IMG/VR virus record: IMGVR_UViG_3300037071_003999
Coordinates: 1 to 47,634 of that record
Length of the DNA: 47,634 nt
Strand: one strand, 5' to 3'
Origin: a virus
The position numbers were made by a program, and so were the translations under genes. Shown here piece by piece: positions 1 to 47,634 of this stretch (position 1 is the stretch's first letter; each line of letters begins with the position of its first letter). The notes beneath the pieces are model-generated. The model was not told where the DNA came from and did no database searches. It saw only the letters and a program-made list of their open reading frames with translations.

Positions 1-148
1 GAGAATCGTGCTGGTTGATCATGCGCTCGCGCGAGCGGTTCATTCGCTCGGCGATGCGATCGGCGAGCGCGTCGAGGTAGGGCTCGATCGCTTGTAGAAC
101 GGCGCTGCTCACCGGGCCCGCGCCTGCTCCACCATCGTCCGCGGTCAA
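1..148 (-). CDS. 5' part of the HTH/excisionase-like gene (duplicate of 47195-47620)
   Basis: This is the second copy of the first 49 or so codons of the gene at 47195-47620, present because of the terminal repeat and cut off by the window start. The TTG start (146-148) overlaps the stop of the upstream gene as TTGA. The last readable codons, GAT TCT, encode Asp-Ser with different bases from GAC AGC in the full copy, so the first bases may come from a sequence variant. Confidence 0.75.
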   Translation of the reverse strand, partial: MTADDGGAGAGPVSSAVLQAIEPYLDALADRIAERMNRSRERMINQHDS

Positions 149-162
149 AACCACACCTCGAT
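6..162. repeat. Terminal direct repeat, left copy
   Basis: These 157 bases are identical to 47478-47634 at the other end. The match breaks at base 5, where the left end reads GAGAA and the right copy reads CTGT before the shared TCGTG. An exact overlap at both ends is what an assembler produces from a circular or circularly permuted genome. It could also be a true short terminal redundancy. Confidence 0.95.
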
Positions 163-420
163 GATATGCGGCTCATCGCCGGTCATCCTCGGTTGGCAAT
201 ACAGGCCCGGGGGGATGTGCTCGCGCGCGTGCTCGAGGTCGATGGCCAGCCGCGGCACCACATCGTTGACGATTTCCCCGGTGGGCAAAACGAACGAGCG
301 ACGAACGACCCAATGGCGCGGATAGTCCGAAGGGTAAGCAAACACCCCAAACATGCACAGCGACCCCTCGACTCCCTCGAGGCGCGCCCAGCCCGGATCG
401 TTGCTCGCCGCGCTCATCAT
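145..420 (-). CDS. Conserved-type hypothetical phage protein, 91 aa
   Basis: No function is recognised. The protein starts with two Met codons and has mixed hydrophobic and charged composition with aromatic clusters (RHWVVRRSF, PHIIEVWF). No signal peptide or membrane segment is visible. Its ATG overlaps the stop of the DUF7694-like gene upstream as ATGA, and its own stop overlaps the TTG of the next gene as TTGA. It is therefore a link in the translationally coupled leftward operon that crosses the window ends. Confidence 0.75.
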   Translation of the reverse strand: MMSAASNDPGWARLEGVEGSLCMFGVFAYPSDYPRHWVVRRSFVLPTGEIVNDVVPRLAIDLEHAREHIPPGLYCQPRMTGDEPHIIEVWF

Positions 421-1136
421 GCGCGCCTCGACAGATGCGCGCGCGAGAACGACGGCAGCGCATCGCTCTCGAGTGGCGCATACAGATGCACGGTGCGCAG
501 GCCCGCATCAAACGCCTCGGCCTTGCGCGGCAGGATTTGGATCGCCTTGCGGTCGCCCAGGAACACCTCGCGACACCAGGCGAGCTCGGCGAGGGTCGGC
601 GATGCCGTGCGCCCGGTCGCCGCCAAGTGCGCCCACAGCTCGCCTTGCCACACCTCGATCTCGAGCACGACCGCGATCGGGCTGGCGCCGAGCCGCACGC
701 GATACCACTTGCTCGCGGTATCATCGACGATGCGTTCCACGCCCGGCGGCAGCGCCGCCGGCGTGAGCAGCGCGAGCCAGCGCTCGCCCTCGGCATCGCG
801 CGCCGCATCGCGCCCCGCGCCGCCGCGACGTCGTGGCGGCAGCGCGCGAGCACCGCTGGCGCTTGCGAAAGTGGTTTCGGCAGCGCTTACCGAGGCGCTT
901 GCAAGCGAGCTCGATGTAGCGCGGATCGCTGCGCTCTCGCCCGCTCGCGATTCTGCCGCAATGTCAGGTGCTTGCCCTAAGCTGTTCCTTTTGTGCTTGG
1001 GGGGGGGGTTACACACCGTGTAACACTGCTCGATCGCCCCCGCCCGCACGGGGCCCTCGTCGAGCACGCGACGTCGCACGTAGCGGCGCTCCACAAGGGC
1101 CGCTGCGCCCTGCATCGATCGCTGACTTCCCACCAC
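417..1136 (-). CDS. DUF7694-like protein; start unresolved
   Basis: The C-terminal 120 residues (from about 788 leftward) have the W-x-R-V, WAHLAATGR, PTLAEL, VFLGDR, HLYAPL spacing of the DUF7694 family, short phage proteins of unknown function. The stop overlaps the next gene as ATGA. The start is uncertain. GTG at 1136 has a good ribosome site (GGGGAGGTG, spacing about 6), but the middle section passes a run of ten Gs (999-1008) and then has poor codon usage. A Cys/Arg-rich reading in another frame (RYIELACKRLGKRC) looks more gene-like there. A second small gene or a frameshift in the homopolymer is likely. A second DUF7694-like protein lies at 37497-38024. Confidence 0.5.
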   Translation of the reverse strand: MVGSQRSMQGAAALVERRYVRRRVLDEGPVRAGAIEQCYTVCNPPPKHKRNSLGQAPDIAAESRAGESAAIRATSSSLASASVSAAETTFASASGARALPPRRRGGAGRDAARDAEGERWLALLTPAALPPGVERIVDDTASKWYRVRLGASPIAVVLEIEVWQGELWAHLAATGRTASPTLAELAWCREVFLGDRKAIQILPRKAEAFDAGLRTVHLYAPLESDALPSFSRAHLSRRA

Positions 1137-1194
1137 GAAGCACCTCCCCGGAAACGGGCGCAGCATCTCATTACTGGACAAATGCCACCATACC

Positions 1195-1223
1195 ATTTTG
1201 AGACACTTGTCTCTTTTTGTCAC
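1195..1223 (-). promoter_or_regulatory. Candidate leftward promoter with dyad in the spacer
   Basis: Read on the minus strand, GTGACA (1223-1218) and CAAAAT (1200-1195) are separated by exactly 17 bp, close to a sigma70-type -35/-10 pair. The spacer contains GAGACA-CT-TGTCTC (1200-1213), a perfect 6-bp dyad suited to a dimeric repressor. It stands downstream of the repressor stop and upstream of the leftward operon, in one of the few AT-richer stretches. Promoter activity is inferred from these matches alone. Confidence 0.5.
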
Positions 1224-1246
1224 ACTGCATGCTACACGGGCGCCTT

Positions 1247-1558
1247 TTAGGCCGCCGTGGAAATGTTCTCCCGGATGAGCCGCGGATGCCGAGCGGCGAT
1301 GCGGAGCAACGCGAGGCCCGATCCATCGGGCCTCGTGCGATCCTGCTCCCAATTCTCGAGCGTGCGCCGGCTGATCCCGAGCGCCTCGGCAAACTGTGCC
1401 TGTGTGAGCCGCACGAAGCATCGCAACGCCGCGACGTCGCCCGCCTCGAGCTTGCCCTTGGCGATGCGCTTGCGCTGCCTGCCCGAAAGCGAGCGCGCGA
1501 ACGTTTCCGCCGTCCAACCGTCCGCTGCCCTGCCCCTCGGCCTCGGTGTGTCCTGCAT
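1247..1558 (-). CDS. XRE-type HTH transcriptional regulator (putative prophage repressor)
   Basis: The protein has 103 residues. Residues about 48-80 form a typical XRE/Cro helix-turn-helix (LTQAQFAEALGISRRTLENW), preceded by a basic segment as in HigA/NadS-type small regulators. There is no peptidase or oligomerisation domain, so induction by RecA self-cleavage is not supported. It is transcribed divergently from the HTH gene at 1590 with a palindrome in the 31-bp gap. TATACT lies only 8 bases before the ATG, so the transcript may be leaderless, as in lambda cI from PRM. The lysogeny repressor role is inferred from position. A toxin-less antitoxin-type regulator is the alternative. Confidence 0.75.
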   Translation of the reverse strand: MQDTPRPRGRAADGWTAETFARSLSGRQRKRIAKGKLEAGDVAALRCFVRLTQAQFAEALGISRRTLENWEQDRTRPDGSGLALLRIAARHPRLIRENISTAA

Positions 1559-1566
1559 AGCTTCGA

Positions 1567-1585
1567 AGTATACGCTAGCAGCGTA
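1567..1585. promoter_or_regulatory. Operator-like palindrome and repressor promoter -10
   Basis: TACGCT-AGC-AGCGTA (1571-1585) is a 6-3-6 perfect dyad between the divergent regulator genes. On the minus strand TATACT (1572-1567) resembles a -10 element and overlaps the dyad, so a protein bound here would block repressor transcription. The half-site shares CGCTAGCA with the larger palindrome at 39189-39210. Confidence 0.5.
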
Positions 1586-1589
1586 GCCA

Positions 1590-1847
1590 TTGCCACTCGG
1601 CCATGGTACGGCGGCAGGCGTGCGCCCAACGACCCATCCGGCGTGGATCGATGATCTCGCGGCCTCGCTGCCGCCGTTGCTGAACCTGGCAGAAGTGGCC
1701 GAGTTGCTGCGCGTGCACGAGCGCACGCTACATCGGATGCTGCGCGACGGTAGGCTGCGCAGCATCCGCCATGCGCCGATGCCCGGCGCTCGACACCTGA
1801 TCCCGCGCGCGGAGCTAGTGCGCTACCTCTCTGCACTATCCGAATGA
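1590..1847 (+). CDS. MerR/excisionase-type HTH DNA-binding protein
   Basis: The protein has 85 residues. Residues 30-80 match the small winged-helix family that includes excisionases and MerR-like phage regulators (LLNLAEVAELLRVHERTLHRML, then DGRLRSIRH and IPRAELVRYL). It starts at TTG 1590; GTG 1620 is an alternative that would leave more room for the operator. It is divergent from the repressor, so it may act as a Cro- or Xis-like switch protein. The family fit is good, but the precise role is inferred from position. Confidence 0.7.
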   Translation: MPLGHGTAAGVRPTTHPAWIDDLAASLPPLLNLAEVAELLRVHERTLHRMLRDGRLRSIRHAPMPGARHLIPRAELVRYLSALSE

Positions 1848-1883
1848 TGAACCCGTGATGAACAAACCCACCGAGCTAACCTG

Positions 1884-2108
1884 ATGCGACTACATCCGAT
1901 GCTGCGCCGAGCGGTCGACGCCGGCGTGATGAGCGAGGCGCAGGCCCTCGCCCTCCGCGCCCCCCTCGCCGGCGATCTCGCCGAGGTTCATCTCGCGGCG
2001 ATGCGCCGGGCGCTCACTGCGTACGCCATGGGCCGCGCGCCGGCCTCGCCCAGGCTCGTGCTCGTGCCCCCCGTCCCGTCGGATCCGGATGCGGAGGGCG
2101 AGCATTGA
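1884..2108 (+). CDS. Small hypothetical protein, 74 aa
   Basis: No family is recognised. The protein is Ala/Leu-rich and probably helical in residues 5-50, followed by a Pro-rich acidic tail. Its stop overlaps the TTG of the next gene by 4 bases (TTGA), so the two are probably co-translated. It lies in the short rightward early cluster behind the HTH gene. Confidence 0.6.
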   Translation: MRLHPMLRRAVDAGVMSEAQALALRAPLAGDLAEVHLAAMRRALTAYAMGRAPASPRLVLVPPVPSDPDAEGEH

Positions 2109-2392
2109 CCTGCCCGAGTTGCGCGCACCGCACGAAAGACAACCTCGGGCCCTGCCCCGGCTGCGGCTCGATCGGCGTGCCGTTCCTCGAGGGCTACTTC
2201 AACGCTCCGCCTCCGATGGATCTCGATCGGGTGGTGGAGCCGCAGGACGGCGACTATCGCGACCTGTACGTATTCGCCACGGGCAGCAAGGTGGAGATCG
2301 TCGCGCACGATCCGGCGGCTATGGCCCGCTGGCTCCGCGAGATCGAAATCGAGAGCGACCGCGATTTCCTGCTGCCGCATTTTACTGACTGA
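2105..2392 (+). CDS. Zinc-ribbon small protein, 95 aa
   Basis: The N-terminus carries CPSC and CPGC knuckles (residues about 3-20), a zinc ribbon likely to bind nucleic acid or protein. The remaining acidic part (YRDLYVFATGSKVEIVAHDP) has no recognised fold. The TTG start overlaps the upstream stop. The next gene follows after a strong AAGGGAGG ribosome site. Confidence 0.65.
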   Translation: MTCPSCAHRTKDNLGPCPGCGSIGVPFLEGYFNAPPPMDLDRVVEPQDGDYRDLYVFATGSKVEIVAHDPAAMARWLREIEIESDRDFLLPHFTD

Positions 2393-2408
2393 AAGGGAGG
2401 ACGTGCCA

Positions 2409-2759
2409 ATGGGAACGAGGGAAGTGAGCGACAGCGAGCTTAGGAGCGCGCAGATCGACGGGATCGTCGCGCGCATGGGCGGCGCCGAACATCTGTGCGT
2501 GCGCGAGCTCGGCGACGGGCGCGCGGTGTACCTGCGCGAGCTGCTATTCGACGGGCTCCAGGTCGGGCTCGGGCGCCTCGGCGAGGAGTCGTACGATGAG
2601 GTGTGGGACTATCAGGCCGAGCAAGCCGACGACGCTTGGCGGGCCGCGATCGGATGGGACGGCGCCGGCGAGCCTGAGGGATGGTATCGGCACTTGAGGA
2701 CGGGGCGCCGGCGCCCGGGCGGCAACGCCTCGCAACAATACGTGGAGCAGTGCTCGTGA
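2409..2759 (+). CDS. Hypothetical protein with AAIGWDG C-terminal motif
   Basis: The protein has 116 residues from ATG 2409, chosen because AAGGGAGG (2393-2400) lies 8 bases upstream; GTG 2403 is too close. The C-terminal block WRAAIGWDGAGEPEGWYR is nearly repeated in the leftward gene at 39311-39631 (WRAAIGWDGKGEPEGFAR). The two proteins are therefore paralogues placed in the opposing early operons. The function is unknown. Its stop overlaps the next GTG as GTGA. Confidence 0.7.
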   Translation: MGTREVSDSELRSAQIDGIVARMGGAEHLCVRELGDGRAVYLRELLFDGLQVGLGRLGEESYDEVWDYQAEQADDAWRAAIGWDGAGEPEGWYRHLRTGRRRPGGNASQQYVEQCS

Positions 2760-3154
2760 GCGGCGGCCCGCCCCCCGAGGACAAGCTCCGCGCGGACATT
2801 TGCATGGTCCTGCTCGACCTCGAGGCAGGCGCCACTGCCGAGGAGGCGGCTGAGCTCAACCGCGTGCCAGTGGAGAAAGTCCGCGAGTGGGCGGGATTCT
2901 ACAAGCTCGAGAGCCTTCAGCGGTCGGCGTTGACCATCCGCGACGGCCAGCAGGCGCGCGAGCAAGCGTTGGACAAATTGGCAGCAGCACATCCCGAGGA
3001 GTTTGCCGCACTGCTCGACAAAGAGCGGGCATGGTTCGAGGAGTACCGCTCTACACCGCATGGTCGCGAAAGCGCTGCTGCCGAGTGGCGCAGGTCCCCA
3101 CAGTGGAAGGAGATCCTTAGGAAGCGGGCCAAGGCTGGGAAGCGGCGACAATGA
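2756..3154 (+). CDS. HTH-containing hypothetical protein, 132 aa
   Basis: The GTG at 2756 overlaps the upstream stop (GTGA) and has GGAG 8 bases before it. Residues about 25-48 (ATAEEAAELNRVPVEKVREW) are a helix-turn-helix of the terminase small subunit/transposase type. The rest is charged, helical and ends in a very basic tail (RKRAKAGKRR). It may be a DNA-binding regulator. It ends the early rightward cluster and overlaps the next ATG. Confidence 0.65.
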   Translation: MSGGPPPEDKLRADICMVLLDLEAGATAEEAAELNRVPVEKVREWAGFYKLESLQRSALTIRDGQQAREQALDKLAAAHPEEFAALLDKERAWFEEYRSTPHGRESAAAEWRRSPQWKEILRKRAKAGKRRQ

Positions 3155-3262
3155 AAGACGATCCCGAGCTGCTCACCGAGCAGCTCGGCCCGTGGCAAAC
3201 GGTGCCGTGGGACCCGGACGCCGGCGGCGGAGCGGCTTTGCACCCCACGGGGGGGGCGCTAG
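3151..3262 (+). other. Short reading frame running into a G8 tract
   Basis: An ATG overlapping the upstream stop (ATGA) opens a plausible 33-residue frame (MKDDPELLTEQLGPW...). It then reaches a run of eight Gs (3249-3256) and would continue antisense to two better genes. A one-base shift in the G run would end it at TAG 3260-3262, back to back with the stop of the convergent gene at 3259. This is either a tiny real gene with a homopolymer length error, or a slippery site. Confidence 0.3.
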
Positions 3263-3498
3263 CCCGATCGCGCCCGCTCGGCGTAGTACTCGCGATGTGT
3301 CGGGCACGTCGTGAGCGCCTCACCCCCTATCGTGGCCGCCCGCTCGCCGCAGACCGTGCATCGCCCTCGGGCCTTGCGCTCGTCGCGCCGCGCGGTCTCG
3401 CGCGCGTTGTGAGCCAGGCGGCACTCGTCGCACCGCGCGCCGCCCTTGGCGGGCAGCGCGCAGTCTTTGCAGCGCCCGGGATACCACCCGGCCGCCAT
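3259..3498 (-). CDS. Small double zinc-finger protein, 79 aa
   Basis: Two Cys clusters are visible: CKDCALPAKGGARCDEC (residues about 10-26) and CTVCGERAATIGGEALTTC (about 47-65), separated by a basic Arg-rich helix. This fits a small zinc-binding nucleic-acid protein of unknown role. It is co-transcribed with the gene at 3498-3755 (TGATG overlap) and converges on the early rightward cluster. Confidence 0.7.
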   Translation of the reverse strand: MAAGWYPGRCKDCALPAKGGARCDECRLAHNARETARRDERKARGRCTVCGERAATIGGEALTTCPTHREYYAERARSG

Positions 3499-3755
3499 CA
3501 GCGGTTCGTCCTGAGGTTTCGCTCACGCAGCGCCTCACGCACGACCGGCGGGTAGCTCTTGCCGTCGTTCCACCAGTCGCACAGGTCGTCCAGCGTGGCG
3601 CGAGCTTGCGCGGCCATGACGACGTCGCCTCGATCGGCATAATCGCTGATGTCGTTGACCGCGGCCAAAGCGAGGCTGATACGGCGCTCGTGGGTGGACT
3701 CGCCGCCCGAGTAAAGATGGGCCGTGGGGTTTGGGGTCGTGAGGTGCTTGTTCAT
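3498..3755 (-). CDS. Hypothetical protein, 85 aa
   Basis: The family is not recognised. The protein is mostly helical (ERRISLALAAVNDISDYADR, AQARATLDDLCDWWNDGK) with a basic C-terminus, and no membrane segment or metal motif is seen. It is the first gene of a leftward pair, divergent from the late operon, with 56 bases between its ATG and that of the gene at 3812. Those bases probably hold both promoters, though no clear -35/-10 pair was identified. Confidence 0.65.
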   Translation of the reverse strand: MNKHLTTPNPTAHLYSGGESTHERRISLALAAVNDISDYADRGDVVMAAQARATLDDLCDWWNDGKSYPPVVREALRERNLRTNR

Positions 3756-3809
3756 TGCTGTCTCCGTGCTCCGGGCCGCGCCGTGCCGCCCACCCCTTTA
3801 AACTGACTG

Positions 3810-3841
3810 CAATGGGGCCGCGGTGCAATGGGGCCGCGCCG
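3810..3841. repeat. Two 16-bp tandem units at the start of the late operon
   Basis: CAATGGGGCCGCG occurs at 3810-3822 and again at 3826-3838, a 16-bp period. Each copy contains an ATG, but only the first (3812) is in frame with the downstream gene. The duplication may offer an alternative upstream initiation site or be a small operator. No further copies were noticed. Confidence 0.6.
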
Positions 3842-4402
3842 GAGGGGCGGGCGATTGTCGGGCAGGTGTTCAGTGCGCCGTATTCGGTCGGCTCGATAGG
3901 GTCAACGGTGCTAGGGCTGGGAAGCGTGCGCGACGCTGATCTGGAATGGCTGCTATGCGAGCTCCCCGCGCTGTTCGGTGAGCGCTCGGGGCATGGTGCG
4001 GTCGTTGCCGCCCTCGAGCGCGGCCCGGGCGGCGCCCAGGGCAGTGACGGCGCCTGGGATGCCGTCGAGCGGGCGCGGCCGCACGTGGCCCGCGCGCGGC
4101 GCCTGCGCCGGGCCTGGGCGCTGCTGCCCCCCGATCACCGCCGGCTGCTCGAGGTGCACTACGCCGGGCGCTGCTGCCGCGAGGCGGGCGTGCTCGCGCA
4201 GCTCGGCGAGCTCGCCCGCGCCGCCCTCGCCCTTTGCAGCGACCGCAGGGCGCTCGAGCTCGCCTGCGGGCACCCATCGGGCTCGGGCAGCGCCCGGCGC
4301 ATCGCCGAGGCCCGCAAGCTCGCCGAGCGGGCGCTCGGGCACGCGCATCGCGCCTGGAGCTGCGCGCGACGCGCCGAGGTGTTAACCTCGGTGGGTGGTT
4401 AA
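3812..4402 (+). CDS. Putative late-operon regulator with sigma-like C-terminal segment
   Basis: The protein has 196 residues from ATG 3812. No Shine-Dalgarno site is visible there; ATT or GTG codons near 3854-3866 are weaker alternatives. The segment RARRLRRAWALLPPDHRRLLEVHY (about residues 95-120) resembles the region-4 lead-in of small phage sigma-like or late-activator proteins. The remainder is Ala/Leu/Arg-rich and helical. It is first in the late operon, where ArpU/RinA-type activators often sit. The similarity is short, so function is tentative. Confidence 0.5.
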   Translation: MGPRCNGAAPEGRAIVGQVFSAPYSVGSIGSTVLGLGSVRDADLEWLLCELPALFGERSGHGAVVAALERGPGGAQGSDGAWDAVERARPHVARARRLRRAWALLPPDHRRLLEVHYAGRCCREAGVLAQLGELARAALALCSDRRALELACGHPSGSGSARRIAEARKLAERALGHAHRAWSCARRAEVLTSVGG

Positions 4403-4403
4403 C
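4374..4403. repeat. CCGAGGT-GTTA-ACCTCGG dyad plus second GTTAAC
   Basis: A perfect 7-bp dyad (4374-4380 and 4385-4391) surrounds GTTA at the end of the regulator gene and overlaps the first GTG of the next one. A second GTTAAC follows at 4398. GTTAAC also recurs at 4901, 4987, 6203, 6216 and 6230, which is unexpected in GC-rich DNA. Confidence 0.55.
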
Positions 4404-4724
4404 AGCAGTCGACAGCCGACCGCAGTCGCCGCCGCACCTACATCGCGCGGGCCGCGGTGTATTGGCACCGAGCAGGATGCCGCCGAGGCGTTCGGCGTGG
4501 GAACCGAGATGTACCTCTGGGCGCTCGAATTTTTGCGACGCCCGACGAGCCCGGCCGTCCTCGTGACACCGCCTGCCGCAGCGCTTTCGATCGGCGCCGA
4601 AATGGTCGCCGCGCGTGCGCGCGAGTTCGTCGCCGATCGCACGCGCGAGCTCATCGGCGCCCCCCCGCAGCCGGTCCGGCTCGTGATCGAGATCGAGCTC
4701 GTCGCACCCAAATCCCGCGAGTGA
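4395..4724 (+). CDS. Hypothetical protein, 109 aa
   Basis: No family is recognised. The N-terminal 25 residues are low-complexity. The central part is amphipathic helical (DAAEAFGVGTEMYLWALEFL), and the C-terminus ends in a beta-like stretch (VRLVIEIELV). It starts at GTG 4395 inside the end of the upstream gene, and its stop overlaps the next GTG as GTGA. Its position before an HTH gene suggests a late-control or packaging cluster. Confidence 0.55.
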   Translation: MVNSSRQPTAVAAAPTSRGPRCIGTEQDAAEAFGVGTEMYLWALEFLRRPTSPAVLVTPPAAALSIGAEMVAARAREFVADRTRELIGAPPQPVRLVIEIELVAPKSRE

Positions 4725-5092
4725 ACCGGGCGCCGGCGACCGAATGGGTTTCGGTCGCGGTCGCGGCCTCCCTGATGGGATTATGTAAGCGCCAAGCCCT
4801 GCGCCGCCTGCGGCGCCTCGACGGCGAGCTCGGGGGGCGCCTGCTGCGATCCATCGGGGCAAAGCGGATGCCGCGCGGGCTCCAGGCGAGCAAGCTGCTC
4901 GTTAACACCTCGGCCCTGCGCGAGGCCCTCGAACCCTCGGCGACGGACCTGCAACGCGACTTTGAGCGCCTGCGCCTGGAGCAGACGTTAACCGCCCAGC
5001 GGCTCGAGGCCCTCTGCCGGCGGCTGCGCCCGCTGCTGCGGCGCGATAGCAGCGGGACGGGGCGTTTCGGCGCCCGGCCGCCGGCAAGGTGA
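4721..5092 (+). CDS. HTH DNA-binding protein, 123 aa
   Basis: Residues about 8-70 form a small winged HTH (VSVAVAASLMGLCKRQALRRL, then GRLLRSIGAKRMPRG). A Leu/Arg-rich helical region that could form a coiled coil follows (DFERLRLEQTLTAQRLEAL). The GTG start overlaps the upstream stop. The stop codon lies inside the first GGTGATC of the palindromic cluster at 5087-5151, which is a natural candidate for its binding site. It may be a late regulator. Confidence 0.6.
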   Translation: MNRAPATEWVSVAVAASLMGLCKRQALRRLRRLDGELGGRLLRSIGAKRMPRGLQASKLLVNTSALREALEPSATDLQRDFERLRLEQTLTAQRLEALCRRLRPLLRRDSSGTGRFGARPPAR

Positions 5093-5151
5093 TCGCTAGG
5101 TGATCAGATGATCCCTCTGGGATCATCTGATCACCTACAGGACACCTAGCG
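5087..5151. promoter_or_regulatory. Long perfect palindrome with five GATC sites
   Basis: AGGTGATCAGATGATCCC (5098-5115) and its exact complement (5119-5136) are separated by only TCT. A second alternative pairing, CGCTAGGTG (5094-5102) with CACCTAGCG (5143-5151), encloses it. Five GATC tetramers lie within 42 bases. No U-run follows, so a classic intrinsic terminator is unlikely. A transcript hairpin, an operator or a methylation-sensitive element is possible. Confidence 0.75.
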
Positions 5152-5212
5152 CCGCCGGGCGCGAGCAGCTCGAACGGGACGCAACGGGACGCGGGGCGCC
5201 GATCCCTCATAG

Positions 5213-5947
5213 ATGCCCGAATGGGACGAGGGCCGCCCCGGCCTGCACATCACGCTGCGCGGCCTCGACGAAATGCAGCGCGAGCTCGAGCAGCTCGCCA
5301 AGCGCGGGGTCCAATACGCGGCGCGTGAGACCCTCACCTCGCTCGCCTTTGCCGGCCGAAAAATCTGGCAGAACGAGATGAGATCGAGTCTCACGCTGCG
5401 CAACGCGTTCACCGAGCGTCGCGCCCTCGTCGAGCGCGCGACGGGCTCGCGCATGCCCGAAATGGAGGCCGTTCTCGGCCACACCGAGGACTACGTACGC
5501 CGGCTCGAGTACGGCATCGGCGAGCGAGCTCGGCGCGGAGGCGTGCCAATCGCTACGGAGACCGCCGCGGGACAAGCTCGGGGCAGCCTGCGCACCGGGC
5601 GAAAGCGAGCGGTGCGCAAGTCGCTGCTCATCCGGGTGCTCGGCAAGATCAAGCGCCAACCGAGAGGGCTATCACGGCAGGCACGCAACGCGCGCGCGAT
5701 CGCGCAGGCGGCGCGCGGGACGCACCTCGCATACCTCGAAATGCAGCATAAGCGAGGCATCTATAGGGTAACGGGGGGGCGCAAAAAGCCACGGATATCC
5801 AAGCTGTATGACCTCACGAGGCCCTCGGTTCCCTTGCCTCGCATTCCCACGCTGCAACGGACGCTCGATGAGACATTGAAGCGAGGCCCAACCCTCGCCC
5901 TCGCTGCTGTGCAACGACAGCTCGACCGGGCTCGCTCTCATGGGTGA
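5213..5947 (+). CDS. Tail-completion/minor tail protein (gpZ or HK97 gp10-like)
   Basis: The protein has 244 residues. The pattern of an N-terminal helix pair, then LRNAFTERRALVERATG, a segment ending AVLGHTEDYVRRLEYG, and PIATETAAG is characteristic of gpZ/HK97-gp10-type proteins that finish the tail or neck (R/K-N-x-F-T-x-R, G-S/H-x-x-x-Y, E-x-G). The C-terminus is strongly basic. It lies apart from the other head-tail genes, upstream of the terminase, which is unusual. Two ATGs (5213, 5222) are possible; neither has a good ribosome site. Confidence 0.5.
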   Translation: MPEWDEGRPGLHITLRGLDEMQRELEQLAKRGVQYAARETLTSLAFAGRKIWQNEMRSSLTLRNAFTERRALVERATGSRMPEMEAVLGHTEDYVRRLEYGIGERARRGGVPIATETAAGQARGSLRTGRKRAVRKSLLIRVLGKIKRQPRGLSRQARNARAIAQAARGTHLAYLEMQHKRGIYRVTGGRKKPRISKLYDLTRPSVPLPRIPTLQRTLDETLKRGPTLALAAVQRQLDRARSHG

Positions 5948-5953
5948 AGCGCG

Positions 5954-6078
5954 AAACCAGCATGATTCGTGCTGCAACGAAGTGGCTTGTTTTATGCTGT
6001 TTCGTGAATAGGGACACTTGCCTACACGCATCCCTGCGAGGGTTCGGCCCAACGATTCAGCACGAATCATGCTGGTTT
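5954..6078. promoter_or_regulatory. Paired 17-bp dyad operators in inverted 21-bp arms
   Basis: A 21-bp sequence at 5954-5974 is repeated exactly in inverted orientation at 6058-6078. Each arm contains a near-perfect 17-bp dyad, CAGCATGATTCGTGCTG and CAGCACGAATCATGCTG, consistent with a dimer half-site CAGCAYGA. GACACTT (6013) and AAGTGTC (6082) form another distant pair. The interval is AT-richer than the genome. It looks like an operator pair around a promoter, or a looping or recombination site. Confidence 0.7.
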
Positions 6079-6202
6079 GTTGAAGTGTCTAAGTGATGAA
6101 TATTGCTCATGATTTACGGGTCCTGTACGGAAGGGGGCCACCGGGGAGAGGTTCACCATTGCCACCGCACCTCTCGCTCAAATTCCCAGTTTTCCGCCAA
6201 GT

Positions 6203-6238
6203 GTTAACCGCTGCCGTTAACCGCGACCTGTTAACCGC
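6203..6238. repeat. Three GTTAACCGC direct repeats
   Basis: GTTAACCGC occurs at 6203-6211, 6216-6224 and 6230-6238, spaced 13 and 14 bp, ending 15 bp before the terminase small-subunit ATG. Such short, regularly spaced repeats suit binding by a regulator or by the terminase small subunit (cosB- or pac-like). The core GTTAAC also recurs upstream between 4381 and 4992. Confidence 0.65.
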
Positions 6239-6252
6239 CGAGGCGCCCCGCG

Positions 6253-7140
6253 ATGCGTGAGCGGCCGCGCGCGTCTCCAGCAAAAGACAAACGGGCAGCG
6301 GCGCCGCATCGAGGCGCGGCATCGATGCGGGCGCCGGCGCACCTGATCACGCGCGCGGAAATGGCGCGGATGCTCGGCCTCAGTCGACCCGCGATCACCA
6401 AAGCCTGCCGCGAGGGCGGGCGCCTCGCGCCGGCGTGCGACGGCAACTCGATCAACATGTTGCACGAGGCCGCCAAGCGCTGGCTCCTCGAACGCAGCGC
6501 CTCGATCGATCCTGCCGACGCCGCTGCTGCAACACCGCGCCGCGCGGCGCCGCAGCCGGCGCCGGCGAGGAGTACTCCTCCCCGCGCCGCGCCCATCCCC
6601 GACGCTGAACCGCCGGCGCCGGCGAGGAGTACTCCTCGCCGCAGGCCTCCGCCTCCGCCCGTCGAGCTACCTCCGATCGAGGTCGATGATGATGCGGATC
6701 ACGAGCGCGCGCAGTCGATCGAGGATCTCGAGGCCGAGCTCGGGCCGCGCAAGTGGACGAACATCGCCGAGCTCGCCGAGCCGCTCACGGTGCTCACCGA
6801 GCGCTACGGCGACGCCCGCGAATTCGAGTCATGGATCCGCGCGCGCAAAGCCCTCGAGGAGGCACGCAAAGCCCAGATGTTGCGCGAGCGCCTCGAGGGT
6901 CGGCTGATCGCGCGCACGACCGTCGTGCGAATGTTCGAGCACCTCGACACCGCGTTTCGCCTGCTGCTACAGGACGCGCCGCGCGCGATCGCAACGCGCA
7001 TCGCGCCGCAGGACGTTGCGACCGTCGCCGCGCTGATTCGCGATGTGATGAGCCAACACCTCGTCGCCTGCCGCGGCAAGCTCGACGCCTCGCTCGCGAG
7101 TGACGATCCCATGGCCGCGCTCGCCGAGGCCGCGGAGTGA
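6253..7140 (+). CDS. Terminase small subunit (Nu1-like)
   Basis: The protein has 295 residues. An N-terminal winged HTH (residues about 31-75: ITRAEMARMLGLSRPAITKACREG) matches Nu1/DNA-packaging recognition domains. A long Pro/Ala linker (about 88-140) follows, then a helical C-terminal domain (KALEEARKAQMLRERLEGRL, VVRMFEHLDTAFRLLLQDAP) typical of small terminases that partner GpA-type large subunits. It would recognise phage DNA and recruit the large subunit. The GpA gene lies 1.4 kb downstream. The linker DNA contains a duplicated 25-bp palindromic element, possibly the packaging site. Confidence 0.8.
   Translation: MRERPRASPAKDKRAAAPHRGAASMRAPAHLITRAEMARMLGLSRPAITKACREGGRLAPACDGNSINMLHEAAKRWLLERSASIDPADAAAATPRRAAPQPAPARSTPPRAAPIPDAEPPAPARSTPRRRPPPPPVELPPIEVDDDADHERAQSIEDLEAELGPRKWTNIAELAEPLTVLTERYGDAREFESWIRARKALEEARKAQMLRERLEGRLIARTTVVRMFEHLDTAFRLLLQDAPRAIATRIAPQDVATVAALIRDVMSQHLVACRGKLDASLASDDPMAALAEAAE
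6556..6637. repeat. Duplicated palindromic element inside the small terminase gene
   Basis: A 25-bp sequence at 6556-6580 is repeated exactly at 6613-6637, 57 bp apart and in frame, encoding PAPARSTP twice. Each copy ends in the perfect 14-bp palindrome GAGGAGTACTCCTC (6567-6580 and 6624-6637). Packaging sites inside small-terminase genes are known in P22, P1 and SPP1, so this is a candidate pac/cos-recognition site. Low-complexity linker expansion is the alternative. Confidence 0.7.
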
Positions 7141-7547
7141 GCAAGCGCACGGGCCCGGACTACAGCTGCAAATGCGGCTGCGGCGAGAAGGCGTTTTTCC
7201 AGAGCTACCTGCTCTACGGCCCCGAGCGCCCCACCGATCCGGGAGGCATCGGGCCGTACACCGCCGATCGGTTCGAGTTCCGCGGCCACGTGCTGCACAA
7301 GCGGAACCTTTGGCTGCGACACCATCAGGAATGGGCCTGCCAGTACACGGCCCTGAGCGCAGTGGGACCAGGCGATCTGGTCGCTTGGGCTGACCCGCTC
7401 GACTGGGCCGCGTGCGGTTGGACCGCCCGCGTGACGCAGATCGAGGGCGAGGGGTCCACCATGCTAGAGGCGCTCGAGGACGCGTGGCGACTCGCCGAGA
7501 GCGAGGGCCAGCTTCACAACCTGCGGCCTCCGGAGGTGTGGGCGTGA
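7137..7547 (+). CDS. Hypothetical protein with CxCGCGxK motif, 136 aa
   Basis: Function is not recognised. The N-terminus has CKCGCGEKAFF (residues about 11-21), a possible metal-binding knuckle, and the middle is Trp/His-rich (KRNLWLRHHQEWACQYTAL). It starts by GTGA overlap with the small terminase and ends by GTGA overlap with the sigma-like gene, so it belongs to the packaging transcript. Confidence 0.65.
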   Translation: MSKRTGPDYSCKCGCGEKAFFQSYLLYGPERPTDPGGIGPYTADRFEFRGHVLHKRNLWLRHHQEWACQYTALSAVGPGDLVAWADPLDWAACGWTARVTQIEGEGSTMLEALEDAWRLAESEGQLHNLRPPEVWA

Positions 7548-8548
7548 CCTTCTCGGACTGGTCTGAGGCGCTGCCGTTCGCGATCAAGATCGGCAAGGCC
7601 TACGCGCGCAAGTTTCCGATCGCACTCGATGTGGAGAGCGCGATCATGGAATCGCTCTGGCGCTCACAGCAGCGCGGTGCCGTGTTCACCAAGGGGTATG
7701 TCTACCTCCGCGCGATCAACGCGCTCAAGGATGAGGCGCGCCGAATGGCAGAGGGCGGACGCGGCACCTATCAGGACGTTGGCGCGTTCGTGGATTTCGA
7801 CGAGCAAGGGCACCTCGCAACGGAAGCCACTGACCCGGTGGACGCGCTCGAGCGGCGACGCCTGCTCGAGGCCATGCCGCCCGCGGCCGTGACGCTGGTT
7901 CGGCATCTCGTGGACGGGGAGTCACAAGCGCAGATCGCGGAGCGCTACGGGGTGTCGGCGCCGCGCATCTGCCAAGTGCTGACCGACCTGAAATCTCGAC
8001 CCATGCGCCCGCGCCAGTTGCCGCGGCATGTCGACTTCTATGGCTTGCTCCGGAGGTATCACCGGGAGCAAATGCGACGGCTCGCGCGCGGCGCCGTCAC
8101 TTACGGCGAGCTGCATGAGGCCCTAGGTGCCAGCAGTGGGTCGGCGTGGCACTGGGCCACCGCCCATGTTGCGCTGCCGAGCACCCGCGCGGCATCGCTG
8201 AAACCTAGCCCGCTTCGTGATGCCATCCGCGCGCGAGCACTCCAGCTCGTGGGTGATGCCTTCCGGAGCGCCGACGGGCGCTTTCGAGATGCGGCGCAGT
8301 TGCTCACGGTCAGCCCCATGACGGCCTACCGCTGGAGCAAGCTACTACCGGCGGGATCCGTGCCGGACCGCAACCCACGTCGGCCCGACCTGCCCGATGC
8401 GTCATTCGCGGCGCTGCGCGGACAAGGCCTATCACTCCGGGCGATTGCGAGCCGGCTAGGTGTCGACAAGGCGACTGTGGCGTATCGATTGAATCGAGCA
8501 CGGCCCATCGCCAAATGCAGACCCCGGCTCGCCGAGGCCGCGCAATGA
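7544..8548 (+). CDS. Sigma-70-like / multi-HTH regulator between the terminase genes
   Basis: The protein has 334 residues from GTG 7544 (CGGAGG 7 bases upstream, GTGA overlap). Residues 1-65 resemble sigma region 2 (AYARKFPIALDVESAIMESLW, VYLRAINALKDEARRMA). Residues about 105-155 resemble region 4 with a clear HTH (IAERYGVSAPRICQVLTDL). The C-terminal half adds two further HTHs (AAQLLTVSPMTAYRWSKLL and IASRLGVDKATVAYRLNRA). It could redirect host RNA polymerase to late genes or act as a DNA-binding regulator. A related shorter protein is encoded at 39999-40718. Confidence 0.65.
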   Translation: MTFSDWSEALPFAIKIGKAYARKFPIALDVESAIMESLWRSQQRGAVFTKGYVYLRAINALKDEARRMAEGGRGTYQDVGAFVDFDEQGHLATEATDPVDALERRRLLEAMPPAAVTLVRHLVDGESQAQIAERYGVSAPRICQVLTDLKSRPMRPRQLPRHVDFYGLLRRYHREQMRRLARGAVTYGELHEALGASSGSAWHWATAHVALPSTRAASLKPSPLRDAIRARALQLVGDAFRSADGRFRDAAQLLTVSPMTAYRWSKLLPAGSVPDRNPRRPDLPDASFAALRGQGLSLRAIASRLGVDKATVAYRLNRARPIAKCRPRLAEAAQ

Positions 8549-10527
8549 TGCACGTCGAGAGCTTCCACCGCGAGGCCGAGGCCGAGCAGTGGCGCAGCGA
8601 CGTCGCGTTTCTGCGGCGCCGCTGCGCGCTGCTCACGACCGAAACGCGCGAGCTGCTGCCCTCGGAGTGGTCCGAGCGCAAGCGCTACCTGCCCGCGTCC
8701 AGCACCTCGATCCCGGGGTTCTATCGTTTCGACGTATCGCCCTATTGGCGCGAGGTGATCGATTGCATGTCGCCCGAGTCCAACGTGCGGCACGTCACGA
8801 TCCAAAAGGGCGTGCAAGTCGGCGCGACGACGATCTTGGAAAATGTGATCGGTTACTACATCGATCAGGTCAAAACCGCGCCGTGCATGCTCGTGACCGC
8901 GGATGCCGAGCTCGCCAAGCTGCGGATCGAGGCGTTCATCGTTCCGATGCTCAAGCACGCGGGCCTCGATCATTTGATCCAGAGTCTCGACGAACAGAAC
9001 CCGCGGAAAACTGGGCGCACGGATAAGAAATACGAATGGGAGGGCGGCGGGTTCCTCGTGCCGCTCGGCGCCGTCAACGCAAACAAGCTGCGGTCGCTGC
9101 CGATCCAAGTGCTGCTCCGCGATGAGCTCGACGGGTGGGCAGACAATGTCGGGCGCGACGGCGATCCGGTGCAGCTCTCCGAAGATCGCACCGCGAGCTA
9201 TGAGGCGACGCGCAAGATTTACGACTGCTCGACGCCGCTGATCAAAGGGCAATCGAAGATCGAGCGCTTGTTCGAGGCGGGCGATCGGCGCCGCTATTTC
9301 GTGGCGTGCTTGCGGTGCTCGCATCCGCAGGTGTTGCGCTGGAGCCGAACGAACAACGACACCGGGGTTGTTTCCGGCATCACTTGGGACACGAACGACG
9401 GCCGCCTCGTCGAGGGATCGGCGCGCTATCTCTGCGAGCAGTGCGGGCGCGCGCACGAGAACAACGACAAAACCAGGCTCTTTGCCGAGGGAAATGCCGA
9501 GTGGCGCGCGACGGCGGTGCCGGCGACGCCGCACCATCGCAGCTATCACTTGAACGCGCTGTACTCCCCGGTCGGCATGCAATCGTGGGATGCGTGCGCA
9601 AACAAATGGTTGGCCGCGTGGGACGTCGAGAACAATCGACCGAAGGACAATCTCGCGCTCCAGGTGTTCTATAACAACGTCCTCGGCGAGGCGTTTGAGC
9701 AGAGAGGGATCAAGCTTCGATTCGAGGTCGTGAGCGGGCACCGGCGGCACGCCTATCGCTACGGTGAGGTGCCGAATAAATGGCTACTCGAGCACTGCGG
9801 ATCGCGCGTGCTGATCATTACCCTCGCGTGCGATGTGCATATCGACAACCTCGCCGTCGCGGTGATCGGCTGGTGTCGCGGGCGGCGCGCGGTGCTGCTC
9901 GACTACTGGCGATTTTACGGCGACACCGAGCAGCTCGACAATCCGGCGACGTGGGGGCGCCTGCAAGAGACGATCGAGGACAAGCGATATCAGGGCGACG
10001 ACGGCACGACGTATCGCATACAGCTCTCGCTCGTCGACAGCGGCTACAGCGCGGATCTGATCCGCCGTTTCTGCGAACGCTATAGCGCCGCTGTGTTCCC
10101 GCTCAAGGGGCACGATTCGCCGCCAAAAAACGCGGCGATCAAAGAGTTTTGGAAATCCAAATCCGAGAACGGCGTGCTGCATTGGGGCGCGTCCGTCGAC
10201 ATGTACAAAGATCGCTGGAGCTCGGCGCTTCGCCGTTCGTGGGACGGCCTCAGCATGCAACCCGAGGGCTACTTTAACGCGCCGATCGACTCAACCGACG
10301 AGCAGCTCAAAGAGCTCACCGTCGAAACGCGCGTCGAGAAAGTCGACGACGAAACGGGGCGCCGCCTCGGCTTCAAGTGGCATCGCCCGAGCGGCGCGAA
10401 CAACGAGCTATGGGACCTGCTCGTTTACAATAACGTCGCCCTCGATATCACCGCGTACGACGTTTGCATTCAGCAAATGAAGCTCGATCAGATCGACTGG
10501 CATGAGTACTGGAGCGCGCTCGAATGA
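8545..10527 (+). CDS. Terminase large subunit, GpA family
   Basis: The protein has 660 residues from ATG 8545 (ATGA overlap). The ATPase half carries KGVQVGATT (residues 88-96), the deviant Walker A of the GpA family (Lys at the loop start, as in lambda gpA), and a Walker B region VLLRDELDGW near 189-198. CLRC and CEQC (about 255-258 and 297-300) form a zinc-binding pair. The nuclease half shows the acidic strand TLACDVHIDNLAV (Asp about 430) and VDSGYSAD (Asp about 498). It translocates DNA into the prohead and cuts it. Length and motifs are complete. Confidence 0.95.
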   Translation: MMHVESFHREAEAEQWRSDVAFLRRRCALLTTETRELLPSEWSERKRYLPASSTSIPGFYRFDVSPYWREVIDCMSPESNVRHVTIQKGVQVGATTILENVIGYYIDQVKTAPCMLVTADAELAKLRIEAFIVPMLKHAGLDHLIQSLDEQNPRKTGRTDKKYEWEGGGFLVPLGAVNANKLRSLPIQVLLRDELDGWADNVGRDGDPVQLSEDRTASYEATRKIYDCSTPLIKGQSKIERLFEAGDRRRYFVACLRCSHPQVLRWSRTNNDTGVVSGITWDTNDGRLVEGSARYLCEQCGRAHENNDKTRLFAEGNAEWRATAVPATPHHRSYHLNALYSPVGMQSWDACANKWLAAWDVENNRPKDNLALQVFYNNVLGEAFEQRGIKLRFEVVSGHRRHAYRYGEVPNKWLLEHCGSRVLIITLACDVHIDNLAVAVIGWCRGRRAVLLDYWRFYGDTEQLDNPATWGRLQETIEDKRYQGDDGTTYRIQLSLVDSGYSADLIRRFCERYSAAVFPLKGHDSPPKNAAIKEFWKSKSENGVLHWGASVDMYKDRWSSALRRSWDGLSMQPEGYFNAPIDSTDEQLKELTVETRVEKVDDETGRRLGFKWHRPSGANNELWDLLVYNNVALDITAYDVCIQQMKLDQIDWHEYWSALE

Positions 10528-10790
10528 ACGACTGCTGCGACGACCGGGAATATTGGGAGGGGCGCATCGCCGCGAAAAAGGCCTTGATCCTGCTGCTCGA
10601 TGAGGCGCTGCTCGCGATCGCCGGCGGCGCGCAGAGCTACTCGCTCGACACCGGACAAACGCGGCAGGTCGTCACCAAAGCGAACATCACCGAAACGCGC
10701 AACACGATCGCACAGCTCGAGAGCGACATTTCCACGCTGCAAATGCGGCTCAACGGCTGCGGCCGTTTCCAAGCGAGGCCCGGATGGTGA
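10524..10790 (+). CDS. gpW-like head-tail connector
   Basis: The protein has 88 residues. A helical first half is followed by a short beta stretch and a helix (TRQVVTKANITETRNTIAQL, SDISTLQMRL) in the order of lambda gpW, which plugs the portal before tail attachment. It sits between GpA and portal exactly as gpW does in lambda-type head modules, and overlaps both genes (ATGA with terminase, 7 bp with portal). Similarity is of pattern and position rather than strong sequence identity. Confidence 0.7.
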   Translation: MNDCCDDREYWEGRIAAKKALILLLDEALLAIAGGAQSYSLDTGQTRQVVTKANITETRNTIAQLESDISTLQMRLNGCGRFQARPGW

Positions 10791-12442
10791 ATCACCCTTG
10801 GCTCAATAAGCTCGTCGGCTGGCTCTATCCCGCGCCGCCGGCGGCGCCGTCGATGATGAGCCAAGCGCCCTCGCCGGTGCGGCAGGTCTGGCACGACGGC
10901 GAGAAATACCCGGGCGGGTTCGGCTACACCGAGCTGCTCACCGCGGACTATTGGACGCTGCGCAAGCGCTCGACGCAGCTATTCAAAACCAACCTGTACG
11001 CGCGCGGCATCATCCGCAGGCTCACAACGAATATCATCAATGCGGGCCTCGCCCTGGAGGCGACGCCCGAGGATGCGATCCTCAACGTCGGCGAGGATGA
11101 GCTCGCGGTATGGGCCGAGCTCGTCGAGAACCGGTTTCACTTGTGGGAACGAACCCCCGCGCTCTGTGACTATTGCGGGGGCAAGGCGTTCGGCGGGCTC
11201 CAGGCCGCGGCGAAAATGGCCGCGCTCATCTCGGGCGACGTCCTGGTGGTGCTGCTCCAGGATCCCGCGACGGGCCTGCCGCGCGTGCGCCTGGTCGATG
11301 GGAGCCGCGTGCAATCGCCCTTCGGCTCGAACCTGCCGCCGCTGCCCGAGGGCCACGAAATTAAACACGGCGTCGAGCTCGACGGCGACGGGCGGCAGGT
11401 CGCCTATTGGCTCGTTTCACAGAACGCGATGCAGCTGCGCGTCGAGCGCTTGCCCGCGGTCGGGCCCTCGGGGCGGCGGCAGGCGTGGCTCGTCTATGGT
11501 ACCGAGCGCCTGCTCGACGAGGTGCGCGGCGAGCCGCTGCTGTCGATCGTGCTGCAATCGCTGCGCGAGATCGACCGGTACCGCGACGCGGTGCAGCGCA
11601 AGGCGGCAATCAACGCCATTTTGGCGATGTTCATTCAAAAAGATCAGGAAACGATCGGCTCGCGCCCGCTCATGGGCGGCGCCGTCGTCAAAGGAAAAGA
11701 CGCCGTTGCAGGCCCGACGAGCGGCGCACGGCGCACGTTCAATTTCGCCGAGATGATCCCGGGCGCGGTGCTCGACGAGCTCGCGCCCGGCGAGAAGCCG
11801 CAGGGGTTCCCGCCGAACGGCACCGATGAGAAATTCGCGGAATTCGAGGAGGCGATCGTATGCGCCATGGCGTGGTGTTTCGAGATCCCGCCCGAGATCC
11901 TGCGGCTCTCGTTCAGCTCGAACTACTCGGCATCCCAGGCCGCGATCAACGAATTCAAGCTGTATCTGAACCCCGTTCGCATCGCGTGGGGCGACGACTT
12001 TTGCCAGCCGATCTACATCGAGTGGCTCATCAGTGAGGTGCTCGCCGGGCGCCTCAGCGCGCAAGGCCTGCTCGATGCGTGGCGCGACCCGGGCAAGTTT
12101 GATCAGTTTGCCGCCTGGACGGCAGCCGACTGGAGCGGCGCGATCAAGCCGAGCGTGGATCTCACCAAGCAAGCGACGGGCTACACCGCGCTCGTCGAGC
12201 AGGGGTTCATTTCGCGCGACCGCGCAGCGCGCGAAACGACCGGAACCAAATTCAGCAAGAACGTCCAGAAGCTCGCACGCGAGAACCTCGCCCTCGCTGC
12301 TGCCATGAAACCGATCAAAGAGCTCGAGGCGCTCACGAAACCGGCGGCGCCGGCGCCGCCGGCGCGCGGCCTCGTGGCGGTACCGGACGAGCCCGACGGC
12401 GACGACAAAGAGGAGACCGACGAAAATGCTCTGGTTGCTTGA
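10784..12442 (+). CDS. Portal protein, lambda gpB family
   Basis: The protein has 552 residues, the usual length for lambda-type portals. Recognisable features are the N-terminal YTELLTADYWTLRKRSTQLF region, LVDGSRVQSP, the basic KAAINAILAMF, the FNFAEMIPGAVLDELAPGE segment and SFSSNYSASQAAINEFK near residue 380, all typical of the family. It forms the dodecameric DNA channel and the docking site for terminase and connector. The stop lies 17 bases inside the protease gene. Confidence 0.95.
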   Translation: MVNHPWLNKLVGWLYPAPPAAPSMMSQAPSPVRQVWHDGEKYPGGFGYTELLTADYWTLRKRSTQLFKTNLYARGIIRRLTTNIINAGLALEATPEDAILNVGEDELAVWAELVENRFHLWERTPALCDYCGGKAFGGLQAAAKMAALISGDVLVVLLQDPATGLPRVRLVDGSRVQSPFGSNLPPLPEGHEIKHGVELDGDGRQVAYWLVSQNAMQLRVERLPAVGPSGRRQAWLVYGTERLLDEVRGEPLLSIVLQSLREIDRYRDAVQRKAAINAILAMFIQKDQETIGSRPLMGGAVVKGKDAVAGPTSGARRTFNFAEMIPGAVLDELAPGEKPQGFPPNGTDEKFAEFEEAIVCAMAWCFEIPPEILRLSFSSNYSASQAAINEFKLYLNPVRIAWGDDFCQPIYIEWLISEVLAGRLSAQGLLDAWRDPGKFDQFAAWTAADWSGAIKPSVDLTKQATGYTALVEQGFISRDRAARETTGTKFSKNVQKLARENLALAAAMKPIKELEALTKPAAPAPPARGLVAVPDEPDGDDKEETDENALVA

Positions 12443-13589
12443 ACCCGACACGCTGCGCCGGATGGTGCACGCGCAAGAACATTTCGGCGACGCCGCTGCC
12501 GTGCTGCGATGGGAGGCCGACCAGGCCGCAGCCGGCGAGCCCGAATCACGCGACGGCCTTCCGCAGGGGTTGAACGTCGCGGGCAACACCGCGACGATCA
12601 GCGTCGAGGGAGTTCTGACGAAACGCCCGGATTTCTGGGCTAAGTTTTTCGGCGGCAGTAACACCACCTATTCGAGCGTTCGCAACGCGCTCGCGTACGC
12701 GGCGAGCTCGGCCGAGATCGCCGAAATCGTGTTCAGCGTCGACAGCCCGGGCGGCAGCGCCGACGGCCTGATCGAGCTGCTCGACGCGATCGCGCACACG
12801 CGGCAGGGCGGAAAGAAAATGCGCGTCCTCGCCGAGCAGGCGCAGTCGGCCGCGTACGGCATCGCGGCCGCGGTCGGCAGCATCGAGGCGCGGCATCGCG
12901 GCGCGACGTTCGGCAGCATCGGCACGGCGGTTTCCTTCTATGTGAGCCCGAACGTGATCGAGCTCACGAACACCGACAGCCCGGACAAGCGCCCGAACCT
13001 GACGACGCCCGAGGGTAAGGCCGTCGTGGTTCGGTACCTCGATCAGATCAATCACGAATTCGTGACGGCGATCGCGAACGGTCGCGGCGTGCCGCTCGCG
13101 CGAGTGAGTGACGGCTACGGCCGCGGCGCATCCATGACGGCGGCCGAGGCAAAGCGCCTCGGCCTCATCGACAGCATCACAACGACAGCACCGCGCGCGG
13201 TGCCTACCAACAAAGGAAACGACGCAATGGCGGAAAGAGACCAGGAACCAGATCGCGCGGCGCTACAAGCGGCCACGCAAACGGGCGTCGCCCAGGAACG
13301 CGATCGCGTCCTCGGGCACCTCACCCTCGGCGAGAGCTCGGGCGACATGTCGATCGCGTTCGAGGCGATTCGCTCGGGCGCGGGCATGACCGCCGAGCTG
13401 ACCGCGCGCTATATGAGCGCGAGCATGAATCGCGCTGATCGCGGCAAGCGTCAGAGCGAGAGCAACACCGCGGAAACGCAACTCGCCGGCGTCAACGCCG
13501 CATCGCCCGCAACCACCACCGACTTTGGAGACAAGGTCGTGTCCGCCATGCAGCAGCAGGGCGGGGAAAAGAGCTTTGTCCGTGGCTAA
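12426..13589 (+). CDS. S49-family head maturation protease fused to scaffold
   Basis: The protein has 387 residues. Residues 50-250 are a SppA/ClpP-fold S49 peptidase: GVLTKRPDFW, FSVDSPGGSADG (about 103-114), SAAYGIAAAVGS with the likely nucleophile Ser141, FGSIGTAV (about 162-169) and SMTAAEAKRLGLID. The C-terminal 120 residues are charged and helical, like a scaffold. This is the lambda gpC/Nu3 arrangement, confirmed by an internal ribosome site before Met268. It processes the prohead during assembly. Confidence 0.9.
   Translation: MLWLLEPDTLRRMVHAQEHFGDAAAVLRWEADQAAAGEPESRDGLPQGLNVAGNTATISVEGVLTKRPDFWAKFFGGSNTTYSSVRNALAYAASSAEIAEIVFSVDSPGGSADGLIELLDAIAHTRQGGKKMRVLAEQAQSAAYGIAAAVGSIEARHRGATFGSIGTAVSFYVSPNVIELTNTDSPDKRPNLTTPEGKAVVVRYLDQINHEFVTAIANGRGVPLARVSDGYGRGASMTAAEAKRLGLIDSITTTAPRAVPTNKGNDAMAERDQEPDRAALQAATQTGVAQERDRVLGHLTLGESSGDMSIAFEAIRSGAGMTAELTARYMSASMNRADRGKRQSESNTAETQLAGVNAASPATTTDFGDKVVSAMQQQGGEKSFVRG
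13227..13589 (+). CDS. Nested scaffold protein (Nu3-like), in frame within the protease
   Basis: An ATG at 13227 is preceded by AAGGA (13213-13217), 9 bases away, and would produce the last 120 residues of the protease gene as a separate product. The segment is charged, with a helical stretch (ALQAATQTGVAQERDRVLGH) and a disordered tail, as expected of a scaffold that fills the prohead and is later removed. The same nested organisation occurs for lambda Nu3 within C. Confidence 0.7.
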   Translation: MAERDQEPDRAALQAATQTGVAQERDRVLGHLTLGESSGDMSIAFEAIRSGAGMTAELTARYMSASMNRADRGKRQSESNTAETQLAGVNAASPATTTDFGDKVVSAMQQQGGEKSFVRG

Positions 13590-13983
13590 CATCACCGTTA
13601 CGAACAACGATCTCGGCTCGGTGGCGCTCGAGGTGTGGGGCACGCTGGACGCCACCGTAAACAACGCCACCGCCGCGCCGGTCACGCTCGCCGAGGGCAC
13701 GTTGCTCGCGCGCAACGTGGCCGACGGCAAGCTGTACCCCTACGATCCGGCAAGCGTCACGCCCGACGTGAACGTGCCCAAATACGTGCTGACCTATGAG
13801 CACGTCGCGCCCGTCGGCGACAGCAAGGTAACGGTCATGACCGCGGGCAAGGTGAATCAGAACCGCCTGCGCATTCACGCGGGAACGGCGATCGCCGCCG
13901 TGCACCTCGACGCGCTGCTCGACCGCCCGATCATCCCGGTCGATATCGCGCAATTGGCGAAGATCGACAACCCGCAGGCCTAA
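13582..13983 (+). CDS. Head decoration protein, lambda gpD-like
   Basis: The protein has 133 residues from GTG 13582, overlapping the protease stop by 8 bases. The pattern APVTLAEGTLLARN, then DGKLYPYDP and VPKYVLTYE is that of the gpD-like decoration fold, and the gene lies between scaffold and major capsid as in lambda. It would bind trimer axes on the expanded head and stabilise it. Upstream GGGGAAAAGAG can serve as ribosome site. Confidence 0.8.
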   Translation: MANITVTNNDLGSVALEVWGTLDATVNNATAAPVTLAEGTLLARNVADGKLYPYDPASVTPDVNVPKYVLTYEHVAPVGDSKVTVMTAGKVNQNRLRIHAGTAIAAVHLDALLDRPIIPVDIAQLAKIDNPQA

Positions 13984-14038
13984 TCGCCGGGCGCCCACAA
14001 CCCCTCGCAATCCAACCCCCTCAGCATCGAGCTAACCC

Positions 14039-15115
14039 ATGAGTGACAAATCCACGATCGCAATGATCGACATGTACCTCGAGGAGTCGTCGGCACCGGC
14101 GTTTCTCTCGGGGTTCTTCCAATCTCCACCGGCCAATTTCCACACCACCGAGGACGTCGAGGTAGACGTTCAACGCGACACCGAGCAGGTCGCGATCGTG
14201 ATCAAGGATCTGAGCCTGCCGCCGAATCACAACGAAAACTCGCTCTATACGAACAAACGCCTCAAGCCCCCGATCTACGATGAGGAGGGCGCCGTCACCG
14301 CGTTTGACATGATCCAGCGGCAGCCGGGCGAGAACCCGTTTCAAAATCCGAACTACGCCGCGAACGCGGTGCGCCAGTCGTTCGCGATCTTCCGCAAGCT
14401 CGAGAGCAAGATCCGTCGCGCGATCGAGCTCCAGGCCTCGCAAGTGCTACAGACGGGGCAGCTCTCGCTGATCGACAAAACCGGCACCGTTGCCTTCACG
14501 CTCGACTTCTCGCCGAAAGCAACGCACTTCACCACGCCGACGGCCTGGGCCGCCGACGGCACGACGGGCGCGCCGCTCACCGATATCGCGTCGCTCTCGA
14601 ACGTGATCCGGCGCGACGGCAAGCGCGAGCCCAAACGCGCGATCTTTGGCGCCGGCGCATTCCAACGGTTCCTGGCAAACCCCAAGGTGATCACCGCGCT
14701 CGACTCGCTGCGCGGCATGGTCGCGCAGGTCGCGCCCGAGGTGCGCGGGCAGGGCGCGACGTTCCAAGGTTGGGTGTGGGTCGGGCACTATCGGCTCGAG
14801 ATGTGGACCTACGACGGATTTTATCAACACCCGCAGACCGGCGCTTTCACTACGTTCGTGGGTGATAACAAGGTGATTTTGTGCGGCGACGGCCGCCTCG
14901 ATCTCACCTACGGCGCGATCCCGATGATCGTCGCCCCCGATCAGCGGGCGCTGCCGTTCCTGCCGCCCCGCATTTCGAGCTCGAGCGGCGGGCTCGATCT
15001 GACAACGAATGCGTGGGTGACCCCCGATGGGAAGCGGGTGATGGTGTCCGCGGGAACGAGGCCGCTCACGATCCCGACGGCGATCGACACGTTCGGTTGC
15101 ATCACCGCGTTCTGA
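14039..15115 (+). CDS. Major capsid protein, lambda gpE family
   Basis: The protein has 358 residues, close to family length. The opening (MIDMYLEESSAPAFLSGFF), the long helix with IFRKLESKIRRAIELQASQVL, the LIDKTGTVAFTLDF strand pair and the C-terminal acidic-hydrophobic GDGRLDLTYGAIPM region match the gpE capsid family (HK97 fold). It assembles the icosahedral shell on the scaffold. The 55-base gap before it has no strong ribosome site. Confidence 0.92.
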   Translation: MSDKSTIAMIDMYLEESSAPAFLSGFFQSPPANFHTTEDVEVDVQRDTEQVAIVIKDLSLPPNHNENSLYTNKRLKPPIYDEEGAVTAFDMIQRQPGENPFQNPNYAANAVRQSFAIFRKLESKIRRAIELQASQVLQTGQLSLIDKTGTVAFTLDFSPKATHFTTPTAWAADGTTGAPLTDIASLSNVIRRDGKREPKRAIFGAGAFQRFLANPKVITALDSLRGMVAQVAPEVRGQGATFQGWVWVGHYRLEMWTYDGFYQHPQTGAFTTFVGDNKVILCGDGRLDLTYGAIPMIVAPDQRALPFLPPRISSSSGGLDLTTNAWVTPDGKRVMVSAGTRPLTIPTAIDTFGCITAF

Positions 15116-15120
15116 GCTGA

Positions 15121-16269
15121 ATGGGCCTCAGAGACGACGCCAGGCTACACGCGCGCGCGTTCCTCGAGGACGACTCGGGGTTCGCGTGGCCCGTGACATT
15201 GACGACGCCGCTCGGCGTCGTCATTGCCGTCAAGGGTTACACCAACGACGTCGGCCAGATCATCGATCCGGAAACGGGCGAGGCCGTCGCGGGTCGCCGG
15301 GCGTCGTTTACGGTCTCGCGCGCAGCGCTGCCCGAGCTGCCCGAGGCGGTCGCCGATCGCAGCCGCAAACCGTGGCTCGCAACCTTTGCCGATAGCGAGG
15401 GCGCGGTCGGAACGTGGAAAGTGATCGAGGTGCGGCCCGACCTCGCCCTCGGCGTGATCGGTCTGATCCTCGAGGTGTACAAGCCGGCGATCTACCGGTT
15501 CCGCCCGGCGACGTTCACGCTGCCGAGCTTGCTGCTCTCCGGCGAGCTCCTGCCCGTTGCGATCATCCAAGGGCCGCCGGGCAATGTCGTTCAACCCCTC
15601 GCGCTGCCCGAGCTCCAGATCGCCGGCTCGATCCAACCGCTGATCTTTGTGCTCGCCCGATCGAGTCAAGCGTTCCCCGTCGCGGCGACGTCACACCCGG
15701 TCGCGGTCGCGGCGCTCGCGGGCGTGGGCCGCAAGCTGGTCATGTTCTTTTGCGCCGGTCTCAATGCTGCGATCGCGCCGCCTGTAGGCTGGTCGGAAAT
15801 CGTCGTCACCGCGAGCTCGGGGTTTTCAATGTCTATCTTTTGGAAAAATAGCGACGGCACCGAGACGACCGCGAACGTCGGCATGGATGCGCCGCGAGGA
15901 GCGCTCGCGCGGATCTACGCGATCGCCGGCGCGCATGCTGCGGCGCCCGAGCAGGCAACCCCGGCGATCAACAATAGCGTATCGGGCACAACGAACGTTC
16001 CCGGCACCGTCGCGCCGACGTGGGGTTCGGCTCGCAACCTCTACCTCGCCGCGCTCGGCGTCGATCGGAGCGCGGCGCCTCCCAATATCGACGTGAGCCC
16101 GATCGGATACTCCAATACCGGCGAGATCCAAAACACCGGCACGCCGCCCGTGGATGGTGCGCTCGCGTTCGGCGAGAAGATCGCGACGTCGGGTTCGGAT
16201 ACGCCGAGCGCTTGGACGTACGGCCCGGGGCGCTCTATCGGCCTCGCCGTCGCCGTGCGCCCGGCGTGA
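15121..16269 (+). CDS. Head-tail joining protein with fused C-terminal beta domain
   Basis: The protein has 382 residues. The first 125 (LRDDARLHARAFLEDDSGFAW, TFADSEGAVGTWKVIEVRPD) fit a small phage head-tail joining or stopper protein of roughly that size. The remaining 250 residues are beta-rich, low in charge and rich in Ala/Gly/Ser/Thr (about 150-382), like a surface or carbohydrate-binding domain. The fusion is unusual. A virion surface decoration or adhesin is a possible role. Position directly after the capsid gene supports the joining function. Confidence 0.6.
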   Translation: MGLRDDARLHARAFLEDDSGFAWPVTLTTPLGVVIAVKGYTNDVGQIIDPETGEAVAGRRASFTVSRAALPELPEAVADRSRKPWLATFADSEGAVGTWKVIEVRPDLALGVIGLILEVYKPAIYRFRPATFTLPSLLLSGELLPVAIIQGPPGNVVQPLALPELQIAGSIQPLIFVLARSSQAFPVAATSHPVAVAALAGVGRKLVMFFCAGLNAAIAPPVGWSEIVVTASSGFSMSIFWKNSDGTETTANVGMDAPRGALARIYAIAGAHAAAPEQATPAINNSVSGTTNVPGTVAPTWGSARNLYLAALGVDRSAAPPNIDVSPIGYSNTGEIQNTGTPPVDGALAFGEKIATSGSDTPSAWTYGPGRSIGLAVAVRPA

Positions 16270-16295
16270 TCGCTCCACTGCAATAGGATCGAACA

Positions 16296-16682
16296 TTGGC
16301 AAACAACCTTTTAAGCCCGACGTTCTACTCGGATAAAGCGCGGGAGAATCAACTCCTCTCGTTCAATGATTCCCTGACGTCGTCGCCGAGCATCGCTAAT
16401 CCGCTGCTGCGCGTCCGCCGCGGCTCGACCACGCTCGTGGAGTTTCCACTGCATGCGAGCGTTCCACTTCTCGGCGGCAGCGTCGATGGATCGGCGGTGT
16501 TCAGCTTCCTGGCCCCGGACGCGATCGCCGTCGGCGGCGCGGCGACGATCCCGGACAATTATCAGGTGATCGGCCGCGATAACGCGGTGCACCTCGGCGG
16601 CGAGGTGATCGGTTCCGACGGGATCACCATCGGGCAAACCGTGCTCGCCGATACCATCACCGCAATCGCGCCGGGGGGCTGA
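16296..16682 (+). CDS. Structural hypothetical protein, 128 aa
   Basis: It starts at TTG 16296 with AGGA 6-9 bases upstream. The protein is beta-rich with few charges (FPLHASVPLLGGSVDGSAVF, GGEVIGSDGITIGQTV) and no signal peptide or membrane segment. It lies between the head-tail joining and tail terminator genes, so a neck or head-tail adaptor role is inferred. No family is recognised. Confidence 0.6.
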   Translation: MANNLLSPTFYSDKARENQLLSFNDSLTSSPSIANPLLRVRRGSTTLVEFPLHASVPLLGGSVDGSAVFSFLAPDAIAVGGAATIPDNYQVIGRDNAVHLGGEVIGSDGITIGQTVLADTITAIAPGG

Positions 16683-16688
16683 CACCCA

Positions 16689-17351
16689 TTGGCCGCCCTC
16701 ATCACCGAGCTCATTACCAAGGTCGACAACGCCGAGATCATCCGCGATCAGATCGCGGCGATCCTCGCCGTCGAGCTCGCCAATCAGCAGGTGCTCTCGG
16801 GAAACCTGCCGCAGCCCCGCGTATTCATCGAGAGAAGCAATCCGTGGGGGCAATTCCTCGTGCCCGAGGCGCCGCCGGTGCAACCGGTGATCAACGTCTG
16901 GTGGGACAGCTCGACGTTCGAGGAGAGCACGAGCAACGTCGTGGAACGCCAAAAGGCCGAGGCCGTGTATAACATCGACTGCTACGGCGCGGCGCCGAGC
17001 GAGGACGTCGCCGCCGGCGGGCACATCCCGGGCGATGAGCAGGCAGCGCGCGAGGCGCAGCGCGCGGTGCGGCTCGCGCGAAATATTCTCATGGCGGGCC
17101 AGTATACGTATCTCGCGCTGCGCGGGCTCGTCTGGAAAAGGTTCCCGCAAACGATCAGCATGTTTCAGCCGCAGATCGACAATCGCGGCGCGGTGCGCGT
17201 CGTCGCGGCGCGGCTCTCGCTCCAGGTGCATTTTAACGAGTTCTCGCCGCAATACGTGGGCGACGTGCTCGAGCTGCTGATGATCGAAATCAATCGCAAA
17301 GAGACGGGCGAGCTGCTCCTCCGCGCGCAATACCCCAACCCCATCACCTAG
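16689..17351 (+). CDS. Tail terminator/completion-type protein
   Basis: The protein has 220 residues from TTG 16689. Features include helical N-terminal ITELITKVDNAEIIRDQIAA, a central VINVWWDSSTFEE strand region and a repeat of helix-strand elements, fitting Mu gp37-type or similar tail completion proteins that precede the sheath gene. It would cap the tail end and join it to the head. Assignment rests mainly on gene order. Confidence 0.6.
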   Translation: MAALITELITKVDNAEIIRDQIAAILAVELANQQVLSGNLPQPRVFIERSNPWGQFLVPEAPPVQPVINVWWDSSTFEESTSNVVERQKAEAVYNIDCYGAAPSEDVAAGGHIPGDEQAAREAQRAVRLARNILMAGQYTYLALRGLVWKRFPQTISMFQPQIDNRGAVRVVAARLSLQVHFNEFSPQYVGDVLELLMIEINRKETGELLLRAQYPNPIT

Positions 17352-17362
17352 GAAAACACCTC

Positions 17363-18862
17363 ATGCCTGTTACCGCATCGGCCGTCGCTCGCGTCGTCGG
17401 CATCGACACCCATTTCAAAAATCTCCGCGGCAGCTCGGCGCAATCGCTGCCGCAGCACATCGCGATCCTCGCGCAGGGCACGACCGCCGCAGCAGGTTAC
17501 TCGCTGCTGCCTCGGCGAATCTTCAGCGCCGGCGAGGCCGCCGCGGCCTACGGTTTCGGATCGCCGATTCACCTCGCCGCCCTCGAGTTGTTTCCCGTCG
17601 TAGGGGGGGGAGTGGGGAGCATCCCCGTTACCGTGCTGCCGCTCAATGACGACGGCGCCGGCGTGGCGGCGACGGGCACGATCACGCCCGCGGGCGCGGC
17701 GCCCGCGACGGCGACGTTCTATGCGAGGATTTCCGGCATCCTGAGCTCGCCGATCGCGGTCACCCTTGCCGATACCGTCGCGCTCCAGGTCGCCGCATTC
17801 GTCGCCGCGATCAACGCGATCCTGCAAATGCCGGTGATCGCAACCAACACCGGGCCCGACACCGCATGCACGCTCACCGCGAAATGGAAGGGCGCGACGG
17901 GCAACGAAATCAAAGTCGAGATCCTCGACGCGAACCTCAACCCGGCGCTCGGCACCCTGTATACGGTCGTCAATCTCGCGACCGGCGCGGCCGATCCGAC
18001 CGTCACCGCGGCGCTCGCCGGCATCGGCGGCGACTGGATCACGCTGCTCATCAACTCGTTCCACGGAACGAACACAACGGTTCTCAACGCGATCCAAACC
18101 AAGGGCGAGGCGCGATGGGATCAGCAGGTGCGGCGCCCGTTCGTCGCGTTCGCGGGCAACGACGAGTGGACATTTGCCACCGCGACGGCGACGACCGCGG
18201 CGCGCAAAACCGATCGCGTGAATTGTCAGGTCGTCTCGCCGGGCTCGGTGCATTTGCCGGTGCAGATCGCGGCCGCGCAGGTACGCGAGATCGCCAAGGT
18301 CGCGGACGACAATCCGCCGACGGACTACGGCAGCCGCAAAGTAACGACGCTGATCCCGGGCGCCGACTCGCTGCAATGGGACTACGCGACGCGCGACGCT
18401 GCGGTCAAAGCTGGCTGCTCGACGATCGAGATCAAAAACGGCGTCGTGAACCTCAGCGACATCGTAACCATGTACCACCCGGACGGTGAGATCCCGCCGG
18501 CGTATCGTTACGTCGTCGATATCGTGAAGATCATGACCGTGATCTACAATTTCGATCTCGAATTCGCGCAGCCCGAATGGGACGGCGCGCCGCTCATCCC
18601 CGACGGGCAGCCGACGACCAACCCGAACGCGCGCAAACCGAGCTCGGCAAAGGCGGCGCTCTTTCGCATCCTCGACGGCCTCGCCCTCGCCGCGGTGATC
18701 AGCGATCCCGCGACGGCAAAGGCCGCCACGACGGCCAACATCAGCGCGACCAATCCCAAGCGCCTCGACGTAAGCACGACCATTCAGCTGTCGGGCAACA
18801 CGAACGTCATTTCGATCGATCTCAACTTTGGGTTTTTCTTCGGCACGGCCGCCGCTGCCTGA
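17363..18862 (+). CDS. Contractile tail sheath protein, Mu gpL family
   Basis: The protein has 499 residues, the normal size for Mu-type sheaths. The N-terminus (VARVVGIDTHFKNLRGSSAQ, LPQHIAILAQG), the SAGEAAAAYGFGSPIHLAALELFPV segment and the C-terminal VDIVKIMTVIYNFDLEFAQ/AALFRILDGLALAAVI blocks are typical. It polymerises around the tube and contracts to drive DNA injection. A run of eight Gs (17603-17610) is read through in frame here, so the assembly is consistent at this point. Confidence 0.93.
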   Translation: MPVTASAVARVVGIDTHFKNLRGSSAQSLPQHIAILAQGTTAAAGYSLLPRRIFSAGEAAAAYGFGSPIHLAALELFPVVGGGVGSIPVTVLPLNDDGAGVAATGTITPAGAAPATATFYARISGILSSPIAVTLADTVALQVAAFVAAINAILQMPVIATNTGPDTACTLTAKWKGATGNEIKVEILDANLNPALGTLYTVVNLATGAADPTVTAALAGIGGDWITLLINSFHGTNTTVLNAIQTKGEARWDQQVRRPFVAFAGNDEWTFATATATTAARKTDRVNCQVVSPGSVHLPVQIAAAQVREIAKVADDNPPTDYGSRKVTTLIPGADSLQWDYATRDAAVKAGCSTIEIKNGVVNLSDIVTMYHPDGEIPPAYRYVVDIVKIMTVIYNFDLEFAQPEWDGAPLIPDGQPTTNPNARKPSSAKAALFRILDGLALAAVISDPATAKAATTANISATNPKRLDVSTTIQLSGNTNVISIDLNFGFFFGTAAAA

Positions 18863-18896
18863 ACCCTCAACCCCCTGAAAGATAGGAGCAGCAGCT

Positions 18897-19280
18897 ATGC
18901 CCGCAGTAGGAGGATCCATCCAGTCGATCACGATCCGTGGTCGCATTTTCCCGGTCGCCTCGGATGCCGAGGCAAACAAAAAGCTCGGCGGGTTCGAGAA
19001 CGAGGTGCAAGCCAACGGCGACGGCACCGCGCGAAAGATCATGACCCGCGTTCCCTGGGCCATCGACGGCCTCCAGGTGGAGATCAACGACGACAAAGGC
19101 GATCACGAGTTCCTGCAGGAGATCGCCGATCTCAAAGACTACGTCTCGATCGAAATGGAGCTCGCGAGCGGAACGATCTACGTCGGCACGGGCACGATCA
19201 CCGATGAGATCCAGGGCAGCAGTCAGAACGCGACCGCGACGATCAAGGTGAGCGGACCCGGGAAGCTCGAGGCGCAGTAA
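18897..19280 (+). CDS. Tail tube protein, Mu gpM-like
   Basis: The protein has 127 residues, beta-rich, with the standard tube pattern: ITIRGRIFPVASDAEANKKLGGFENEV, then DGLQVEINDDKGDHEFLQ and YVGTGTITDEIQGSSQNATATI. It has a good ribosome site (TAGGAG) 8 bases upstream and follows the sheath gene as in Mu-like phages. It forms the inner tail tube. Confidence 0.92.
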   Translation: MPAVGGSIQSITIRGRIFPVASDAEANKKLGGFENEVQANGDGTARKIMTRVPWAIDGLQVEINDDKGDHEFLQEIADLKDYVSIEMELASGTIYVGTGTITDEIQGSSQNATATIKVSGPGKLEAQ

Positions 19281-19281
19281 C

Positions 19282-19319
19282 GCCGAGCTCGCCGGGCGAG
19301 CGGCGCGCGCTCGCTCGGC
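19282..19319 (+). terminator. GC-rich hairpin after the tube gene
   Basis: GCCGAGC (19282-19288) pairs with GCTCGGC (19313-19319), with inner GCTCG/CGAGC pairing. It lies in the 66-base gap between the tube gene and the chaperone gene and has no U-run. It may be a transcript stabiliser or partial terminator that keeps sheath and tube expression above that of downstream genes. Confidence 0.4.
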
Positions 19320-19346
19320 AAGTCACCGCGCAACGGAGTGGAATTG

Positions 19347-19754
19347 ATGAGCACAGCGAAAGTAGCAATCGAGGTCGCCGAGCAGGAATTCGCGCGAATG
19401 TGCGCCGCCAACCGCATCGACACCGATGAGGCCGAGCTCGACAAAGACGAGCTCAAAGAGTGGCGCGACATGCGCGATCCGATCGTGCGCGACATTTGCC
19501 GCGGCCGGCTCGCGGTCGACACCGAGGGCCGCCCCGTCTACACGACCGCCCAGGGAAAGATCCTCACATTCCGCCCGGCGACGACCGCGACATTCATCTC
19601 GCTACAAACCCACGGCAAAGGCAAAGACGTTGAAAACCTGCTCGCTGCCGTGGGCGATCTCACCGGCATCGGTAAGGGCGAGCTCTCGGGTGAATTCGCG
19701 CGTGACTTTCACGCGATGAGCAGGATCGCAAACCTTTTTTTGGCGGACCGGTAG
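19347..19754 (+). CDS. Tail assembly chaperone, frame-0 product
   Basis: The protein has 135 residues from ATG 19347 (CGGAG 8 bases upstream). It is helical and acidic in the first half, with DVENLLAAVGDLTGIGKGELSGEF and SRIANLFLADR at the end. Between tube and tape measure genes, long-tailed phages encode two overlapping chaperones expressed by frameshifting. Here the last codons cross T TTT TTG, an efficient -1 slippery heptamer. The product would coat the tape measure protein during tail assembly. Confidence 0.85.
   Translation: MSTAKVAIEVAEQEFARMCAANRIDTDEAELDKDELKEWRDMRDPIVRDICRGRLAVDTEGRPVYTTAQGKILTFRPATTATFISLQTHGKGKDVENLLAAVGDLTGIGKGELSGEFARDFHAMSRIANLFLADR
19736..19742 (+). other. 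Programmed -1 ribosomal frameshift site
   Basis: T TTT TTG (19736-19742) is set in the right register for slippage from frame 0 to -1. The -1 frame stays open from there through 20017, bypassing the frame-0 stop at 19752. The fusion would have 223 residues. A run of seven Ts is striking in this GC-rich gene. Confidence 0.8.
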
Positions 19755-19765
19755 TCGACCGAATC

Positions 19766-20017
19766 GTGCGCAACGGCGCCGACGCTCGGCTACCCGCAAG
19801 GGCGACCTATCGCGAAATGCTGCTCCAGTGCGCGCGAGACTACGCCGGGCTGCCCGACGCGCGCACGCTCACGCTCGGTGAGCTCGTGTTCTTTTACGAG
19901 GGCCTGCGCCCCGAGCTGCAAAAGCACACGCGCGTAGCGCCCGAGCCCGCGCCCGCCCGCGCGCGCAAGCCCCGCAACAAACCCCGGAAGCAATCCGCAC
20001 GACAAAATGGCCGGTAA
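19766..20017 (+). CDS. Tail assembly chaperone, -1 frameshift extension
   Basis: The frame contains TYREMLLQCARDYAGL and LTLGELVFFYEGLRPELQ, the small helical domain seen in the frameshifted T part of tail chaperones, followed by a basic Pro/Lys tail. GTG 19766 has no ribosome site, so translation most likely enters by -1 slippage at 19736-19742 and makes a fusion with the upstream chaperone. Its end overlaps the tape measure ATG by 11 bases. Confidence 0.8.
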   Translation: MRNGADARLPARATYREMLLQCARDYAGLPDARTLTLGELVFFYEGLRPELQKHTRVAPEPAPARARKPRNKPRKQSARQNGR

Positions 20018-22274
20018 GAAATTCTCGATCCAAGCGATCTTCAGTGCGCTCGACAAGATCAGCGCACCCATCGCGAAGATCCGAACGAAGCTCGCGACCC
20101 TCGGCAAGGGCGCGAGCGTCGCGCTGCGCGGCGCGAATGCAGCGGTCGACAAAAGCATCGCCGGGCTCGGCAGGTTCAGCAATGCGATCGGCGTGGGCGC
20201 CGTCGTGTCCGTCGCGGGCCTCGGCGTTGCGCTCACCGATACCATGCAAAAGGGGATCGCGTTCGAGGCCTCGCTGATTCGAGCGGGCGCGGCGCTCGAG
20301 GTTCCCGTGCGCAAAGGCACGAAGGGCTTTGCTCTACTCGAGGACGCGGCCCTCAAGGTCGGCGCGACCACCGAGCATTCCTCGCTCAAGGCCGCCGTCG
20401 CGCTCAATGATCTCGCGACGGCGGGCTACAGCGCCGAGCAATCGATCGGGGCGGTGTTCAAGATCGCCGACTTCGCATCGGCGGGAACCCTCGAGCTCGC
20501 GGACGCCACCAACATCGCCTCGGGAACGCTCGCCTCGTTTGGGCTGCGGGTCGCCGATGCGACGCAGAACACGGCCAACATGGGCCGTGTGATGGATGTT
20601 CTCGTAAAGGCCGCGAACGACTCGAACGCGAGCGTTTCCGAGCTCTATGAGACGATCAAAAAAGGCGGCGCAACGGCGAGCGCCGCCGGCGCCAACATCG
20701 AGCAATTCCTCGGCGCCGCGAACGTGCTGGCGACCTCGGGCCTGAAGGGCGAGCTCGCGGGCACGGGCCTCGCGAACGTGTTCATTCGACTGGCAAAGCA
20801 GACCCCCGTCGCCGCGAAGGAAATGAAGCAATACGGGATCACCGTCAAAAAATCGAAAGACGGTTCGATCGATATGGTCGCGACCCTCGGCAATTTCCAA
20901 AAGGGCCTCAGCAAGCTCGGCAAGTCACAACGGGTCGCGGCCGTCAATACCATTTTCGGCGAGTCCGCGGGGAACGCTTTCCTGAAACTGATCGAGGCCG
21001 GGCCCGAGAAACTCAAGGCCTACACCGAGAGTCTCAATGATGCCGCCGGGAAAACCGCCGAGCTCGCCGCGGTCAATCGCAAGGCCGTCGGCGCGCAGCT
21101 CGAGATCTTCCTGAACAAGCTCGAGAACCTGAAGCTCGTCGCGTTCAAAACGCTCGCCCCGTTGATCATCAAGGTCACCGATGCGATCGGAGTGTGGATC
21201 ACCGAGAACGAGAAACTGATCAATTCCACGATCGCCGAGTGGCTCACCAAGATCAGCGACTCGCTGCCCGAGATCTGGACCTGGACGGTTCGGGCCGCGA
21301 AAGCCTTTGCCGGTTTCCTCGCGGCCGCGGTCGCGGTCAAAGCGATCAACGTCGCGATCCTCGCCTATGAGGTAACGGCGAAGCTCGCCGCCGGCGCGAC
21401 GTGGTTGTGGAATGCGGCCACGCAATCGGCGACGCTTTTCAACCTGCGCCTCGCCGGGGAAATCCTCGCGCTCAAGGTCGCGCAGCTCGCCGGCAACGTC
21501 GCGACCGCGGCCGCGACCTCGGCGACTTGGCTGTACAACGCGGCGATCACCGTCGGGCGCATCGGAACCACGCGGTTCACGGTCGCCGCGATAGCGAGCA
21601 AGGTCGCGCAGTATGCCTCGCAAGTCGCGACGGTCGCGGTCACTGCCGCGGTGTGGCTCTATGAGGCCGCGCAAACGGCGCTCGCTCTCGTGACCGGGCG
21701 CGTGACCGTCGCCACAGTCGCGGGCAAGGTCGCGCAGGTCGCCTCGAGTGTCGCCACCTGGGCGGCGAGCACCGCGCAAACGGCGTACGCGATCGTCGTC
21801 GGCACGACCTCGGGCGCCCTCGGTGTGTTCAGCGCCGCGGCCTACGCGAGCGTAACGGCGATCGTTGCGCAGGCGGCTGCGCTCGCCCCGTTCATCATCA
21901 CGATCGGCGCGGCCGCGGCCGCGGTCGCGGCGCTCGCCCTCGCCTGGAGTCAGATCAGCAAGCTGAGCGCCGAGCTCTCGGGCTCGGGCGGCATCATGGG
22001 CACGATCGGCAAAATGGCGGAGATGGGAACGCTCAACCCGTTCGAGGCGCATGACGCCGCAATGAACGAGAAAGCCCGCAAGGATCGCGCCGAGCGCGAG
22101 AAACCGCAGATCGTTTCCCCGCAGGCGCGCGCGGCGAGCGAAGCCGCCGAGGCGAATGCGAGTGCGAGCGTCAATGGTAAGATCACCGTCGCGGCCGCGC
22201 CCGGCTCAAAGGCAACGGTGCAAAGCAAGTCGAGCGCGGTACCGCTGCGCGTCGCGCAATCGGGGGCGTTCTGA
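20007..22274 (+). CDS. Tail tape measure protein
   Basis: The protein has 755 residues. The TP901-type core is clear at residues about 85-330 (LEDAALKVGATTEHSSLKAA, AVALNDLATAGYSAEQSIGA, VLVKAANDSNASVSELYETI, FGESAGNAFLKLIEAG). Long hydrophobic Ala-rich segments follow (about 400-650, e.g. FAGFLAAAVAVKAINVAILA), then a basic tail. It sets tail length and is probably ejected into the host envelope. No lysozyme or peptidase domain was seen. Confidence 0.95.
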   Translation: MAGKKFSIQAIFSALDKISAPIAKIRTKLATLGKGASVALRGANAAVDKSIAGLGRFSNAIGVGAVVSVAGLGVALTDTMQKGIAFEASLIRAGAALEVPVRKGTKGFALLEDAALKVGATTEHSSLKAAVALNDLATAGYSAEQSIGAVFKIADFASAGTLELADATNIASGTLASFGLRVADATQNTANMGRVMDVLVKAANDSNASVSELYETIKKGGATASAAGANIEQFLGAANVLATSGLKGELAGTGLANVFIRLAKQTPVAAKEMKQYGITVKKSKDGSIDMVATLGNFQKGLSKLGKSQRVAAVNTIFGESAGNAFLKLIEAGPEKLKAYTESLNDAAGKTAELAAVNRKAVGAQLEIFLNKLENLKLVAFKTLAPLIIKVTDAIGVWITENEKLINSTIAEWLTKISDSLPEIWTWTVRAAKAFAGFLAAAVAVKAINVAILAYEVTAKLAAGATWLWNAATQSATLFNLRLAGEILALKVAQLAGNVATAAATSATWLYNAAITVGRIGTTRFTVAAIASKVAQYASQVATVAVTAAVWLYEAAQTALALVTGRVTVATVAGKVAQVASSVATWAASTAQTAYAIVVGTTSGALGVFSAAAYASVTAIVAQAAALAPFIITIGAAAAAVAALALAWSQISKLSAELSGSGGIMGTIGKMAEMGTLNPFEAHDAAMNEKARKDRAEREKPQIVSPQARAASEAAEANASASVNGKITVAAAPGSKATVQSKSSAVPLRVAQSGAF

Positions 22275-23530
22275 CTTGGGAGGATCGGCTCGCCGAGGCC
22301 GCGTACACCTCGCCCGCGGGCACGCGCCAAACGTTCGTCTATGAGGACGTGTCAAAGGAGGTGGATAAGAGAACCGCGACGTTCGCGTTCCCGGGCGTCG
22401 ATGGGACCTACGTACAGGACAACGGGCAGAGCGAGCGCCGGTTTCCGCTGCGCTGCATTTTTACCGGCGCCGAGTGCGACAGAGAGGCCGAGGCGTTCGA
22501 GGCGCTGCTCCTCGAACGCGGGCAAGGCAGCCTCGAGCATCCGCTGTATGGCAAAAAAAACGTCGTTCCGTTCGGCACGATCACGCGCCGAGACGACCTC
22601 ACGAACGCCGCCAATCAAAGCATCATCGAGGTTACTTTCTGGAGCACGGTCGGCGCGATCTATCCGTCGAGCGGGTTCAGCGCAAAGGGCGAGCTCGTGC
22701 AGTCGTTGAGCAAGTCCATGGAGAAGCTCGCGCAAACGTTCTCGAAAGCCATGCAGCTCGACACCGAGGCGCGGCGCGCAGCGGCAAAGCTATCGGTGCG
22801 CGAGGTGCTGCGCAACGTGCAAGCATCGCTCTCGAAAGTCGCGGCCGCGTCCGACAGCGTGAATCGCGAGTTTCGGGCGCTGCAAAGCGATATCAATTTC
22901 GGGATCGATGTGCTGATCGGGCAGCCGCTGCTGCTCGCGCGGCAGCTGCTCAACCTCGCGACGCTCCCCTCGCGCGCGCTCGCGGGCATCGCCGCGCGGC
23001 TCCAGTCGTACGCGGATCTCCTCGATCGAATGGTCAACGCCTCGGTGAGCTCGCCCGCCGACGTCTCGATCATTCCGGCGCTGCGCGTGCGGCGCAGCAA
23101 TGAGTTTCATCTCGCGAGCCTGATGGGATCGGCAGCGGTCACCGGTTCAGTGAGCTCGGTGAACGAGAACACGTTTACCGCCAAGCCCGAGGCGCTCGCC
23201 GCTGCCGAGGAGATCCTCGGGCAAACCGAGGCCCTGACGACCTGGAGCGATGAGCGCTACGAGGATCAGGCGCAGATCGATCAGGGCGAGGGCTATCAGG
23301 CGTTGCAGGAAACCGTCGCGGTCGCCGTCGGGTTTCTCGTCGAGATCAGTTTCACGCTCGTTCCCGAGCGGGCGATCGTGCTCGATCGGCCGCGCACGAT
23401 CATCGACCTCGCCGCCGAGATCTATGGGTCGATCGATGATCGCCTCGACTTTCTGATCTCGACAAACAAGCTGACCGGCTCCGGGATCATCGAGCTGCCG
23501 CGAGGGCGGCGCATTGTCTACTATGCCTGA
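22271..23530 (+). CDS. Mu gpN-like DNA circularisation/baseplate protein
   Basis: The family N-terminus (WEDRLAEAAYTSPAG, FVYEDVSKEVDKRTATFAFP, GTYVQDNG) begins right after the tape measure stop, upstream of the first standard start (GTG 22349). In that frame only CTG 22271 is available, overlapping the stop as CTGA, so a CTG start is proposed (419 residues); from GTG the conserved first 26 residues would be lost. The protein belongs to the Mu N/gp43 family, part of the baseplate or tail tip. The central part is helical and coiled-coil-like. Confidence 0.8.
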   Translation: MTWEDRLAEAAYTSPAGTRQTFVYEDVSKEVDKRTATFAFPGVDGTYVQDNGQSERRFPLRCIFTGAECDREAEAFEALLLERGQGSLEHPLYGKKNVVPFGTITRRDDLTNAANQSIIEVTFWSTVGAIYPSSGFSAKGELVQSLSKSMEKLAQTFSKAMQLDTEARRAAAKLSVREVLRNVQASLSKVAAASDSVNREFRALQSDINFGIDVLIGQPLLLARQLLNLATLPSRALAGIAARLQSYADLLDRMVNASVSSPADVSIIPALRVRRSNEFHLASLMGSAAVTGSVSSVNENTFTAKPEALAAAEEILGQTEALTTWSDERYEDQAQIDQGEGYQALQETVAVAVGFLVEISFTLVPERAIVLDRPRTIIDLAAEIYGSIDDRLDFLISTNKLTGSGIIELPRGRRIVYYA

Positions 23531-24566
23531 AGCGGTCGCGGTCAAACATCAGGACGGGCGGCGATTCGGCGAGTGGTCCGAGATCGATTTGTCCGTCGGC
23601 CTCGACAGCTATCGCTGCGCCTCGCTCTCGGGCCCGTGGGATCCCGAGCGGAAAGAAATGCGCGCGGCGTTCGAGCCGCTCGCGTTCCCGCAAGTGACGA
23701 TCGAGATCGGCGACGAGCTCTTTCTCACCGGCAAGGTTCAGGACGTTTCGCCGAGCGTCGATGCGACGCAATCCTCGGTAGGAGTCACCGCCTATTCCGA
23801 TGCATTTTGGCTGACCAAAGTGGTCGCGCCCCCCGAGCTCGGGCGCGAGTATAGCAACATCGATCTGAAGCTCGTCGCGCAGCACCTCGCCGGCGGAACC
23901 CTCGGGCTCACCGTCCAGGTGGACGGCAGCCCGGGCGCGAAATTCGCTCGCGTCAAGTGCGAGCCCGATCAGGAATTGCATCCGTTCCTCGCCGAGCTCG
24001 CGCTCCAGAGGGGTTTCGTCGTCACCGATAACGCGGCCGGCGATCTCGCGTTCCGCAGCGAGGGCGCGACAGGCGCGCCGGTGGCTCGGCTCCAGGGGCA
24101 GCCGCTCGGCAGGGTGGCGGCGCAATTCAACCCGGATCGGTGGTTCTCACACATCACCGGGCGCGCGTGCAAACGCTCGGGGCAGCAGAACGGATCGAAG
24201 TACACGCAGATCAACACCCTCTTTCGCTCGTTCCTCCCGCAGCACCATTGCGCGAGCACCGGCGACACCGGGTCGGCAGATGTGCCGCGCGCGACAAAGG
24301 CCATGGTCGGGCGCATGGTGGCGAGCTCGGCGACCTACACCGTCGAGGGCCTGCCGACGTGGCGCGACCCGTCTGGAAAACTCTGGTCACCCAACACCAC
24401 GATCATGCTCACCGCGCCGGGCGCGATGATCTACTCGGAAACCGAGCTGCTGATCCGCGCGGTCAAATTCAAGCAAACCGCCGACCTCGAAACCGCAACC
24501 CTCGAGCTCGTGCTGCCCGGTTCGTTCGGCGGAACGCTGCCAAAGAAGCTCCCATGGGATTCCTAG
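23523..24566 (+). CDS. Baseplate hub protein, Mu gpP/gp44-like
   Basis: The protein has 347 residues from ATG 23523, overlapping the upstream stop by 8 bases. The beginning (GRRFGEWSEIDLSVGLDSYR), SLSGPWDP, the QVTIEIGDELFLTGKVQDV segment, DLKLVAQHLAGGTLGLTVQV and the ERGF-like LALQRGFVVTDNAAGDLAF are standard for gpP-type hubs (T4 gp27-like). It forms the trimeric hub on which the spike sits. Confidence 0.92.
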   Translation: MPEAVAVKHQDGRRFGEWSEIDLSVGLDSYRCASLSGPWDPERKEMRAAFEPLAFPQVTIEIGDELFLTGKVQDVSPSVDATQSSVGVTAYSDAFWLTKVVAPPELGREYSNIDLKLVAQHLAGGTLGLTVQVDGSPGAKFARVKCEPDQELHPFLAELALQRGFVVTDNAAGDLAFRSEGATGAPVARLQGQPLGRVAAQFNPDRWFSHITGRACKRSGQQNGSKYTQINTLFRSFLPQHHCASTGDTGSADVPRATKAMVGRMVASSATYTVEGLPTWRDPSGKLWSPNTTIMLTAPGAMIYSETELLIRAVKFKQTADLETATLELVLPGSFGGTLPKKLPWDS

Positions 24567-25123
24567 CCAGCGTCGTCGAGTTCCTGCGCAATAGCGATCA
24601 GGGCACCCCTACGCCCGAGGTCAAGTGCGACAGCGGCGACGGCGATCCCGTGACCGCGGGACACTTCGCGCCGCCGGGCGTCGATGCGCGCCCGCTGCCC
24701 GGCGATGTGGCCTACCTCGGCGACGACCTGGGCGCCGGCAACGCGCAGGCGGTCGGCTACCAGGATCCGGTAAACGCGGGCGTCGCCGGCGCCGGCGAGC
24801 ATCGCATGTACTCGCGCGCCGGCGACGGCTCGATCGTCGCCGAGGTATGGGTCAAAGCGGACGGGTCGATCCTCGTGCATAGCGTGCTCGCGGGCAGCAC
24901 CGCCGAGCTCGCCGCCGACGGCTCGATCTCGCTCGCCACGCCGCAGGCCTCCGCCGTGCTCGGCGCCGACGGGGCGCTCAATTTCAGCAACGCCCTCGGC
25001 GGCATTGCGATCGATGCCGCCGGGAACGTCGTTGCAACGACACCCCTCGGCACGTTCGGCGCCGGCACGCACATGCATAGCTCGCCCTTTGGCCTAACAG
25101 GCCCACCCGTCCCAAGCACCTAA
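24554..25123 (+). CDS. Baseplate spike protein, Mu gp45-like
   Basis: The protein has 189 residues from ATG 24554, overlapping the hub gene by 13 bases. An OB-like domain (PLPGDVAYLGDDLGAGNAQA) is followed by beta-helix repeats (DGSIVAEVWVKADGSILVHS, AADGSISLATPQASAVLGAD). The C-terminal apex has THMHSSPFGLTGPP, the HxH iron-binding tip seen in Mu gp45 and P2 gpV spikes. It pierces the outer membrane. Confidence 0.92.
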   Translation: MGFLASVVEFLRNSDQGTPTPEVKCDSGDGDPVTAGHFAPPGVDARPLPGDVAYLGDDLGAGNAQAVGYQDPVNAGVAGAGEHRMYSRAGDGSIVAEVWVKADGSILVHSVLAGSTAELAADGSISLATPQASAVLGADGALNFSNALGGIAIDAAGNVVATTPLGTFGAGTHMHSSPFGLTGPPVPST

Positions 25124-25136
25124 GGAGAAAACCCCA

Positions 25137-25349
25137 ATGTCACTCGCTTTGAAAATGCGCCTCAACGGCGCGACGATGAACCTGATCGGCGAGCACAGCG
25201 TCAGCTATCGCCTCGACGCGGTGAGCGGCGAGGAAAACAAACCCTGGAGCAAGTACACGCCGGTGGGCGGGCTTCAATTCACGGTCACGAACGAGGCGGC
25301 GCCACAGCTCGAGGCGGGCGAGTACATCGTCACCCTCACCAAAGTCTGA
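25137..25349 (+). CDS. Small hypothetical protein, 70 aa
   Basis: No family is recognised. The protein is beta-rich (MRLNGATMNLIGEHSVSYRL, LQFTVTNEAAPQLEAGEY) with no Cys or membrane segment. A good ribosome site (AAGGAG) lies about 8 bases upstream. Its place among baseplate genes suggests a small structural or assembly protein. Confidence 0.65.
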   Translation: MSLALKMRLNGATMNLIGEHSVSYRLDAVSGEENKPWSKYTPVGGLQFTVTNEAAPQLEAGEYIVTLTKV

Positions 25350-25413
25350 GCAAACCGCCCGCGCGGTGAACGCTTGACGCGAAACGTGAACATTCCGCGC
25401 AGATTTTGAACGC

Positions 25414-25875
25414 ATGCCCCTGAACGCCGCCTCGCTGCAAAGCTCGCTCGAGTCGCTATTCGCCGCGCCGCCCTCGGGGGGCGGCAGCGTCGCCGGCTCG
25501 CGCGCGGCCTGCGCGCAGGCCTGGGCGGATGCGATCAACGGCTACGCGGCCTCGATCGTGCCGGCCTCGACGACCCTTGCGGCCGCCGTCGCCGCGCTGT
25601 CGAGCTCGCTCGCGAGCGCGTTCGCTGCCCCCTCGGCGGCCGCGCCGTTCGATGCCGCGTTCGCGGCCTGCGCGGTGACCGTCGCCGCCGGCATGCTGCC
25701 GCTATTTACCGGGGTTCCACCGCCGGCGCCGTTGGGCATTGCCTCGCTCCTCGCGGGCACGCAACCCACGCACGCGGCCGCGGCCGCGGCGTTTGCCTCG
25801 CTGATCGACACTTGGTTTCGGACGGGAACCGGCGTGCTCGTCGCGCCGCCCAACACGGTCGTTCCCTGGAGCTGA
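25414..25875 (+). CDS. Ala-rich tail-associated hypothetical protein, 153 aa
   Basis: The composition is Ala/Ser/Pro-rich with helical stretches (ACAQAWADAINGYAASIVPA, HAAAAAAFASLIDTWF). Similar Ala-rich proteins often lie among baseplate genes of contractile phages, but a function is not established. No signal peptide is seen. The gene is followed two bases later by the gp46-like GTG. Confidence 0.6.
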   Translation: MPLNAASLQSSLESLFAAPPSGGGSVAGSRAACAQAWADAINGYAASIVPASTTLAAAVAALSSSLASAFAAPSAAAPFDAAFAACAVTVAAGMLPLFTGVPPPAPLGIASLLAGTQPTHAAAAAAFASLIDTWFRTGTGVLVAPPNTVVPWS

Positions 25876-25876
25876 T

Positions 25877-26293
25877 GTGACAGACGTTGTCCTGAGACAC
25901 ACCAACGACGGCGGCGACCTCACGATTCAGAGCGGTCTGCTATTGATGAGCGAGGGCCTGGAGACGGCCGCCTACCTCTCATTGTTCGGCGGGAACGAGG
26001 ACGATCCCGCGGGGACCGATACCGCGCAGCAGTGGTGGGGGAACCTGCTCGACGTCGAGCTCGAACGGCACTATCGCAGCGAGACGCAATTTCTCGTGCG
26101 GTCGCTGCCCGCGATCCCGTTCAACCTGCGGCGCATCGAGCAGGCGGCCGCGCGGGATTTGCAGTGGATGCTCGACACCGGCGTCGCGCAAAGCCTGACC
26201 GTCGAGGCGACGATCCCGGCGTTGAACCGCGTGGGCCTCGGGCTCGTGATCATCACAGCCACCGAGCAGCGCATCGAGCTTTCTTTCGGATGA
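25877..26293 (+). CDS. Baseplate wedge protein, Mu gp46-like
   Basis: The protein has 138 residues from GTG 25877. The early DGGDLTIQSGLLLMSEGLE, QQWWGNLLDVELERHYRSE and the helix IEQAAARDLQWMLDTGVAQ match the GP46 family. It connects the hub to wedge proteins (T4 gp25-like role). The next gene, gp47-like, follows after 6 bases, in the canonical order. Confidence 0.85.
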   Translation: MTDVVLRHTNDGGDLTIQSGLLLMSEGLETAAYLSLFGGNEDDPAGTDTAQQWWGNLLDVELERHYRSETQFLVRSLPAIPFNLRRIEQAAARDLQWMLDTGVAQSLTVEATIPALNRVGLGLVIITATEQRIELSFG

Positions 26294-26299
26294 GGTAGC

Positions 26300-27499
26300 A
26301 TGGCTCTCGTAACACCCACGACGCAGCAGGTCGCAAGCAATGTGATCGGGCAGCTCGAGACGGCGATCTCGCAAACGATCCCGCTGCTGCCCAAGTCGTT
26401 CAGTCGCGTCCTCGCCAAGGTGATCGCCGCCGTCTACATCATCCTGTACAAATACGCTGGTTTCTCGCTGCTCCAGCAGTTTGTAAGTACGGCATCGTTC
26501 GAGGAAACCGAGGTCAACGGGACGCTCCTCCGCCCGCTCGTCGAATGGGGCAGGCTCGTCGGCGTGGGCGATCCGCTGCCCGCGACGCAAGCCGAGCTCG
26601 AGCTCGAGGTCACGGTGCTGAGCGCCGTGGGCTCGCTCGCCGGCGGAACGCAGCTGCTCTACGCGCCGACGGGCGTTGTCTATCTGACGACGGCGCCCGT
26701 CGCGCTCGCGCTGCCGACGATCACGGTCACCGCGATCGCGAGCTCCGATCAGGACAACGGCGACGGCTCGGGCACAATCGGAAACCTGGAGCCCGGTCAG
26801 ATCCTACAGTTTGCCGGCTCACCGCCCAACGTCGCGACGAATGCGACCGTGACCGGCTCGGCCGTCGTGGGCGCCGAGGGCGAGAGCGAGGACACCTACC
26901 GCGCGCGCGTGCTGCGGCGTTGCCAACGGCGCCCGCAGGGCGGCGCCTACGCGGACTATCAGTCATGGGGCACGGAGGTGCCTGGGATCCGAAATGTGTT
27001 CCCGTACACGGGCCAGCCCGGCGAGGTCGATGTGTATGTCGAGGCCGAGGCCGGGCCCGACGGGATCCCGGATGCATCGCAGCTCGCCGAGGTGCTCCTA
27101 TTCATCGAGTTTGATCCCGAGGAGGCGCCCTCGCCGACAGGCCTCGCCAACCGTCGCCCGGCAAATGCAGCGGTCAATGTGCTGCCCATCACGCGCACCG
27201 GGTTTGACGTCGACATCACGGGCTTTACGGCGGTCGATCCTGCTGCGGTGCTCGCATCAATGGAGCTAGGCGTGGATGAATTTCTCCGCGCGCGAGAGCC
27301 CTACATCGTGGGCTTATCCTCGCTGCCGCGCCTCGATCGCGTGACCCAAGGCGCGATCGGCGGCGTGGTGAATGAGATTGCTGAATCCAACGGCGCGACC
27401 GTCGCGTCGGTCACGCTCTCGCGCGCCGGCCTCGTGCTGAACGAATACACGCTCTCGCCCGGCGAGCTCGCCAAGCTCGGCACGCTCACATCCGCCTGA
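26300..27499 (+). CDS. Baseplate wedge protein J, Mu gp47-like
   Basis: The protein has 399 residues. Recognised blocks are VLAKVIAAVYIILYKYAGFS near the N-terminus, LEWGRLVG-type EWGRLVGVGDPLPATQAELE, EGESEDTYRARVLRRCQRRPQGGA and the C-terminal LPRLDRVTQGAIGGVVNEIA. These define baseplate J (T4 gp6-like) proteins, which form the wedge ring that triggers sheath contraction. Confidence 0.93.
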   Translation: MALVTPTTQQVASNVIGQLETAISQTIPLLPKSFSRVLAKVIAAVYIILYKYAGFSLLQQFVSTASFEETEVNGTLLRPLVEWGRLVGVGDPLPATQAELELEVTVLSAVGSLAGGTQLLYAPTGVVYLTTAPVALALPTITVTAIASSDQDNGDGSGTIGNLEPGQILQFAGSPPNVATNATVTGSAVVGAEGESEDTYRARVLRRCQRRPQGGAYADYQSWGTEVPGIRNVFPYTGQPGEVDVYVEAEAGPDGIPDASQLAEVLLFIEFDPEEAPSPTGLANRRPANAAVNVLPITRTGFDVDITGFTAVDPAAVLASMELGVDEFLRAREPYIVGLSSLPRLDRVTQGAIGGVVNEIAESNGATVASVTLSRAGLVLNEYTLSPGELAKLGTLTSA

Positions 27500-27517
27500 A
27501 AGGAGTTTTCCAAAAGC

Positions 27518-28774
27518 ATGGCCCTAAGCCCAGGCTCTCGATACCCCGCGCAGACCGACGCCGATCCCGCCTATCCGCAGGGCAAGGCGCGCAACGCGGT
27601 GACCTTCAACGATGGCACGGGCACTCCGCTCGAGCGTGACTGGCTCAACGATCTATGGGGGTTTCTGCAATCGTTGCTCGCGAACGCATCGATCACGCCG
27701 AGCGGTTCCGCCGATGAGGTGGGCGCGAGCCAATACCTCGAGGGCGTCACGCACATCGCCGAGACGGAGGCCGCGGCCGCTGCTGCCGCGGCGGAGGTAT
27801 CGCTTTCGAGCCAAGCGCTGAAGGGCTGGACGCGGGTCTCGAGCACGGTCACGGGCTCGCAAATCGGCGCCGTCCTAGATACGTCGCGCGCGCTCGCGCT
27901 CGTCTCAAACGGCGCGGCGAGCGGGACGCTGCGCGTCCGTTCCGACGGGACGCCCACCGTCGCTGGCAACATCGCCGCGAACACCACGTGCATCGCGCGC
28001 GACCCGGCCACAAACACCATGGTGGCCAGCGTGGGCAGCGGCGGAAACTGGGCGTATCGCTCGACGAACTTTGGAACATCCTGGACGATCGCCACGACTA
28101 AGCCAGCGCTCGGCGCGAACAAGGTCGTTTGGGGCGATGCAACGTTTTTCGCGACGGACGCTAACGGCGCTGTATATACGAGCCCCACCGGCGACGTCTG
28201 GACCCTGCGCACGCCGGGCTTTAGCCCACGATTGATCTGCGCCACCAAAGACGCCGTGGGCGCGGAGTTTCTCTTAGTCGCGAACCAAGCACAAGTAGAG
28301 GTGTCGAGCGATAGCGGCGTCACGTGGGGTGCGGCCGGTGTTCTCCCGGACGCGGCGCACCATCTGTCGACTACGGCGACGGCCATGGCGTCCGTTCCCG
28401 TGGGTAATCAAATTCTCCCGTTCTATCTCGCCAACTATGACAGCGGCGACGAGTTCCGCGTCTATCGGGCGACCGCGCCGGGCGGTAGCTGGACGCACAT
28501 CTCGACCTTGCCATTGCCCGCGGCGATCGCGGGCGACAACGCTGCGGTGAACCTGATCGGCGATCCGGATACGGGCGCGCTCCTCGCGGTGCTGCGCTCG
28601 AACGGGGCGACGAAAGGCAGCACGCTATTCCTATCGCTCGACGCAGGGCTCACGTGGATCTCGAACGTCAACGTAGATACATCGGTCAGCGGCGCAGCGA
28701 TGGCGAACGGCCGCGTCTTTATCATCAATACCGGCGGCGTCTGTATGTCCAACTACGAGATCCCGCTGCTCTAA
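27518..28774 (+). CDS. Tail fibre with Asp-box beta-propeller-like domain
   Basis: The protein has 418 residues. The N-terminal 75 residues (GTPLERDWLNDLWGFLQ, ITPSGSADEVGASQYL) are a common baseplate-attachment module of tail fibres. An Ala-rich helix (82-95) follows. The C-terminal 290 residues contain repeated Asp-box motifs: STNFGTSW (182), SPTGDVW (222), SSDSGVTW (263), APGGSW (320) and SLDAGLTW (373). This is typical of sialidase-like propellers. It probably binds host surface glycans. No catalytic Arg/Glu set could be confirmed. Confidence 0.75.
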   Translation: MALSPGSRYPAQTDADPAYPQGKARNAVTFNDGTGTPLERDWLNDLWGFLQSLLANASITPSGSADEVGASQYLEGVTHIAETEAAAAAAAAEVSLSSQALKGWTRVSSTVTGSQIGAVLDTSRALALVSNGAASGTLRVRSDGTPTVAGNIAANTTCIARDPATNTMVASVGSGGNWAYRSTNFGTSWTIATTKPALGANKVVWGDATFFATDANGAVYTSPTGDVWTLRTPGFSPRLICATKDAVGAEFLLVANQAQVEVSSDSGVTWGAAGVLPDAAHHLSTTATAMASVPVGNQILPFYLANYDSGDEFRVYRATAPGGSWTHISTLPLPAAIAGDNAAVNLIGDPDTGALLAVLRSNGATKGSTLFLSLDAGLTWISNVNVDTSVSGAAMANGRVFIINTGGVCMSNYEIPLL

Positions 28775-28786
28775 AAATCCTCGCGC

Positions 28787-29557
28787 ATGTTCACCACGTT
28801 CCAACATCTATTGCCTCGCGCGCTCGCATGGCGCACGACGATCGCGACGAATCTGCGGCACTATGTCGAGGGCCTCGCTGCGTTCGCTGCCGATGTGCGG
28901 ACGTTCATCGATCTCGTGTATCTGGATCTGTTTCCGCGGACGACGCGCGAGCTGGCAGCGTGGGAGTTTCAATTCGCATTGCCCAGCACGGGCGCGGAGG
29001 TCGTCCGTCGCTTGCGGCTCGCGGCGGCGTGGCGTGCGCAGGGCGGGCAATCGCCCGACTACATTCAAACCGTCTTGCACGTCGCGGGGTTCACCGATGT
29101 TTTCATCCACGAATGGTGGGTCACGGGCCCGCCGTACGTCGCGCGCGATCCGCGCGTGCATACCACGCAACCGCTGTTAGGCGCGTACCAGTGCGAAGCG
29201 ACCTCGCCGTGGGAATGCTTCGACACCGGACCGGGCGAGCCGCTCGCGCCGCATTGTGACGCGAGCCTCGTGAACGATCCGGGCTATCTCGTGAATCTAG
29301 ATCTCACGCCGCGCGCGCCTCCGCCCGTGCCGGATGATCCGGCGTTCTGGCCCTATTTTCTGTACTTCTCGGGCGAGGTGTTTCCCGAGCGCGCCGAGGT
29401 CGCCGCCGATCGGATCGATGAATTGAAGGAGCTGCTGCTGCGCATTTGCCCGACGCAGCAATGGATCGTTTTGCTGGTCGATCCAGTGCCGGCAATCGAG
29501 ATCGCTGGGATTGGCTACGGCTCGGGCTCGATGGGCTCCGCGCCGATGGGAGTTTGA
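28787..29557 (+). CDS. Baseplate/tail protein, Mu gp48 (P2 gpI)-like
   Basis: The protein has 256 residues. It shows the early fibre-module logic of gp48: FIDLVYLDLFPRTTRELAAW, then RRLRLAAAWRAQGGQSPDYIQ and VLHVAGFTDVFIHEW, and a C-terminal helix RIDELKELLLRICPTQQWIV. The family connects baseplate J to tail fibres. It follows baseplate J with one fibre gene between, an order change from Mu. Confidence 0.82.
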   Translation: MFTTFQHLLPRALAWRTTIATNLRHYVEGLAAFAADVRTFIDLVYLDLFPRTTRELAAWEFQFALPSTGAEVVRRLRLAAAWRAQGGQSPDYIQTVLHVAGFTDVFIHEWWVTGPPYVARDPRVHTTQPLLGAYQCEATSPWECFDTGPGEPLAPHCDASLVNDPGYLVNLDLTPRAPPPVPDDPAFWPYFLYFSGEVFPERAEVAADRIDELKELLLRICPTQQWIVLLVDPVPAIEIAGIGYGSGSMGSAPMGV

Positions 29558-29561
29558 AATC

Positions 29562-31310
29562 ATGAGCGCCCGAATCAAGATCGACCAAGTAGGTTTACCC
29601 GCAGGTGTTGCCGGCCGCGCGCGCACCGACGGGCTCCAATCCGGCGACATCGTAACGCTCACCGATGTGAGCGGCACGGGCAACAGTACGTTCCATTTGT
29701 TGTGGGGCCCGCCCGACGATCCCGTGGCGGAGCCGTCGCTCGCGCCCACGGGCGATCCCAATGTTTGGACGTTCGAGCCCAACTCCGGATCCGAAGGAAG
29801 CTATCTCATCGAGCTGCGGGAAAATGGCGATCCGGTCGAGCGTCGCATTTTCGGGATCCGCACGGCCTCCAATCACTTGCTCATTCCGGCGTTCAATGAA
29901 CGAGCGAGCCGGCATGCCGGTTGGCAAAATGATGGCACCGACCAAGCGGAGCTCTCCGATAACAACGCGATCGACTATGCGGAGGCGAGCCTAAACGTGA
30001 CTCCGTACGCGGGCTGGTGGCGCTCGCTCGCGGAGCTGTATCGAGTCGTCGAGGCCGGTACGGGCGGCATCGCCGATCATAGTCTCCCGCTCGTCAAGCT
30101 GGAGTTTGCGCCCGCCAAAAGCGTGATTGCGAACGCGCTGAACGTCGCGGGCGATGCGGCCTATTTCGCCTCGTCCGCGGAGTTTCAATACCTGCGCGTA
30201 AACGCAGCAAACGACGGGCTCGAATGGGCATCGCTCGCGGCGCAGGGCTCGACATCGATCCTTTACGATGCGAGCACGAATACGTTTGTCCGCGCCGCCG
30301 TCACCGGCGTTGTGACGGCGCCGCAGAATAGCAACACCGCGACGTTCAGCGTCGCGGCGGGCAAGTCGGTTCTCATCAATGCCGCCAACGGCAGCGCGGT
30401 TCCTGCATTCGTCGCGGGCACCGCGGCGTTTCAATACTTGCGGGTCAACACCGGAAACAACGGGCTCGAATGGGCGACGCTCGCCGCCGCCGCATCGACC
30501 TCGATCATTTACGATGCGGCGAGCAATTCGTTCCGACGTGCCGCGCTCACCGCCGGCGACGTGACCGCGCCCGTCAATGACAACACGCTCACGATCGTTG
30601 CCGATGCGGTGAGCAACACGAAGGCCGCGAACATGGCGGCCAACACGATCAAGGCCAACCCCACCGCGGGATCGGCCGATCCGCAAGACATGGCGCTTGC
30701 GGTGCAAAGCTTGCTCCTTCGAGCCGCGGCAAATATCATCGACGCGACCGCGGCCGCCGATACGGTATTGCAACGGGTGGGCAGCGCGGACCTCGGGTTC
30801 TCGTTTGCGCGCGTGGGGCAAGTGCCGCTCCTCGCGTCCGCTACGGCAACGAACACTGTCTCCGCGCTCGTGACTACTGCGCAGATCACGATCCCGGCAA
30901 ATTTTCTCGTCGCGGGCTCGCGCTGGAAATGTTGTTACACGTACATGTTTGTTCGCGGCGCGACCGCGACACCTCTGAACATCGGATCCTTTTTTGATAT
31001 CAGCATCGGCGTCACCTCGATCAATGCCTCGCATGTCTCGCCGACGGTGGCGGGCACCTATCATATTCGTGTCGAGGCGGAGTTCACTATCACCACCGCG
31101 GGCGCGGCGGGCGTGGCGATGACTCATATCACCTCGACCGCAAATGGCTTCACCGCGGTCAACTCCATCGAGCAACGATCCTCCGCTGATATCGCGCTCG
31201 CGACCGATACGACCACGAGCCGCACGATGCGCGGCTCGTGCCTCATGTCAGCCGCCGTCGCAGGATGCTCCCTCACCACGACGGGCGGGCATCTCGAGCG
31301 GGTGGCCTGA
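29562..31310 (+). CDS. Large tail fibre/appendage protein with internal duplication
   Basis: The protein has 582 residues from ATG 29562, 4 bases after the gp48-like stop. An Ig-like N-terminal part (GDIVTLTDVSGTGNSTFHLL, SEGSYLIELRENGDPVERR) leads to two near-identical units of about 45 residues: EFQYLRVNAANDGLEWASL and AFQYLRVNTGNNGLEWATL, each followed by STSI-YDA. Next come ANTIKANPTAGSADPQDMAL, typical of fibre shafts, and a beta-rich tip. Probably a receptor-binding or appendage protein. Confidence 0.75.
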   Translation: MSARIKIDQVGLPAGVAGRARTDGLQSGDIVTLTDVSGTGNSTFHLLWGPPDDPVAEPSLAPTGDPNVWTFEPNSGSEGSYLIELRENGDPVERRIFGIRTASNHLLIPAFNERASRHAGWQNDGTDQAELSDNNAIDYAEASLNVTPYAGWWRSLAELYRVVEAGTGGIADHSLPLVKLEFAPAKSVIANALNVAGDAAYFASSAEFQYLRVNAANDGLEWASLAAQGSTSILYDASTNTFVRAAVTGVVTAPQNSNTATFSVAAGKSVLINAANGSAVPAFVAGTAAFQYLRVNTGNNGLEWATLAAAASTSIIYDAASNSFRRAALTAGDVTAPVNDNTLTIVADAVSNTKAANMAANTIKANPTAGSADPQDMALAVQSLLLRAAANIIDATAAADTVLQRVGSADLGFSFARVGQVPLLASATATNTVSALVTTAQITIPANFLVAGSRWKCCYTYMFVRGATATPLNIGSFFDISIGVTSINASHVSPTVAGTYHIRVEAEFTITTAGAAGVAMTHITSTANGFTAVNSIEQRSSADIALATDTTTSRTMRGSCLMSAAVAGCSLTTTGGHLERVA

Positions 31311-31376
31311 ACCAACGGGGGGGTTGCCAAAAGTGAGGATCGCGCGCCGCGCCCCCCCGGCGTGGCATACTCGGGA

Positions 31377-31694
31377 ATGCTGCTCGAGCTCGTGCCGGCC
31401 GGCGTCGCGGTGTGCGCGATTGTGGCGATGCTGTGGCTCGAGCATCGTTTCGCCCGGCGGGAGACCGCGCTCCGGAGGCGGCTCGGGGGATGCCGCACCG
31501 CGCTCGATCTCGCGGAGAGCGCCCGCGACTGGGCGGAGGCCGAGCTCGGCCGCGCGGAGGCACAACTCGATCGGGTGTATGGAGAATTCCAGGCGCAAGG
31601 CGCAGAGCTCGCGCGCTATCGCAGGCAGCATGCGCCTCACGATCGATTGACCCGCGTGCATCTCCGCACAATCCCGGGCGACCCGACAGAATGA
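31377..31694 (+). CDS. One-TM coiled-coil protein (inner-membrane spanin candidate)
   Basis: The protein has 105 residues from ATG 31377 (GTG 31362 is an alternative). One N-terminal membrane segment (LVPAGVAVCAIVAMLWL, about residues 4-21) is followed by a long charged helix (ALDLAESARDWAEAELGRAEA, QLDRVYGEFQAQGAELARY), the layout of Rz-type i-spanins. A short lipoprotein gene follows within 160 bases, supporting a two-gene spanin. A holin is less likely because there is one TM segment only. Confidence 0.6.
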   Translation: MLLELVPAGVAVCAIVAMLWLEHRFARRETALRRRLGGCRTALDLAESARDWAEAELGRAEAQLDRVYGEFQAQGAELARYRRQHAPHDRLTRVHLRTIPGDPTE

Positions 31695-31759
31695 AACCGC
31701 TTGACGGCCGCTCCCGCGAGGTCGCATCATTCGGCCCGCGCATGGACCAATACCTCTAA
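31691..31759 (+). CDS. Very short coupled reading frame, 22 aa
   Basis: An ATG overlaps the upstream stop (ATGA) and gives a 22-residue peptide ending one base before a strong hairpin. There is no recognisable motif. Either it is a leader-like peptide or chance. Confidence 0.25.
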   Translation: MKPLDGRSREVASFGPRMDQYL

Positions 31760-31796
31760 CGCCTCGAGGCCGCCCCCCACCCCCGGCCTCGAGGCG
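31760..31796 (+). terminator. Strong GC hairpin after the fibre/spanin region
   Basis: CGCCTCGAGGCCG (31760-31772) and its exact complement (31784-31796) enclose an 11-base C-rich loop. No U-run follows, but the 13-bp perfect stem is strong enough to act as a terminator or mRNA-stabilising end in a high-GC genome. It separates the structural operon from the last lysis genes. Confidence 0.6.
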
Positions 31797-31852
31797 CCAT
31801 CTGGTGTTGCTGCGATTTGACCCTTGCCGGCGCCGGCCGTAGGCTTGCGCGC

Positions 31853-31993
31853 ATGAAGGCACTGGCACTGCTCGGCATGCTGCTCGTGCTGCTCGGTTGC
31901 GCGAGGGCGCGCTCGCAATGCCGGCTCAACTCCGGCGAGGCGCCCGAGGCGACGGCAGCGCCGAGCGCGAGCTCGCCCGAGCCGGGGCGCTAG
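31853..31993 (+). CDS. Short lipoprotein (outer-membrane spanin candidate)
   Basis: The protein has 46 residues. MKALALLGMLLVLLGC is a textbook signal peptide with lipobox LLGC (Cys16). The mature part is about 31 residues and rich in Pro/Ala/Ser, like Rz1-type o-spanins. It lies just after the coiled-coil TM gene, as spanin pairs do. It would be anchored in the outer membrane and pair with the inner-membrane spanin to fuse membranes at lysis. Confidence 0.65.
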   Translation: MKALALLGMLLVLLGCARARSQCRLNSGEAPEATAAPSASSPEPGR

Positions 31994-32007
31994 GGGGGAG
32001 GGCGAAC

Positions 32008-32409
32008 ATGGCAGACCCTCCCAAGCTGCCGCCCCCGTTGCCCGGGCCGTTCCGGTCCGGGGATACCCCGCGCAGCGGCACCCCTACGTTGGTGGGCCTC
32101 CGGCGCCCCCCGGCGTCGCTGCCCGGCCATCGCGGCGAGATCCGAGCGATCCTGCCCCTGCCCGCGCCGCCCGTTGCCGCGGCGCCACCGGGGTTTGACG
32201 GGATGCCCCTACCCCCGGCGGCCCCTGCCCCCGCGACGGCAGGGGGCGGCGCCCAGGGGCGCGCCCTGGCGCTCGGCGCCGGCGCTGTGCTCGCCCTGGT
32301 GCTCGCCCTCGGCAGCGCTACGGCGGCGCTGCGCTGGCCAGCCTACGGCCGTTGGGTGTCGTGGGTCACGCACCTGGGCGCGCCCCCGAGCACGGGCCCG
32401 GAGCGCTAG
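32008..32409 (+). CDS. Pro-rich single-TM protein (holin or envelope protein candidate)
   Basis: The protein has 133 residues from ATG 32008 with GGGGGGAGGG upstream. About 85 Pro/Gly-rich, probably disordered residues precede one strong membrane segment (ALALGAGAVLALVLALGSATAAL, near residues 90-112). A short aromatic tail follows. With its neighbours being a lipoprotein and a secreted protease, a lysis or envelope role is plausible; holin function is not shown. Confidence 0.5.
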   Translation: MADPPKLPPPLPGPFRSGDTPRSGTPTLVGLRRPPASLPGHRGEIRAILPLPAPPVAAAPPGFDGMPLPPAAPAPATAGGGAQGRALALGAGAVLALVLALGSATAALRWPAYGRWVSWVTHLGAPPSTGPER

Positions 32410-32448
32410 AGGTTCAAGCCACCGGCGCCCGAGCCGTTCAAAGGGGGC

Positions 32449-32931
32449 GTGATTCGCTGGCTCGCCCCCCTTGCTTTCCTCGCCCTCGTCGCGTGTCAGC
32501 CGGAGTCAGTAGGGGTAGGCAGCGGCGCACCCGAGGCGCCCGAGCAGCTCGACGCGTGCGACATCGATCCCAAGCTGGAGCCGTCGGCGCTCGCTGCGAT
32601 CGCTCTCTGGTCTGAGGCCGCCGGCGCGCCGATCCCATTGCCGATCCGGATCGAGCTCGCTGACTTCGGCGACGATCGCGACCACGGTGCGGCCTGGAGC
32701 GCCGAGCTCGATGTGATCCAGGTTTCGAGCCTTACGCCGGCCGAGGAGCGCGCTGCCACGATCGCGCACGAGCTCGGCCATAGCCTGGGCCTCGAGCATG
32801 AGGTCGGCAGCGGCAGCCTGATGGATCCGGATCGCCCGACCTCGGCCCGGCTCCGCCCGTGCATCACCGCCGAGCTCGCCGCCGGCGCCGGCTACGCGGG
32901 GCCCGGCGCCTGCGCGCCGCTCGCCCCCTGA
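32449..32931 (+). CDS. Lipoprotein metzincin-type zinc metalloprotease
   Basis: The protein has 160 residues from GTG 32449 (AAAGGGGG upstream). The signal peptide ends in lipobox LVAC (Cys16). HELGHSLGLEH (residues 107-117) is the full metzincin zinc site HExxHxxGxxH. SLMDPD (about 123-128) supplies the Met-turn. This fits a minimal matrixin-like peptidase of about 130 mature residues. It would be lipid-anchored in the envelope. It is the last late gene, next to spanin-like genes, and no endolysin was found, so a role in lysis or envelope remodelling is inferred. Superinfection exclusion is another option. Confidence 0.8.
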   Translation: MIRWLAPLAFLALVACQPESVGVGSGAPEAPEQLDACDIDPKLEPSALAAIALWSEAAGAPIPLPIRIELADFGDDRDHGAAWSAELDVIQVSSLTPAEERAATIAHELGHSLGLEHEVGSGSLMDPDRPTSARLRPCITAELAAGAGYAGPGACAPLAP

Positions 32932-32932
32932 A

Positions 32933-33376
32933 CTAGCGTCGCGGCTTTCCCATCCGACCGGCGCACGCCGAGCAGACCCCGGCGCGCGCCCAGTAGCAAG
33001 GCTCGCCCGTACGCCCGACGCATTGCGAGCAGTCGAGCTCGGTGCAATCGCACACCGCGCACTGATCGAGGACCGGATCGATCATGCCGAGCAGCTCGCG
33101 CACCTCGCGCGCCCAGGCGAGCGCGTTCGCCTTGTCCGTCGCCGGGTAGCGCATGATATGCCAGCCGCGCAGCACGGCGCCGCGGTGTTTCTCCAGGTCG
33201 CGCCGGATGCCGTCTACCGTTTGATGCCGCCCGATCGCATCGGGCTTTCCCCGCCCCCGGCCGTCGATTTCGATCGCGATTTTGAACGGGGCGATCGCGA
33301 AATCGAATCGCCATTTTCGATCCGGGTGAAACCAGAATTCCGACTCGAGCTCGACACCGCGCAGCGGCGGCAGCAT
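32933..33376 (-). CDS. PD-(D/E)XK endonuclease (DUF559/Vsr-like) with C-terminal zinc cluster
   Basis: The core is WRFDFAIAPFKIAIEIDG (Asp and Glu-x-Asp of the nuclease), RGRGKPDAIGRHQTVDGIRR and VLRGWHIMRYPA, as in very-short-patch repair/DUF559 nucleases. The end has a Cys cluster (CAVC, CTELDC, CVGRTGEPC, CSAC) of the kind often attached to phage nucleases. From ATG 33376 it has 147 residues. A helix (SLAERAFELAW) continues upstream in frame to about 33412, so the true start may be a non-standard codon. It is the last gene of the leftward operon and may act in recombination or resolution. Confidence 0.75.
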   Translation of the reverse strand: MLPPLRGVELESEFWFHPDRKWRFDFAIAPFKIAIEIDGRGRGKPDAIGRHQTVDGIRRDLEKHRGAVLRGWHIMRYPATDKANALAWAREVRELLGMIDPVLDQCAVCDCTELDCSQCVGRTGEPCYWARAGVCSACAGRMGKPRR

Positions 33377-33405
33377 GCGCCACGCGAGCTCGAATGCGCG
33401 TTCGG

Positions 33406-33717
33406 CTAGGGAACGCGAGGCGCGGGCTCGAACCCCGCGGCGCGGATCTCGCTTTCCTCCTCGGGCGTGAGCGGGAACCCGTAGCCCCCCGCGCGCAGCC
33501 ACTTTGCCTTTGCGAGGGCGAGGTAACTTTTCATCCCCGCATCGAGCAGGCTCACGTGATACGCCGCGGCCGCCGAGTGCGCCCGCTCGCTCGCCTTGCG
33601 CCGTGCCGCTCGTTCCTCGGGCGTGAGCTCGCGCGCTCGCACCACCGGGCGCGGCAGGTGGATCCTGGGCCGGTAGTACGCGCCCCGCGGGCACGGCTCG
33701 CCCTTGCCGAATGTCAC
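33406..33717 (-). CDS. Hypothetical protein, 103 aa
   Basis: It starts at GTG 33717 by GTGA overlap. There are basic and helical stretches (ELTPEERAARRKASERAHSA, DAGMKSYLALAKAKWLRAGG) with a C-terminal FPLTPEEESEIRAAGF. No metal site or membrane segment is visible. The function is unknown. It precedes the nuclease gene. Confidence 0.65.
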   Translation of the reverse strand: MTFGKGEPCPRGAYYRPRIHLPRPVVRARELTPEERAARRKASERAHSAAAAYHVSLLDAGMKSYLALAKAKWLRAGGYGFPLTPEEESEIRAAGFEPAPRVP

Positions 33718-34100
33718 GCATTCGCGCCCCCTGCCGCGCACGCGAGGCAATCGACCCCGCAGCGACCGTGCTCGGTCACGGTGCCCGAGTACTCGAGCGG
33801 CGCCGGCCGTGGCGCGCCCGGCGCGGACGCCTCGCGGACGCCTCGAATCGCCTCGGCGGGATCCTGATGGGTGAGCGTCAAGTGATAGATGTTGCGCAGG
33901 CGGTTCCGCAGGTCGGCGCAATCCTCGCAAGGCCCCCCCGGCGCCGGCGCGCCGGGCAGATATTCGAACACGACGTCGCGAATGCGCGCGAGATAGAACC
34001 GGCTTACCCTCTCGCCGCGCTCGCTGCCGTCGAGGTCCGGACCGAACGCGCTCGCGAGGACCTCGCGCACCGCGCGCAGCAGGGTGTCTGGTGTTCTCAT
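33714..34100 (-). CDS. Cys-containing hypothetical protein, 128 aa
   Basis: It starts at ATG 34098-34100 (ATGA overlap). CEDCADLRNRLRNIYHLTLTH mid-protein and CGVDCLAC near the end suggest a zinc site. The rest includes RFYLARIRDVVFEYLPG. No family is recognised. Position between a coiled-coil protein and the nuclease suggests DNA metabolism, without proof. Confidence 0.65.
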   Translation of the reverse strand: MRTPDTLLRAVREVLASAFGPDLDGSERGERVSRFYLARIRDVVFEYLPGAPAPGGPCEDCADLRNRLRNIYHLTLTHQDPAEAIRGVREASAPGAPRPAPLEYSGTVTEHGRCGVDCLACAAGGANA

Positions 34101-34708
34101 GCCCGCGCCCGCTTGCCCGCTTTGCGCGCCGTCGCTTTGCGCTTCCCTTTGCGACCCGCCCAAACGCCGTGGCGCTCGATCGAGGCCTTGCCTTGCACGC
34201 CGGGAATATCTTTGTAAGCGACGTTCTCGAGGACGTTCGGGATCGCGAACGAGTCGGGCAGCGGCAGGCCGGCGATCGGCGTCGCACGCGCATGCTCGAC
34301 GCGGCACCATCTCTGGACGTCGGCGCGCACGTCCTCGTGCCACGACTTGACGTCTTTTAGCGTGGGCCAAAGCTCGGGCGGCCGCACGCAACTGATCAAG
34401 TGTCGCAGCTCGACGGGATCGAGCAGCTCGCCCTCGCCGTGCCTCGCCGTCGCCGGCGGATCCTCGAACGGCATCACCGTTTGCGGCGACTCGAATACCT
34501 TGCCGGTGCGCAGCTCGCGGCGCACGTCGCGCAGCTGCACCTCGATCTTTTTGCGTTTGACGTTGAACCCTCGGATCTCTTTGCGGCGGTCCTCGACGGC
34601 GGTGATCAACCCGTCGCGCTCCTCGTCGAGGTCGTCGCGTAGCTTGTCACGTTCGCGGATCTCCTCGGGCGTCAAGTCGCGCTCGGTGCTGAAACTCTGT
34701 GTTGTCAT
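34097..34708 (-). CDS. Coiled-coil phage early protein, 203 aa
   Basis: The start at ATG 34708 is chosen for GGAGCAA 6-7 bases upstream. Residues 10-80 form a long charged helix (EEIRERDKLRDDLDEERDGL, VEDRRKEIRGFNVKRKKIEV) ending in RRELRTGKVFE, a pattern seen in small phage proteins of unknown function. The C-terminus is strongly basic (RKGKRKATARKAGKRARA), so DNA binding is possible. Confidence 0.7.
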   Translation of the reverse strand: MTTQSFSTERDLTPEEIRERDKLRDDLDEERDGLITAVEDRRKEIRGFNVKRKKIEVQLRDVRRELRTGKVFESPQTVMPFEDPPATARHGEGELLDPVELRHLISCVRPPELWPTLKDVKSWHEDVRADVQRWCRVEHARATPIAGLPLPDSFAIPNVLENVAYKDIPGVQGKASIERHGVWAGRKGKRKATARKAGKRARA

Positions 34709-35001
34709 TTGCTTTGCTCCCTTGCCCGCTCGCATGCGAGCAGCTCGCGCGCGGCGGTGGTGAGTGTGATCCCTCGCGCGACGTGCGCGTGCCGCACGAG
34801 CATTCCCTTCGCCGCGAGGCGCTCTAGGTGCTCGTCGATCGATTGTCGGCTATTGAGGCTCAGCCCGAGTTCGATCGTGAATTCGCGGATCGAGGGCGGG
34901 AACCCGCGCACCTCGATCGAGCGCGCGATCACCTGCAACACCTGGAGCTGCCGCGGTGAGACCGGGCCCGAGCCGGCTCGCGCGCCGATGTGACAGCTCA
35001 C
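34705..35001 (-). CDS. LexA-type winged-HTH DNA-binding protein
   Basis: The protein has 98 residues from GTG 35001 (GTGA overlap). It matches only the LexA DNA-binding domain: PRQLQVLQVIARSIEVRGFP, PSIREFTIELGLSLNSRQSI, DEHLERLAAKGMLVR. The autocleavage domain is missing. It could compete at LexA-like sites or act as a simple phage repressor. It lies directly downstream of the replication initiator gene. Confidence 0.8.
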   Translation of the reverse strand: MSCHIGARAGSGPVSPRQLQVLQVIARSIEVRGFPPSIREFTIELGLSLNSRQSIDEHLERLAAKGMLVRHAHVARGITLTTAARELLACERAREQSK

Positions 35002-35135
35002 GGCACAAACTCCCAATCGGCGCCGTCGTTGAGATCGAGTTCCTCGAACGTCTCGCCCTCGGCCCCGAGCTGCTCGGCGTCGTGCCCCTGGAGCTGCTCG
35101 GCCGCCTCGCGGTCGGCGCCGTCGGGCCCGGTCAC
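34998..35135 (-). CDS. Small acidic protein, 45 aa
   Basis: GTG 35135 has GGGAGG 5-6 bases upstream and overlaps the replication gene stop (GTGA). Its TGA overlaps the next GTG. The product is very acidic and helical (EAAEQLQGHDAEQLGAEG, LDLNDGADWEF). Such acidic peptides can be DNA mimics or partner inhibitors; nothing specific is known. Confidence 0.6.
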   Translation of the reverse strand: MTGPDGADREAAEQLQGHDAEQLGAEGETFEELDLNDGADWEFVP

Positions 35136-35977
35136 GCGGCACCTCCCATCGGCTCGCGCTGCTCGACGGCTTGCGCGAGCTTGGCGTCGAGGCGTACGCG
35201 GATCTCGTCGAGGCTAAGCCCTGCGGTGTCCGGCGCGGCGCGCAGCTCGGCGAGCACCGACTCGAGATCGACGCCGTTTTCGTCGGCAAATAGGCGCTGC
35301 TCGGGGCTGGCTTCGATCGCCCGCGCATCCCGGATCGTGCTTGTCAGACTTAGAAGAGTTTTTTTGGTTGGGTTGGGGAGGGTTGGGTTGGGAAGCGCGC
35401 CCGCCCGCGTAGGCGCGGGCTCGCGCGCGCCCTCGTGCGGGGGCGCGCCCGCGAGTGACGTCCCGTCTATGTCACGCGGATTGTCACGCGACATGTCACA
35501 CGGGTTGTCACTCTTTCCGGGTGTGACGTTTCCCGTGACACCCTCGCCGTCGAGCAGCGCGATATCCAGCTTGAAGCGCTTCACGGCGGCGAGCTCGCGC
35601 CGCTTGGCCTCCCGGTGGGCCTGCTGGCGGAGGCGCGCCTTTTCCCGGCGTAGCTCGGTCTCCTCGGGCGCCGGCGCGTGATCGGCATAGTCGTGCATTT
35701 TCCAGCCGCCCTCGGCGACCTCGATGAGGCCCGCCCCTCGCGCGCCCCGCGGCAGCAGGCGCCCGCAGTCGATCAACGCCTGGAGCGCCTTGCTGGCTCG
35801 GCGCGGCGCTCCAGGCAGCTCGTCGAGCTCCTCGGCGGGCACAAAGCCCTCGGTGTCCGGATGCTGCGAGCAGTAGCATTTGAGCGCTAGCCACATCGCG
35901 ATCGCATCGCTGCCGCCGAGCTTCACTGCTCGGCGGTACTTTTCGCCCCCGATAAACTCCTCTTTGATGAGGATCAT
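35132..35977 (-). CDS. Replication initiator-like protein (lambda O type)
   Basis: The protein has 281 residues from ATG 35977, with GGAGG 12 bases upstream. The N-terminal 110 residues form a winged-helix domain: VKLGGSDAIAMWLALKCYCS, GFVPAEELDELPGAPRRASK, ALQALIDCGRLLPR and GWKMHDYADHAPAPEE. This is common to phage replisome organisers. A basic linker contains origin-like repeats in its DNA (35470-35540). The C-terminus is acidic and helical (LDEIRVRLDAKLAQAVEQRE), like a helicase-loader contact. No helicase gene was found, so host helicase use is inferred. Confidence 0.75.
   Translation of the reverse strand: MILIKEEFIGGEKYRRAVKLGGSDAIAMWLALKCYCSQHPDTEGFVPAEELDELPGAPRRASKALQALIDCGRLLPRGARGAGLIEVAEGGWKMHDYADHAPAPEETELRREKARLRQQAHREAKRRELAAVKRFKLDIALLDGEGVTGNVTPGKSDNPCDMSRDNPRDIDGTSLAGAPPHEGAREPAPTRAGALPNPTLPNPTKKTLLSLTSTIRDARAIEASPEQRLFADENGVDLESVLAELRAAPDTAGLSLDEIRVRLDAKLAQAVEQREPMGGAA
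35359..35392 (+). repeat. T-tract and G-quadruplex motif next to the iterons
   Basis: Seven Ts (35359-35365) precede five G-tracts of three or four (35370, 35375, 35380, 35385, 35390) with loops of 1-2 bases. On the coding strand it encodes repeated Asn-Pro-Thr. It may form a stable quadruplex near the presumed origin. Confidence 0.65.
35470..35540. promoter_or_regulatory. Putative replication origin: 12-bp TGTCAC iterons
   Basis: TGTCAC recurs at 35470, 35482, 35494 and 35506, an exact 12-bp period (about one helical turn). It is followed by inverted copies GTGACG (35523) and GTGACA (35535). All lie inside the replication initiator gene, as lambda ori does within O. The likely binder is that protein. 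A T7 tract and a G-quadruplex motif lie about 100 bp away. Confidence 0.7.
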
Positions 35978-35994
35978 TTTCTCGCCGCCTCCCT

Positions 35995-36012
35995 CCCCGC
36001 GCACGCGCGGGG
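35995..36012 (-). promoter_or_regulatory. Hairpin just upstream of the replication gene
   Basis: CCCCGCG (35995-36001) and CGCGGGG (36006-36012) flank CACG. It lies a few bases 5' of the GGAGG ribosome site for the replication initiator, in one of the few operon gaps. It may tune translation or mark an mRNA processing site. Confidence 0.4.
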
Positions 36013-36022
36013 CATTGCCAAA

Positions 36023-36250
36023 TCAACCCGTGGTGACGTGCGCCGGCCCGTGCGCGGCGCAGAAGGCGATCGCGTACAGCGCTGCTTTGGCGTGCGGGAT
36101 CTTGTCGTCCAACATCAGACCCTGGACGGGATCGCGGCGCATCACCGCGCGCACCGTTTCGAGGTTCCTGACATCGCGCGCCTTGAGCCCGACGTGGACG
36201 GATTTGCGCTCGGGTTTCTCGGCGGCTTTTTTCTTCGTTCGATTGTTCAT
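36023..36250 (-). CDS. Small basic hypothetical protein, 75 aa
   Basis: It starts at ATG 36250 with GGGAGG upstream. A Lys-rich N-terminus (MNNRTKKKAAEKPERKSVHV) leads to a compact part (RNLETVRAVMRRDPVQGLML, AKAALYAIAFCAA). A ribbon-helix-helix-type or other DNA-binding role is possible but not shown. It precedes the replication initiator gene. Confidence 0.65.
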   Translation of the reverse strand: MNNRTKKKAAEKPERKSVHVGLKARDVRNLETVRAVMRRDPVQGLMLDDKIPHAKAALYAIAFCAAHGPAHVTTG

Positions 36251-36311
36251 TGAAATGGGACCTCCCTGGGCGAGGCGCTTGGCAGCGCGCTCGCAATACG
36301 TTTCAACCGAG

Positions 36312-36482
36312 TCACTTGGCCGACCGCGCTCCCTCGGTTTCGTGCGCCGGCGCCGGCGGCGTCGGAACCTCGGGCACGTGGAGCAAGTGCCACTCGCAAA
36401 CGCGCTCGCCCGAGGGCGTGGGCACATGCAGCGTCTTGCACCTGCAGCGGTCGCAATAGTCAACGCTGGGCACCGAGATCAC
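36312..36482 (-). CDS. Zinc-binding small protein, 56 aa
   Basis: GTG 36482 overlaps the upstream stop (GTGA). YCDRCRCKTLHVP with a later CEWH (residues about 10-32) forms a C-x2-C-x-C...C-x2-H metal site. A Pro-rich tail follows. It is a member of the set of tiny zinc proteins in this operon, and its function is unknown. Confidence 0.65.
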   Translation of the reverse strand: MISVPSVDYCDRCRCKTLHVPTPSGERVCEWHLLHVPEVPTPPAPAHETEGARSAK

Positions 36483-36988
36483 AGATCCTCCGGGAGGAGC
36501 GCGCCCGCCGTCGTCGGGGGTTCAAACCACTCGGGCCGTTCCACGCGCAGGATCTCGAGCGCGTCGTCGGGGGTAAGCTCGACGCTTTGGATCAGATCGC
36601 AGTGCCACACCTTGGCGTCGGCGGCGAGCGCGCGCACGGCGGCGTCGAACGCGGGCCGATGCTTCGCCAGCACGTCGATGCTAAACATGGGGCGCTCACC
36701 CTCGGGATCGCCCAGCTCGGTTTCGTCGTCGAGCATTTCGCGCGCCGCGTCCAGCGCGCGATCGGTCGCGTCGTCGATGTCCGTCGGCGGATGCACGGCG
36801 CGGCGATAGGCCTCGACGATGATCTCGCCCATCTCGCGGATCGTTTCCTCGGTGGTGTGGCCGTGCCCGCGGTGACAGTCGACCACGCTTTCGAGCGCGC
36901 TCACCGGATCGAGATGCGTGAGCCGCTCGGCGTCGGCGCAATCCCAAAAGTCGGCCTTGATCCCGATGAATTTATCGCGTGCGCTCAT
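36479..36988 (-). CDS. Hypothetical helical protein, 169 aa
   Basis: It starts at ATG 36988 with ATGA overlap and GGAG upstream. The protein is acidic and helical throughout (HTTEETIREMGEIIVEAYRR, IDDATDRALDAAREMLDDE) with two His/Cys spots (VVDCHRGHGH and KVWHCDL). No family is recognised. Fully coupled to the DUF1643 gene. Confidence 0.65.
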   Translation of the reverse strand: MSARDKFIGIKADFWDCADAERLTHLDPVSALESVVDCHRGHGHTTEETIREMGEIIVEAYRRAVHPPTDIDDATDRALDAAREMLDDETELGDPEGERPMFSIDVLAKHRPAFDAAVRALAADAKVWHCDLIQSVELTPDDALEILRVERPEWFEPPTTAGALLPEDL

Positions 36989-37500
36989 TTGGTGATCTCC
37001 TCGGTGCGCGCCCAGGGAATCCCCCCGGGCCAAGTGACGGGCCGCAGGCTGCGCGGCAGGTAGAGCGGATGCTCGGGGTTGCCTTTGCCGGTGAGGCGTA
37101 GGACGTGAATTGAAACGCCCGCCTGCCGCAGTAGGGTGCGCAGCGCGAACGCATCGCGGTCGCGGATGTTGTTCCCCCATGCCGCGACGAACAACGCGGC
37201 AGCGCTCGCGCAGCGAACGACCGTCGCGAGGTTATCGGGCCCGATCGGATCCTCGGCGTAAAGCAACGCTTTCGGATCGGTCGATCGAAAGCCGTAGGCG
37301 TTGACTTTCACGAGGCGCCCGAAACCCCAGTCGCGCGCGTAGCCGAGCTCGCGCCGGATCGTTGGGTCGTCGTTGATCGCGTCGGCGGTGCTCGGATTGA
37401 GGCCGCAGAAAACGACCGTCGGCAGCAGCGCATCCCATTCGCGCCACAGGGCGTAACGGTAGCGCAGGCAGGGCGATAGCGTCGCGCCGGCGGAGTTCAT
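36985..37500 (-). CDS. DUF1643 family protein
   Basis: The protein has 171 residues from ATG 37500. LRYRYALWREW, VVFCGLNPSTADAINDDPTI, RRELGYARDWGFGRLVKVNA, YGFRSTDPKAL and LFVAAWGNNI are the conserved blocks of DUF1643, a family frequent in phages and mobile elements whose biochemical role is not established. ATGA overlaps connect it at both ends. Confidence 0.88.
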   Translation of the reverse strand: MNSAGATLSPCLRYRYALWREWDALLPTVVFCGLNPSTADAINDDPTIRRELGYARDWGFGRLVKVNAYGFRSTDPKALLYAEDPIGPDNLATVVRCASAAALFVAAWGNNIRDRDAFALRTLLRQAGVSIHVLRLTGKGNPEHPLYLPRSLRPVTWPGGIPWARTEEITK

Positions 37501-38024
37501 GGCGCCCCCAAGCTCGCCGCCGGCGGCGCATGGATCGGGCACGGTTTGCCGTGCTGCGCCGAGTATTCGCAGCCCCGGCACGGCTCATCGGTGGGGTTCG
37601 TCCAGCGATAGCCGTCCGGCTCGACATGCGTTGTCTCGTTCGTCTTGCACTCGCAATCGACTCGCTCGGCGGGATCGACGGGGCGAAAGAAATGCCGGGC
37701 GTGCCCGGGGTGGTGGTTATCCTCCTCCCATCCGCGGATCCGAAACGCCCGCTGCGCGCGCGCGCGCTCGGCAGGCTTGGGACGCTTGCCGAATCGAGAG
37801 ACGGAAACGTGCCACTGAGGCCCGACACCGCGACCGCTCGGCAGCTCGGCGTTGATCAACGATGAGATCACACTGAGGCGCCCGTCGGTCCACATACTTT
37901 GCGCGATCACCTCGACGCTCCAGGCGGTCGCCGGAACGGGCATCGAGCGCCACGCGCGCCCATTGGGTTGCGGCTCTCTCATTGCCGAACCCCGCAGCGG
38001 CGGCAGCGCGCCGCGCCCGATCAT
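37497..38024 (-). CDS. DUF7694-like protein with C-terminal Cys cluster
   Basis: The protein has 175 residues from ATG 38024 (ATGA overlap, GAGG upstream). QWHVSVSRFGKRPKPAE and GWEEDNHHPGHARHFFRPVD fit the DUF7694 type of phage proteins. The C-terminus has CECK, CRGC and CPIH, a possible zinc cluster. It is the second family member in this genome, more typical than the one at 417. Confidence 0.75.
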   Translation of the reverse strand: MIGRGALPPLRGSAMREPQPNGRAWRSMPVPATAWSVEVIAQSMWTDGRLSVISSLINAELPSGRGVGPQWHVSVSRFGKRPKPAERARAQRAFRIRGWEEDNHHPGHARHFFRPVDPAERVDCECKTNETTHVEPDGYRWTNPTDEPCRGCEYSAQHGKPCPIHAPPAASLGAP

Positions 38025-38428
38025 TGTTGCCTCGCTTTGTCGCGCGCGCTCGCTGCCTGGATCGACGCCCCCCGCTCGGCGGGATAGTTGAGCCACCGAA
38101 AGAACGCGGCGCTTTTGAGGTGCCCGATCCCCCACCGTCGGATGCCGCGCTTGTCGGCGTGCCTCGCCTCGGCGCCGGCGCCCGGCGAGCTGCTCCAGCT
38201 AGGCAGCAGCAGGATCCCATCGCACCGCCCGAGCAGCTCGAGGCACCCCGCGCGCCAGAATTCCTCGGGCAGCGTGCCGAACATGCTGCGCCCGAGCGAG
38301 TGCGGCACGACCGGCATGCCCCCGAGCTCGGCGACCTGGAGCGCGACGGCCTCGGCCGCGTGCGTGTTGCGCGCGATCTCCCAAGCGTTCGCGCCCGCGA
38401 ATCTTCCCGCGATGAAAACGAGTTTCAT
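38021..38428 (-). CDS. Nucleoside 2-deoxyribosyltransferase-like (DUF4406) protein
   Basis: The protein has 135 residues. KLVFIAGRFAGANAWEIARN at the N-terminus, ALQVAELGGMPVVPHSLGRS in the middle and CDGILLLPSWSSSPGAGAEA fit the DUF4406/NDT fold, which handles nucleosides or nucleotides. In a phage it may act in base salvage or metabolite (signal) degradation. The acidic active-site residue could not be assigned with confidence. Confidence 0.75.
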   Translation of the reverse strand: MKLVFIAGRFAGANAWEIARNTHAAEAVALQVAELGGMPVVPHSLGRSMFGTLPEEFWRAGCLELLGRCDGILLLPSWSSSPGAGAEARHADKRGIRRWGIGHLKSAAFFRWLNYPAERGASIQAASARDKARQQ

Positions 38429-39045
38429 GGCGAGTCGCCTCGCTCGGCGTTCGCTTGCCGAAACGCCTCATTGATGCGTGCCATCAAGGCGGGATCGCCG
38501 CCCTTGTCCGGGTGATGCTCGGCCGCGAGCGAGCGATAAATCCCCTTGATGTAGCGACCATCCGCGGAGCGATCGACGCCTAGCACCTCCCACCATCTGG
38601 GGCCCGTGGACTCGGGCAGCCGAGCGAACCCCGAGAACGCCCGATCCTGGATCTCGCCGGCGCCGCAGCGCTTCAGGCCGCGGATGCAATCGATCGCCAT
38701 ACCGAGGGCGCGCACGTTCTCGCGCACCGTAACCCAGTGGTCGCACGGGATCTCGCGCGGCATCGGCTCGCCCTTGGGACCGCGCGCCGTCCAATACACC
38801 GCGACGCCCGGATCCGCGATTCTCTGATCGCTGTGATCGCCGCGATACATGGTGCCGTCCCGTCTCACCGGAACGTTGCTCGAAACGATGATATCGCGAC
38901 CGCCCATGAGGCGGATGCCGCCGATCAACTCCTCGATCGCGGTGTCCGTCGTCACTTTGTAGTTGCTGCTCGTGCGTTGTTTGGTGCGCGCCCACCCATC
39001 AGGCCAGCACAACGGGAACGCCCGGATTGCTTCGTTGTCTTTCAT
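38425..39045 (-). CDS. J-domain-containing protein
   Basis: The protein has 206 residues from ATG 39045. The C-terminal 60 residues are a DnaJ domain: WWEVLGVDRSADGRYIKGIY, then SLAAEHHPDKGGDPALMARI with the essential HPD, and NEAFRQAN. The N-terminal 130 residues (FPLCWPDGWARTKQR, FEEL-like IEELIGGIRLMGGRDIIVSS, GVAVYWTARGPKGEPMP) are a phage-specific part seen with this domain. It may recruit host DnaK for replication or assembly. Confidence 0.85.
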   Translation of the reverse strand: MKDNEAIRAFPLCWPDGWARTKQRTSSNYKVTTDTAIEELIGGIRLMGGRDIIVSSNVPVRRDGTMYRGDHSDQRIADPGVAVYWTARGPKGEPMPREIPCDHWVTVRENVRALGMAIDCIRGLKRCGAGEIQDRAFSGFARLPESTGPRWWEVLGVDRSADGRYIKGIYRSLAAEHHPDKGGDPALMARINEAFRQANAERGDSP

Positions 39046-39272
39046 GGCTCGCCGTCGTCCTCGGCGACGCAATCGAAGGCCGCCGGCGGCGAGGCCTCGA
39101 CGCGCATCGCCCATTCGCGCAGGTCGGTTGCGAGCTGCGGATTCACCGGCTCGATCTCGCCGGCGTACGCGCGCAACGCCGCGCGGCTTGCTAGCGCGTA
39201 CGCGCTAGCACCTTGCGGCTTCAGAACGAAGTACCGCATTTGCAGTCCTAGAAACGTCCTTGTTTCTGTCAT
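39042..39272 (-). CDS. Conserved-type hypothetical protein, 76 aa
   Basis: It starts at ATG 39272 with AGAGGAG upstream. RYFVLKPQGASAYALASRAA and LRAYAGEIEPVNPQLATDLR, then EWA, form a compact pattern typical of short phage proteins of unknown role. Its coding sequence contains a 22-bp perfect palindrome. Confidence 0.7.
   Translation of the reverse strand: MTETRTFLGLQMRYFVLKPQGASAYALASRAALRAYAGEIEPVNPQLATDLREWAMRVEASPPAAFDCVAEDDGEP
39189..39210. repeat. 22-bp perfect palindrome
   Basis: TGCTAGCGCGT is followed directly by its exact complement. It lies inside a small gene and shares CGCTAGCA with the operator-like dyad at 1571-1585. It could be an extra regulator binding site or a chance effect of codon repetition (Ala-Ser-Ala-Tyr-Ala-Leu-Ala). 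Confidence 0.6.
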
Positions 39273-39310
39273 TGCCTTTGCTCCTCTAGGTTCGGCGGAG
39301 CGCCTTTGAT

Positions 39311-39631
39311 TCAGGCCCGCCGGCGATACCGCGCGAACCCCTCGGGCTCGCCCTTCCCATCCCAACCGATCGCGGCACGCCACGCGGCGTCACCGTCGGC
39401 AAAGTCGTAAACGTCCTCGCCGTCTCGCACCCAGCCGCCCATGAGGGGTTGCCACCGGCGCGCGACGAGCGTCCAAACCTTGGCCCCCGCGAGTTTGGTT
39501 CGGACGAGATAGAGCTCGCCTCGCCGCGCGAGCTTGCGATGCGCGAGGGACGACGCGCCGCAGCGCACCCGATCCTCGGCCTCCCATGCGAGCTTGATGA
39601 TCTCGCCGTCGGTCACCCGGCGTTGTGCCAT
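39311..39631 (-). CDS. Hypothetical protein, paralogue of 2409-2759
   Basis: The protein has 106 residues from ATG 39631 (TGATG overlap). The C-terminus DAAWRAAIGWDGKGEPEGFA is almost the same as that of the rightward gene at 2409. The N-terminal half (RRGELYLVRTKLAGAKVW) is different. The function is unknown, and the shared domain may contact the same partner. Confidence 0.7.
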   Translation of the reverse strand: MAQRRVTDGEIIKLAWEAEDRVRCGASSLAHRKLARRGELYLVRTKLAGAKVWTLVARRWQPLMGGWVRDGEDVYDFADGDAAWRAAIGWDGKGEPEGFARYRRRA

Positions 39632-40002
39632 CAGACGGCTCCCTCGCCGGTCAGCGGCGCGGCCTCCCAATGGGCGCCCGCATAGTCGACGCCACCCGGT
39701 TGCAGGGCGAGCAACGCGATCCCCATGGCGAGTGAGTTCAGAACCGCCCCGGAGCCGTCGGGTGAGCCGTTGGCAAAGCTCGCGGGTCCTTTGCCATGCC
39801 TGCCCCGGAGCTCGTCGCAATTCTCTCCCCCTGCGATGATTCCAGAGGCGTCGTGGGCGCGCGCGCAGCGCTGCTCTGGTGTCCACCGCCGGGCGTGTGC
39901 AATCCACAGCGGAACGAGCGTCTGTAGGGAGAGAAGGAGCAGATCGCGCCGCTGCGCCTCGGTGTCGATGCCCTGCATCTGGGCGTGCATCTCGGGGGTC
40001 AT
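39631..40002 (-). CDS. Hypothetical protein, 123 aa
   Basis: It starts at ATG 40002 by ATGA overlap with the sigma-like gene. Helical N-terminal half (RRDLLLLSLQTLVPLWIAHA, RRWTPEQRCARAHD), GIIAGGENCDEL in the middle, and a mildly hydrophobic C-terminus (LNSLAMGIALLALQPGG). No clear membrane segment or family. Confidence 0.65.
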   Translation of the reverse strand: MTPEMHAQMQGIDTEAQRRDLLLLSLQTLVPLWIAHARRWTPEQRCARAHDASGIIAGGENCDELRGRHGKGPASFANGSPDGSGAVLNSLAMGIALLALQPGGVDYAGAHWEAAPLTGEGAV

Positions 40003-40718
40003 AGGGCTGGCCCGTGTTGCAGGATGCGCAGCGCGCCGGAAAACAGTTTGGTGCTCTTGGCTCCCCGCGTTGCCATCTTCACCGAGGCGCCAAGCCGACG
40101 CAGCTCGCCGTAGCGTTGACGGCGTTCGTGGCGATGTTTCGCCTTCCAATCGGAGAGAATGATGGTGTTGCTCGGGCGCATCTCCCGATCGGGGTCGACG
40201 ACCTGGCGCAGCTTGTCGTTGGCGGCCGCGGCGAGCTGGACGACTCGCCCGCGCGTGACCCCAAACTCCGGGGCGAGCTTGTGCGCCGGCTCGTCCAGTT
40301 GTCGCTGAGAGTACCAAGCCACGGCTTCGCGCAGCGGCATCGAGAGCAGCGTGCGTTTGATATCGATGAGCAGCGCCAGATCAGGGGTCGGCACGATTCG
40401 ATGCCACTCATGCAAACCGGTAAGTTGCGGCGGCTCTCCCGTGCGCCGGCGGCGCGCATAGCCGAGCGGGGAGCGTTTGCCGGAGCTCTCAACCCATGCG
40501 TTCTGGCCCCACTCGAGCGCGGCCTCGTGCATCGCGTGCTTGACGGACACGAACACGAGCGTTCGCGATGCCGACTCCGCCCCCTGCAGATAGCGCGTCG
40601 CGTGAAGCCAGCCCGACTGCACCAGATCACAGAGCTCGATGGTGTTGCTGCTCGGCAGTCCGCGGCGCACGATGCGAGCCGCGTCGCTGATCGGTCGAGC
40701 GAAGTCGTCCACGTTCAT
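39999..40718 (-). CDS. Sigma-70-like regulator, 239 aa
   Basis: It starts at ATG 40718 (ATGA overlap). IELCDLVQSGWLHATRYLQ and TLVFVSVKHAMHEAALEWG resemble sigma region 2 (DLxQxGxxxL, then ..VKxAMxxA). A long spacer leads to region 4 with HTH (LAPEFGVTRGRVVQLAAAAN, DKLRQVV). The C-terminal 60 residues are very basic. Together with the protein at 7544 this gives two sigma-like factors in one phage, one early and one late. Core polymerase binding is not proven. Confidence 0.65.
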   Translation of the reverse strand: MNVDDFARPISDAARIVRRGLPSSNTIELCDLVQSGWLHATRYLQGAESASRTLVFVSVKHAMHEAALEWGQNAWVESSGKRSPLGYARRRRTGEPPQLTGLHEWHRIVPTPDLALLIDIKRTLLSMPLREAVAWYSQRQLDEPAHKLAPEFGVTRGRVVQLAAAANDKLRQVVDPDREMRPSNTIILSDWKAKHRHERRQRYGELRRLGASVKMATRGAKSTKLFSGALRILQHGPAL

Positions 40719-41401
40719 GAACCGGCCTCCGCGATGTGGGTCGCTGCGGCGGCCTCCAGGTTCGCGCACGGCGCCGTATCCCAGTAGTTCGGATCATCCA
40801 CCGGGTACCGCGCGCAGAACAGGCCGTGCGTCACGCGCAGCTCAGTCGCGGACACCTCCCAACGCATCCCCGCAGCCATCACTCCGCCGGGACAATAAGC
40901 TCCGATCGCGAGGCCCTCCGCGATCGCGTTGAACACTTGGGCGATAGCGCCCTCGCGCTCGGTGCCGCGAGCATCCCGATCGGCGATGGCCGCTGCGGCC
41001 TGCGACGTTGAGATCACATCCCCGAGCTCATGCGCGCGCCGCTCGCGTTCCTTCGGGTCCGTCGGGTAGTGGCGCGTTGCCCAGCGGGGCACCGCGTCCA
41101 GCAGCAGCGGCAGAAACCACTGCCCGCCGAGCCCCTGCCATTCACTCGCCGAGCGCTCCAGCGCGATCGCCTCGATATCTGCATCCGTCTTGCCGGACCA
41201 GAATGCCTCGCGCGCCGCTCGCAGGCGTGCTTCCCGGCGCGCAACGAACGCCTCCAGGCTCTCGAGCGCCGGCTCGAAAACACTTCGTTGCTGCGCTTTC
41301 GCCGCCCGTCGCGCCTTGCGATTGTGGGTGCCACCGGCTTGCTTCTCCACCGGTCGCGCCTTGCGGATCCGGATCTCGCCCCGTCGCCCTCCCCCGCTCA
41401 T
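40715..41401 (-). CDS. Hypothetical protein, 228 aa
   Basis: No family is recognised. A basic N-terminus (IRIRKARPVEKQAGGTHNRK) and long helices (LESLEAFVARREARLRAAR, EREGAIAQVFNAIAEGLAIG) are followed by a C-terminal part with two Cys (GLFCARYPVDDPNYWDTAPC). It overlaps genes on both sides (ATGA), so it is co-translated with the sigma-like factor. Confidence 0.65.
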   Translation of the reverse strand: MSGGGRRGEIRIRKARPVEKQAGGTHNRKARRAAKAQQRSVFEPALESLEAFVARREARLRAAREAFWSGKTDADIEAIALERSASEWQGLGGQWFLPLLLDAVPRWATRHYPTDPKERERRAHELGDVISTSQAAAAIADRDARGTEREGAIAQVFNAIAEGLAIGAYCPGGVMAAGMRWEVSATELRVTHGLFCARYPVDDPNYWDTAPCANLEAAAATHIAEAGS

Positions 41402-41952
41402 TTGGCCGACTCCGCCGGCGCAACCGACGAGCAGCGATCGGCATCGGGCACTAGGAATCGCAGCAGCTCACCGCGCTCGCAAAGATCCATGCCGCACGAT
41501 ACGCAGCAGCCGTCCGAATCCGAGCGCGTAACGTTGCGCTGCTCGCATAGAATGCACACCCATTCCTCGGGGGCAGCGTCGACGCCGGCCGCCTCCGCGC
41601 GCCCGAGCGCCTCCGCGACTCGGCGGCTCAACGCGCGGCATAGGGTTTCCGGGAAACCGATCGCTCGCTTGACCGCGTTCCCCCCCTGCGCGGCCTGGGC
41701 GCTATCGGTGAGCGAGGCGCCCCATGTAACAACGTGCGTCGTGCCGTCCGGCGACCAGCCGACGAGGATCGCTTGCGTGAGCCCGAGTTCACGAGCGAAC
41801 CGCTCGAGCTGCTCGGGCAGAATGGTGATCGACGCGGCACACTCGCATTCGGCGCAGCCGCACCCTGGGCACGTAGGGTGCACCGGGCACGGGCTGTCGC
41901 CGAATTCCCACGTGCACAGGCAACCCGCCGGCCGCGGCTCGGTGTCGCTCAT
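41398..41952 (-). CDS. Cys-rich hypothetical protein with two zinc clusters, 184 aa
   Basis: Two metal clusters flank a central domain. The N-terminal one is dense (CLCTW, CPVHPTCPGCGCAECEC, residues about 11-38). The C-terminal one is CILCEQRNVTRSDSDGCCVSC followed by DLC. The centre (ILVGWSPDGTTHVVTWGASL, GGNAVKRAIGFPETLCRALS) resembles a small domain frequent in phage early proteins. Function unknown. Confidence 0.7.
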   Translation of the reverse strand: MSDTEPRPAGCLCTWEFGDSPCPVHPTCPGCGCAECECAASITILPEQLERFARELGLTQAILVGWSPDGTTHVVTWGASLTDSAQAAQGGNAVKRAIGFPETLCRALSRRVAEALGRAEAAGVDAAPEEWVCILCEQRNVTRSDSDGCCVSCGMDLCERGELLRFLVPDADRCSSVAPAESAK

Positions 41953-42185
41953 GCCGCCCCCTTGCGTGCGCGCGCCCGGGCGTTGAGCTCGCGCCGGCTG
42001 CTCGCGTCGTCAATGAAACCGCGCAGCGGTTCGCGCAGGCGATAGAGGATCCATCCGCAGTTGTGGTCGTTGAGTTTCTCGAGCGCGCGGATTGCGCGAC
42101 CTCGCTGCCGCGGAGTCATTTTGCAGATCTCGGAGTAGAGCTCGTTCGCGAGGTCGTCCAAACGCCGCTTTGACGATCGACTCAT
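41949..42185 (-). CDS. Small basic hypothetical protein, 78 aa
   Basis: The start is ATG 42185 (ATGA overlap). Helical and Arg-rich (SKRRLDDLANELYSEICKMT, RQRGRAIRALEKLNDHNCGW), with a basic tail (RRELNARARARKGAA). Possibly nucleic-acid binding. The family is not recognised. Confidence 0.65.
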   Translation of the reverse strand: MSRSSKRRLDDLANELYSEICKMTPRQRGRAIRALEKLNDHNCGWILYRLREPLRGFIDDASSRRELNARARARKGAA

Positions 42186-42316
42186 TGCGCCCACCCGATC
42201 GAGACATGCTGGCGCAGGTACGAGCAGCCACGCTCGCATCCGATGCCGAGCAGGGCGCCGAGGCCCGCGACGATCGCGAGGAACACGATCCATTGCCTGC
42301 CGCTCGCCATGATCAC
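42182..42316 (-). CDS. Single-TM small protein, 44 aa
   Basis: GTG 42316 overlaps the upstream stop; ATG 42310 is the alternative start. One membrane segment (WIVFLAIVAGLGALLGIGC) followed by a short Cys-containing tail (CERGCSYLRQH). The -3 position before Cys is Gly, so a lipobox is doubtful. It may be a small membrane protein active in the early stage, for example in exclusion. Confidence 0.55.
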   Translation of the reverse strand: MIMASGRQWIVFLAIVAGLGALLGIGCERGCSYLRQHVSIGWAQ

Positions 42317-42651
42317 CGGCCCACCTTCATCGCGCGCCGCGGCCGTCGCTTGCGCGGCGCCGGCGAGCTCGCCGGCGGCATCATTGCAACGATGTACGTC
42401 GCGACGTTGGCGGCCTCGGCCGCTGCCATGTCGAGCGCCTGCTCGCGAGTCTCGCCCACGCCCGGGTAACGCTCGTGTCCGATGCGCAGGCGAGCGTGCC
42501 ACGCGGCTTTTGGACGGTGCACTTTCCAGTCGGCGACGCGACCCTCGGCGACCTCGAACGGCTCGCTCGAGTAGAACCCCGCGGCGCCCTCCGCCGGCGC
42601 CGGCGGCGAGAACCGGATGCCGCGCCAGACGAACCCCTTTGGCGAGCTCAC
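42313..42651 (-). CDS. Hypothetical protein, 112 aa
   Basis: It starts at GTG 42651 by GTGA overlap. A likely small beta-alpha domain (GFYSSEPFEVAEGRVADWKV, HARLRIGHERYPGVGETREQ, ALDMAAAEAANVATYI) resembles a dsRNA-binding-like or HicB-like layout. A Pro/Arg-rich tail follows. The similarity is only of pattern. Confidence 0.6.
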   Translation of the reverse strand: MSSPKGFVWRGIRFSPPAPAEGAAGFYSSEPFEVAEGRVADWKVHRPKAAWHARLRIGHERYPGVGETREQALDMAAAEAANVATYIVAMMPPASSPAPRKRRPRRAMKVGR

Positions 42652-42983
42652 CGAGCCCCCCGATCGATTGCCCCGTACATGCGGCGGCAGCGCCGCGAGC
42701 ACAGCGCATTGAGCGCACCGGGCGGCAGCTTGCCCGCGCAACATTTGCAAATGACCGAAACCACGCTTAGCAATTCCTCATGCCGTCGTTGCGCGGCGTG
42801 GCAGTCGTCGAGGAGCGATTGCTGCTCGGGCAGGGGCAGACCCGCATCACGCCCGCGCTTCATCGCGGCGACCGCTCGCGACCATTGGTTGAGGCTTTCC
42901 GCGAGGCGTCGATCGGTGAAGCGGCGTTTCAAGGCCGCCTCGCGCGCCTCGCTGTCCCGCTGCGCCGCGCGAGCGTCGCTCAC
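42648..42983 (-). CDS. Helical protein with C-terminal zinc knuckle, 111 aa
   Basis: The start is GTG 42983 (GTGA overlap). Charged helices over the first 80 residues (RDSEAREAALKRRFTDRRLA, EQQSLLDDCHAAQRRHEELL) are followed by CKCCAGKLPPGALNALCSRRC, a four-Cys finger similar to that in the gene at 43317. Probably binds nucleic acid or an early-phase partner. Confidence 0.65.
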   Translation of the reverse strand: MSDARAAQRDSEAREAALKRRFTDRRLAESLNQWSRAVAAMKRGRDAGLPLPEQQSLLDDCHAAQRRHEELLSVVSVICKCCAGKLPPGALNALCSRRCRRMYGAIDRGAR

Positions 42984-43138
42984 CACCAGACCCCCACGCA
43001 GGCACGCCACGCCGAGGCGATGCAAACGAGCCAACCGAGGGCGGCGAGCACGCGCACTGGAGCCGACGGGCGTCGAGGCCACCGGAACACGAGGCCGCAG
43101 GCGACGGCGCCGAGCCACCATGCAAAAATAGCGATCAC
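42980..43138 (-). CDS. Two-TM small membrane protein, 52 aa
   Basis: GTG 43138 overlaps the zinc-ribbon gene stop (GTGA). Two hydrophobic segments (IAIFAWWLGAVACGLVF and VLAALGWLVCIASAWRACVG) are joined by a basic loop (RWPRRPSAPVR), so it is a hairpin membrane protein. Small phage membrane proteins of this sort include exclusion factors and holin-like proteins. Confidence 0.6.
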   Translation of the reverse strand: MIAIFAWWLGAVACGLVFRWPRRPSAPVRVLAALGWLVCIASAWRACVGVWW

Positions 43139-43320
43139 GAGGCACCGCCCTTGCGTGGCGCATCGCCCTTCGGCGGCTGACCGTTGATACTGTTGCAGCC
43201 CGGGCAGGACGTGTAGGAGTACACGCCCTGGGCGTTCTGCCGAACGTAGGTGGCCACCTCGGGGCAGCCGCAGTGCGGGCAGCGCTCCTCCGGCGGCTGT
43301 GACTTGCGCCGCGCGCTCAC
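43135..43320 (-). CDS. Zinc-ribbon protein, 61 aa
   Basis: CPHCGC (residues 14-19) and SCPGCN (about 38-43) form a classical zinc ribbon with an aromatic strand (GVYSYTS) before the second knuckle. The rest is basic. It is coupled to both neighbours by 4-base overlaps. It may bind DNA or RNA polymerase. Confidence 0.7.
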   Translation of the reverse strand: MSARRKSQPPEERCPHCGCPEVATYVRQNAQGVYSYTSCPGCNSINGQPPKGDAPRKGGAS

Positions 43321-43514
43321 CGTCGCCCCCGCTTGTGCTGCCCTGCGCCGGCGCCCTTGCGCAAAGCTCTACGACATTGCCGCGAGCAGATTGCCGAGGA
43401 GCTGAGGGCGCCGCACACCGCGCACCTGTCCGGCGCCGGCGCTGCGTCGAGATCGTCGATCTCACGCTCCAGCGCGGCCCTCTTTTGGGGCGAGGTGAGG
43501 TGACACCGGGCCAC
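43317..43514 (-). CDS. Zinc-finger small protein, 65 aa
   Basis: CAVCGALSSSAICSRQCRRAL (residues about 31-51) is a four-Cys finger close to that in the gene at 42648. A coil-like N-terminus (QKRAALEREIDDLDAAP) and basic tail (KGAGAGQHKRGRR) surround it. The GTG start shares its G with the integrase stop (TAGTG). Confidence 0.65.
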   Translation of the reverse strand: MARCHLTSPQKRAALEREIDDLDAAPAPDRCAVCGALSSSAICSRQCRRALRKGAGAGQHKRGRR

Positions 43515-45874
43515 TACCGCCCCCCCCGCTCGCCGCGCTGCGCCCGGACGACCTCGAGCCGGACCGGCTCGGGCGGCGCTGCTGCCCGGGCGGCCGCGGC
43601 CTCGTTCGAGAGCCGGACCCGCTCGGCCTCAATAAGTGGCTCCAAGCCCCGGGCCGCCGTCCAATTGAATTCCTCGCTCGCTTGGCGGTGCGCGGCCTGG
43701 AGCTGCGCGAGGAGCGGTGTCACGGCTGCCCGTGACACCTCGCCGCTTCCGGTTCCTTCCGGCGCAGTCGCCGGCGCGGTTCCCTCGGGTTTTGTCGCTT
43801 GCGGTCGTCCGGGTTCGGATTTAGGTTCCAGCGCCGCAAGGCGTGCAGGTTCGACCCCTGTCTCGCGCACGACAGCAGAAAACATGCTGGTTTCGGCGTT
43901 TCCCGGAACTGGTGACACCTCGCCCGAAACCGCGGTGTCACGGCTGGTGTCACGGCTGCTCCAGCGGGGGGCAGCCTCGCCCGGGTGGACGAGATGCGCG
44001 CCGCCCTCGCCCGCGGAGTCCACCTCGGCCGCCGTCGCCGATTTCGCGCCCAGGTTTGCGGGCGAGCCATGCGACACGCCGCGCCGCCCCGCCACGCCTC
44101 GCCGGGGCGCCCGCGCGCCGCGCGCCGCCACGCGCCGGGGGGCCTCGCCCTCGGGCGCCGCGAACCGCGCCCGGAGCTCCGCGCCCGGGGCATAGCCCGA
44201 ATCGAAGTCAGCCGCCGTCGTCGCGGTGTTACCCGGCCCGGCAGGCTCGTGTAACGGCGAGGTAACGGGTAGACGCGCGCCGGGGAGGTCAGCTCCCGGC
44301 GTGCTCGAGGCTCGCCCCTGACCGGGCCGGTGATGGTTGCCAACCTCGGCCTCGGTTGCAGCAGCCGTGCTCGGTTGCGCGCCAGCCTCGGTTGGAAAAG
44401 TGACCCCTGCCCGCTTTACCGGGTGCGCTCCCACCGGGAGCTCGGGGTCATAAGCGGTGTGCTCGCCCGCGCCGAGCAGCAGGGGCGCGGGCGCCCCCGC
44501 GGCGAGCTCGCCGCGCACGTCGAGGCCCATCGCCTGATCGAGCGGCAGGTATCGAGCGAGGCCGAGGTGCTCGATCGTCGCCTTGCTCCGATTGTAGCGC
44601 GCGATCATGGTGCTCGACTCGTGCCCGGTGTGTTGGCTGATCGTCTCATTGTCGACGCCCGCGAGCTTGCACCACGTGACGAACGTCGAGCGCAAGTCGT
44701 GCTCGCGCAGGCGGCGCAGCCGACCGTCGTTGGTGAGCAGTCGCTCGCGCGTCGTGCCCGATTGCTCGATGTGATCGCGAACCCGCTCGGCGGCTTTCTT
44801 GAGGTTCGTCGCTTTCATCCAAGTGAACGGCCCGGCCAGATCCGGGCGCAGCTTGCGAAACGCCTCGAGCACCTCGCCGGTGCCGACGTTGAGAACGAAG
44901 TTCAGCGCGCGCCCCGTCTTGCTGTCGGGCACGTCGAGCAACCACCGGCCGTTGTCGAGCTGCGAGAGGTGTCGCCATTGGATCCGGAACGCCTCGCTGA
45001 TGCGCAGGCCCTCGCGAACGATGAAACCCCACAGCACGCGCCACTCGATCCCGATCTTCTCGCACCGCATGAGCCGCACGTATTCGTCGGGATAGAGGAA
45101 CGGGAACACCGGGTTGCTCGACTTGGGCACGATCGGCAGCTTGCACACCGCGCTCAATGGCCACGCGGGAATGATGCGCAGCTCGCACGCGATTTTCAGC
45201 ACGCGCCGACACACCTGCGCGTAGGCCTTGAACGTGGAATCGGTTTTGCAATGCGCGCGCGCCGGGCGCATCGCGCGCCAGTAATCATCATCGTTGAACG
45301 TCGCCAGCGGTACATCGGCGATGTACTTGCACAGAAACTCCACCCGCGGCTCGTCGGTGCTCTCGCCGCTCAATTTACCGTAACCGGCGTTCGGATAGAG
45401 CACCGCGAGATCCTGCTTACACCACGCCCGCGCGAGCAGCCCCCAGGTCGAGAATTTCGTGGTCGCCTCGCTGCTCTTTGCACTCGGGCGGACCATGACG
45501 ACGTCGGCGGCCGCGATCGCGAAATGGAATTTCTCCGGATCGTTCGCGACGGCGCCCGCCTTACGCATGAGATACTCGGCCTGACCCCCGCGATCGACCG
45601 CGACCAGCGCGTCGCGCATCGCGACGATATCGGCGAGCCTCGCGCGAGCGAGCGCGCGGCACGCCTCGGGCGTGCCGAACGATTCGTCGATGCGGATCGT
45701 CAAGCGAAACTGTCGGCGCTTGCCGAGGTTGCCCGCAGCGTCGCGCGCGCTGCCCGCGCTCATCGGGATCGAATAGCCCCCCGGCACCTGCCGCAGCCCG
45801 GCTTTCGATCCTTGCTTGCGCGGACCCCGGCGGCCCGGCACCTCGGGGCTCACTCGATTGCGTTTTCTGACCAT
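43514..45874 (-). CDS. int: Tyrosine recombinase (integrase) with long C-terminal extension containing attP
   Basis: The protein has 786 residues from ATG 45874 (TAATG overlap). The arm/core-binding N-terminus is basic. The catalytic domain spans about 255-440 with Arg291 (EGLRISEAFR), Lys319 (DSKTGRA), HDLR (His392-Arg395), GHES (His418) and nucleophile Tyr427 (ARYNRS). The extra 360 residues after Tyr427 are Pro/Ala/Gly-rich and disordered. Codons about 669-686 coincide with the attP core (a tRNA-Leu 3' half), so the extension is dictated by DNA sites. In Mx8 the attP is also inside the integrase gene. Integration would replace the last 100 or so codons with host DNA. Confidence 0.93.
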   Translation of the reverse strand: MVRKRNRVSPEVPGRRGPRKQGSKAGLRQVPGGYSIPMSAGSARDAAGNLGKRRQFRLTIRIDESFGTPEACRALARARLADIVAMRDALVAVDRGGQAEYLMRKAGAVANDPEKFHFAIAAADVVMVRPSAKSSEATTKFSTWGLLARAWCKQDLAVLYPNAGYGKLSGESTDEPRVEFLCKYIADVPLATFNDDDYWRAMRPARAHCKTDSTFKAYAQVCRRVLKIACELRIIPAWPLSAVCKLPIVPKSSNPVFPFLYPDEYVRLMRCEKIGIEWRVLWGFIVREGLRISEAFRIQWRHLSQLDNGRWLLDVPDSKTGRALNFVLNVGTGEVLEAFRKLRPDLAGPFTWMKATNLKKAAERVRDHIEQSGTTRERLLTNDGRLRRLREHDLRSTFVTWCKLAGVDNETISQHTGHESSTMIARYNRSKATIEHLGLARYLPLDQAMGLDVRGELAAGAPAPLLLGAGEHTAYDPELPVGAHPVKRAGVTFPTEAGAQPSTAAATEAEVGNHHRPGQGRASSTPGADLPGARLPVTSPLHEPAGPGNTATTAADFDSGYAPGAELRARFAAPEGEAPRRVAARGARAPRRGVAGRRGVSHGSPANLGAKSATAAEVDSAGEGGAHLVHPGEAAPRWSSRDTSRDTAVSGEVSPVPGNAETSMFSAVVRETGVEPARLAALEPKSEPGRPQATKPEGTAPATAPEGTGSGEVSRAAVTPLLAQLQAAHRQASEEFNWTAARGLEPLIEAERVRLSNEAAAARAAAPPEPVRLEVVRAQRGERGGR
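43716..43740. other. attP arm sites, left (P-arm candidates)
   Basis: GGTGTCACGGCTG (43716-43728) is followed by inverted GTGACACCT (43732-43740). They lie 76 bp from the core. The same motif recurs on the other side, so they are likely integrase arm-type sites. Confidence 0.7.
43817..43870 (+). other. attP core: 3' half of a tRNA-Leu(TAG) gene
   Basis: Reading right, the sequence starts in the anticodon arm: loop TTTAGGT (43820-43826, anticodon TAG), stem TCCAG, long variable arm GCC-GCAA-GGC, then T-arm GCAGG-TTCGACC-CCTGT and acceptor CTCGCGC-A. All 3' features of a class II tRNA-Leu pair correctly, while the 5' half is absent. The expected 5' anticodon stem CTGGA is replaced by TCGGA, marking the end of identity. 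It would rebuild the host tRNA after integration. Confidence 0.88.
43911..43958. other. attP arm sites, right (P'-arm candidates)
   Basis: GGTGACACCT (43911-43920), then GGTGTCACGGCTG at 43934-43946 and again at 43946-43958, sharing one G (12-bp period). These lie 40-88 bp from the core. With the left pair they span 243 bp, the size of lambda attP. Confidence 0.72.
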
Positions 45875-46140
45875 TACCCGACACTCCCTGCGCCGCCCTC
45901 GGCCTCTAACGGAACCTGCCGAGCGAGATCCTGCTCGAGCAGCTCGGCGCTGCGGCGCAAGAGCCCGATCAATTCCTCGCAACGCTGCCGATACTCGGCG
46001 CCCGGCAGCAAGCCGACGATCATCGGCATCCCGCCCGTGCCGAGGTTGCCATCGACCGCGAAGCAATAGACGGCCGCGGCGCCGGTCGCCTGCGCGAATT
46101 GCACGATCGCGGGTGTGTATTTCGAGAACCCATTCGCCAT
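45874..46140 (-). CDS. Hypothetical protein, 88 aa
   Basis: The start is ATG 46140 (TAATG overlap). A small mixed domain (AIVQFAQATGAAAVYCFAVD, GMPMIVGLLPGAEYRQRCEE) and a C-terminal helix (LIGLLRRSAELLEQDLARQ). It is coupled directly to the integrase start, so it may be a recombination accessory. No family is recognised. Confidence 0.65.
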   Translation of the reverse strand: MANGFSKYTPAIVQFAQATGAAAVYCFAVDGNLGTGGMPMIVGLLPGAEYRQRCEELIGLLRRSAELLEQDLARQVPLEAEGGAGSVG

Positions 46141-46379
46141 TAGCCGTCCACTTTCGTTCGGTAGTCTCTGACCTCGGCGGGCAGCCCGTCGGGGTACATC
46201 TCGCCGAGCTTGGCGAGCAGGTCGGCGTCCGTTTCCGCGAACCATAGACAGATGTGAGGCCCGGGCGCCTCGGGCGGCCTCGAGACAAAGCAACACCGCG
46301 CGCCGGCGAGCAGGCCCTCGATCTCGCGGCGCGTGATGCCGAGCACGAGGCTGCCTTTGCTGTCGACACCGCGGATCAT
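46140..46379 (-). CDS. Hypothetical protein, 79 aa
   Basis: It begins at ATG 46379 by ATGA overlap. The order strand-helix-strand (GSLVLGITRREIEGLLAGAR, PHICLWFAETDADLLAKLGE) suggests a compact globular domain. Function unknown. Confidence 0.65.
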   Translation of the reverse strand: MIRGVDSKGSLVLGITRREIEGLLAGARCCFVSRPPEAPGPHICLWFAETDADLLAKLGEMYPDGLPAEVRDYRTKVDG

Positions 46380-46729
46380 TTAGGCACCTCGCCGCCCGCG
46401 GTGTCGGGGAGCATCTGCTCGAGCTCCTGGACGGTTGGGATCTGCATGAGCGCGCGAGCGGCGAGTAGAACGACCCCCTCACGAGCAGCGACCGCAAACA
46501 CTTCTGCAATTCCTTTCGCGCGATCTTGCCCGGGATCGTCTTTCCACTCTAGCGGACCGCCGCGGCGGAACACCTTGCGCCACTGTCGGTCCCAATAGGG
46601 CTCGACGCGTTCTCGAGTCAGCAATTGCTCGAGCGCCGCGGCCGACGTCGCGCGCGCCACGGGACGGGCGTCGGCGTTCGGCTCCCGCTTGTCGTCCAGA
46701 ATGAGCAGATACCAGGACTCACCGAGCAT
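46376..46729 (-). CDS. Hypothetical protein, 117 aa
   Basis: ATG 46729 overlaps the upstream stop (TGATG). Contents include WYLLILDDKREPNADARPVA, RVEPYWDRQWRKVFRRGGPL and a helical end (LQIPTV-type MQIPTVQELEQMLPDT). No family is recognised and no metal or membrane motif is seen. Confidence 0.65.
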   Translation of the reverse strand: MLGESWYLLILDDKREPNADARPVARATSAAALEQLLTRERVEPYWDRQWRKVFRRGGPLEWKDDPGQDRAKGIAEVFAVAAREGVVLLAARALMQIPTVQELEQMLPDTAGGEVPK

Positions 46730-46947
46730 CAGAGCACCATCCGGGTCGGCCAAACGCCGAGCGGGCGAGGCTGCGTCGTCTCATGCAACTCGCGCTCGAA
46801 TTCGCTCGAGTCGTCGGAACGCTCCACGGCGACGCGCACGATGAACGCGGTGAGCTTGATCCCGCCGGCCGTCGTTCCTTCCCACACCCGGCAATGCACG
46901 CCGTTGAGCTCGACGATTTGCGCGGTGCTGTGTAGCTCGATCTTCAT
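46729..46947 (-). CDS. Small beta-rich hypothetical protein, 72 aa
   Basis: ATG 46947 has GGAG upstream and overlaps the preceding gene (ATGA). It contains VHCRVWEGTTAGGIKLTAF and IVRVAVERSDDSSEFEREL. The pattern suits a one-domain regulatory or partner-binding protein. Function unknown. Confidence 0.65.
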   Translation of the reverse strand: MKIELHSTAQIVELNGVHCRVWEGTTAGGIKLTAFIVRVAVERSDDSSEFERELHETTQPRPLGVWPTRMVL

Positions 46948-47198
46948 GAGCAGATCTCCTCCGCCAACCGGTCGCAATTCTCCTCGAGCATCCCGAGCTC
47001 GAGCGCCACGCGCGCCGCGCTCGACGGCGGCTCGTTCGCCAGCCGTGCCTTTACCACCTCGCGCCCGAACCCTTTGCGGATGCCGAGCTGCCAACACGCC
47101 GCGGCCGCGCGCACCGCGACATAGCAGTCGCCCCCGACGAGGCGTTTGAGCTGCCGCGTTTCGAGGCCCGGCGCCCAGGGTACCGTGTGAAAGATCAC
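46944..47198 (-). CDS. Hypothetical protein, 84 aa
   Basis: The GTG start at 47198 overlaps the HTH/excisionase-like gene stop. Mostly helical (ETRQLKRLVGGDCYVAVRAA, GREVVKARLANEPPSSAARV, LEENCDRLAEEIC) with three Cys. No family is recognised. Confidence 0.65.
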   Translation of the reverse strand: MIFHTVPWAPGLETRQLKRLVGGDCYVAVRAAAACWQLGIRKGFGREVVKARLANEPPSSAARVALELGMLEENCDRLAEEICS

Positions 47199-47620
47199 GG
47201 CTTCACCGTACGTAGGCCGGTCATGACCTCGCGCTCGAAATCCGACAGATCGCGCGACCGCGACTTGGCGCCGCTGCCGCCCGAGCCGGGCGAGCCGTCG
47301 TTCGCGGGCGAGGGCGCGCCCTTGCCGGCGCTGCCGCGGCCGCCCCTGCCCGCGAGCTCCTCGCGGATCGCCTCTTTGGTGAGCAGGTAGTTTCGCCCCG
47401 CGTGCCCGGCGCCGCCCTCGGCGTTGGCGAGGCGTCGCTTGACGGCGTCCCGATGCCGCCGAGGCCCCAGCTCGCTGTCGTGCTGGTTGATCATGCGCTC
47501 GCGCGAGCGGTTCATTCGCTCGGCGATGCGATCGGCGAGCGCGTCGAGGTAGGGCTCGATCGCTTGTAGAACGGCGCTGCTCACCGGGCCCGCGCCTGCT
47601 CCACCATCGTCCGCGGTCAA
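47195..47620 (-). CDS. HTH/excisionase-like DNA-binding protein, 141 aa
   Basis: It starts at TTG 47620 (TTGA overlap with the gene that continues across the junction at 145-420). The region around residues 48-92 (INQHDSELGPRRHRDAVKRR, RNYLLTKEAIREEL) has the layout of short excisionase or helix-turn-helix proteins in deltaproteobacterial phages (basic helix, then a strand and second helix). A Gly/Ser/Lys-rich tail follows. Excisionase function is possible, being in the integrase operon, but is not shown. Confidence 0.65.
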   Translation of the reverse strand: MTADDGGAGAGPVSSAVLQAIEPYLDALADRIAERMNRSRERMINQHDSELGPRRHRDAVKRRLANAEGGAGHAGRNYLLTKEAIREELAGRGGRGSAGKGAPSPANDGSPGSGGSGAKSRSRDLSDFEREVMTGLRTVKP

Positions 47621-47634
47621 AACCACACCTCGAT
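47478..47634. repeat. Terminal direct repeat, right copy
   Basis: Exact 157-bp copy of 6-162, marking closure of a circular map. Joined here, the leftward operon is continuous from about 1136 to 32933. Confidence 0.95.

Follow-up and report, generated by a model that had tools for sequence, protein, structure and literature searches.

A probable attP site with a tRNA-Leu half as its core, built into the 3' part of the integrase gene of a tailed phage

Why should a phage bury its attachment site in the gene of its own integrase, and what becomes of the enzyme when that site recombines? The question is raised by one locus in the window, by which we mean the whole 47,634-base stretch of DNA analysed (IMG/VR virus record IMGVR_UViG_3300037071_003999; GC content 67%). 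The original prediction had placed an attP here, with the 3' half of a tRNA-Leu(TAG) gene as its core and the integrase gene, int, around it, and had taken the phage to be temperate. These three claims are supported together. Very probably, a temperate tailed phage here carries its entire attP within the 3' part of int, where loss of the protein's tail would mark the integrated state. Window genes match a large terminase, a portal, a major head protein, a tail sheath and baseplate proteins; as a set, they indicate a tailed phage whose tail is contractile. Elsewhere in the window, a replication initiation protein is matched at 35132-36004 (phrog_2447, E 2e-14), and a small ORF, predicted to be lipoprotein-like, follows the tail genes at 32449-32931; its metallopeptidase matches (matrixin/M78-like) are weak and fall under the curated cut-offs.

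The int frame (43514..45874, minus strand) comprises 786 codons and spans the whole attP. It is identified as a tyrosine integrase gene by its open frame, its Pfam and PHROG integrase matches and its counterparts in four related phages. The Pfam Phage_integrase domain covers residues 259-431 (44582..45100, minus strand; E 5e-14), and R291, K319, H392, R395, H418 and Y427 are invariant in all five phages. The domain and this R-K-H-R-H-Y set, whose individual roles are presumed from the family motifs, place the protein among the tyrosine recombinases of the phage integrase family. Across the five phages, the catalytic part shows a dN/dS of 0.23. The closest annotated integrase, that of Rctr16k, is 29% identical and comprises 401 residues without the extension. 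The int frame contains no stop codon in any of the five phages, and the other five frames of the extension contain 1-10 stops.

The attP core lies at 43817..43870 on the plus strand, which reads GGATTTAGGTTCCAGCGCCGCAAGGCGTGCAGGTTCGACCCCTGTCTCGCGCAC (54 bases). It covers int codons 669-686 in antisense, leaves 100 codons beyond it, and sits 242 codons past the catalytic Tyr427. Pattern matching, tRNA comparison and a pairing test identify it as the 3' half of a tRNA-Leu(UAG): part of the anticodon stem, the anticodon loop, the variable arm, the T arm, the acceptor 3' strand, A73 and the first C. The phage halves lack an encoded CCA and read CAC followed by a variable base. The exact position proposed for the half is confirmed: no shuffled window contains the 54-base pattern, and the pattern derived from the phage cores matches intact bacterial tRNA-Leu(TAG) genes at five loci among 84,980 genomes, as verified by ARAGORN. 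The same program finds no complete tRNA in the window, as expected for a core that is a half only, and Rfam gives no match above threshold in the attP region. The reading of this half as an attP inside int gains from annotated sites: the AttP annotated in D3 and PMG1, both Pseudomonas phages, matches its first 38 nucleotides at 92%.

Scans of viral contigs recovered four relatives from IMG/VR (L002, L003, L004 and L027; contigs of 48.0 to 49.1 kb), of which a narrower DNA pattern matched L003 and L004 only. Their integrases are 63-76% identical overall to that of the window phage, and each has, at the same position in int, an antisense tRNA-Leu 3' half. The genes flanking int are syntenic on both sides in the relatives, which places the core in the interior of the phage genome; on the same ground, the idea that it represents the end of a prophage is ruled out. 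The five halves differ in the variable arm, the T stem and the anticodon stem, yet all 11 testable base pairs are kept in every phage (100% of the pair cells in the core alignment are paired), and shifting the pairing partner, as a sliding control, destroys the pairing. In four pairs, both partners have changed; shuffling gives 1.7 such pairs on average, and 9 of 500 shuffles reach 4. Since the halves differ and the pairing is kept, each phage probably follows the tRNA gene of the host that it infects, and the five halves probably correspond to different hosts. Furthermore, the core is read in two of the three antisense frames, one in the window phage, L002 and L004 and another in L003 and L027, and all of them rejoin the same tail frame. 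The use of two frames indicates that the DNA, not the peptide, is conserved there.

The core is flanked by GTGAC-type repeats, a feature absent from the original prediction and added here. With offsets counted from the tRNA 3' end, candidate site 1 of the P arm, CAGCCGTGACACC, lies at 43947..43953 (minus strand; -83) and its direct repeat, site 2, at 43935..43941 (minus strand; -71). On the P' side, candidate site 1 reads GGTGTCACGG in the int direction (43732..43738, minus strand; GTCAC at +134), and candidate site 2, inverted to it, reads GCCGTGACACC (43717..43723, minus strand; GTGAC at +147). The geometry is thus a direct pair on one side of the core and an inverted pair on the other, and the GTGAC/GTCAC elements recur at -83, -71, +134 and +147, within 1 bp, in all five phages. 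An extra copy found only in the window phage (43912..43918, minus strand) is inverted to both P-arm sites, reading GTGTCAC in the int direction with GTCAC at -46. The motif itself varies between phages: GCCGTGACACC in the window phage and L002, GTGTGACC in L003 and L004, and GTGTGACGC in L027. Such joint change at fixed positions is what is expected for binding sites of a co-evolving protein. By analogy with lambda-type systems, and from their position and repetition, the repeats are candidate arm-type sites, with Int as the presumed binder. In the window, six of the eight copies of GGTGTCAC fall within 454 bp (43500-43953), compared with an expectation of 0.62 for the whole window. Clustering of 8-mers was dropped as a test because GC-only 8-mers cluster equally densely; the ratio of local to genome-wide copies (6/8) is the sole measure that singles out GGTGTCAC.

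Regarding the protein, the extension of 360 residues described in the original prediction is indeed long, but it is not uniform: a weakly conserved linker that holds attP comes first, and then a tail of about 65 residues that is conserved. The linker (codons 449-719; 43718..44530, minus strand) is delimited by dN/dS, identity and structure modelling. Its median dN/dS is 0.76 over codons 449-640 and 0.86 over 641-718, with an amino-acid identity of 0.37-0.43, and no protein-level constraint is detected by dN/dS in codons 449-719 across the five phages, a sample that gives selection tests limited power. The tail (the last 67 codons, residues 720-786; 43514..43717, minus strand) has a median dN/dS of 0.32, which reflects purifying selection. 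The AlphaFold model predicts a two-helix hairpin here (720-734 and 738-764, pLDDT 65-79), but it rests on four sequences and has low confidence even in the catalytic domain, so that the helices count as supporting evidence only; the same weak model predicts no structure in 449-719. Searched alone, the tail has no match in phage records or in Pfam. Constraint thus falls on the DNA in attP and on the protein in the tail, and the frame that connects them is kept open.

The linker also contains elements of other kinds. Inverted repeat A, GTTACCTCGCCGTTAC...GTAAC(GGCGAG), at 44227..44266, is retained by L002 and L003 and in part by L004, and is absent from L027; in the window phage, L002 and L003 it lies 350-450 bp from the core, is conserved at the DNA level and may be an accessory or regulatory site. 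Inverted repeat B, GGTGGAC...GTCCACC, at 43984..44024, is also found in the linkers of L002, L003 and L004; in L004, the element is doubled and has both arms altered jointly (GGTGGCCT/AGGCCAC). At about 44270-44345 of the window, a block around GGGAGCTGACCTCCCCGGCGCGC (STPGADLPGAR in the protein) is strongly conserved as DNA in L003, L004 and L027, although the linkers have otherwise diverged. CxxC zinc-ribbon-like insertions occur in the linkers of L003 (9290-9400), L004 (11620-11730) and L002 (11790-11865), and the window phage has none.

The proposed deltaproteobacterial host finds no such support. None of 84,980 genomes, searched with a pattern that covered the first four cores, yielded a tRNA gene that agrees with all 54 bp of the core, and no prophage bordered by a tRNA-Leu(TAG) of this kind was found. 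No deltaproteobacterial tRNA-Leu in this set matches, an outcome that the original prediction had named as a refutation and that formally counts against the host assignment; the only fits to the shared pattern are five betaproteobacterial tRNA-Leu genes, each differing at 8 of the 54 positions. The window Int has no match in the genome contigs, neither an Int profile nor a looser pattern yields anything among 398 Pseudomonadota genomes beyond the centre genome itself, and no lysogen or bacterial genome carrying this prophage was found in the genomes searched. The result bears on the host assignment only: the missing attB leaves attP intact, because at this place the four relatives have tRNA-Leu halves that differ from it and pair equally well. 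Since the halves lack an encoded CCA, a host with CCA-less tRNA genes would fit better than a betaproteobacterium. On the viral side, contig IMGVR_UViG_2731957734_000001 (L016) has several tRNA genes; among them, at 620-702, is an intact tRNA-Leu(TAG) with the same acceptor strand, CTCGCGCAC.

In the mechanism that we propose, Int would bind the flanking repeats via its N-terminal part and recombine the anticodon-loop region of the core with a host tRNA-Leu gene. The phage half would restore the host tRNA gene, which would then adjoin int, and int would be cut at about codon 681-686. The prophage Int would retain the catalytic domain and most of the linker, lose the conserved tail of about 65 residues and acquire a new end encoded by the host, in the antisense reading of the tRNA 5' half. 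When this is modelled with five proxy tRNA-Leu genes in place of a real lysogen, the antisense 5' half contains no stop, and the new Int ends measure from 17 to over 140 residues. The exchange of tails would mark the integrated state and would probably alter the activity or direction of Int, as reported for Mx8; this effect is our best guess, carried over by analogy from an Int that can barely be aligned with the present one. Somewhat short of an even chance is given to a broader interpretation, in which the integrase acts as a built-in integration sensor: a single recombination would insert the phage and remove a domain governing direction or activity, the conserved two-helix tail being tethered by a linker whose codons are the attP. 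Such a device would have evolved at least twice, in Mx8 and in the present family, with the same arm-site plan.

The locus can also be read without any regulatory role. In that case attP would truly lie in the int ORF, but by read-through, the stop codon having merely been lost and a compact module gained; the tail would serve ordinary folding or stability of Int, or its replacement would have no particular effect. Phage D3, in which nearly the same tRNA half directly follows the int stop codon, makes read-through a small step, and both the unextended 401-residue Int of Rctr16k and the lack of protein constraint in the linker and attP codons agree with it. The purifying selection on the tail argues against such a passive origin, as does a frame that stays open despite large indels and despite a shift of frame within the core; the C-terminal change of Mx8 Int is, moreover, reported to alter its activity (PMC4701971) or specificity (PMC6070905). 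We regard this account as rather unlikely. Alternatively, the tail could be a separate small protein started at an in-frame GTG in the P' repeat, incidentally fused to int and still encoded at the far end of the prophage. In-frame GTG codons do stand at the tail start in the window phage, L002, L003, L004 and L027, but the repeat itself dictates this codon, nothing resembling a Shine-Dalgarno sequence is seen upstream of it, and the int frame is open through to the tail in all five; a separate product is improbable.

The remaining alternatives deny either the site or the gene. If the tRNA half were a relic of past recombination, with the working att site elsewhere, the failure to find an identical attB in 84,980 genomes would be explained. 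A relic would decay, however, and the kept pairing with its compensatory changes, together with the flanking repeats fixed in all five phages, makes this very improbable. Still less credence is due to the long ORF being a chance open frame, which a GC content of 67% might favour: this possibility is refuted by the stops in all five other frames of every phage and by the dN/dS of 0.32 in the tail.

With attP read as a working site inside int, a second bacterial family of five members, with a conserved arm-site plan and a selected tail, makes the question of why attP should be buried in int testable by comparison. The family also suggests host switching by exchange of tRNA halves with the reading frame kept, and supplies a compact int-attP module. 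To our knowledge, very few bacterial elements have an attP within int, Mx8 and Mx9 being the main examples.

Among known systems, the core, running from the anticodon stem to A73, belongs to Islander class A (anticodon-type tDNA sites), defined as tDNA-targeting islands whose attP holds a 3' tRNA fragment that extends from the anticodon loop to the 3' end (PMC4383910). The attP of Pseudomonas phage D3 (AF165214, 27039-27099) is nearly the same tRNA-Leu 3' half, agreeing at 35 of the first 38 nucleotides and lying in the same orientation to int. Unlike the window core, the D3 half keeps the encoded CCA and stands just outside int, directly past the stop codon, which makes D3 the ordinary version of this arrangement. 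Archaeal SSV-type "suicidal" integrases likewise have the att site in the integrase gene, which integration alters. In contrast to the window Int, which like that of Mx8 would lose only a tail and keep its catalytic domain whole, with the core 242 codons beyond Tyr427, SSV Int is split, its catalytic and N-terminal parts are separated and the enzyme is lost. A 2021 review, in which Mx8 is unmentioned, considers disruption of the own gene by recombinases exclusively archaeal (PMC8371274). Phages with integration-dependent immunity (mycobacteriophage BPs and relatives) also carry attP in a coding gene and use its change as a state signal; according to PMC4557955, that gene encodes the repressor, whereas here it encodes the integrase.

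Mx9 is reported in a review to integrate in a manner similar to Mx8 (PMC6070905). Like the window phage, Mx9 (AY247757, OQ709411) has an antisense tRNA-like piece within the int ORF, before the C-terminal part. The Mx9 piece resembles a tRNA 5' half, whereas that of the window phage is a 3' half, and the C-terminal part of Mx9 Int matches HTH_17 (E 3.5e-11), whereas the window tail is a predicted helical hairpin without a Pfam match. In Mx9 Int (L023, OQ709411 18795-20441), the HTH_17 domain forms an excisionase-like end after the antisense tRNA piece. Its location implies that Int would lose a DNA-binding domain on integration.

In Mx8, the core derives from a tRNA that we take to be tRNA-Asp. 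The original prediction rightly cited this phage as the precedent for attP inside int: in D86464, a recombination core of 29 bp is annotated at codons 412-421 of the 533 in int. Both phages (Mx8: D86464, AF396866) have a tRNA 3' end antisense in the 3' part of a tyrosine-integrase ORF, the core lying within the coding sequence. Both have direct GTGAC-type repeats 60-83 bp before the core and one or two 134-148 bp after it (in Mx8, two copies of GTGACAGC, at -71 and -60, and a third at +141), and in both about 100 residues lie past the core, which in Mx8 are lost on integration. A later paper that cites the original work (PMC4701971) reports that a 112-residue C terminus of Mx8 Int is replaced by 13 residues, with lowered activity, and a review describes the change as altering specificity and acting as a switch (PMC6070905). 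The two systems differ in that the window core is tRNA-Leu and of the anticodon-loop type and the Mx8 core of the T-arm type, that the window linker is much longer (about 270 codons), and that no recognisable Uoi homologue was found beside the window int. The two Ints are almost unalignable (BLASTP E 0.019 over 38 residues only, short of full-length homology), so that the like plan does not establish shared ancestry. The present family is a variant of the Mx8 kind of attP within int, the principle itself being already known.
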